Shown: positions 1 to 30,949 of the stretch, piece by piece
Layout: every line of letters begins with the position of its first letter
Position numbering within the stretch: the stretch's first letter is position 1
IMG/VR virus record: IMGVR_UViG_3300043037_000122
Coordinates: 1 to 30,949 of that record
DNA: 30,949 nucleotides
Source: a virus
Reading direction: 5' to 3' (one strand)
Notes under the pieces: model-generated
Seen by the model: only the letters and a program-made list of their open reading frames with translations
What the model was told of the DNA's origin: nothing
Database searches by the model: none
Translations under genes and position numbers: made by a program

Positions 1-1181
1 CCGTACCGGCAACGCGCCGAGAGCTTGCAGCCGCTGCACCAGCGGCGGGTGTGTGTAGTGCAGAGCAACCTGCAACGGATGCGGGTTCAGATTAGTCATA
101 TTTTCGGATGCCAGTTTACGCAGCGCGGAAGACAACACATCCGGACGCCCTGTGGTGCGCGCTGCAAAGGCATCCGCGGCGTATTCATTGCGCCGCAGCA
201 AAGCATGGAAGCCCACACCGGTAAACAAAGACACCGGAGTGAACAGCAGCGAAAAAAAGACCAGACCGGCATGGTATGACACCTGCTGCACACCGAATGC
301 CGCAAAAAGCTGCGGCTCCGTCAGAAAAAAAGAAAGCAGCCAGAGCATCAGTCCGGTGCGTGCCACGCTCAGCCCCAGCATCACCGGTATGTGGCCCAGT
401 GTGCAGTGCCCCACCTCGTGCGCCACAACCGCCACAACTTCATCGTCATCCAGTTTTTCCAGCAGCGTATCAAACAGCGCTATGCGGCGCTGCCTGCCCA
501 GACCCGTAAAATAAGCATTGACCTTGGCGCTGCGCCGCGACCCGTCCACAACAAAAAGTCCCGACAGCGTATACCCCTGTCCTGTCACATATCTGTCTAT
601 GGCACTGCGCAATGCGCCCTGCGGCAGCGGAGTAAAGGTATTAAACAGCGGCAGCAGATACCGCGGAGCCAGAAAAGACACCAGCAACGAAAACACACTG
701 ACCAGCAGCCATACGGGCAGCCACGCTTCCGGACCGTACAGGGCCAGCAGCCACAACACACCGGCAGCCAGCGGACCGCCCATAACGGCAACCAGCAATC
801 CTGCTTTCAGCCTGTCCGCAACAAACGTCAGCGGAGTTGTTCTGTTGAAGCCGAAGCGTTCTTCGTGCACAAAAGTCCGCCACAAAGAAAAAGGCAGACC
901 TGCCAGCGACGAAAGCACTCCCACCAGGCCGAAGAAAACCAGACCGGTCATGATTCCGGTTACCGCCGGACCACCCCCTGCAAAGCCGCCAAGCAACGCA
1001 CCGGCAGACCTCGACAGCGCATCCGCGACCCCAAAGCCCCCGCAAAGCCAGAACACCAGAAACACCGCCGTACCTGCCGTGTCCTCGGCGATGTTCAGAC
1101 GCATTCCGGAAGCCACATACCGCTGCATACGTTCGCGCCGCGCCGGTTCCTGATGAAGAATGGGATAACGGAGATTGAGTA
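1..1181 (-). CDS. Ste24/M48 membrane zinc metallopeptidase, interrupted by the prophage
   Basis: The minus frame is open from about 1181 to the window edge and reads as an M48A (Ste24, CAAX protease-like) endopeptidase of the inner membrane. The zinc motif HEVGH is encoded at complement 406-420, and the third ligand is the Glu of the NEYAADAF stretch (complement 184-186). The family blocks HEERFGFN, VVDGSRRSAKVNAYFTGLGR and HYTHPPLVQRL are present, with several hydrophobic segments around them. The C-terminus lies beyond the left edge. The frame begins with LNLR, a block usually 20-30 residues inside Ste24 proteins, so the true start is missing. The first in-frame ATG (1128) is internal to the conserved region and has no convincing ribosome site. 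I infer that the host gene was split by the Mu-like prophage at about 1181/1182 and is probably inactive. Family assignment is firm; the exact break is inferred. Confidence 0.85.
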
Positions 1182-1229
1182 TGTGCGATAACCGGGACAA
1201 CACGGGACGATCCGGGATATATTGGGACA
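1182..1229. repeat. Probable prophage terminus with four 10-bp-phased GGGA repeats
   Basis: GGGA occurs at 1194, 1204, 1214 and 1224, exactly one helical turn apart, in units CCGGGACAAC, ACGGGACGAT, CCGGGATATA and TTGGGACAGG. They start 12 bp inside the TG at 1182. Mu-family ends begin 5'-TG and carry repeated transposase-binding sites, so I infer that this is the transposase-binding end. The exact terminal base (TG at 1182 or 1184) is not settled. Confidence 0.55.
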
Positions 1230-1263
1230 GGCTGGATGAAAATATGTTTCGCAATATGGAATT

Positions 1264-1294
1264 AAAAAAGGGGCCAAAGCGGTCCCTTTTTTTT
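1264..1294. terminator. Bidirectional hairpin terminator at the end of the early operon
   Basis: An A6 run, GGGGCC, a 5-nt loop AAAGC, GGTCCC and a T8 run form a hairpin whose A and T flanks extend the stem. One pair is G-U on the plus strand and A-C on the minus strand. It lies just beyond the stop of the Mor-type gene (1312), so it should end leftward early transcription before it leaves the prophage; it could also block transcription coming in from the host side. Confidence 0.75.
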
Positions 1295-1311
1295 GCTACA
1301 GATCGCGAGGA

Positions 1312-1659
1312 TCAGTCTAGCGGAAGATTGAGTTGTGGCATTCGCCGCCGCGCTCGTTCCTCGGCAATGATCTTATAGACCCGCTGTACGGACAGGCGGA
1401 ATTTTTTTGCTAACTCATGCACATTATCACCGGTGAAGGCATCATAAATGCGGGCATTCCGACGACCGATGTTCATGGGGATGTACACCAGTTGCCCTCC
1501 CCATTCCTCAGCCAAACGGGATGATACGACGCGGCCAAGATTTTCTGGAAGACTGCTCAGGTTCTGCTTACCTCTGGCGTTTAGTTCACGTTCTACAGAC
1601 GCCTGCACGGTGGCCTGCACATCCTTCAGCAATTCGTTACCACGTTCTGAACTGCTCAT
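1312..1659 (-). CDS. mor: Mor/C-family transcription activator
   Basis: This is a 115-aa protein with the Mor family signature. The dimerisation/beta region GGQLVYIPMNIGRRNARIYDAFTG lies at about residues 54-77, followed by a C-terminal helix-turn-helix with ELAKKFRLSVQRVYKII. In Mu, Mor activates the middle promoter and the homologous C activates late promoters. Only one such gene is visible here, so by inference it may drive the rightward late genes. It is the last gene of the leftward early operon. Its ATG overlaps the GemA stop (ATGA) and is preceded by GGAGG, so translation is coupled. The length is slightly under the usual 120-130 aa. Confidence 0.85.
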   Translation of the reverse strand: MSSSERGNELLKDVQATVQASVERELNARGKQNLSSLPENLGRVVSSRLAEEWGGQLVYIPMNIGRRNARIYDAFTGDNVHELAKKFRLSVQRVYKIIAEERARRRMPQLNLPLD

Positions 1660-2108
1660 TGTTCCTCCAGGATATCCTTGATTCGGGCTTGGGCAGATTC
1701 ATCAGCAATACGGTTTCCCCACGCTTTAAGTGTTTCAATTACAGCCTGTAATTGCTTTGCAGAGCACCACTCCATACGCTCCGTCTTGGTAATCCTGCAT
1801 ACATATGCTAACAAAGCGGTTTCACTTCTATTTCGCACAATTCCATTGTCCGCGAGCTCTAGCCAGAGAGATCTTATTTTTCTGGCCTGATCGGAGTTGT
1901 CCATCACGCGAGGTCGCGTAACTTTAAATCCTTTTTTTTTCAGCGCATCACAAACAGCCAGCAACTCTCGACTAGTCATGTTGGCCGTGGACTTTTTGCC
2001 TGTTATGGAGAGGAGCATGCCTCTGTACGTGTCGTCGTCCAATCCTAATTGACGCTTTGCCACATGAACCAGCTTGATCATTCGTGCCGAAGTTTTTTGC
2101 CTGGCCAT
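1656..2108 (-). CDS. gemA: GemA-like regulatory protein (gp16 family, DUF1018)
   Basis: A 150-aa protein of the Mu GemA/gp16 family. The N-terminal block ARMIKLVHVAKRQLGLDDDTYRGML is the family hallmark, followed by a Lys-rich middle and a C-terminal block with MEWCSAKQLQAVIETLKAWG. In Mu, GemA affects host gene expression and DNA topology after induction; its exact role here is unknown. I chose the ATG at 2108 because GGAGG lies 6 nt upstream and it begins MARQKTSARM, as in homologues. A longer upstream frame exists but would overlap the preceding gene. It is coupled to the Mor-type gene by an ATGA overlap. Confidence 0.85.
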   Translation of the reverse strand: MARQKTSARMIKLVHVAKRQLGLDDDTYRGMLLSITGKKSTANMTSRELLAVCDALKKKGFKVTRPRVMDNSDQARKIRSLWLELADNGIVRNRSETALLAYVCRITKTERMEWCSAKQLQAVIETLKAWGNRIADESAQARIKDILEEQ

Positions 2109-2121
2109 ATTGTCCTCCGAT

Positions 2122-2733
2122 TTAAATTGCGGCGATATCAAGCGGGATTGGGTCGTACCCCCCGCTAGCATTACGCTCATAAATTCGGACATAAGCCTTA
2201 GTGCCAACCACTTGAATGCTATCACCGATGGCCTTTATGGCTTGCACCCACCGCTCATCGGTAATATCCAGTCTGCGTAGGCTAAGAATTGCTCCGGTAT
2301 TGATCCGTCCCTCTTTATCAACACGGAAAGCTTGGTTGATCAGCGCTTGCAATTCGGTTCGGCTGTCTGCTGTCCAGTCGCGTAGACATTCATCAATCAA
2401 TGCCTTCGCTGCTTGAAGTCTTTCGTCGAAAGTAATGTGCTCAGCAATAGACCGTTGAATTTTATAGCGACCATCATAGCTCATCAACGTGACATTCCCC
2501 TTGTTGCCACCAATCTTTGCTCCATATTTTTCTGCTGCCAGCTCTACAAACGCACTGACATCATTCATCGCCCCGCACTTGAATCTGGACAGCTCATCCC
2601 TCACTTTCATGGCCTTGCCGACCAATTCCATCACTAAATCATGACGGGCCATATCGACGTCCTTTATTTGTGCTACCGGAATAAGGTGGCCCTGTGCATT
2701 AAGCATAAAATCTTCAGCAATTATTTTCATCAT
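2122..2733 (-). CDS. Early protein of the DUF3164 family
   Basis: A 203-aa protein with the typical DUF3164 organisation: a helical N-terminal part (DLVMELVGKAMKVRDELSRFK), a central GGNKGNVTLMSYDGRYKIQ block at about residues 76-94, and a basic and acidic C-terminal part ending with predicted strands (KAYVRIYER). DUF3164 proteins are regularly found just after transposition ATPases in Mu-like phages; their function is unknown. The start has two adjacent ATGs after a GGAG sequence. The stop lies 13 bp before the GemA start, consistent with one operon. Confidence 0.8.
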   Translation of the reverse strand: MMKIIAEDFMLNAQGHLIPVAQIKDVDMARHDLVMELVGKAMKVRDELSRFKCGAMNDVSAFVELAAEKYGAKIGGNKGNVTLMSYDGRYKIQRSIAEHITFDERLQAAKALIDECLRDWTADSRTELQALINQAFRVDKEGRINTGAILSLRRLDITDERWVQAIKAIGDSIQVVGTKAYVRIYERNASGGYDPIPLDIAAI

Positions 2734-2742
2734 AGCACTCCG

Positions 2743-3897
2743 TTAAATTGCATTGACAACGTCAGCTGTCACTTTGGTTTCGCCGATGTGCGCTGCCATG
2801 TTGATTGCCGCAACCAGTGAATTGTTGACGGCCAGCGGATAGACAAGTGAGACGGCTTGGCCGGATGAGCTGCGTGGTCCAGTTAGACGAGCAGCCAGAG
2901 CTTCCAACGCGCCGGGGGCAATAACTTTGTCCATGTTAACCCCTACTCGTTGAAATTTATGAGCTACATAGTTGGGTAGATCGTTGCCAAGCGGGTCAAT
3001 ATGAATAATTTCGCACCGCTGGACAACTTCACGTACAGAGCTGTCGGCTTCCCCTAGTTTGGTTTGTAACTCTGTTTGGCCAATCAATATGATGGAAAGA
3101 AGCTTGTTAAAGCCATCCTCAAGCTCCATGAACCGCTTAAGATGCTTGAGAGTGGGATGAGAGAGGCTGTGCGCTTCTTCAATGACCATGCAATGGCGAT
3201 AACCTGCGCGGGAACTATCGCGTAACACGGTGTGCACTTGGCGGAAGCGTGCCTCTGGACTGCTAAGGCATTTTGCATGCGGGGCCACCGTGTACAGAAT
3301 AGATTCTGCTAAGTGAATTGCCTTTAATGTTTTCCCTTTCTGGTCGTTATCCTCCATCGCCAGCACATAAGGTTCTATCATTATAATAGGCAAGCTTTCC
3401 GATTCTATACGGTGCGCTAAATCCTTCCTCAGAGTGCTCTTGCCACTGCCAGATTCACCAATTACTGCTAGCAGGCCACCATGGCGAGCTGTGCTGAGCA
3501 TCGCTTCGCGCACATACCGGTAATCAGCGGACAACCATATGTCATCAGGTCCAGACAGATCATCGTAAAAGGGGGATCGGGGTAAGCCAAACTGGCGCTT
3601 GGCTTGGGGACTGAGAACCTGCTTGCGCATCAACATAATGGTCTCCTCCATAGTATTGTTTTTAATGGGCTGACCCAACTTTACTTTTTCATTTAAAGCT
3701 GCAACTACAGCTGCCTTACGAACTCCGTTATCTATCAAAAAAGCTTGTAATTTACTCTTTACTGCTTCTGGATCACGCCGAGGCCATTCGCCTTGAGTGA
3801 CAATGATTGAAAGAGCCGCAGGACTAATACCAATAGCGTCAGCAACAGACCTTTGTGGTCGGCCTAAGCCTTCCAGTATTTTTTTTAATCTGGGCAT
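2743..3897 (-). CDS. MuB-type transposition AAA+ ATPase
   Basis: A 384-aa ATPase acting as target-DNA binding and activating partner of the MuA-type transposase. An N-terminal Cro-like helix-turn-helix covers about residues 13-36 (RSVADAIGISPAALSIIV), the Walker A motif GESGSGKST is at 147-155, and the Walker B block CMVIEEAH is at 236-243, followed by a sensor-like LIGQTEL at 271-277. In Mu, MuB polymerises on DNA and recruits the transpososome to target sites away from the phage ends. Its ATG overlaps the transposase stop (TAATG), so the two are translationally coupled. The sequence resembles the TniB/ExeA-like AAA group more than Mu B itself. GC looks lower here than in the late genes. Confidence 0.9.
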   Translation of the reverse strand: MPRLKKILEGLGRPQRSVADAIGISPAALSIIVTQGEWPRRDPEAVKSKLQAFLIDNGVRKAAVVAALNEKVKLGQPIKNNTMEETIMLMRKQVLSPQAKRQFGLPRSPFYDDLSGPDDIWLSADYRYVREAMLSTARHGGLLAVIGESGSGKSTLRKDLAHRIESESLPIIMIEPYVLAMEDNDQKGKTLKAIHLAESILYTVAPHAKCLSSPEARFRQVHTVLRDSSRAGYRHCMVIEEAHSLSHPTLKHLKRFMELEDGFNKLLSIILIGQTELQTKLGEADSSVREVVQRCEIIHIDPLGNDLPNYVAHKFQRVGVNMDKVIAPGALEALAARLTGPRSSSGQAVSLVYPLAVNNSLVAAINMAAHIGETKVTADVVNAI

Positions 3898-5663
3898 TAC
3901 ATACCTCCTACGGCAACGAGCCGTAACGGAGTGACAGCCGGTATTTCTTTGGGGGTTGAGAAATGAGCTACAATTTCGTTAATGGAGTCATGTGGAACTC
4001 CATCTGGATAGTGCTGGCGAAGCCACTCCATTGCGTCTGTATTCCATTTATCGCCTACACGAGAGCGTAGCAGTTTGGCGGCTTCGACATGTCCGAGTGG
4101 TGCGACCTCCCGCTGCGGAGCTTCTATTTCCAACGTTGTGCCACGACGAGGGATGTACGTGGGGGCAATCTTCGTGTCAGCCAACATGTCCAGATGCTGG
4201 TAAGCGGCCCTACGCTTGCTTGCAGCTTTGACTGCGTCGGCCAAAGAATCTGTTCCGTAGGCTTCTCGTTGAATATTTTTAATCAGGGAATCTGTGCGGG
4301 TGTCCGGTAAGGATGTGTATCCCGCACCTATTACCTGCGCATCCTTCCGGAAACCTGCAGCGTCCCGAACAACAGGCTCTACAGTCGTCACCACTTCGCT
4401 GCCATCAGGCTGTGTTAGAATGACGTCTACAGCTGGAGCGCGGTATGGATTGACTACTACTCGTATTATTTGGCTTACAGAAATCCCTGAAATGTAACGT
4501 AGATCATAACTATGTTGCCCATACCCTTTGATGGAGTGGGTAATTGTCATACGAGGGCTAACCTTAACCTCGCGCGGTTCCGTCGCCACGAGGTTGCGTA
4601 ACATTTCTTCAGATGGAGCGGTTCTCAGCTGCTCCTGCGTTATGGTCATCCATGCCGAGTTGCGGCTACGCCCATGTCGCCCATGAATAGCGTTGGCATT
4701 CCAATGGATTCGCCACTTGTCAGCCGCCGTGTTCAATTGCGACACATCGGCAATCTGCATGCAGGCCAACCGCCCTTCGAACTGCGTTTCGATCAGGTTT
4801 TGCGCCTGTTCACACTGGCCCTTTGCACGTGGATTACCTGCCATATGGGTCAGGTGAGTAATCCCCAACGCCTTAAGCCAGCGCTCGACCAGTGCAGAAC
4901 AGTTACCAGCGCCTTTGTCGGTCAGCAGGTATGCAGGTACGCCATGCATGGGGTCATCGTGCCCGCGCTTGATCATGGCTCGGATCAAGGTGTCCAGAAC
5001 GGACATGGCATCTTCAGCACCGAGCACATAATGGAAGAAAATGGCCCCGCTGTAATGGTCGGTTACAACAAGACGCCATACCCGATCCCGCTCAGCCCGC
5101 GCCAGATTTGCAGGTTTGTTCTTGTAGAACTTAGCCTCATCCATCACCCGAACTTGTCCACGTGGCAGGTAAAACAGCACGCACAGCGAGGCATCCAGCT
5201 GCCAAACGTGGTTAGGGTGCAGGCTACGCAGCTCCTGTGCGGGGTTGCCGTGCCCCAACTGATCTGGGTGACAACCGTGAACGCGCATAGCGCGAGCCAC
5301 CGTTGCGGGGCTGGGCATCCTGATCTCGCCAGTGTGAGGGTTGGTGACACCATATCCATTACCAGCAAGCACGTCGCAGGCTACGGAGATGGGCATAGTC
5401 CGCTTACCATTGGCTCTGGTGGCCACTTTGACTAACCCCGCGGCCGCCCGGGCGAGGTCCTCTGTCACAGAGATTCGACCTTTATCCGTCCGGGGCTTCC
5501 GGCCGCTTGACCACCCGACCTTCCGCAGCTGACGATATACGGTCTGTATACTGCAGCGCAGCGTCTGGCTGGCCGCACCAATCAAAGCGCCACGCTCCGA
5601 GGCAGGCGCTGCATTCAGCCGGGCCTTCAGGTCCATAAGGTATTCCACACGCGGCGCATCCAT
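3897..5663 (-). CDS. MuA-type DDE transposase
   Basis: A 588-aa transposase with a retroviral-integrase-fold core. The catalytic triad can be read as D157 (in WQLDASL), D249 (in LLTDKGAG) and E285 (in KGQCEQAQ), with 35 residues between the last two, a DD(35)E pattern. N-terminal helix-turn-helix segments (about residues 25-60) should bind the phage ends, and the region after about 350 matches the Mu-transposase C-terminal beta-barrel position. It catalyses strand transfer for lysogenic integration and replicative transposition. GGGAGG precedes the ATG. It follows the coiled-coil early gene by 9 bp and overlaps the ATPase gene by one base. Length is close to the 600-660 aa usual for MuA relatives. 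Confidence 0.93.
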   Translation of the reverse strand: MDAPRVEYLMDLKARLNAAPASERGALIGAASQTLRCSIQTVYRQLRKVGWSSGRKPRTDKGRISVTEDLARAAAGLVKVATRANGKRTMPISVACDVLAGNGYGVTNPHTGEIRMPSPATVARAMRVHGCHPDQLGHGNPAQELRSLHPNHVWQLDASLCVLFYLPRGQVRVMDEAKFYKNKPANLARAERDRVWRLVVTDHYSGAIFFHYVLGAEDAMSVLDTLIRAMIKRGHDDPMHGVPAYLLTDKGAGNCSALVERWLKALGITHLTHMAGNPRAKGQCEQAQNLIETQFEGRLACMQIADVSQLNTAADKWRIHWNANAIHGRHGRSRNSAWMTITQEQLRTAPSEEMLRNLVATEPREVKVSPRMTITHSIKGYGQHSYDLRYISGISVSQIIRVVVNPYRAPAVDVILTQPDGSEVVTTVEPVVRDAAGFRKDAQVIGAGYTSLPDTRTDSLIKNIQREAYGTDSLADAVKAASKRRAAYQHLDMLADTKIAPTYIPRRGTTLEIEAPQREVAPLGHVEAAKLLRSRVGDKWNTDAMEWLRQHYPDGVPHDSINEIVAHFSTPKEIPAVTPLRLVAVGGM

Positions 5664-5672
5664 AGTGCCTCC

Positions 5673-6758
5673 CTAGTCAACTGCGATTTCTGCGGCCCTG
5701 TCGCCTCTTTTGCCGTCTACATCTCCCATCCAGTCGGGGTAGATAATCTGGCGAAAATCAACGTCGATGCCGTTTTCATGCAGCATCTCGTTCAACCGTA
5801 CGCAAGTATGACTCCACGCTTCGTGTACATAACGGGCTGTGGGCACGCTGGCACCGTCAGGGTTCATTAATACTCCGTTAGAAACCGCAAAGGCATGTAC
5901 GGCAGACCCAACCAGCTCAAGCAGCGCAGCATCCAGCTTTTTGCGAGCATCAGCCTCGCGCTCTGCTTCCAGCAGTATTCGTTTATCAGGCGGCAAAGTT
6001 TTGATTTTCGTCAGTTCAGTCTGTGCTTCATCCAGCTTGCGGCCTTTGTCTTCCAATACCTTGTCACGAGCGGCAAGGTCCGCAGCGAGGTCTTCCTTTT
6101 CTTTACGGATGGCAGCATTTCTGGCGGCAAGGTCTTCCAGAAGGTCCTTCAGGGCCTCGGGGTCATTGGAACGAACCGCTTCGCCTTCAATAACCAGCTG
6201 TCGGGTATCTTCCGGCAAGGCCCTCAGCTGCCGGAGCTGGCGGTAGCCAAGACCAAGCCGTTGCGAGGCTTCCAGAAATTCTTCGCCAAACATGGCAAGG
6301 TTTTGAAGGTCTTCCTTCGCCTTGGAGAGGCTGATGCCAAGAACCCCGCATACATCTTCAAAAGTAGTCATCTCCACCAGTTCGCCCTTGGCGTTCAGGG
6401 CCTGCTGCCCCTTGTAGGCTTTACTCTCCTTGAGTTCGGCAAGCAGCTTGAGCTTGGCGATGTTGGAAAACTGTTCCATGAAGTAGAAAGCGCGAAGCTG
6501 GCCAAGAGATTCTGATGAATGCACCTGTTGCGCAGTAACCGCTCCGGTCAGGGCCGTTGCCATCTGCCGGGTGGTTTCCACGGTAACGGCTGCGCCGGGA
6601 AGATCCGGCAACGGTTCCGGCATGCTGGAAACGGTGGAGGGGCGGCCACGGCCCGTGGAGGCGCTCTCCGCATCCTGATATATTTCTGCTAACGGCTTGC
6701 CAGTCGGAGCGGCAGTGTTGAGGGCATTAATCATGTTGGTGGTATTTGTTTCAGGCAT
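5673..6758 (-). CDS. Early coiled-coil protein, function unknown
   Basis: A 361-aa protein that I do not recognise by name. Residues from about 75 onward (GQLRAFYFMEQFSNIAKLK) form a helical domain with a possible helix-turn-helix (TFEDVCGVLGISLSKAKEDL). A long charged stretch of heptad character follows (LLEDLAARNAAIRKEKEDL to DEAQTELTKIKTLP), probably a coiled coil, then a compact C-terminal segment. I chose the ATG at 6758 because AAGGAG sits 8 nt upstream. A start at 6845 that overlaps the preceding stop as ATGA is the alternative and would add 29 residues. Position directly before the transposase in the operon suggests a replication or regulatory accessory role; this is inference. Confidence 0.75.
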   Translation of the reverse strand: MPETNTTNMINALNTAAPTGKPLAEIYQDAESASTGRGRPSTVSSMPEPLPDLPGAAVTVETTRQMATALTGAVTAQQVHSSESLGQLRAFYFMEQFSNIAKLKLLAELKESKAYKGQQALNAKGELVEMTTFEDVCGVLGISLSKAKEDLQNLAMFGEEFLEASQRLGLGYRQLRQLRALPEDTRQLVIEGEAVRSNDPEALKDLLEDLAARNAAIRKEKEDLAADLAARDKVLEDKGRKLDEAQTELTKIKTLPPDKRILLEAEREADARKKLDAALLELVGSAVHAFAVSNGVLMNPDGASVPTARYVHEAWSHTCVRLNEMLHENGIDVDFRQIIYPDWMGDVDGKRGDRAAEIAVD

Positions 6759-6841
6759 TGTCCGTTGCTCCTTAAAAGCAGCTGAGATTTCTGGTTTTAC
6801 GCTCTCAATCCATTTGGTAGGGCCGCTGATGACTGTCGCCT

Positions 6842-7171
6842 TCATGCCGTGCCTGTGCCACCCATAGCGAGAGCGCCGGAGACTATTCGCTGATTCAGTT
6901 CTGCAATGCGGGTTGTCGTGCGGGTCACGTGGTTGCTGTATGCTTGCGCCACCTGCAGGGGGCGCGGTGTCAGGCTCCAGCGTCCTGTTTCCAGTCTTTG
7001 AACCCAACCTGCCCGCATCAGGGTGTCCAGATCTCGGGAAACAGTGGGAGGCGGGCAGCGCAGCGCGTCGGCCAGTTCTTTGTTGGAAAGCCCGTCCAGT
7101 ACGCGGCCTGCCATCATCTCCACTATACGCAGACAGCGCAGGGTTGCGGCGTTGGCATTTTTTTCTTTCAT
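6842..7171 (-). CDS. Winged-helix (IclR/MarR-like) early regulator
   Basis: A 109-aa protein whose residues about 10-70 form a winged helix-turn-helix: LRIVEMMAGRVLDGLSNKELADAL, then PPPTVSRDLDTLMRAGWV as recognition helix, then RLETGRWSLTP as wing. The pattern matches the DNA-binding half of IclR-type regulators, without their ligand domain. The C-terminal 40 residues are helical and may dimerise. The ATG at 7171 is used; a GTG at 7183 would add four residues. It overlaps the DUF1937 gene end region by spacing of only 2 bp and ends in an ATGA that may couple it to the next gene. It is probably an early-phase regulator; the target is unknown. Confidence 0.75.
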   Translation of the reverse strand: MKEKNANAATLRCLRIVEMMAGRVLDGLSNKELADALRCPPPTVSRDLDTLMRAGWVQRLETGRWSLTPRPLQVAQAYSNHVTRTTTRIAELNQRIVSGALAMGGTGTA

Positions 7172-7173
7172 GG

Positions 7174-7992
7174 CTACCACCACCGTTGTTCGGCCAGCAT
7201 TCCAAGGTCATATCCGTTTTTCGTAGGGACAAGCGACCAAATGGGACGACCCAGCTTGCGGGCATGCTCCGCCTCTGCCTGAATACCTATAGACTGCCGC
7301 CACCCGTTGTTATCCTGCTGAAGGATACACATGGCTCCGGTAGCTTCCAGCATGGCGAGGCACTGTGCGTGCCACGTGCCCCAATCGCCACCGGCGCCCA
7401 TTACGGACATGGGATGCCCCATGGATATGGGTGACAATACTCTGTGCCCCTGCTGCATCAACCAGGCTGCGGCGTGTGTGGCGTCCAGCCAGCGTTGCTG
7501 ACGCACTTCCGGATCAGGGTGGGTATAGGGGGCCGCAAGATAAAAGAAAGATGTCTCCTCGCAGCAATAGGGTTCTCTAGGGGTCAGGAACGTAATTCCG
7601 CCTTCATCAATCAGTGATTCCGACATGACCTTTTCGTGTTTGCTGCCGCAGCAGGGGCAGTACCAATCGCAAAACAGGCTGGCCGAACCATCTGCATTGA
7701 GCCCGGTCTGGCGGCTACGGACTTGCATCACCGCGTAGTCCGGTACGGGGTCATGGTTAGCGCCCCCTGCATAGGATTGACGAGGGACATCAAAACAACG
7801 GATGAACTTGCCTGTGTAGTCTTTTTTATACTTCGGGACAGATACCGTGTCCCATGATCGGACATCCGCAGGACGAACCGGATTCCAGGCCGCACCCAGA
7901 GCAGCAGCCAGACGGTCACTTTCAGCCTGTTCACGGGCTTCACGTTCGGCTTGCACCCTGGCATTGTTGGCATCCCAGTCGTAATCACTCAT
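7174..7992 (-). CDS. DUF1937 (nucleoside 2-deoxyribosyltransferase-like) protein with N-terminal extension
   Basis: A 272-aa protein with two parts. Residues about 149-265 match the DUF1937/nucleoside deoxyribosyltransferase fold: FYLAAPYTHPD at the N-terminal strand, HRVLSPISMGHPM, then GWRQSIGIQAEAEHARKLGRPIW, where E240 sits at the position of the catalytic or ligand-binding Glu. Residues 1-148 are an extra region with a Cys cluster (FCDWYCPCCGSKH, about 107-119, and YCC at 142-144) that could bind zinc. Enzymes of this fold cleave N-glycosidic bonds of nucleotides; the substrate here is unknown. AGAGGTG precedes the ATG at 7992, which overlaps the stop of the next upstream gene by 8 bp. 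Confidence 0.75.
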   Translation of the reverse strand: MSDYDWDANNARVQAEREAREQAESDRLAAALGAAWNPVRPADVRSWDTVSVPKYKKDYTGKFIRCFDVPRQSYAGGANHDPVPDYAVMQVRSRQTGLNADGSASLFCDWYCPCCGSKHEKVMSESLIDEGGITFLTPREPYCCEETSFFYLAAPYTHPDPEVRQQRWLDATHAAAWLMQQGHRVLSPISMGHPMSVMGAGGDWGTWHAQCLAMLEATGAMCILQQDNNGWRQSIGIQAEAEHARKLGRPIWSLVPTKNGYDLGMLAEQRWW

Positions 7993-8233
7993 GGGACACC
8001 TCTGCAGGCAGGTGGACATCAATCTCGCATGAATCATCCAGCGTCAGCTTCCCTTCTCCTCCTTCTTCGGGGTACTCAAATTCAACAGTATCGCCCAGAT
8101 ACAAGGAGACTGAGCGTTGATATTCATCGCTGGTAGCTTCGAGAACGGCATCGTAAGCGGCTTCCGGCGAGGGCGCTTCAGCGGTAGCGGTCCCCCATAT
8201 GGTTACGCAAAAATCGCAGGTATACTTCGGCAT
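7985..8233 (-). CDS. Small acidic early protein, function unknown
   Basis: An 82-aa acidic protein beginning MPKYTCDFCVTIWGTATAEAPS. The first strand-like segment carries a CxxC pair (CDFC) that could bind metal, and the middle (SPEAAYDAVLEATSDEY) looks helical. It resembles short phage proteins that pair a beta hairpin with one helix, but I cannot name a family. AAGGAG precedes the ATG with a 6-nt A-rich spacer, which is a strong ribosome site. It overlaps the DUF1937 gene by 8 bp and so is in the same early operon. Confidence 0.7.
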   Translation of the reverse strand: MPKYTCDFCVTIWGTATAEAPSPEAAYDAVLEATSDEYQRSVSLYLGDTVEFEYPEEGGEGKLTLDDSCEIDVHLPAEVSHE

Positions 8234-8253
8234 GTTTTTTCTCCTTTCATTCC

Positions 8254-8487
8254 TTACTTTACGCCAGAAGCCAGCTTCAAGGCTGCGCGGAGAGCTTCCG
8301 TCCTCATGCTGACAGGAGCCTGCAGCAACACATCACCTTCCGCGCCATGTGCACGGATATGGATATGTCCTCCCTGCACAGCCAGGTGGCAGCGACATTT
8401 CGCCGATGCGGCAGGCATCATGATGCGAGAGCCTTTCACCAAGGGGCAGGGATAGGTTGGTGCGTTTACTTTCCGATTCGTTCCCAT
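8254..8487 (-). CDS. Small early protein, function unknown
   Basis: A 77-aa basic protein of unrecognised family. The central part CRCHLAVQGGHIHIRAHGAEGDVLL suggests beta strands and the end EALRAALKLAS a helix. It overlaps the 3' end of the upstream helix-turn-helix gene by 22 bp in another frame and is preceded by GAGGAAAG. No domain can be assigned; its existence rests on operon packing and the ribosome site. Confidence 0.55.
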   Translation of the reverse strand: MGTNRKVNAPTYPCPLVKGSRIMMPAASAKCRCHLAVQGGHIHIRAHGAEGDVLLQAPVSMRTEALRAALKLASGVK

Positions 8488-8915
8488 AGTTCTTTCCTCT
8501 TCTTGGATTGATCCCGTTTTTCGACTTCCATGACACCGAGTTCGTAGAAGACTGCCTGTTCCGGGGTCAGCAGCCGGTATCCGGTACCTTTTAGTGCGGC
8601 TTCGGCCAGTGCAGAACTACCGGTTACCTCAGTGATAGCTGCGAGCATGTGCAACGGCGTAGGCCGGTCTTCTTTCGAGGCCGCCGCCCAATTGTTCAAC
8701 TGGTGCACGGAGATATCATGTCCCGTAAGGCGTGAGAGTTCTTCGGCGATAACTTCTCGTGACAAGCCGCAGGTTTTCATGGCCTCGCTCAGAGCGTGCT
8801 TGACAGGCTCGAACGTACGCAGAGAGCCGCTTTGCAGTCGTTGGGACGGCAGGCTGGACATTGGCAGGGTTAATTGCACCATGCGTGTGTCTGATTTTGA
8901 GCGGCGGTTAGACAT
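8466..8915 (-). CDS. Early helix-turn-helix protein
   Basis: A 149-aa protein. Residues about 38-85 read as a helix-turn-helix of XRE-like type (ALSEAMKTCGLSREVIAEELS, then ISVHQLNNWAA), followed by TPLHMLAAITEVTGSSALAEAAL, which resembles the segment after the DNA-binding helices in several Mu-like early proteins. The C-terminus is charged and helical (EVEKRDQSKKRKELWERIG). The second gene of the leftward operon, it may modulate early transcription. I know the pattern from transposable phages but not a proven function. The upstream base composition and start context are ordinary. Confidence 0.7.
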   Translation of the reverse strand: MSNRRSKSDTRMVQLTLPMSSLPSQRLQSGSLRTFEPVKHALSEAMKTCGLSREVIAEELSRLTGHDISVHQLNNWAAASKEDRPTPLHMLAAITEVTGSSALAEAALKGTGYRLLTPEQAVFYELGVMEVEKRDQSKKRKELWERIGK

Positions 8916-8956
8916 TGCGTCCTAATCCTGTGACAGGTATAGAGAGGTGTAACTGG

Positions 8957-9202
8957 TTATGAGATTCTGGCTTCTTCAGTATGGCTGTCGTCGAGCACTT
9001 CACCGTGTTTGAGACCGAGCAGCACGGCAGCTTTGTGTGCTTCGCCCCTGATGCCCTTCTTGCGTCCGGTTAGCAGGTCGCTAACCGTATTGGGGTTGAT
9101 GTTGTTTTTCATAGCCCAGCGCGCAATGGAGATACCCCGCGCCTCGAATCGTTCCCTGATCTGTGCTGCAGTAAGCAACTGCCCGGAGGATTTTTTCGTC
9201 AT
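8957..9202 (-). CDS. BcepMu gp16-family DNA-binding protein (Ner-like)
   Basis: An 81-aa protein matching the BcepMu gp16 family: AAQIRERFEARGISIARWAMKNNINPNTVSDLLTGRKKGIRGEAHKAAVLLGLK. It contains a helix-turn-helix (SIARWAMKNNINPNTVSDLL) and the family's conserved arginine/glycine stretch before the last helix. It is the first gene of the leftward early operon, the position that Ner holds in Mu, so it probably tunes early and repressor promoters; this is inferred from position. I chose the ATG at 9202 because AAGGAC lies about 8 nt upstream. The longer frame to 9295 runs through the operator region. Confidence 0.82.
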   Translation of the reverse strand: MTKKSSGQLLTAAQIRERFEARGISIARWAMKNNINPNTVSDLLTGRKKGIRGEAHKAAVLLGLKHGEVLDDSHTEEARIS

Positions 9203-9269
9203 GGCGTAAGTCCTTTTTTTATGGCCGTAAGTGACGCGTTTAGTCGTGGTTCGTGTTGGTGAAATTGTT

Positions 9270-9287
9270 TTCCCAAAAAATTGGGAA
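9270..9287. promoter_or_regulatory. Operator 1 in the early/repressor divergent region
   Basis: An 18-bp inverted repeat, TTCCCAAAAAATTGGGAA, of form WTCCC-N8-GGGAW. On the minus strand a TTGACT box (complement 9290-9295) lies immediately upstream of it, so the site covers the spacer and -10 region of a plausible leftward early promoter. No canonical -10 hexamer is evident at 17 bp spacing. The likely ligand is the XRE repressor encoded next door. Confidence 0.65.
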
Positions 9288-9294
9288 CCAGTCA

Positions 9295-9312
9295 ATCCCT
9301 AAAAGCTGGGAT
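9295..9312. promoter_or_regulatory. Operator 2 and candidate repressor promoter
   Basis: A second 18-bp site, ATCCCTAAAAGCTGGGAT, has the same WTCCC-N8-GGGAW form, 25 bp centre to centre from operator 1. Its right end abuts TATGGT (9312-9317), a -10-like hexamer that would start transcription at about the repressor GTG. Binding here could control both directions: it overlaps the leftward TTGACT box by one base and borders the rightward -10. Confidence 0.6.
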
Positions 9313-9323
9313 ATGGTATTTTT

Positions 9324-9689
9324 GTGCCCAAATCTTTAGGCGAAAGAATTAAGGTGCTCCGAGGCGATGTCCCCCAGGCTGAGTTCGCGAAGAAGTATGG
9401 ACTCAGCAAAAACACTCTGTGGAGTTACGAAAATGGGACGACAGACCCGAAGACATCTTTTTTAGTTCAGCTAGTTACTGACTTTGGTGTCTCTGCTGAC
9501 TGGCTTTTGTTTGGCGTAGGCGACCCTCCCAAGCCGGAGCTGGACGCCCGCGAAGCGATTCTGGTGGATCACTTCCGGCACTGTGATGAGCGGGGTAAAG
9601 ACGCTATGATCACGGCGGGGTCTGCGCTGGCGCAACAGACAAGGGGCGGGAAAAACGTAGATTGTGATGACGACCAAAAGGCTGTGTAA
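9324..9689 (+). CDS. XRE-family lysogeny repressor
   Basis: A 121-aa protein with an N-terminal Cro/CI helix-turn-helix at about residues 5-60 (LGERIKVLRGDVPQAEFAKKYGLSKNTLWSYENG), followed by a short segment (SADWLLFGVGDPP) typical of small phage repressors, and a C-terminal helix (EAILVDHFRHCDERGKDAMITAGSALA). No peptidase-type LexA/CI C-terminal domain is present, so classical self-cleavage is not expected. Transcribed divergently from the early operon, it likely represses it through the two operators at 9270-9312. The start is GTG; no Shine-Dalgarno is visible, and a -10-like hexamer ends 6 nt before it, so the message may be leaderless. Family is firm; repressor role is inferred from position. 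Confidence 0.82.
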   Translation: MPKSLGERIKVLRGDVPQAEFAKKYGLSKNTLWSYENGTTDPKTSFLVQLVTDFGVSADWLLFGVGDPPKPELDAREAILVDHFRHCDERGKDAMITAGSALAQQTRGGKNVDCDDDQKAV

Positions 9690-9713
9690 TGGTGGAAGGA
9701 CAGGCTAGGAAAT

Positions 9714-9804
9714 GTCCGACGGTCGGACTTTTTTGCTGGACATTATTTTTTTAATGTCCTGAAATAATAAACGTTCGTTTTTTTACATGTCCGACGTGTC
9801 GGAC
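9714..9804 (+). promoter_or_regulatory. Regulatory cassette A: paired CCGAC dyads flanking a promoter-like region
   Basis: Dyad A1 (9714-9728) is GTCCGAC-G-GTCGGAC and dyad A2 (9789-9804) is GTCCGAC-GT-GTCGGAC. Their CCGAC halves are 75 bp apart. Between them are TGGACA (9737-9742) and AATAAT (9763-9768), a loose -35/-10 pair with 20 bp spacing, and an inverted repeat GGACATT-N8-AATGTCC (9738-9759). Both dyads are followed by T runs; A1 is 24 bp after the repressor stop and may double as its terminator. The next start codon (9824) is 22 nt past dyad A2. Confidence 0.6.
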
Positions 9805-9823
9805 TTTTTATAGGAGGGTTGTT

Positions 9824-9913
9824 GTGAAAATTCTATTTTTGCCGACAATTCTAATTACTACGCTACTATTAACATCTCATGTCCAGGCTGAAACAATAGA
9901 CGATCTACAGTAG
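9824..9913 (+). CDS. Small exported-peptide ORF (29 aa), possibly amber-truncated
   Basis: A GTG start with a strong GGAGG ribosome site 8 nt upstream opens a 29-codon frame that looks like a signal peptide: basic MK, a hydrophobic core ILFLPTILITTLLLTS, then a VQA cleavage site and a seven-residue tail ETIDDLQ. The stop is TAG. The same frame stays open for another 21 sense codons to a TAA at 9977-9979 (AALQGGYSGG...), so the original product may have been a 51-aa exported protein, now broken. Not matched to any family. It sits under cassette A and is AT-rich compared with the late genes. Confidence 0.45.
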   Translation: MKILFLPTILITTLLLTSHVQAETIDDLQ

Positions 9914-9958
9914 GCAGCGCTGCAGGGCGGCTACTCTGGTGGCGTCGTGGGCAAAATA

Positions 9959-10047
9959 GCCGACAGTCGGCCATTGTAACTTGTCAGATATTTTTAACGT
10001 ATTGATATAATGTACCTGTAGTTTTTTAAAGCAGCCGACGTGTCGGC
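9959..10047 (+). promoter_or_regulatory. Regulatory cassette B: paired CCGAC dyads flanking a promoter
   Basis: Dyad B1 (9959-9971) is GCCGAC-A-GTCGGC and dyad B2 (10034-10047) is GCCGAC-GT-GTCGGC. The CCGAC halves are again exactly 75 bp apart. Between them lie TTGTCA (9981-9986) and a perfect TATAAT (10006-10011) with 19 bp spacing. The start codon at 10068 is 22 nt past the GTCGG of dyad B2, the same offset as in cassette A. B1 has no T run, so termination does not explain it. Confidence 0.65.
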
Positions 10048-10067
10048 CATTTTCAAGAGGGGCACTG

Positions 10068-10550
10068 ATGAATAACAGCTGGCAGAACCCTAAAGTGCGG
10101 AAGTTTGTATGGATTGCTGCTGCATTTTTTGTAGGGGTGGTAGTACTAAGCGAAGTTGCTACCCGCTTTGCCCCCCCCAAAGAGCCTCCGGCAATGCCAC
10201 AGCTTGCAGCAAATGTTGCACCAGACGTGCAAGAACGTTTAACTCAGGCTTGGCCTAAAGTGCTAAATACATGCCCGGGCCTTGCTAAATATTATCATGA
10301 ATTACAATTTGAACGCATAGATATTGCCTTCCCCGATGCAACCGGAGCCTACCACGCAAATTTTGTTTTCAACACTCCGGATGGGAAATCCTCAATTCCC
10401 ACAGAGTTCATGGCTTTTGGCCAGACATGTTATTTTGGTGTTTCTAGCGATGGAGCAAGCCTCTTGGTGCCTAAAAGCGGATGCCAGTCCCTTTGTCTCG
10501 ACAAGGTCGTTTTGTATACAGGTAACGATTTAACGCTACCGCTGCGCTGA
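10068..10550 (+). CDS. Single-pass membrane protein, probable accessory (moron) gene
   Basis: A 160-aa protein with a short basic N-terminus (KVRK), one transmembrane segment at about residues 14-32 (VWIAAAFFVGVVVLSEVAT), a Pro-rich linker and an extracytoplasmic domain of about 120 residues with four cysteines (NTC, QTC, GCQSLC) that could form disulfides. GAGGGG precedes the ATG. It has its own TATAAT promoter in cassette B and its own terminator, separate from the late operon, and a lower GC than its late neighbours. This is the usual profile of a lysogen-expressed gene; superinfection exclusion or host-surface change is a guess, since I recognise no family. Confidence 0.72.
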   Translation: MNNSWQNPKVRKFVWIAAAFFVGVVVLSEVATRFAPPKEPPAMPQLAANVAPDVQERLTQAWPKVLNTCPGLAKYYHELQFERIDIAFPDATGAYHANFVFNTPDGKSSIPTEFMAFGQTCYFGVSSDGASLLVPKSGCQSLCLDKVVLYTGNDLTLPLR

Positions 10551-10570
10551 ACACTCTTTTTCCGCCCATC

Positions 10571-10600
10571 AGCCCCGCCTCTGCGGGGCTTCTTCTTTTC
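10571..10600 (+). terminator. Rho-independent terminator of the membrane-protein gene
   Basis: A perfect 8-bp stem AGCCCCGC / GCGGGGCT with loop CTCT is followed by a T-rich tail (TTCTTCTTTT). It closes the accessory transcription unit before the late block. Confidence 0.85.
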
Positions 10601-10605
10601 ATCCC

Positions 10606-10647
10606 CATTAAAAGACACTCCCCTCAGGCCCACCATACGGTGGGCCT
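10606..10647 (+). promoter_or_regulatory. Leader hairpin and CATTAAAAGAC motif before the late block
   Basis: CATTAAAAGAC (10606-10616) is followed 9 nt later by a perfect 9-bp hairpin AGGCCCACC-ATAC-GGTGGGCCT (10626-10647) with no T run. The endolysin start is 37 nt further on. The same 11-mer precedes another hairpin at 18267. This is a candidate late-promoter or leader control region; no clear -35/-10 pair is seen. Confidence 0.35.
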
Positions 10648-10684
10648 TGTCATGTGCAACGCGTAACAACGTAAAGGAGAGTGT

Positions 10685-11290
10685 ATGCGAAATGCTTTTG
10701 AAGCCGCGCAGGCTTTTGTTGCCCGCTGGGAAGGTGGTCTGGTGGACCATCCTAACGATCCGGGCGGCATTACCAACCGGGGTGTCAGCCTCCGATGGCT
10801 GCGTTCCATTGGCTGCGACATTGATGGAGATGGCGATATTGATGCCGATGATATCCGCGCTGTCACGCCGGAAATCTCTGCACAGCTTTTCCGTGCTCAC
10901 TTCTGGGTGGCTCCCGGTCTGCATAAGCTGCCGCCGCTGGTAGCGGTCGCTGTCTATGATGGTGCCGTCAATCAAGGGGCAGCCAGAACGGTTCGGCAGT
11001 TACAGGCTGCCTGCAACCGTTCGGGCCGAGAGCCTCTCGTGATGGACGGCCAAATCGGCCCCAAAACCATACGGCGGGTTGCATCCCTGTGCAGCGAGGG
11101 ATCATTGAACCTCGCCATTGCAGCCATTGCCGAGCGTGAAGCCTTTTACCATGAACTGGCCGCCCGTCCGCCCCGCACACTGGATAACGGGCAGGTGGTG
11201 GACTACCGCGCATTCCTCTCCGGCTGGCTCAACAGAACGGCCGCACTGGAAAGCTGGTGCACGCAGCTTGCCCGGGAGGGAATGGCATGA
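10685..11290 (+). CDS. Endolysin, glycoside hydrolase family 108 (N-acetylmuramidase)
   Basis: A 201-aa peptidoglycan hydrolase. The GH108 N-terminal signature FVARWEGGLVDHPNDPGGITNRGVS places the catalytic Glu at residue 16 in the EGG motif. The C-terminal half (from about residue 85, AVAVYDGAVNQGAARTVRQLQ with DGQIGPKT) is the peptidoglycan-binding part of this family. An EF-hand-like loop DIDGDGDIDADD at residues 45-56 suggests calcium binding. No signal peptide is present, so export probably depends on the holin next to it. AAAGGAG precedes the ATG. It is the first gene of the rightward late block, as in BcepMu, and its stop overlaps the next start. Confidence 0.9.
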   Translation: MRNAFEAAQAFVARWEGGLVDHPNDPGGITNRGVSLRWLRSIGCDIDGDGDIDADDIRAVTPEISAQLFRAHFWVAPGLHKLPPLVAVAVYDGAVNQGAARTVRQLQAACNRSGREPLVMDGQIGPKTIRRVASLCSEGSLNLAIAAIAEREAFYHELAARPPRTLDNGQVVDYRAFLSGWLNRTAALESWCTQLAREGMA

Positions 11291-11628
11291 TGTCACAGTT
11301 AGCCAAGCAGGTTGGCGATGCCTTCTGCGATCATTCAGGCAGTGTTTCCACCATGCGCATTATGGCCGTATTGGTCTGTATGCTCGTTCTGGGGGCATGG
11401 GTAGCAGGCATGATTGTGGCCGGTCACTATATCCCGCTGGGTTGGGCTGAGGCCGGTCTTATCGGCGGGGCATGCGGTGCCAAGGCAGCCCAGAGCAGAT
11501 TCGAACTAGGCTCCGGTGGCGTGTGGGGTGCGTACCCGTCGACCGGTGTTGCAGGAGTTGAGGCTTCCGCAGCCGCGCCGGGGGCATCTCTGCGCGATCT
11601 CGACAGTATTGATGCCGGAGGAGACTGA
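11287..11628 (+). CDS. Holin-like small membrane protein
   Basis: A 113-aa protein. Residues about 24-43 (IMAVLVCMLVLGAWVAGMIV) form a transmembrane segment and about 46-62 (IPLGWAEAGLIGGACGA) a weaker second one, followed by a polar Ala/Gly-rich tail with an acidic end. Location between endolysin and spanin genes fits a holin, which would form the membrane lesion releasing the endolysin; sequence alone does not prove it. Two adjacent ATGs (11287, 11290) overlap the endolysin stop. The stop overlaps the next start by one base. Confidence 0.6.
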   Translation: MMSQLAKQVGDAFCDHSGSVSTMRIMAVLVCMLVLGAWVAGMIVAGHYIPLGWAEAGLIGGACGAKAAQSRFELGSGGVWGAYPSTGVAGVEASAAAPGASLRDLDSIDAGGD

Positions 11629-12047
11629 TGTTGCCCATATTTTCCCTCATTCCCAAAACCCGGCTGGCGCTGGGTATAGCCGTGGTCTTGCTGATAGTTG
11701 GTCTGCTGTGCGCCCTGCTATGGCTACGCGGCAATCTGGCAGAGGCCCGTGAGGCTTTGGCAGCAGAAGGCGCAGCGCACAATGCTACTCGGCATGAACT
11801 GGCGCAGGCCCGTACGGCTAACAACATGCTGCAAGCCGACCAGCGCAGCAGCAATGCCACAATTTCCGCCCTGACGCGGCAGATCCGGGCAGCGCAGGCG
11901 CAGTACCGTTCATGGCAAAAGGAAGAAGCTGCAAGGCGGGCTGTGCTCGCTCACGCCGAAGCCCGCCCGAGACCCCCGAAAGAAGCCGCAAAGGTGGTAG
12001 ATAATGCAACGCGTCGTGCAGCTGCTGACATGCTTAATGCTTGGTAG
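11628..12047 (+). CDS. i-spanin (Rz-like)
   Basis: A 139-aa type II membrane protein with a short cytoplasmic N-terminus, one transmembrane segment at about residues 13-33 (LALGIAVVLLIVGLLCALLWL) and a long Ala/Gln/Glu/Arg-rich periplasmic coiled coil (AEAREALAAEGAAHNATRHELAQAR and on). This is the Rz architecture; spanins fuse inner and outer membranes in the last step of lysis. The following ORF begins inside its 3' end in another frame and encodes a lipoprotein, the usual Rz/Rz1 pairing. Confidence 0.75.
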   Translation: MLPIFSLIPKTRLALGIAVVLLIVGLLCALLWLRGNLAEAREALAAEGAAHNATRHELAQARTANNMLQADQRSSNATISALTRQIRAAQAQYRSWQKEEAARRAVLAHAEARPRPPKEAAKVVDNATRRAAADMLNAW

Positions 12048-12330
12048 TGTGGCGGCAGCCTGCGGCGGATGCGCTTCCGGTCAGGCTACCCCTGCGCCAA
12101 CTGTGCTTTCTGTGCACAATCTCTTTACTCCCTGCCCACGTCCGGAACAGCTTACGGCAGAAATGCTTGCTGACATTGCTGGGCGCGTAGAAGGCAATGA
12201 ACCCTTTGACGGCCCGGCTAATGTGGACGCACTTACTGCCCGCCATCTGGCAATCCGTGCATATGTGCGCCAGCTGGAGGCTGCGCTGGCCTGCTATGAA
12301 GCACAGGCAGAAGGGGGAATTCATGACTGA
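12004..12330 (+). CDS. o-spanin lipoprotein (Rz1-like)
   Basis: A 108-aa lipoprotein whose first 44 bp overlap the i-spanin gene in a different frame. The N-terminus MQRVVQLLTCLMLGSVAAAC is a lipoprotein signal with C20 (or C23) as the likely acylated residue, followed by a short Pro-containing outer segment (TPAPTVL). It is longer than classical Rz1 (about 40-60 aa); the region from about residue 45 looks helical. It should sit in the outer membrane and bind the i-spanin coiled coil. Ribosome site is weak (GGTAG), as is common in embedded spanin genes. Confidence 0.7.
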   Translation: MQRVVQLLTCLMLGSVAAACGGCASGQATPAPTVLSVHNLFTPCPRPEQLTAEMLADIAGRVEGNEPFDGPANVDALTARHLAIRAYVRQLEAALACYEAQAEGGIHD

Positions 12331-12682
12331 GCCGGTAAACGTTCAACTTATCCAGCTGGCCGGAGTTGTCGTGCCTGTAGTGGTGACCGGCGTCTCCACG
12401 CTATTGGGGTGGGCTTTGTGGTCAATGCGCAAAGCATACGTAACCAAAGAAGAGTGTGACTCATGCCGGACCACAATTAACAGCAGGCTGGCCGACGTCG
12501 AAGGTGAGCTGGAAAACGCCCCCTCATCCAAAGACATGCAGGCAGTAATGCTCCAGCTGTCAAATATCAGCGGCGAATTGAAAGCTGCAAATGCCCGGGC
12601 TGAAGGGCAGGCAGAGCTGCTACGCTCCGTGTCCCGCCAAGTATCTATGCTCAACGACTATCACGTTACTAAGGGGAAATAG
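12323..12682 (+). CDS. DUF2730 family protein (Mu gp25-like)
   Basis: A 119-aa protein with an N-terminal transmembrane segment at about residues 10-31 (LAGVVVPVVVTGVSTLLGWAL), a CxxC-containing link (EECDSCRTT) and a C-terminal coiled coil (LADVEGELENAPSSKDMQAVMLQLSNISGEL). This matches DUF2730, found upstream of the terminase genes in Mu-like phages; function unknown, possibly a lysis accessory. I chose the ATG at 12323 because GGGGG lies 5 nt upstream; it overlaps the o-spanin stop. Confidence 0.75.
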   Translation: MTEPVNVQLIQLAGVVVPVVVTGVSTLLGWALWSMRKAYVTKEECDSCRTTINSRLADVEGELENAPSSKDMQAVMLQLSNISGELKAANARAEGQAELLRSVSRQVSMLNDYHVTKGK

Positions 12683-12685
12683 ACC

Positions 12686-12982
12686 ATGTCCTTTCAAACC
12701 GTACTGGCAGAAGATCGTCGACTATGCATACTGCGCCTGCTTTCCGGCTCTCCGGGAAAGGAGACTAATCATTACGTTATGAAAACTGCACTGCAATCCT
12801 TGGGGCATGCCGTAAGCCATGATGTCGTAAAGGGCGATTTTGCATGGCTGGAATCGCAAGGCTTGGTTGCTACCGCTGACCATAACGATGTGACTGTGGC
12901 CACATTGCGGGCATACGGCCAGGACGTTGCCGATGGTGTTGCCACGGTTCCCGGCGTCAAGCGCCCCATGCCCGGAGAGTAG
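12686..12982 (+). CDS. Mu gp26-like winged-helix protein (VpaChn25_0724 family)
   Basis: A 98-aa protein of the VpaChn25_0724/gp26-like family: RRLCILRLLSGSPGKETNHYVMKTALQSLGHAVSHDVVKGDFAWLESQGLV forms a winged helix-turn-helix and the end DVADGVATVPGVKRPMPG is the conserved C-terminal tail. It lies between DUF2730 and the small terminase, its standard position. It probably binds DNA, but whether it acts in packaging or regulation is unknown. Spacing to the neighbours is 3 and 9 bp. Confidence 0.8.
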   Translation: MSFQTVLAEDRRLCILRLLSGSPGKETNHYVMKTALQSLGHAVSHDVVKGDFAWLESQGLVATADHNDVTVATLRAYGQDVADGVATVPGVKRPMPGE

Positions 12983-12991
12983 GAGCGCGTC

Positions 12992-13549
12992 ATGCCCAAA
13001 CAATCCACCATAAAGCGCCTGCCCCCGGAAGTACGGGAGCGCATAGGCGTCCTGCTGGAGCAGGGGCGCACGCTGGACGAGATACTGGACGCGCTGGCCG
13101 GCTTGGATGTGCAGGTCAGCCGCAGTGCTCTGCATCGCTACAAGCAGCACATCGACAAGGTTGGTGAGCGCATCCGGCGCAGCCGCGATATGGCGGAAGC
13201 ACTGGTTCAGCGTTTTGGTGATGAGCCGGAATCAAAGGTGGCGCGCATGAACATCCAATTTCTGCACGCCGCCATAACTGACGTGATCAGCAGCGCCGAG
13301 GCCACGGACGAAGAAGGTAACATCGTTCCTCTTGATCCCCGTTCCGCCATGGAACTGGCCAAAGCGCTGGATCATCTTGGCAAGGCTTCCAAGGCAGATG
13401 CGGATCTGATTTCCCGTATCCGCGAAGAAGCCACCAAGGCGGCGAATAAGCAAGCAGCTTCCACGGTGTCAGAAGTCGGCCGCAAGGCTGGTGTGTCTGG
13501 AACTGTTATCGATCAGATGATGCAAGCTGTTCTGGGAGGCGCCGTATGA
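12992..13549 (+). CDS. Small terminase-like protein (gp27, DUF3486)
   Basis: A 185-aa protein of the DUF3486 family, the Mu gp27-type small terminase. The N-terminal part IKRLPPEVRERIGVLLEQGRTLDEILDALAG with VSRSALHRYKQHID is a helix-turn-helix that should recognise the pac end, followed by a helical oligomerisation region. In Mu-type phages packaging starts near the left end and fills heads with flanking host DNA. Its stop overlaps the large terminase start. Confidence 0.85.
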   Translation: MPKQSTIKRLPPEVRERIGVLLEQGRTLDEILDALAGLDVQVSRSALHRYKQHIDKVGERIRRSRDMAEALVQRFGDEPESKVARMNIQFLHAAITDVISSAEATDEEGNIVPLDPRSAMELAKALDHLGKASKADADLISRIREEATKAANKQAASTVSEVGRKAGVSGTVIDQMMQAVLGGAV

Positions 13550-15075
13550 CCACTGCAGGATTTCTTTCCTACCAGTGGGAGCTGCGCGAGGCGGTGCGGG
13601 TCTCCCCGGTCACCGTTGTCGAAAAGAGCCGACGCACGGGCTATTCGTGGGCAGCCGGTGCCATCGGTGTGGAACATGCCGCCCGTTGTCGCGAAGATGG
13701 CGGCATGGACGTCTACTATATGGGCTACAATCTGGAAATGGCGCGGGAGTACATTGAATATTGCGGGGATTGGGCCAGAGTGATGCAGGTCGGAGCCGTA
13801 TCTGTGGGAGAAACGGTGTTCAAGGACCCCGAACGCCCTGATCAGGATATCAAGGCGTTCCGTATGGACACCTCTGCCGGAAAAATTGTGGCGCTGCCAT
13901 CCGTACCTCGTGCGCTACGAGGGATGCAGGGACTGGTAATCATTGATGAGGCGGCGTTCCACGACGATCTGGAAGAACTGCTCAAGGCCGCATTCGCCTT
14001 GCTCATCTGGGGCGGCAAGGTACTTGTCATCAGTACCCATGATGGAGACGAAAATCCTTTCAACACCCTGATCACAGACATTCGCGCCGGGCGCAAACCG
14101 TATTCGCTTCTGCGTTGCGACTTTGACAGAGCCCTGTCAGAAGGGCTGTATAAGCGCATCTGTCAGAAGCAGGGAAAGCAATGGACCGCCGAAGCCGAAA
14201 CAAAGTGGCGGAACGAGATCATTGCCTTCTACGGCGATGGGGCGGACGAGGAATTATTCTGCATCCCCAATCGCGGCAACGGTGCTTACCTGCCTCTGGC
14301 CTTGCTGGAAAAGCGGTCAGATTCCAATATTCCTGTGGTGCGCTGGGAACAACCGGACGCATTTGTGGAATGGCCGGAACATCTGCGTGTGGCAGAAGCC
14401 AAGGACTGGTGCGATGAGGTGCTCGCCCCGCTACTGAGCCAGTGCGATCCCAAGCTTCAGCATTATTTCGGGCAGGACTTTGCCCGTAACGGCGACCTCA
14501 CGGACCTGTGGCCTTTGTCCATGCAGCAGAACATGGTCCGACGGCCTCCTTTTGTGCTGGAGCTGCGCAACATTCCGTTCGATCAGCAGCGGCAGGTGCT
14601 GTGGTACGTGCTGGACCGCCTGCCCCGGTTCATGGGCGGCATGATGGACGCCACCGGTAATGGTGCCCATCTGGCAGAAATAACGGCACAGCGGTACGGG
14701 ATGAACCGCATCACGCAGGTCAAGTTTTCCGAAGCCTGGTACCGGGATAACATGCCGCGCTGGAAGGCTGCGTTTGAAGATGGCACCGTGATGCTGCCCA
14801 GGGATGCCGATATCATTTCCGATCACCGGGCCATTAAACTGGTCAAGGGCGTTGCCCGCGTGCCTGAAGGAGACACCTCGGGCGGCCGGGGCAAAGGCAG
14901 GCGCCACGGCGACAGTGCCATTGCCCACGTGCTGGCCCATGCGGCCAGTTGTACGGATATTGTGGAATATGCATATGAACCGGCGTTGCCAGCTGCGGCC
15001 GCATCGGGACATGACGACGACGCGGATGGGGCATGGGGCGTTTCCCGTGCCCGGTTCGGTAAAGGGGCATGGTAA
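13546..15075 (+). CDS. Large terminase subunit (gp28-like)
   Basis: A 509-aa packaging motor. The ATPase part has a Walker-A-like KSRRTGYSW at residues 27-35, Walker B VIIDEA at 131-136 and coupling motif VISTHDGDEN at 161-170. The RNase-H-like nuclease part has candidate metal ligands D311 (GQDFARNGD), D368 (MMDATGNG) and D456 (RRHGDSAIA). It translocates concatemeric or transposed DNA through the portal and cuts it. Start overlaps the small terminase gene by 4 bp; the stop overlaps the portal start as TAATG. Length is close to Mu gp28 (about 550 aa) though slightly short. Confidence 0.92.
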   Translation: MTTAGFLSYQWELREAVRVSPVTVVEKSRRTGYSWAAGAIGVEHAARCREDGGMDVYYMGYNLEMAREYIEYCGDWARVMQVGAVSVGETVFKDPERPDQDIKAFRMDTSAGKIVALPSVPRALRGMQGLVIIDEAAFHDDLEELLKAAFALLIWGGKVLVISTHDGDENPFNTLITDIRAGRKPYSLLRCDFDRALSEGLYKRICQKQGKQWTAEAETKWRNEIIAFYGDGADEELFCIPNRGNGAYLPLALLEKRSDSNIPVVRWEQPDAFVEWPEHLRVAEAKDWCDEVLAPLLSQCDPKLQHYFGQDFARNGDLTDLWPLSMQQNMVRRPPFVLELRNIPFDQQRQVLWYVLDRLPRFMGGMMDATGNGAHLAEITAQRYGMNRITQVKFSEAWYRDNMPRWKAAFEDGTVMLPRDADIISDHRAIKLVKGVARVPEGDTSGGRGKGRRHGDSAIAHVLAHAASCTDIVEYAYEPALPAAAASGHDDDADGAWGVSRARFGKGAW

Positions 15076-16643
15076 TGTTGTATGATCATCTGGGCAGGCC
15101 GGTGGTAACATCCCTCCTGCGAGAAGAAGAAGCAGGGCCCACCCTTACCGGTGTGCGGCAAGTCATATCCGGCCATCCGGCGCAGGGCATGACGCCGGAA
15201 CGCCTCGCCCGCATCCTGCGCGATGCGGAAGCAGGCGAACCGACACAGTACCTTGAACTGGCCGAAGAAATGGAAGAGAAGGACCTGCACTATCGATCCG
15301 TGCTCGGCACCCGCAAGCTGCAGGTCTCTGGCCTCGACGTGACGGTTGTTTCCGCCAGCGACGATGCCGCCGATGTGGCTGCGGCTGATCTGGTACGCGA
15401 GTGGCTGGAGTGGGATGAGCTGCAGCCCGCACTGTTTGATGTGCTGGACGCGGTAGGCAAAGGGTTTTCCGTTACGGAAATCATGTGGGAAACAAGCGGC
15501 AGGCGCTGGATGCCCATGGCATTGATATGGCGCGATCCGCGCTGGTTCCGTTTTGACCCGGCAGACGGACGTACCCTGCGCCTGATGGATTCGGGTGGCC
15601 AGTTGCTGCCTCTTTCCCCCTTCAAGTATATCGTTCATGTGCATAGAACCAAGAGCGGCCTGCCCATCAGGGGCGGGCTGGCCTATGCCATCGCATGGAT
15701 ATGGTTGTTCAAAAACTTTGATATCAAGTCATGGGTACAATTCGCAGAAATTTTCGGGCATCCGCTGCGCGTTGGTAAATATGGCACAGGAGCCTCTCCT
15801 GAAGATAAGGCAGCCTTGCTCCGGGCTGTACGCAATATAGCCCGGGACGCGGCTGCCATCATTCCCGAATCCATGATGCTGGAATTCGTTGAAGCCAAGA
15901 TTTCCGGCAACGTCGACCTGTACGAAAAGCTTGCATCCTATCTGGACAGGCAGACATCCAAAGCTGTGCTGGGACAGACCGGCACCACTGACACCGGCCA
16001 GCATGTGGGTACGGCCGATGCACACCAGCAGGTCCGCGAAGACATTGAAAAGTCCGATGCCGGACAGCTGGCAGCCACGCTAAATAGAGATGTTGTGCGA
16101 CCTCTGGTGGACCTGAACCTCGGCCCGCGTTCGCGTTATCCCCGCATCGTCATCACCCGGCCGGATGTGGATGATGTAGCAGCCCTGGTCACCGCGCTGG
16201 ATAAACTTGTGCCCATGGGACTTAAAGTAGAATCCAGCGTAATCCGCGATAAAATGGGACTGCCTGAGCCTGCCAAAGATGCCGAGGTACTTATCGCTCC
16301 CGGTGTAGCGGCGCAGGAGCCTGATACCGCACTGCGCCGCGCTGCCCACACGGCATGGCAGGGTAGAGATATTCCGGATCAGGATTCTTTGGATCTGCTG
16401 GCGGTCGGATCGCTGGAAGGTTGGGAGCCCATGATGCAGGGCATGATTGATCCGTTGCGGCACCTGCTGGATGAATGCGACACCCATGAAGAATTCCTGC
16501 GGCGTCTGCCGGATGTGGTAGCCGCGCAGGATACGGAGGCACTGACCGAAGCTCTGGCCCGATGCATCTTCATGGCCAAGCTGGCAGGCATGACCGGCGC
16601 TCCTGTAAGCGACACGAATATGGGCGGAGACGACGATGCTTGA
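15075..16643 (+). CDS. Portal protein (gp29, DUF935)
   Basis: A 522-aa protein matching the DUF935 portal family of Mu-like phages, with recognisable blocks EKDLHYRSVLGTRKLQVSGL, IWRDPRWFRFDP, GGLAYAIAWIWLFKNFDIKSWVQFAEIFGHPLRVGKY and GQTGTTDTGQHVGTADAHQQV. It forms the dodecameric vertex ring through which DNA passes. I chose the ATG at 15075 because AAAGGGG lies 7 nt upstream; another ATG at 15069 has the same motif only one base away. It overlaps the terminase stop and the MuF start. Confidence 0.9.
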   Translation: MLYDHLGRPVVTSLLREEEAGPTLTGVRQVISGHPAQGMTPERLARILRDAEAGEPTQYLELAEEMEEKDLHYRSVLGTRKLQVSGLDVTVVSASDDAADVAAADLVREWLEWDELQPALFDVLDAVGKGFSVTEIMWETSGRRWMPMALIWRDPRWFRFDPADGRTLRLMDSGGQLLPLSPFKYIVHVHRTKSGLPIRGGLAYAIAWIWLFKNFDIKSWVQFAEIFGHPLRVGKYGTGASPEDKAALLRAVRNIARDAAAIIPESMMLEFVEAKISGNVDLYEKLASYLDRQTSKAVLGQTGTTDTGQHVGTADAHQQVREDIEKSDAGQLAATLNRDVVRPLVDLNLGPRSRYPRIVITRPDVDDVAALVTALDKLVPMGLKVESSVIRDKMGLPEPAKDAEVLIAPGVAAQEPDTALRRAAHTAWQGRDIPDQDSLDLLAVGSLEGWEPMMQGMIDPLRHLLDECDTHEEFLRRLPDVVAAQDTEALTEALARCIFMAKLAGMTGAPVSDTNMGGDDDA

Positions 16644-17928
16644 GATGCGTCCCTTGCCTCCGCAAGAGGCCGTAGCCTATTTCAAGGCCAAGGGTTATCA
16701 GATGCCGTCCACATGGGATTGGCATGACATGTGGCAGGAATCCCACGCCACCGCGTTCACCGTGGCCAAGTCCGCAGGGTTCGATATCCTTGGCGACATC
16801 CACGGGCAATTACAAAAGGTGCTGGAGCAGGGCCAAACCTTCCGCGATTTCAAAAAGGAATTAATGCCGGTCCTGCAATCCAAGGGCTGGTGGGGCCGCA
16901 AGGACTTACCCGATCCACGCACCGGGGCAGTCCGCAATGTGCAGTTGGGAAGTCCGCGCCGGTTGCGTACGATCTATGACGTGAATCTGCGCACGGCACA
17001 TGCCTCCGGCGCTTGGGCACGGGCACAGCGAACCAGGGAGAGCCGCCCTTTCCTGCGATATACCGCCATACTGGACAGACGGACCCGCACCGATCATCGG
17101 GCATGGCACGGCATGGTGTTGCCCATGGATGATCCCTTCTGGGATACACATTATCCGCCCAACGGATGGCGCTGCAGGTGTACTGTCCAACAGCTCGGGC
17201 AGCGAGATCTGGACCGTTACGGTTACAAACTCAGCGAATCCCCACCGCGTCCGCCTTTGTTACCGTGGCAAAATCCGAAGACCGGCGAGGTAGTCATGGT
17301 GCCCAAGGGCATCGATCCGGGCTGGGGGTACAATCCCGGCAAGGCTGCCCTGCAGGAACACGCAGCGCGTACGCTGATGAACAAGCTTGTGCCACTGCCT
17401 CCTGAACTGGCCTCCACAGCCATGGGAGCGTCTGCAAGATTTGTTTTGCCTGCTTTGGAAAAGGACTTTTCCGCATGGATGGAGGAGATTGTAAAACGGA
17501 TAGGTGGCGGGTCGTTCCGGGCTATGGGGGAACGCCGTGTAGTCGGGGCACTCTCTTCCCGCGCGTTGGCATTCCTGCATGAGCGGGGCATCATTCCGGC
17601 CTCAGGGGCAATCTCTATTGCGGATAGCGACGTGCTGCATATGCTGCGCACGGCAAAAAGAAATAAATTACCGGCATCTGCTCTCAACCGACTCCCGGGA
17701 TTGCTCGCCCAGCCGCAGGCCCTGCTATGGGACAAACAAGACCCCGGCCTTGTCTATGTATGGAACGCGGAAATCGATACGGCTGAAAAGGTTATAGTCA
17801 AGGTGGACTATCATACCCGGGTGGCCAGGCAGAAGGTAACTACCAACAGCGTGCGCAGTGGACGCGCCACCAATGTGGTGGAATTGCGCAACAGAGGTCG
17901 GTATGATCTTGTGGAAGGGAAAATTTGA
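16636..17928 (+). CDS. MuF-like minor head protein with probable C-terminal nuclease-like (PBECR) domain
   Basis: A 430-aa protein. Residues about 30-200 are the Mu F/SPP1 gp7 minor head domain, with the motif ending HYPPNGWRCRC at 172-182. The region about 325-420 (ISIADSDVLHML, LPGLLAQPQALLWD, VYVWNAE, VIVKVDY, TTNSV) has the strand/helix order and motifs I associate with the phage Barnase-EndoU-ColicinE5-RelE-like (PBECR) nuclease domains often fused to MuF. MuF proteins are carried in the head and can enter the cell with DNA, so this domain may act as an injected or inter-phage effector; activity is not shown. Start overlaps the portal gene; a small ORF starts at the stop (TGATG). Confidence 0.85.
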   Translation: MLEMRPLPPQEAVAYFKAKGYQMPSTWDWHDMWQESHATAFTVAKSAGFDILGDIHGQLQKVLEQGQTFRDFKKELMPVLQSKGWWGRKDLPDPRTGAVRNVQLGSPRRLRTIYDVNLRTAHASGAWARAQRTRESRPFLRYTAILDRRTRTDHRAWHGMVLPMDDPFWDTHYPPNGWRCRCTVQQLGQRDLDRYGYKLSESPPRPPLLPWQNPKTGEVVMVPKGIDPGWGYNPGKAALQEHAARTLMNKLVPLPPELASTAMGASARFVLPALEKDFSAWMEEIVKRIGGGSFRAMGERRVVGALSSRALAFLHERGIIPASGAISIADSDVLHMLRTAKRNKLPASALNRLPGLLAQPQALLWDKQDPGLVYVWNAEIDTAEKVIVKVDYHTRVARQKVTTNSVRSGRATNVVELRNRGRYDLVEGKI

Positions 17929-18056
17929 TGGGCAGGCCGCATCCGACGGGGAAACGCCACATCCCTTTCGCGTCTCCGCTGCACACCCTGTCGGGGGCGG
18001 AGTATAGCGGGCCGAAGCGATTTCGCGGCCAGCGTCGGGTGCGGTACCTGTATTGA
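17928..18056 (+). CDS. Possible small basic protein coupled to the MuF gene
   Basis: A 42-codon frame starts at the ATG overlapping the MuF stop (TGATG), an arrangement seen at many joints of this operon. The product is very basic and Gly/Pro-rich (GRPHPTGKRHIPFASPL, then RFRGQRRVRYLY), with no hydrophobic segment and no recognised domain. It has no separate ribosome site and would depend on termination-reinitiation. It could be the protector of the nuclease-like domain, a nucleic-acid-binding peptide, or chance. Confidence 0.3.
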   Translation: MGRPHPTGKRHIPFASPLHTLSGAEYSGPKRFRGQRRVRYLY

Positions 18057-18307
18057 TATACTACGACGCTCTGCAGCCGGTTGCAAGGACGTATCATAAA
18101 ATACCTGTTTGCAGCCCGCTGTGGCCCCACATGACTCATTGCCCGAGGCTACCCGGTTGCATGCGTCACACCCCGTTCATGAACGTTTATAAACACCTGT
18201 CACTCCTACTTGCCATCCCCGCTTCTCTCCTGCGTACCCTCAAGCTACCGCGTATGCTCTAACGGGCATTAAAAGACTCACACCACCATGCGCCCTAAAA
18301 GGGGCGC
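18057..18307. other. Non-coding gap in the late block with palindromes and a hairpin
   Basis: About 250 bp without a convincing gene in an otherwise overlapping operon. It holds two abutting palindromes (18175-18194), a CATTAAAAGAC motif (18267-18277) and most of a hairpin (18286-18311), and a pyrimidine-rich stretch between about 18195 and 18260. The only ORF (18053-18262) has a TTG start, no ribosome site and no protein-like pattern. Confidence 0.5.
18175..18194. promoter_or_regulatory. Two abutting palindromic decamers (GTTYATRAAC)
   Basis: GTTCATGAAC (18175-18184) is directly followed by GTTTATAAAC (18185-18194). Each is a perfect palindrome and both fit GTTYATRAAC, forming a 10-bp tandem. 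This looks like a double operator for a dimeric regulator, about 114 bp upstream of the protease gene start. The regulator is unknown. Confidence 0.45.
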
Positions 18308-18311
18308 ATGG
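18286..18311 (+). promoter_or_regulatory. Hairpin covering the start codon of the protease gene
   Basis: CCATGCGCCC, a 6-nt loop TAAAAG and GGGCGCATGG form a perfect 10-bp stem. The right arm contains the ATG (18308-18310) and GGGG of its possible ribosome site. No T run follows, so it is not a standard terminator. If it forms in mRNA it would hide the translation start. Confidence 0.5.
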
Positions 18312-19417
18312 ACACCAAACAAACTCTCCACCTCATGCAGGCCCGCCATTCGGTCGAACTGGCCGCCCGTAACGAGGCCATCGCCTCTCCTCCGGAATGG
18401 GTGCAGTTGCTTCCGGCCGGAGAGTTTCACGGCCGCGACGGACGCGGGCCGTACCGTAATATTGATCCCCACGGCGTCATCGAAAGCACCATGGCGTACC
18501 AGGCCGGTGCCGACATCCCCATGGATTATGACCACCAGTTGGAATACTCGGCCAGTAACGGCAAGCCTGCTCCGGCCTCCGGCTGGATAGTCAAGCTTGA
18601 GGTCAGAGGTGATGGTTCCATTTGGGGCCGCCCCAGCTGGACGGAAAAGGCGGCGGCACACATTGTCGCACGCGAATTCCGCTATTTGTCTCCCGTGTTC
18701 CGTCACACGGCTGACGGGCGCATTGTCCGTATTGAATCAGCCGCCCTGACCAACGTACCCAACCTTGATCTTGTCGCACTTGCCTCCCGCCAGCGCGGCG
18801 CCGAGGCCCAACCCCATACCAGAGAGGAAGATATGGACCTCAAAAAAACACTTACCGGCATTCTCGGACTGCCTGCGGACAGTGCCGACGATACCCTGAC
18901 GGCCACGGTGCAGGGCCTTGTCACTGCTGCGCATAGCGCTGGCGCGGGTATGGCTACCATCGCCAAGGCCGTCGGCGCACCGGATGGTGCCACTGCCGAT
19001 GTCATTGCCACCGAGGTGCGTGCATTGGCCAGCCGTGCAACCGCCCCTGATCCGGCAAAATTCGTTCCCATCGCAATGTATCAGGAAGCATCAACCGCCT
19101 TGTCCGGCCTGCGCAAGGAAATGGCAGTATCTTCGGCCAGGTCTCTTGTGGAAGAGGCAAAGGCCACCCACAAGGTAAGTCCCGCCATGGAAGAGTGGGC
19201 ACAGGGGTATGCGGAAAAGGACCCGGAAGGCTTCAAGGCATGGATGAGCGCTTCGGCGCCCGTTGTGCCTGCCGGTCCGCAGACTCCTGAGGGAACTCCG
19301 CCGTCCGGCACCGGCAGTCTCACCGACACCGACCGCGCTGTATGTGCGCAGTTGGGCATTACCGAGACAGATTATATCAAAAGTATACAGGCTGCCGTTG
19401 GCGGCAAGGAGGTATAA
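18308..19417 (+). CDS. Head maturation protease with scaffold domain (Mu I-like)
   Basis: A 369-aa protein of the Mu-like I family. The N-terminal part (about residues 29-160) carries the protease signature WVQLLPAGEFHGRDGRGP, DIPMDYDHQLEYS, APASGWI and REFRYLSPVFRH, with H78 and the serine-rich region expected to take part in catalysis. The C-terminal part is helical and acidic, as in the scaffold. It processes the prohead and removes scaffold. The ATG at 18308 lies inside a hairpin with GGGG only 3 nt upstream; starts further in (for example ATG 18335) lack a ribosome site. Stop is immediately followed by the next gene. Confidence 0.85.
   Translation: MDTKQTLHLMQARHSVELAARNEAIASPPEWVQLLPAGEFHGRDGRGPYRNIDPHGVIESTMAYQAGADIPMDYDHQLEYSASNGKPAPASGWIVKLEVRGDGSIWGRPSWTEKAAAHIVAREFRYLSPVFRHTADGRIVRIESAALTNVPNLDLVALASRQRGAEAQPHTREEDMDLKKTLTGILGLPADSADDTLTATVQGLVTAAHSAGAGMATIAKAVGAPDGATADVIATEVRALASRATAPDPAKFVPIAMYQEASTALSGLRKEMAVSSARSLVEEAKATHKVSPAMEEWAQGYAEKDPEGFKAWMSASAPVVPAGPQTPEGTPPSGTGSLTDTDRAVCAQLGITETDYIKSIQAAVGGKEV
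18833..19417 (+). CDS. Scaffold protein from internal start (Mu Z-like)
   Basis: An in-frame ATG at 18833 inside the protease gene has AGAGGAAG 4-11 nt upstream and begins MDLKKTLTGILGLPADSADD, exactly where the protease domain ends. The 194-aa product is Ala/Glu-rich and helical. In Mu the Z scaffold is made from an internal start of gene I, and the same arrangement is inferred here. Confidence 0.65.
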   Translation: MDLKKTLTGILGLPADSADDTLTATVQGLVTAAHSAGAGMATIAKAVGAPDGATADVIATEVRALASRATAPDPAKFVPIAMYQEASTALSGLRKEMAVSSARSLVEEAKATHKVSPAMEEWAQGYAEKDPEGFKAWMSASAPVVPAGPQTPEGTPPSGTGSLTDTDRAVCAQLGITETDYIKSIQAAVGGKEV

Positions 19418-19819
19418 ATGGCTGCCCTGACAAAAGACAGAGACACTCCCTGCCGTGATGACATGGTGTATGCACACCCTGTGGCAGCCGGAGAGCGGCT
19501 GTATGCCGGAAGCATGGCAGCTCTTAACGCTGCTGGCTATGCAGTGCCTGCTGCTGCTTCGGCTACCCTGACGATCGTGGGCGTCGTGGAAGGGCATGCA
19601 GATAACAGCACAGGTCATGACGGAGACCTGCTGGTATTCGTGAAAGCCCGCTTGGCGTTCAAGCTCGCCAGCGACGGCAGCATCGACCGCACCCATATCG
19701 GCAAAGCGGCATACGCGGTGGATGATCAGACCGTTTCGGCCACCAACGGCGGCGGCACCCGTCCCGCTGCCGGAACCATCAGAGACGTGGACGCTTCCGG
19801 CGTCTGGGTCGCGTTCTAG
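19418..19819 (+). CDS. Head decoration-like protein (DUF2190-type)
   Basis: A 133-aa Ala/Gly/Val-rich beta protein without hydrophobic segments, located between scaffold and major capsid. Blocks such as HPVAAGERLYAGSMAALNAAGYAVPAAA and VVEGHADNSTGHDGDLLVFVKARLAFKL match small capsid-decorating proteins of Mu-like phages (DUF2190-like). It should bind the outside of the head shell. GGAGG just before the ATG overlaps the protease stop. Confidence 0.75.
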   Translation: MAALTKDRDTPCRDDMVYAHPVAAGERLYAGSMAALNAAGYAVPAAASATLTIVGVVEGHADNSTGHDGDLLVFVKARLAFKLASDGSIDRTHIGKAAYAVDDQTVSATNGGGTRPAAGTIRDVDASGVWVAF

Positions 19820-19827
19820 GAGCATTC

Positions 19828-20721
19828 ATGATTATCAATCAGCAAACCCTGCAGTCGCTGTTCACCGGCTTCCGCCTCGTGTTTCAGCAGGCTTTCGCCG
19901 GGGCACCGGCGGACCACGAAAAGATCGCCATGGTGGTCAAGAGCACTGCCAAGATGGAAACGTATCCGTGGCTGGGCAACACCACCGGCTTCCGCGAATG
20001 GCTGGGCGACAGGGTCATTCAGAACCTGCGGCTGCACGACTTCACAATCAAGAATCTGTCCTTTGAAAACACCGTGGGCGTGGACCGCGATGATATCGAA
20101 GATGATGTCGTGGGCGCATACACGCCCCTGTTCTCTCAGTTGGGGCAGGATGCCAAGGAGCACCCCTCTATTCTGACATTCGGCCTGCTCAAGAACGGTT
20201 TCACCGGCCGTTGCTACGACGGCCAGAACTTCTTCGACACCGACCATCCCGTACTTGACGAGAACGGCAACGAGATCAGCGTCTCCAACTTCGGCGGGGG
20301 AACCGGCACGCCGTGGTTCCTGCTGGACACCACCCGCGCTGTTAAACCCATCATCTTCCAGCTGAGGCGTAATTACGACTTCGTCCGCATGGATGCTCCT
20401 ACGGACGAGAAGGTGTTCACGGCCAAAGAGTACCGCTACGGCGTGGATTGCCGTGCCAATGCCGGATACGGCCTGTGGCAGCTGGCATATGCCAGCAAGC
20501 AGGAGCTGACCGCTGATAGCTACGGTGCTGCACGTGCCGCCATGATGGGCATGAAGGGCGACAAGGGTAAGCCTCTTGGCGTGCGTCCCAGTCTGCTGGT
20601 GGTTCCGTCCACTCTGGAAAAGAAGGCGCTTGAGGTCATCAAAGCCGAACGCGATGCCTCCGGTGCAACCAACGTTTATCAGAACTCGGCGGAAGTGCTG
20701 GTATCGCCGTGGCTCGCATAA
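19828..20721 (+). CDS. Major capsid protein (Mu T-like)
   Basis: A 297-aa protein of the Mu gpT family. Clear family blocks are MIINQQTLQSLFTGFRLVFQQAF at the start, YPWLGNTTGFREWLGDRVIQNL at about 49-70, NTVGVDRDDIEDD and DTDHPV. It forms the shell hexamers and pentamers with an HK97-type fold. GGAGC precedes the ATG, and spacing to neighbours is 8 and 12 bp. Confidence 0.93.
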   Translation: MIINQQTLQSLFTGFRLVFQQAFAGAPADHEKIAMVVKSTAKMETYPWLGNTTGFREWLGDRVIQNLRLHDFTIKNLSFENTVGVDRDDIEDDVVGAYTPLFSQLGQDAKEHPSILTFGLLKNGFTGRCYDGQNFFDTDHPVLDENGNEISVSNFGGGTGTPWFLLDTTRAVKPIIFQLRRNYDFVRMDAPTDEKVFTAKEYRYGVDCRANAGYGLWQLAYASKQELTADSYGAARAAMMGMKGDKGKPLGVRPSLLVVPSTLEKKALEVIKAERDASGATNVYQNSAEVLVSPWLA

Positions 20722-20733
20722 GGAGCGTCCATC

Positions 20734-21030
20734 ATGCCCGTTATGATCAGAATCACCACCAAACGTGAAGGCTTCCGCCGTGCAGGAGTGGCCCATTTCG
20801 GTTCCCGCGATTACCCGGAAGGAACCTTCACTGCCGAGCAATTGGATGCTCTGTATGCCGAACCCATGTTGGTGGTGGATGAAGTGGACGTGCCCGACTT
20901 TGAAGGCGCGGACGATCCGGAAGTACCCGGGGCCGAGCTTAAAACCGGAAAGGGGAAAAAAGCCGCAAAGCCTGCTCCTGCAGAAGTGGCTACTCCCGGA
21001 ACTGAAAACTCCGCTGAAAACGGCAGGTAA
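20734..21030 (+). CDS. FluMu N-terminal-domain protein (HI1506-like)
   Basis: A 98-aa protein with the short domain MIRITTKREGFRRAGVAHFGSRDYPEGTFTAEQLDALYAEPMLVVDEV at the N-terminus, typical of the Mu-like FluMu family, and a disordered Lys/Pro/Ala-rich tail. It occupies the usual slot after major capsid. Function is unknown, perhaps head completion. GGAGC precedes the ATG. Confidence 0.75.
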   Translation: MPVMIRITTKREGFRRAGVAHFGSRDYPEGTFTAEQLDALYAEPMLVVDEVDVPDFEGADDPEVPGAELKTGKGKKAAKPAPAEVATPGTENSAENGR

Positions 21031-21041
21031 CGGAGCGGGCG

Positions 21042-21455
21042 ATGTACGCAGACATTGACGACATGACTACCCGTTTCGGCGAGCAAGAGCTGCTGGAACT
21101 GACCGATGCCAACCTGACCGGCACCGTGAACGCAGCCGTGGTGCAAACCGCCATCTGCGATGCAACTGAGCTGATTAACGGCTACGTTGCCGGACGGTAC
21201 AGGGTTCCTCTTGCTCCGGTTCCCGATATGGTCCGACGCTGGTGTTGTGACATCGCCCGTTTCTACCTGCACAATGTGGCCGTGCCCGATGCCGTCAAGG
21301 CCGGGCACGATGCCGCCCTGCAGGGCCTGCGGGAAGTGGCTCGCGGAGTGGTACAGCTGCAGGCCGCAGGCGCTGAGACATCTTCCGCTTCCGGCGAAGC
21401 CGTGCTGGCCGTTGGCAGCAGGATATTTACCGATGGCAACATGCGGGGGTTCTGA
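21042..21455 (+). CDS. Head-tail connector-type protein (gp36, DUF1320)
   Basis: A 137-aa protein of the DUF1320 family: MYADIDDMTTRFGEQELLELTD at the N-terminus, AICDATELINGYVAGRYRVPLAPVPDMVRRWCCDIARFYLH in the middle. It is thought to act as a head-completion or connector protein by position and structure of homologues. GGAGC lies upstream of the ATG. It overlaps the next start by 1 bp. Confidence 0.88.
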   Translation: MYADIDDMTTRFGEQELLELTDANLTGTVNAAVVQTAICDATELINGYVAGRYRVPLAPVPDMVRRWCCDIARFYLHNVAVPDAVKAGHDAALQGLREVARGVVQLQAAGAETSSASGEAVLAVGSRIFTDGNMRGF

Positions 21456-21943
21456 TGTCCGGCGGCATGACATTCACCATTCGCCCGTCGGGCCTCGACG
21501 CCATTGAAACAGCGTTGGGCAGGCTGCAGGCCACCGCAGGCGACCTGCGACCCGCCATGGACGAAATAGGCTCCCAGCTGTTGCAACGCACCCAGCGAAG
21601 GTTCGAAGAACAGCAGACACCGGACGGAGAAGCCTGGCAGCCCCTCTCTCCGGTTACTATCCGCAGAAGGGGCGATTCAGGCCCCATCCTGCGTATCACC
21701 GGGCATCTGTATGGAAGCCTTGAATACAAGGCACAGCCGGACTCGGTAGAAATAGGTACCAACTGGCCCTACGCCCGCATCCATCAGCTGGGTGCTGCCC
21801 AGGGCAGCTCCGGACGTTCCAGACGCAACGGTCCCATTCCGTGGGGCGACATTCCGGCCCGCCCGTATCTGGGGCTTTCAGATGAAGACAACGACGATGT
21901 CCTCGACATCATTGCCCGTCACCTCCAAGGAGGCATGTTGTGA
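21455..21943 (+). CDS. Virion morphogenesis/tail completion protein (gpG, gp31-like)
   Basis: A 162-aa protein matching the phage virion morphogenesis family (Mu G, P2 S-like). The recognisable region is MDEIGSQLLQRTQRRFEEQQTPDGEAWQPLSPVTIRRR, LRITGHLYGSLEY and the end PARPYLGLSDED. It helps join head and tail. In Mu this gene lies between F and I; here it follows gp36, an order shared with many BcepMu-type prophages. Start overlaps gp36 by one base. Confidence 0.85.
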   Translation: MSGGMTFTIRPSGLDAIETALGRLQATAGDLRPAMDEIGSQLLQRTQRRFEEQQTPDGEAWQPLSPVTIRRRGDSGPILRITGHLYGSLEYKAQPDSVEIGTNWPYARIHQLGAAQGSSGRSRRNGPIPWGDIPARPYLGLSDEDNDDVLDIIARHLQGGML

Positions 21944-22548
21944 TTGGTGCTGTTGAAACTGCTCTTATTGCCCGCCTCAGCGCAGCTAAAACACAAAATG
22001 TGCTGGGCTACCCCCTGAACGTGGAAAGTTACGGCGGCCAGCTGAACACTGAAGAGGATCTGGCCAGGTTCGTCCGCCGCCTGCCCTGTGCGATTGTCAC
22101 ATGCACCGGCGTGGGCAGGGGCGAAGATTTGGGTACGCGTTTCAGGGAACAGGGTACCTTTGCCGTACTGTGTGTTGCCCGGTCTTTGCGCAACGAACAG
22201 GCCTCCCGTCACGGCGGCAGACCCGGCGAAGTGGGGACCTACCAGATCCGCAACGATGTTATGACCCTGCTGTGCGGTCAGACTCTTGGCCTCAGGGGAA
22301 ACATTGAACCGCTTAGCCCGTATGGAACCCGTGTGCTTTTCAACGGCATGCTCAAAAACTTGGCGTTGTCGGTCGTGGCCGTGGAGTTTCGTACCGCATG
22401 GACGGTGGAACCCGCTGCAGACAGTGACACGGCAGAATTGCTGCCGGGAGATGCAGGGGCAGGAATAACCGACTTTACCCTTTTCTCCGGCGGCTGGGAC
22501 GTACCTGTTCCCGGCATCGGCGATGAGGTGGCTCTGCATAAGGAGTAA
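21940..22548 (+). CDS. Mu gp37-like protein (DUF1834)
   Basis: A 202-aa protein of the DUF1834 family: GAVETALIARLSAAKTQNVLGYPLNVESYGGQL at the N-terminus, then RRLPCAIVTCTGVGRG and the mid block GTFAVLCVARSLRNEQASRHG, with LEF-type strands later. It likely serves as a tail terminator or neck protein. Start is GTG after AAGGAGG, overlapping the gpG stop by 4 bp. Confidence 0.82.
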   Translation: MIGAVETALIARLSAAKTQNVLGYPLNVESYGGQLNTEEDLARFVRRLPCAIVTCTGVGRGEDLGTRFREQGTFAVLCVARSLRNEQASRHGGRPGEVGTYQIRNDVMTLLCGQTLGLRGNIEPLSPYGTRVLFNGMLKNLALSVVAVEFRTAWTVEPAADSDTAELLPGDAGAGITDFTLFSGGWDVPVPGIGDEVALHKE

Positions 22549-22550
22549 CC

Positions 22551-22790
22551 ATGTCTGACATGATCATTATCCGGCCTGCCACTCCCGGTGCTGTCGTGCG
22601 CGATCCCGTATCGTTCCGGCAAGTCAGGGATGAAGGTGAAAAGAAACCCCGCAACGTCTACTGGCAGCGCAGACTGGATGCCGGTGACGTTGTCATCGTG
22701 CCTGAAGCGGCAACCACTCAGACCAGCAAGTCCGGTACCAGTTCGCCCCGCGCGGGAAAAACCGGAGAGCGCCCTGCCCATAAGGAGTAA
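22551..22790 (+). CDS. DUF2635 protein (Mu gp38-like)
   Basis: A 79-aa protein of DUF2635: IIIRPATPGAVVRDPVSFRQVRDEGEKKPRNVYWQRRLDAGDVVIV is the family pattern, followed by a disordered Ser/Thr/Lys tail. It stands between gp37 and sheath as in Mu. Its role in tail assembly is unknown. AAGGAG precedes the ATG. Confidence 0.82.
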   Translation: MSDMIIIRPATPGAVVRDPVSFRQVRDEGEKKPRNVYWQRRLDAGDVVIVPEAATTQTSKSGTSSPRAGKTGERPAHKE

Positions 22791-22792
22791 CC

Positions 22793-24259
22793 ATGACCAT
22801 CAGCTTTGCACAAATACCGGTTACCATTCGCACCCCCGGCCAGTATGTAGAGTTCGACAATTCTCTGGCCAACAAGGGACTGGTGCGCGATATGGCCCGG
22901 GTATTGCTGCTCGGACAGCTTTTGCCCGGTGGTAATGCAACGCCTCTTACCCCTGTCCGCGTATTGTCGGCGGATCATGCAGTGGCCCTGTTCGGCCGTG
23001 GCAGCATGCTGGCCGCCATGGCCGCAGCATTCAAAAAAGCCAACGAAGATTCCGATTTGTGGGTCGTACCCGTAGCAGACAATGTTGCAGGTCAGGCCGC
23101 AACAGGCACCGTCACCATTGCGGGTTCCGCTGTGGCTGCAGGCACTTTGTTGCTTTATGTGGGTGGCATCAAGGTACAGAGCTCCGTTGCTGTCGGAGCC
23201 AGCGCCGCAACCGTGGCCGCCGATCTTGCAGAAGCGGTAAACGCTTTACCCGATCTGCCTGTGACTGCTGCTGCTGAGGCGGCAGTCGTTACCCTGACCT
23301 CCCGGCACAAGGGCGAGTGTATGAACTCGCTCGACCTGCGCACCGTCTATTGGCAGGGAGATACCGAACCCGCCGGTCTTACCGTCACGTTATCGGCAAT
23401 GAGCGGGGGGTCCGGCAATCCCGATGTGAACAGCGCCATCGCCGTGCTGGGTGACGTTCAGTATCACCATATCATTACGCCCTGGACTGATGCCGCAAAC
23501 CTTGATGCTCTGGAGGCGGAGGTAGAAGACCGTTGGTCCGCCACCCGCCAGATTGAAGGGCAGATATGGGCGGCGCTTGCAGGAAGTCATTCGACCTTAT
23601 CCACAGCAGGCAGCTCCCGTAATTCCGAAGTGATCTCTATTATGGGCGCTCAGGGCAGCCCCACGCCGCCGTGGGTATGGGCCGCAGTGTATGGAGCCGT
23701 GGCGGCGTATCAGCTGGGTATCGACCCGGCCCGGCCTCTTCAGACATTGGTTCTGCCCGGCGTGCTTGCGCCGCGGGAAAAGGACAGATTCACCCGCGCC
23801 GAACGCAACCTGCTGCTGTACGACGGCATAAGCACGTTCCTTGTGGCGGTGGACGGCACTGTGTCCATTGAACGTGCCATCACAACGTATCAGGTGAATG
23901 GCTATGGCCTGCCTGACCCCAGCTATCTCGATGTGGAAACGCTCGCCACCCTGTCTGTCCTGCGCAGCACACTGCGTGCCCGCATCAGCCAGAAATTCCC
24001 CCGGCACAAGCTTGCGGATGACGGCACCCGCTTCGGCATCGGGCAGGCCATTGTTACGCCCGGTATTATCCGGGCAGAAGTGATTGCCCTGGCCCGGGCG
24101 TGGGAAGAACGCGGATGGGTTGAACAGGTGGATGCGTTCAAGGAGCAGCTGATTGTAGAGCGCAATGCCGACAATCCCACCAGGGTGGACGTGGTTCTGC
24201 CTCCTGATCTGGTCAACCAGTTGCGCGTATTCGCGGCGCTGGTCCAGTTCAGGGTCTAA
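22793..24259 (+). CDS. Contractile tail sheath protein (Mu L-like)
   Basis: A 488-aa sheath subunit. Family features are SFAQIPVTIRTPGQYVEFDNSLA at the N-terminus, a central Ala/Val/Thr-rich beta domain, GVLAPREKDRFTRAERNLLLYDGISTF and the C-terminal KFPRHKLADDGTRFG and DVVLPPDLVNQLRVFAALVQF. Identification shows that the phage is a myovirus. AAGGAG precedes the ATG by 6 nt. Length matches Mu gpL (about 495 aa). Confidence 0.93.
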   Translation: MTISFAQIPVTIRTPGQYVEFDNSLANKGLVRDMARVLLLGQLLPGGNATPLTPVRVLSADHAVALFGRGSMLAAMAAAFKKANEDSDLWVVPVADNVAGQAATGTVTIAGSAVAAGTLLLYVGGIKVQSSVAVGASAATVAADLAEAVNALPDLPVTAAAEAAVVTLTSRHKGECMNSLDLRTVYWQGDTEPAGLTVTLSAMSGGSGNPDVNSAIAVLGDVQYHHIITPWTDAANLDALEAEVEDRWSATRQIEGQIWAALAGSHSTLSTAGSSRNSEVISIMGAQGSPTPPWVWAAVYGAVAAYQLGIDPARPLQTLVLPGVLAPREKDRFTRAERNLLLYDGISTFLVAVDGTVSIERAITTYQVNGYGLPDPSYLDVETLATLSVLRSTLRARISQKFPRHKLADDGTRFGIGQAIVTPGIIRAEVIALARAWEERGWVEQVDAFKEQLIVERNADNPTRVDVVLPPDLVNQLRVFAALVQFRV

Positions 24260-24280
24260 CTATCGCAAAAGGAAAACAAT

Positions 24281-24637
24281 ATGTCTCAGTATCTCGGACG
24301 AGCGACCATCACCTACGACGGCAACAAACTGGACACGCAGAAATCCGCAAAGATCAATCTGGGGGGAATATCCCGCAAACCAGTGGTGGGCAGTGTCGGC
24401 GTGGGCTACGCCGAAGAAATGGTGCCCGCCACGGTGGAGTGCGAGGTCAACGTCTCCAGAGAGACACCCGTGGAGGCCATCCGCAACATCACGAACGCCA
24501 CTATCACCTTTCAGGCGGATATCGGCTCGACTTGGATCGTGCGCGAAGCGTTTCTTGAAGACGTGCTCCAACTCGGCGAAGGCGAAGGCGGCAAAATGAA
24601 AGTCAAATTCACGGGTTCTCCCGCAGAGCTCGCATAA
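24281..24637 (+). CDS. Tail tube protein (Mu M-like)
   Basis: A 118-aa tail tube protein: RATITYDGNKLDTQKSAKINLGGISRKPVVG, then ATVECEVNVSRETPVEAIRNITNATITFQADIGSTWIVREAFLEDVLQLGEGEGGKMKVKFTG, matching the Mu-type tail tube family. It polymerises inside the sheath on the tape measure. GGAAAAC precedes the ATG. Confidence 0.9.
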   Translation: MSQYLGRATITYDGNKLDTQKSAKINLGGISRKPVVGSVGVGYAEEMVPATVECEVNVSRETPVEAIRNITNATITFQADIGSTWIVREAFLEDVLQLGEGEGGKMKVKFTGSPAELA

Positions 24638-24653
24638 CTGATCAGGAATCATC

Positions 24654-25031
24654 ATGAACGACATAACCGAAACAGCTGAAGTCCAGAATAAGCCCGCTGA
24701 GGACTGCGCCGGTGCCGTGTCTCCGGTGCGTGTAGCCTTATCCCGCCCTTTCATCGTCGGGGAAGCAACCTATACCCATCTTTCTATCCGCGAACCCTTT
24801 GTGGAAGACCAGCTGGCCGTGGATGAACCCGGCCTCACGCAGGGACAGACTGAGCTCCGGCTTATCGCCAGACTGTGCGGGGTGCGGGCGGAGGCTCTGC
24901 ACAAACTGCCTTCCTGCGATTACATGAAACTGCAACGGAGTCTGTACGGTTTTCTCTTGCCCAGCGCGGCTGTATCCGCCGGGCCGCGCTCGAACTTGGG
25001 CATATATCCGGCTGGAGCAGACGGGAAATAG
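24654..25031 (+). CDS. Tail assembly chaperone, short form (gp41-like, TAC_7)
   Basis: A 125-aa zero-frame product. The region about 25-100 (VRVALSRPFIVGEATYTHLSIREPF, LIARLCGVRAEALHKLPSCDYMKLQRSLYGF) matches the tail assembly chaperone family located between tube and tape measure. After codon 100 the zero frame (LLPSAAVSAGP...) no longer looks like the family, whereas the -1 frame does. Such genes bind the tape measure during tail assembly and are not in the virion. Confidence 0.85.
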   Translation: MNDITETAEVQNKPAEDCAGAVSPVRVALSRPFIVGEATYTHLSIREPFVEDQLAVDEPGLTQGQTELRLIARLCGVRAEALHKLPSCDYMKLQRSLYGFLLPSAAVSAGPRSNLGIYPAGADGK

Positions 25032-25111
25032 AAGGCATGCCGGTTCAGGAGTTTCTCTCCTACCACGCAGAAGCTCTCCGTCTGACCCGGGATCTGATGC
25101 AAACGGGTTAG
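24654..25111 (+). CDS. Tail assembly chaperone, -1 frameshift form
   Basis: The -1 frame is open from before 24875 to 25111 and encodes SLAQRGCIRRAALELGHISGW, then SRREIEGMPVQEFLSYHAEALRL, a typical C-terminal part of chaperone fusions. Joining at the T4 run in GGTTTTC (24948-24954), just after GF at codon 100, gives a 152-aa product. The site is not a perfect X XXY YYZ heptamer in the zero frame; only a single-tRNA slip on UUUU fits. No separate ribosome site is seen for the second frame. Mu-like phages use frameshifting at this position. Confidence 0.65.
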
Positions 25112-25150
25112 CCGGGCCGGAATGAACCAGACAGCGACAGGGAGGATACA

Positions 25151-26998
25151 GTGCTCGGTTCAGGCCAGATGGCACTTAATATAATGATCGGGGCCGCTCT
25201 TTCGGGCGGCTTCCGGTCTTCCCTCGGCACGGCAGGGTCAGAGATCAACCGGCTCTCCGACCGGTCCATGCATCTCGGGGAATCCCTGAACGTGGCGGAC
25301 AGACAGATGCGCAGCCTGAGTGGCGGTGCGGAAAACCTGCAAGGTCATCTGATGCAGGTGGGTCAGGCCATCGGGTCGTTGATGATTATCCGCAACGCCA
25401 TAACCATGGCCGGAGATCTGCAGCACCGGCTGGCTGCAACCGGCATAACGGCAGACCTCACGGCAGCCCAGGTAACTGAATTGCGTAACCGTTTGCGGCT
25501 GCTTTCCGTGCCGGATGCTACCAACCAGTCGGTGGACGAGCTGGAAAGAGGTTTCAACAAGCTGGTCAGCGCAGGTATGGATTCGGGCAAGGCTCAGGAT
25601 GCGTTATACGGCATCGGACGAACCGCAACGGCTACACAGGCGAGCATTGAAGACCTCTCTGACACTTCATACGTCCTCATCGAAACTCTTGGGGTTGCCC
25701 CGGATGCACTAACTGCCGAACTGGACCGTCTGGCCTATGCAGGTGGCCGTGGAGCTTTTGAGCTGAAGGATATGGCCAAATATTTCCCCATGCTGGGGGC
25801 CGGAGCCAAAGCGCTGAAGCTTCAAGGAAGCGAAGCCGTGGGCACGTTGGGTGCCGCTTTGCAGATAGCCAAGCGGGGCGCAGCCGATCCCGGCGAAGCC
25901 GCAAACAACATGGCAAACTTCATGCGGGCCTTGTCTTCTCCCGAAACCCTGAAGAATGCCAGGCAGGCGGGAATCAATATCAAGGGTATTATCCGCAAGG
26001 CGTGGGCGGAGGGCCGCAACCCGCTGGAGGATGTGCTGGAGGCCGTCAAGGCTAAGACCAAGGGCGATCCTTTCAAGATCGGCCAGATATTCCGGGATGC
26101 GCAGGTTCAGAACTTTCTCAAGCCGGTTCTTGCAGACCTCGACGAGCTGAAAGCTCTCAAGAATGACATCATGACGAAGAGCACCGGAACCGTGGACCGG
26201 CAGTACGTCATCATGATGGACCAGTTCAACGAAAAGACCAAAGCTTTTGACAGTTCCCTGACCAAGCTTGGCGATTCCCTCGGGCGCTCCTTCCTCGCCC
26301 CGCTCGGGGCTGTTGTGAGCATACTCACGCCGTTCATCGGTTTTCTGGCCGATGCAGCTGATGCCTCGCCGGTGTTCACCTTCACGCTTGTCACGCTGGG
26401 GGCCGCGCTCACGGTGCTTCCTCCGGCTATTATGCTGGTAGGTGCCGCATTGCGGGTCATGGGGGGGGCAATGATGGCCAACCCTATTATGGCAGGAATT
26501 GCCCTTATTGGGCTTGGTGCGGCCTATCTTATCGATCATTGGGATGCTGTTGCCGACTTTTTCAAGGGCATTTGGGAACCGGTGCGACCCTATTGGGAAA
26601 AGTGGTTCGGCTGGATCGGTGCTGCATGGGACAAGATGAGTCCTATATTCGAAACAGTTGGCAAGTGGTTCGGAATCGGGGAAGAGGCTCCGGCCGCTGC
26701 AGCTGCGGCGCAGAAATCAGCACCCCGGATGGGTGATGCATTACAAGGTTCGCCGACGGCATCTGCCGGACAAAAAAGCCCCAGGATGGGAGCCGGAATC
26801 AACGCCGCAGAAAAGCGCGGTGCGTCCCTGACTGCCCGCAGCGGCCAGCAGGAGAGCTCATCCGGCAGGACAATGCGGCACTTCATCGAACTCACGGTGC
26901 GCGGCCTGCCTGCAGGCTCCAGCCTGGTGGCCCGCTCCGACAGTTCCGACGTCACCATCAACGCACGCACCGGCCCTCTCATGGCCGGGGCAAACTAA
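25151..26998 (+). CDS. Tail tape measure protein
   Basis: A 615-aa protein. The N-terminal 330 residues are helical with the TP901-type tape measure pattern (IRNAITMAGDLQHRLAATGI, DELERGFNKLVSAGMDSGKAQDALYGIGRTA, DMAKYFPMLGAGAKAL). Hydrophobic segments follow at about 385-400, 407-430 and 440-460, then a Trp-rich block (WDAVADFFKGIWEPV) and a disordered tail. It sets tail length and probably makes the membrane channel. GTG start at 25151 with GGGAGG 5 nt upstream; ATG 25178 is an alternative. Confidence 0.9.
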   Translation: MLGSGQMALNIMIGAALSGGFRSSLGTAGSEINRLSDRSMHLGESLNVADRQMRSLSGGAENLQGHLMQVGQAIGSLMIIRNAITMAGDLQHRLAATGITADLTAAQVTELRNRLRLLSVPDATNQSVDELERGFNKLVSAGMDSGKAQDALYGIGRTATATQASIEDLSDTSYVLIETLGVAPDALTAELDRLAYAGGRGAFELKDMAKYFPMLGAGAKALKLQGSEAVGTLGAALQIAKRGAADPGEAANNMANFMRALSSPETLKNARQAGINIKGIIRKAWAEGRNPLEDVLEAVKAKTKGDPFKIGQIFRDAQVQNFLKPVLADLDELKALKNDIMTKSTGTVDRQYVIMMDQFNEKTKAFDSSLTKLGDSLGRSFLAPLGAVVSILTPFIGFLADAADASPVFTFTLVTLGAALTVLPPAIMLVGAALRVMGGAMMANPIMAGIALIGLGAAYLIDHWDAVADFFKGIWEPVRPYWEKWFGWIGAAWDKMSPIFETVGKWFGIGEEAPAAAAAAQKSAPRMGDALQGSPTASAGQKSPRMGAGINAAEKRGASLTARSGQQESSSGRTMRHFIELTVRGLPAGSSLVARSDSSDVTINARTGPLMAGAN

Positions 26999-27017
26999 GA
27001 AAACGAAGGAGGCCAGC

Positions 27018-28193
27018 ATGGCAGCTTCATGGCGCGATAAGCTTCGCCCGGCATCCTTCCGGGGGGTGAGCTTCGAAGTGGCCACCCGTCAGTATGCCGG
27101 GGGCCGTCGTGTTGCCACTCACGAATATCCCAAGCGGGACGAACCCAGCAACGAAGATATGGGACGCAAGGCGCGGCAACTGTCGGTGGAGGCTTTCCAG
27201 TTCGGACCGGAATATCTGGGGCCGCGTAATGCCCTGCTGGAAGCGCTGGAGCAGGCAGGCCCCGGTGAATATGTGGACCCGTGGGGGCTTTCACATTCCG
27301 TGGTAGTCCGTTCGTTCTCAGCCTCCGAACGGTTGGATATGGGAGGGTATGTGGCATGGCGCATCGACTTCGCGGAAGATGCCGCCGGTGGACACGCCAG
27401 CCGTGCGGACACTGCAGCCCTGACGGCCTCTGCCGCAGATAACGCCGGGACAGTCTACGTGGAAGAGTTTCCGGAGTACTTCACGGTGCAGAATGTCCCG
27501 GATCAGGTCAGGTACGACGCACTCAATGATGTGGAAGGATGGTTGGGCAGGTGTGCCGGTTTCTCGCTGACAACGCCTGCAGCCCTGCGCTCGGTGCTGA
27601 ACATCAGGAGGCAGGCCGTGTCACTGCTGGATAAACCGCAGCAGCTTGCGCACAGCATTTTTGGCATCGTGGGATCACTTTTAGAAGGCATCGGCTCGGC
27701 AAATCCCAAGTCCCGTTATGCCGCAGCGAGAGATATCGCCGCGCTGGCTCCAGCCCGTCCTGATGCTTCGGTCGCTCCCTCACCGTCAACAGCCAACAGG
27801 GCAGCCCTTTCGGACATTACCTCGGGGCTGGCGCTGGTGCAGGCAGCCCGGGCCACCTCTGAAATGGACTTTGATGTTTACGACGACGCCGTGGCAGTGC
27901 GGCTGCAGGTCGCCGACGATCTGGATTCCGCCATGGCAAGTGCGTCAGACCCTCTCTATGAAACCTTGCACGCCTTGCGCACGGCCGTTGTGCGGGACAT
28001 ATCCTCGCGTGGAGCCAACCTGGCCAGACTGGCGGATCTGCAGACCACCGCAACGCTGCCCGCGCTGGTTGTGGCCTACGGGTATTATGGCGATGCCTCC
28101 AAGGAAACTGAAGTGCTTTCACGCAACCCTGTGATCCGGCATCCGGGATTTGTTCCCGGCGGAAGCACCCTGAAGGTGAAACGTTATGAGTGA
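27018..28193 (+). CDS. DNA circularisation/tail protein N (gp43-like)
   Basis: A 391-aa protein. The N-terminal domain WRDKLRPASFRGVSFEVATRQYAGGRRVATHEYPKRD with DMGRKARQLSVEAFQFG and NALLEALEQAGPGEYVDPWG is the DNA_circ_N family, present in the tail/baseplate hub of Mu and related phages. The rest is helical. Despite the family name it is a structural tail protein. AAGGAGG precedes the ATG. Its stop overlaps the P-gene start by 8 bp. Confidence 0.9.
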   Translation: MAASWRDKLRPASFRGVSFEVATRQYAGGRRVATHEYPKRDEPSNEDMGRKARQLSVEAFQFGPEYLGPRNALLEALEQAGPGEYVDPWGLSHSVVVRSFSASERLDMGGYVAWRIDFAEDAAGGHASRADTAALTASAADNAGTVYVEEFPEYFTVQNVPDQVRYDALNDVEGWLGRCAGFSLTTPAALRSVLNIRRQAVSLLDKPQQLAHSIFGIVGSLLEGIGSANPKSRYAAARDIAALAPARPDASVAPSPSTANRAALSDITSGLALVQAARATSEMDFDVYDDAVAVRLQVADDLDSAMASASDPLYETLHALRTAVVRDISSRGANLARLADLQTTATLPALVVAYGYYGDASKETEVLSRNPVIRHPGFVPGGSTLKVKRYE

Positions 28194-29268
28194 CATGGTC
28201 AGTATCCATACCGGGGGCACTATTCATGAAGGTTGGACGGAAGTTTCCATTACGCTGGCTCTGGATCGCCTCTCTGGCGAATTTGACGTGCGTCTGACTG
28301 ATTCATGGGTACGGAACGGCCGCACCTTTCGCTTTGATGTTCCCGAGGGCGCCTCCTGCGTGGTGCGCATAGACGGCGAAACCGTACTGACCGGGTATGT
28401 CGACGAGGTCGCCCGCGAGTACGACGAAACCAATCGGCGCACGTCCTTGCGCGGCCGGGACTCGGCGGGGGATCTGGTCGACTGTTCCGCTCCTGTGGCT
28501 GATTGGCAGGGCCGGTCGCTGGCAGCCATCGCTGCTGATCTGTGTGCCCCGTTCGGTATCAGCGTCCTGTCCCGGGCTGCAGCCGCACAAACGGCATTTC
28601 CCCGTTTTTCCACCAATCCCGGCGATACCGTGGCGGCCACGCTTGAGCGCATGCTGCGTCAGCGCGGACTCATGGCATGGTCCGATGGCCTCGGCGGCCT
28701 GATCATCGATACCGTGCAGGAAAGCAAGCCGATAGCCGTGCTGGAACCGGGACGAACCATCTTGTCGGCAAGCTGCTCCCGTTCCATGGCGGATCGTTTC
28801 GCCACTTATTCCGCCGTGGCGCATGCCGATGGCGGTGCTGATATGGACGACGTGGAAAATGCGGAGACCATCACGCGCCCCAGCGGCAGCGCCGCTGACC
28901 CGGGCGTATCCCGTCACCGTCCTCTGGTCCTGATTGCGGAAACACAGGCGGGCGGCCCGTCGCTGTCCACCCGGGCGGCACACGAGGCAAAGACCCGCGC
29001 AGCCAGAGGCTGGCAGGCTGTTTACACGGTGCCGGGCTGGAGGAATGACCGGGGCTTGCTCTGGCGTCCCGGACAAACCGTCACTCTGCGGGATGATCTG
29101 CTTTCCCTGTCCGGTAACTGGGTCATCACACAGGTCCGGTTCCGTCAAACGGACCGGGAAGGTACTGCTGCAGAACTTACGGTGGCCCGGGCTGCGGCTT
29201 TTTCCGTGCTGGCCGAACCGGAAAAGGCCAAAGGCCAACGCGGATGGGATGAGGAGGATGCCGCATGA
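28186..29268 (+). CDS. Baseplate hub protein P (gp44-like)
   Basis: A 360-aa protein of the Mu P family: YEVSITLALDRLSGEFDVRLTD-type start (WTEVSITLALDRLSGEFDVRLTDSW), GETVLTGYVDEVAREYDET, RTSLRGRDSAGDLVDCSAP and a later WRPGQTVTLRDDLLSLSGNWVITQV. It corresponds to the gpD/gp27-like hub of contractile tails. Start and stop overlap with neighbours by 8 and 4 bp. Confidence 0.9.
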   Translation: MSDMVSIHTGGTIHEGWTEVSITLALDRLSGEFDVRLTDSWVRNGRTFRFDVPEGASCVVRIDGETVLTGYVDEVAREYDETNRRTSLRGRDSAGDLVDCSAPVADWQGRSLAAIAADLCAPFGISVLSRAAAAQTAFPRFSTNPGDTVAATLERMLRQRGLMAWSDGLGGLIIDTVQESKPIAVLEPGRTILSASCSRSMADRFATYSAVAHADGGADMDDVENAETITRPSGSAADPGVSRHRPLVLIAETQAGGPSLSTRAAHEAKTRAARGWQAVYTVPGWRNDRGLLWRPGQTVTLRDDLLSLSGNWVITQVRFRQTDREGTAAELTVARAAAFSVLAEPEKAKGQRGWDEEDAA

Positions 29269-29819
29269 TAAGCCGTGATGATTTTCAGCGCCTCATCGCC
29301 CCGGTGGTTCAGCGGGTCCGCCTCATGGTTTCCCGTGCCGTCGTTCGTCTGGTGGATTCCTCCCGGCGTGTGCAGGTGCTGCAGGCCGGGCTGCTGGCAG
29401 GCGAAACGCGGGACAATCTGGAATGCTTCGAGCACTACGGATTCACCTCCAATCCCCTGCCGGGCATGGAAGCGGCCGTCATGTTCATTGGCGGTGACCG
29501 GTCTTCAGGCGTTGTGGTGGCTGTCGGTGATCGTCAGTTCCGCCTGCGCGGCCTCGAGCCGGGTGAAGTGGCCCTGTATACGGATGAGGGCGATTCACTG
29601 GTTTTTAAGCGCGGCAGAACCGTGGAGCTGAGCACCCTGCACGTGCAGATCAGCGCGACCGAAGACATCAGCATGGCCACGAAACGGTTTTCCGTCACCG
29701 GTACCGAATCCGTCATGATCAACACTCCCGCCCTCACCGCGCGGGGAGTAGGAGACGCTGCTGCGACCGCCTGCTTAGAAGGCAATGGAGACATCTTTTC
29801 ACTATTTTTCATAACATAG
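29265..29819 (+). CDS. Baseplate assembly protein V (gp45-like), C-terminally truncated
   Basis: The frame is 184 aa. Residues 1 to about 165 follow the Mu gp45/V spike family (APVVQRVRLMVSRAVVRLVDSS, GLLAGETRDNLECFEHYGFTSNPLPGMEAAVMFIGGDRS, then the beta-rich C-terminal repeat VHISATED-like segment). The family end, with a short linker and His/Pro-rich tail after the GNGD region, is absent; the last residues FSLFFIT come from AT-rich sequence unlike the gene body. I infer truncation by insertion of the next element at about 29780-29810. The spike is probably non-functional or altered. Confidence 0.85.
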   Translation: MISRDDFQRLIAPVVQRVRLMVSRAVVRLVDSSRRVQVLQAGLLAGETRDNLECFEHYGFTSNPLPGMEAAVMFIGGDRSSGVVVAVGDRQFRLRGLEPGEVALYTDEGDSLVFKRGRTVELSTLHVQISATEDISMATKRFSVTGTESVMINTPALTARGVGDAAATACLEGNGDIFSLFFIT

Positions 29820-29936
29820 CACTACCACCTATAATCAATGAAGTCTTCAACATGGCAACATTGTTGTGCTTGCCATATTTTTCATCTATTGTCATATTTC
29901 AGGTTGGAAATAGGGTTGGAAAATAGGAGGGAGTAC
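29820..29936 (+). promoter_or_regulatory. Junction and leader before the integrase
   Basis: AT-rich 117 bp without a gene. It contains an inverted repeat ATGGCAA-N11-TTGCCAT (29852-29876), the palindrome CAACATTGTTG (29856-29866) and a near tandem GGTTGGAAATAG/GGGTTGGAAAATAG (29902-29926), then GGAGGG before the integrase ATG. These are candidate recombinase arm or core sites and promoter sequences; none is proven. Confidence 0.35.
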
Positions 29937-30949
29937 ATGGCGGCTAGTAAGCGATTCAAAACTAAATATCCGGGAGTTTTTTATCGGATCACCCAGCGCA
30001 TCGGTGTCCCAAATGCCGAAGAACACGTTTTTTACATTGTGTTTAAAAAAGACGGTAAAGTTTTTGAAGAAAAAGCTGGTAGGCAATATGCCGATGCCAT
30101 GACCGCCGCAAAGGCATCCCGTATCCGTGCTGAGCGAATCGAGGGCAAACGGCTTTCGCGCAAGATGGTCAAAGAGCAACAGGCGACATTAAAAAAGGCT
30201 GAGTTGGAACGCAACACCATTGCACAAATTCTGAAACTTTATCAGGGAGCACTACCCGACAGAAACTGGAAGACAGATATCTCGCTCTACAGAGTGTATC
30301 TTGAAGAAAAATTTGCGACCAAGCGACCTGAAGACGTAACAACCCTTGAAGTAGACGCTGTAGCGCAACAGATGAAAAAAGCAGGCAAGTCGCCCCAAAC
30401 CATCAAACACACACTGGGCCTGCTGCGTCGCATCATCCGCTTTGGTATCAAGAAGGGCCTTTGCCCTGCTATTGACCCCTCCACGCTGTATTTTGAAATG
30501 CCAGTGGTAGACAACACAAAGACAGAGTGCCTTACTCAAGAGCAGCTGAAACGCTATTTGGAAGCACTCGATAAAGAGCCTGATCAAAATGCAGCGTCCT
30601 TGCTACGACTCGCGCTGGCAACTGGCATGCGCAAGGGAGCCCTTCTGGCTTTGCAGTGGGCAGACATCGATTTTGAAAAAGGATTTGTTACCTTGCGGGG
30701 GGATGTCGCCAAGAAAGGCAAAACTGAGCGTATTCCTTTGTCAGAATCTGCACGAACCGTACTTTTACATGTGCAACGGACTGATAGCCCGTTTGTGTTT
30801 CCCGGCAAAGATGGTGGACAACGGACAACTTTCACGCGCATCGCCCGCAGAGTTCGTGACGCTGCCGGACTGCCCAAAGACTTCAGGCCACTACACGGCC
30901 TACGCCATGCATACGCATCCTTCCTTGCCTCTAGCGGCAAGGTAGATCT
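29937..30949 (+). CDS. Tyrosine recombinase/integrase, partial (3' end outside window)
   Basis: 337 codons are visible. The N-terminal 90 residues are an arm-binding region of the type seen in phage and island integrases (YPGVFYRI, FYIVFKKDGKVFEEKAGRQY, ADAMTAAKASRIRAERIEGKR), then a SAM-like core-binding domain at about 93-175, then the catalytic domain with R232 (ATGMRKGALL), K260 (VAKKGKTERIPL) and H320-x-x-R323 (HGLRHAYASFLAS). The catalytic Tyr is beyond the window. GGAGGG precedes the ATG by 6 nt. It belongs to a site-specific element distinct from the DDE-transposing prophage. Confidence 0.92.
   Translation, partial: MAASKRFKTKYPGVFYRITQRIGVPNAEEHVFYIVFKKDGKVFEEKAGRQYADAMTAAKASRIRAERIEGKRLSRKMVKEQQATLKKAELERNTIAQILKLYQGALPDRNWKTDISLYRVYLEEKFATKRPEDVTTLEVDAVAQQMKKAGKSPQTIKHTLGLLRRIIRFGIKKGLCPAIDPSTLYFEMPVVDNTKTECLTQEQLKRYLEALDKEPDQNAASLLRLALATGMRKGALLALQWADIDFEKGFVTLRGDVAKKGKTERIPLSESARTVLLHVQRTDSPFVFPGKDGGQRTTFTRIARRVRDAAGLPKDFRPLHGLRHAYASFLASSGKVD

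What the first reader, a model, noticed from the sequence alone, without database searches (positions are those of the whole stretch)
9714..10070. Two regulatory cassettes with identical geometry
Two dyad pairs, CCGAC-N1-GTCGG then CCGAC-GT-GTCGG, occur at 9716/9791 and 9960/10035. Each pair is exactly 75 bp apart, each flanks promoter-like hexamers (TGGACA/AATAAT; TTGTCA/TATAAT), and each start codon lies 108 bp from the first CCGAC and 22 nt past the second dyad. The outer arm base differs (GTCC versus GCC) and is kept symmetrical, as if the dyads changed while pairing was preserved. 75 bp is close to seven helical turns, so looping repression around the promoter is a plausible model. RNA hairpins are an alternative. 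Both genes behind them encode exported or membrane products, so this may be a regulon of lysogen-expressed genes.
Basis: partly seen in the sequence, partly recalled or inferred. Interest (0 to 1): 0.75.

Follow-up and report, generated by a model that had tools for sequence, protein, structure and literature searches.

The report
Paired palindromes matched to phage DNA-binding protein
In a family of jumping (Mu-like) bacterial viruses, two identical DNA palindromes held a fixed distance apart change in step with the DNA-reading helix of one uncharacterised viral protein, which suggests a new lock-and-key DNA site of these viruses; its function is not yet tested, but it may be a split version of phage Mu's transposition enhancer.

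Summary
In detail: two pairs of palindromes at 9716/9791 and 9960/10035, with identical geometry (0.10 dyads expected by chance, 4 found). The window is a Mu-like phage with a B3-like layout. The same element occurs in at least 13 other Desulfovibrionaceae (pro)phages, either between the c repressor and the exported-protein/lysis genes or inside the c gene. It consists of two palindromes with centres 73-78 bp apart and an IHF-like site midway (20 of 20 elements). The palindrome sequence differs between phages, stays base-paired, nearly always matches between the two dyads of one element, and tracks the recognition helix of one early protein encoded just upstream of transposase A (window 5673-6758, phrog_4623, unknown function). 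In a near-isogenic prophage pair, four of that protein's six differences lie in its HTH. In Pseudomonas B3-like phages the pair lies inside this protein's gene, and palindromes plus HTH diverge as one ~180 bp block. I infer that this coiled-coil protein binds the dyads. A split transposition enhancer is the most likely function (these transposases lack the MuA enhancer-binding domain); this is not shown. Promoter looping is possible but promoters are not conserved.

The parts
9714..9728 (.). element 1, dyad 1: GTCCGAC-G-GTCGGAC
   Evidence: R1 covariance-model match 9702-9816, 79.8 bits (this element was in the model)
9752..9764 (-). element 1, IHF-like centre (TAATGTCCTGAAA on +; IHF consensus WATCAANNNNTTR read on -)
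   Evidence: alignment; motif in 20/20 Desulfovibrionaceae elements versus 1.28 expected
9789..9804 (.). element 1, dyad 2: GTCCGAC-GT-GTCGGAC
9959..9971 (.). element 2, dyad 1: GCCGAC-A-GTCGGC
   Evidence: R1 match 9946-10060, 77.8 bits (this element was in the model)
9995..10007 (-). element 2, IHF-like centre (TAACGTATTGATA on +; complement TATCAATACGTTA fits WATCAANNNNTTR fully)
10034..10047 (.). element 2, dyad 2: GCCGAC-GT-GTCGGC
5673..6758 (-). CC4623: HTH plus long coiled-coil protein (phrog_4623, unknown function), inferred binder of the dyads; recognition helix SLSKAKEDLQNL
3897..5663 (-). transposase A, without the MuA enhancer-binding (I-alpha) region
9324..9689 (+). c-repressor-like HTH_3 protein, upstream of element 1
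9824..9913 (+). decayed exported-protein gene (signal peptide, TAG after 29 codons) between elements 1 and 2
10068..10550 (+). membrane-anchored protein of unknown function, conserved with the element in L002, L010 and L122

Best explanation
Each 'cassette' is one copy of a phage cis-element: two matching palindromes flanking an IHF-type bend. The phage's own early protein CC4623 (HTH plus long coiled coil, encoded immediately upstream of transposase A) binds both palindromes. IHF/HU bends the DNA so that the two bound dimers come together, and the coiled coils would cross-link them. Shown here by sequence: the conserved architecture, the base-pair-preserving variation, the near-identity of the two palindromes within an element, and the co-variation of palindrome with the CC4623 recognition helix. 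Inferred: physical binding, IHF binding, looping. The most likely role (inferred, about 0.4 on its own) is a split transposition enhancer / synapsis site, the counterpart of Mu's operator-IHF-operator enhancer, with the enhancer-binding function carried by CC4623 because these transposases lack the MuA I-alpha region. Phage-specific palindromes would stop co-resident prophages from cross-talking.
For: Element conserved in other Mu-like phages. Two-sided base-pair changes: 29 cells versus 10.6 shuffled, 0/500. IHF-like motif centred in 20/20. Near-isogenic prophages G103/G059: TnpA, TnpB, IclR, ner, Mor, GemA 98-100% identical; palindrome GACCGAC versus GGGCGAC; CC4623 has six differences, four of them in the HTH, SKTKINEDLQ versus SRRKIDEDLQ. 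All four GCGAC phages of the test set have Arg at helix position 3, none of the 14 others (Fisher p 0.0003; partial Mantel r 0.40, p 0.009). Found after the test: L251 (GGCAAC) and L252 (TGCGAC) also have Arg there. Pseudomonas B3-like phages: four palindrome types, 76.0 bp apart, each with its own helix; differences largely confined to a ~180 bp block with both palindromes and the HTH. MuA carries HTH_Tnp_Mu_1; window, B3 and L204 transposases do not and start at phrog_310 position 129-140. MuA I-alpha binds the Mu enhancer (PMC3362531).
Against: No binding, footprint or transposition data exist. The loop between half-sites varies from 0 to 3 bp, odd for a rigid dimer. The two window elements differ in their outer arm pairs. 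No IHF-like motif in the Pseudomonas copies, and spacing is 98-99 bp in a third clade. Exceptions to the Arg rule: JBD25 (Glu with G), and L198, whose in-gene GCGAC pair goes with Gln and whose c-proximal pair is CTGAC. No AC-n-GT pair was found in or near the gene in several loci with the protein (L253, L254, L255, L256, L257). p values ignore part of the phylogeny; half-sites were taken by hand from the scans. The enhancer role rests on analogy and gene neighbourhood.
Confidence: 0.66

Rival explanations
1. Transcriptional looping or roadblock regulator: CC4623 binds the pair to silence c, the adjacent exported-protein genes, or its own gene during the lytic cycle.
For: The element lies in or just after c in many phages and inside the CC4623 gene in Pseudomonas phages, as autoregulation would need. 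Paired operators about seven turns apart suit repression loops.
Against: No conserved promoter between the dyads; element orientation relative to genes varies (L118, L123); the second copy in G261 lies among tail genes 22 kb away; location is not tied to one target gene.
Confidence: 0.3
2. RNA hairpins or intrinsic terminators (insulators) around a promoter, like the PeSL promoter-stem-loop cassettes of T4-type phages.
For: Strong hairpins with U-tracts in L015 and L002 (-14 to -20 kcal/mol); terminator-like sites at 9714 and 9789; pairing preserved.
Against: Conserved copies lie inside long open reading frames (c gene, CC4623 gene) and often lack T-runs; the two palindromes of an element match each other, which hairpins alone do not need; co-variation with a DNA-binding helix; window hairpins are weak (-7 to -10 kcal/mol).
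Confidence: 0.08
3. Centromere-like partition or DNA-organising site (as P1 parS with its IHF bend, or KorB operators), used to condense or anchor phage DNA.
For: Palindromes flanking an IHF-like bend; binder with HTH plus long coiled coil.
Against: No ParA/NTPase partner was found among the early proteins scanned; no Pfam, PDB-sequence or Foldseek match to ParB/KorB; integrated transposing phages have no clear need for partition.
Confidence: 0.12
4. The dyads bind the c repressor or another HTH protein of the phage or host.
For: c is adjacent; c differs between the near-isogenic prophages (56% identity).
Against: c proteins with near-identical recognition helices (TQRAVVNYE, TQRAVINYE) go with GTCCGAC, GGGCGAC and CTGCGAC; the window has separate TTCCC..GGGAA palindromes at the c/ner boundary; a host factor would not be expected to vary phage by phage; ner, Mor, IclR and TnpA are 99-100% identical in the near-isogenic pair.
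Confidence: 0.08

Closest known systems
Bacteriophage Mu operator/enhancer (IAS: operators with an IHF site), bound by the MuA I-alpha domain and c repressor
   Same: Operator - IHF - operator layout near the repressor in a transposing phage; needed in Mu to assemble L-E-R
   Different: Sites are long palindromes in matched pairs and phage-specific; transposase lacks I-alpha; inferred binder is a separate HTH-coiled-coil protein; location shifts between phages, even into coding sequence
P1 parS/ParB and RK2 KorB operators
   Same: Palindromic sites for a phage or plasmid HTH protein; parS has an IHF bend between binding boxes (from general knowledge, not tested here)
   Different: No ParA partner found, no sequence or fold match to ParB/KorB; two sites at fixed spacing
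PeSL promoter-stem-loop cassettes of T4-type phages (Arbiol 2010; Comeau 2014; known here only as cited in PMC4503421)
   Same: Stem-loops next to shuffling small genes
   Different: No conserved promoter; copies lie inside ORFs; co-variation with a DNA-binding helix
phrog_4623 / phrog_1748 (early gene of B3-like phages, annotated hypothetical or 'ATPase')
   Same: The inferred binder is a member (E 5e-64)
   Different: No function or DNA site described for the family in the sources searched

Membership tests
Mu-like transposition enhancer | two operators flanking an IHF site near c | tested here: met
   Desulfovibrionaceae elements: palindromes 73-78 bp apart, IHF consensus centred in 20/20; not met in Pseudomonas copies
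Mu-like transposition enhancer | bound by the N-terminal I-alpha domain of the transposase | tested here: not met
   no HTH_Tnp_Mu_1 in window, Fc02 or L204 transposases, present in MuA; alignment to phrog_310 starts at 129-140
Mu-like transposition enhancer | stimulates transposition in cis | not testable with these tools
   needs an assay
ParB/parS partition site | ParB-family binder | tested here: not met
   no Pfam ParB hit, no PDB sequence or Foldseek match
ParB/parS partition site | ParA-type NTPase partner in the operon | tested here: inconclusive
   not found among the early proteins scanned, but not every early ORF was scanned
Intrinsic terminator / PeSL cassette | GC stem followed by U-tract, conserved promoter | tested here: not met
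   U-tract absent in coding copies, no conserved promoter; some copies do look like terminators
phrog_4623 protein family (window 5673-6758) | profile match | tested here: met
   E 5.1e-64

The most novel reading that the evidence does not exclude
A previously undescribed family of phage specificity modules: an HTH-coiled-coil protein and a matched pair of palindromes flanking a bend, swapped as a unit between transposing phages, acting as a split, phage-specific transposition enhancer with incompatibility-like groups.
Probability: 0.4. Interest if true: 0.85.

Novelty: new variant of a known kind. Interest (0 to 1): 0.74.

Why it matters
If true, it gives a function to a widespread 'hypothetical' early gene of B3-like transposing phages. 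It would show that the Mu enhancer function can be split from the transposase, and it offers a natural recognition code (helix residue versus palindrome base) that can be tested directly in laboratory phages. It would also suggest how related prophages in one host avoid interfering with each other.

Tried and rejected
Host-wide terminator or uptake sequence: CCGAC..GTCGG+TTTT occurs in six host genomes only at the elements. Chance: most single-strand pattern hits in GC-rich genomes and all new viral-contig hits outside Desulfovibrio phages were chance or repeats. Invertible promoter: interior orientation and spacing give no support. In-frame mobile palindrome (like Rickettsia RPEs): the same position in related c genes argues for a conserved site, though the element may have moved between positions. 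c, ner, Mor, TnpA, TnpB, IclR, GemA as binder: argued against by the near-isogenic pair or by shared c helices. Foldseek with the full model of CC4623 gave no significant match. R1 model hits L186-L191 and the L125 pair were judged false by eye. The PeSL papers were not held.

Full report
CHECK. Geometry, start-codon distances and symmetric outer-arm change are correct. The window is a virus record: a Mu-like phage with Mu-type portal, Mor, GemA, transposase A/B and an early operon running leftwards from a ner/c boundary at about 9.3 kb. This is the B3-type arrangement, in which the early operon is inverted relative to Mu (PMC5977238).

RELATIVES. Protein and pattern searches found the same element in L002 (two copies), L010/L072 (Nitratidesulfovibrio liaohensis), L015 and L006, then in Desulfovibrionaceae genomes. 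A covariance model of 13 copies (R1) added G099, G059, G130, G116, G050, G039, G183 and G289. In six host genomes CCGAC..GTCGG followed by T4 occurs only at the elements. In viral contigs only Desulfovibrio-type phages gave true copies with the CCGAC palindrome.

ANATOMY. Alignment A4 shows two palindromes of the form AAAA-nn-CCGAC-N0..2-GTCGG-nn-TTTT, centres 74-78 bp apart. A conserved centre YAA-N4-YTGA lies midway. Read on the other strand it is the IHF consensus WATCAANNNNTTR (consensus from general knowledge); window element 2 and L118 match it fully. The motif is centred in 20 of 20 Desulfovibrionaceae copies against 1.28 expected from shuffled interiors (the pattern was chosen after seeing the alignment, and copies share ancestry). 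Outer pairs change on both sides (29 cells against 10.6 shuffled, 0/500). The pair positions next to the core are nearly always the same in dyad 1 and dyad 2 of an element, including an A/C mismatch shared by both dyads of window element 2.

PLACEMENT. The element follows c and precedes exported or membrane genes in the window, L002, L010, L015, L122 and L198. It lies in frame inside the c ORF, between the HTH and a coiled coil, in L006, L119, L120, L121, L124, L194, L195, L196 and L197. In G261 a second copy lies among tail genes of what appears to be the same prophage, 22 kb away (L123/L124). In Pseudomonas B3-like phages and a third clade (L249, L250, L252, an extra pair in L198; spacing 98-99 bp) it lies inside the gene of protein CC4623.

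BINDER. CC4623 (window 5673-6758 minus, phrog_4623) is an early protein encoded directly upstream of transposase A. Its model (mean pLDDT 72) has a long N-terminal helix, a beta hairpin, an HTH and a long coiled coil. Its recognition helix follows the palindrome. The sharpest case is a natural near-isogenic pair, prophages in G103 (L206) and G059 (L194). Six early proteins are 98-100% identical and the palindrome differs (GACCGAC versus GGGCGAC). CC4623 differs at six places, four of them in the HTH: CTAHGYSKTKINEDLQ versus CNAHGYSRRKIDEDLQ. c also differs in this pair (56%), but c proteins with near-identical recognition helices sit with three different palindromes.

Over 18 phages, helix distance predicts half-site distance after correcting for coiled-coil distance (partial Mantel r 0.40, p 0.009). 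Arg at helix position 3 is found in 4 of 4 GCGAC phages and 0 of 14 others. Two phages examined afterwards, L251 (GGCAAC) and L252 (TGCGAC), also have Arg. JBD25, and the in-gene pair of L198, do not fit the simple rule. In 14 Pseudomonas phages four palindrome types occur with four helices, and the sequence differences are concentrated in about 180 bp holding both palindromes and the HTH (58-75% identity; flanks mostly 92-100%; in the JBD25 and JBD67 comparisons the far N-terminal part also differs).

UNSUPERVISED CONTROL. A scan for two AC-N0..3-GT palindromes 72-80 bp apart returned only the elements in the phage loci (scores 19-24). Three of 170 shuffles had any pair, with a maximum of 17. 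The scan missed imperfect copies (L198, L199, L200, L201) that the covariance model finds. L248 has a CTGAC-type pair seen by eye.

FUNCTION. Mu's enhancer is bound by the MuA N-terminal I-alpha domain (PMC3362531); Mu's operator/enhancer region carries an IHF site (PMC3820752). MuA has HTH_Tnp_Mu_1; the window, Fc02 and L204 transposases lack it and begin at position 129-140 of the phrog_310 profile. A separate early protein that reads an operator-bend-operator site next to the transposase gene would fill that gap. This is an inference from parts. Transcriptional looping or autoregulation is the main rival. After induction of Fc02 the whole early operon is transcribed in a burst (PMC9936078), which fits either role.

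LIMITS. No experiment was possible. Statistics treat related phages as partly independent. Half-sites for the tests were taken by hand from the scans. 

Noticed in passing
window 9270-9287 and 9295-9312: Two palindromes TTCCCAAAAAATTGGGAA and ATCCCTAAAAGCTGGGAT at the ner/c boundary: likely operators of the c repressor, distinct from the CCGAC dyads.
   Followed up: no
window 9824-9976: Open frame with signal peptide broken by TAG (9911); the frame beyond the stop resembles the start of an exported protein in L015 (38% over 26 residues, E 8e-4): a decaying lysogenic-conversion gene.
   Followed up: partly
L002 1150-1960: A thermonuclease-like exported gene is flanked by direct repeats made of the 3' end of the c gene plus the element, as if inserted by recombination between elements.
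   Followed up: no
L250 9540-10380, L252 9281-10915: CC4623 homologues with a tandemly duplicated HTH region; in L250 the in-gene palindrome pair is duplicated with it.
   Followed up: no
L119, L120, L121, L124, L194, L196 c genes: c repressors of the HTH-coiled-coil type share the coiled coil while the HTH and element differ, i.e. modular repressors.
   Followed up: partly
L073-L076 upstream of the lysozyme: A Mor-like reading frame (by eye) sits directly upstream of the GH108 lysozyme in gut Desulfovibrio prophages in which no element was found.
   Followed up: no
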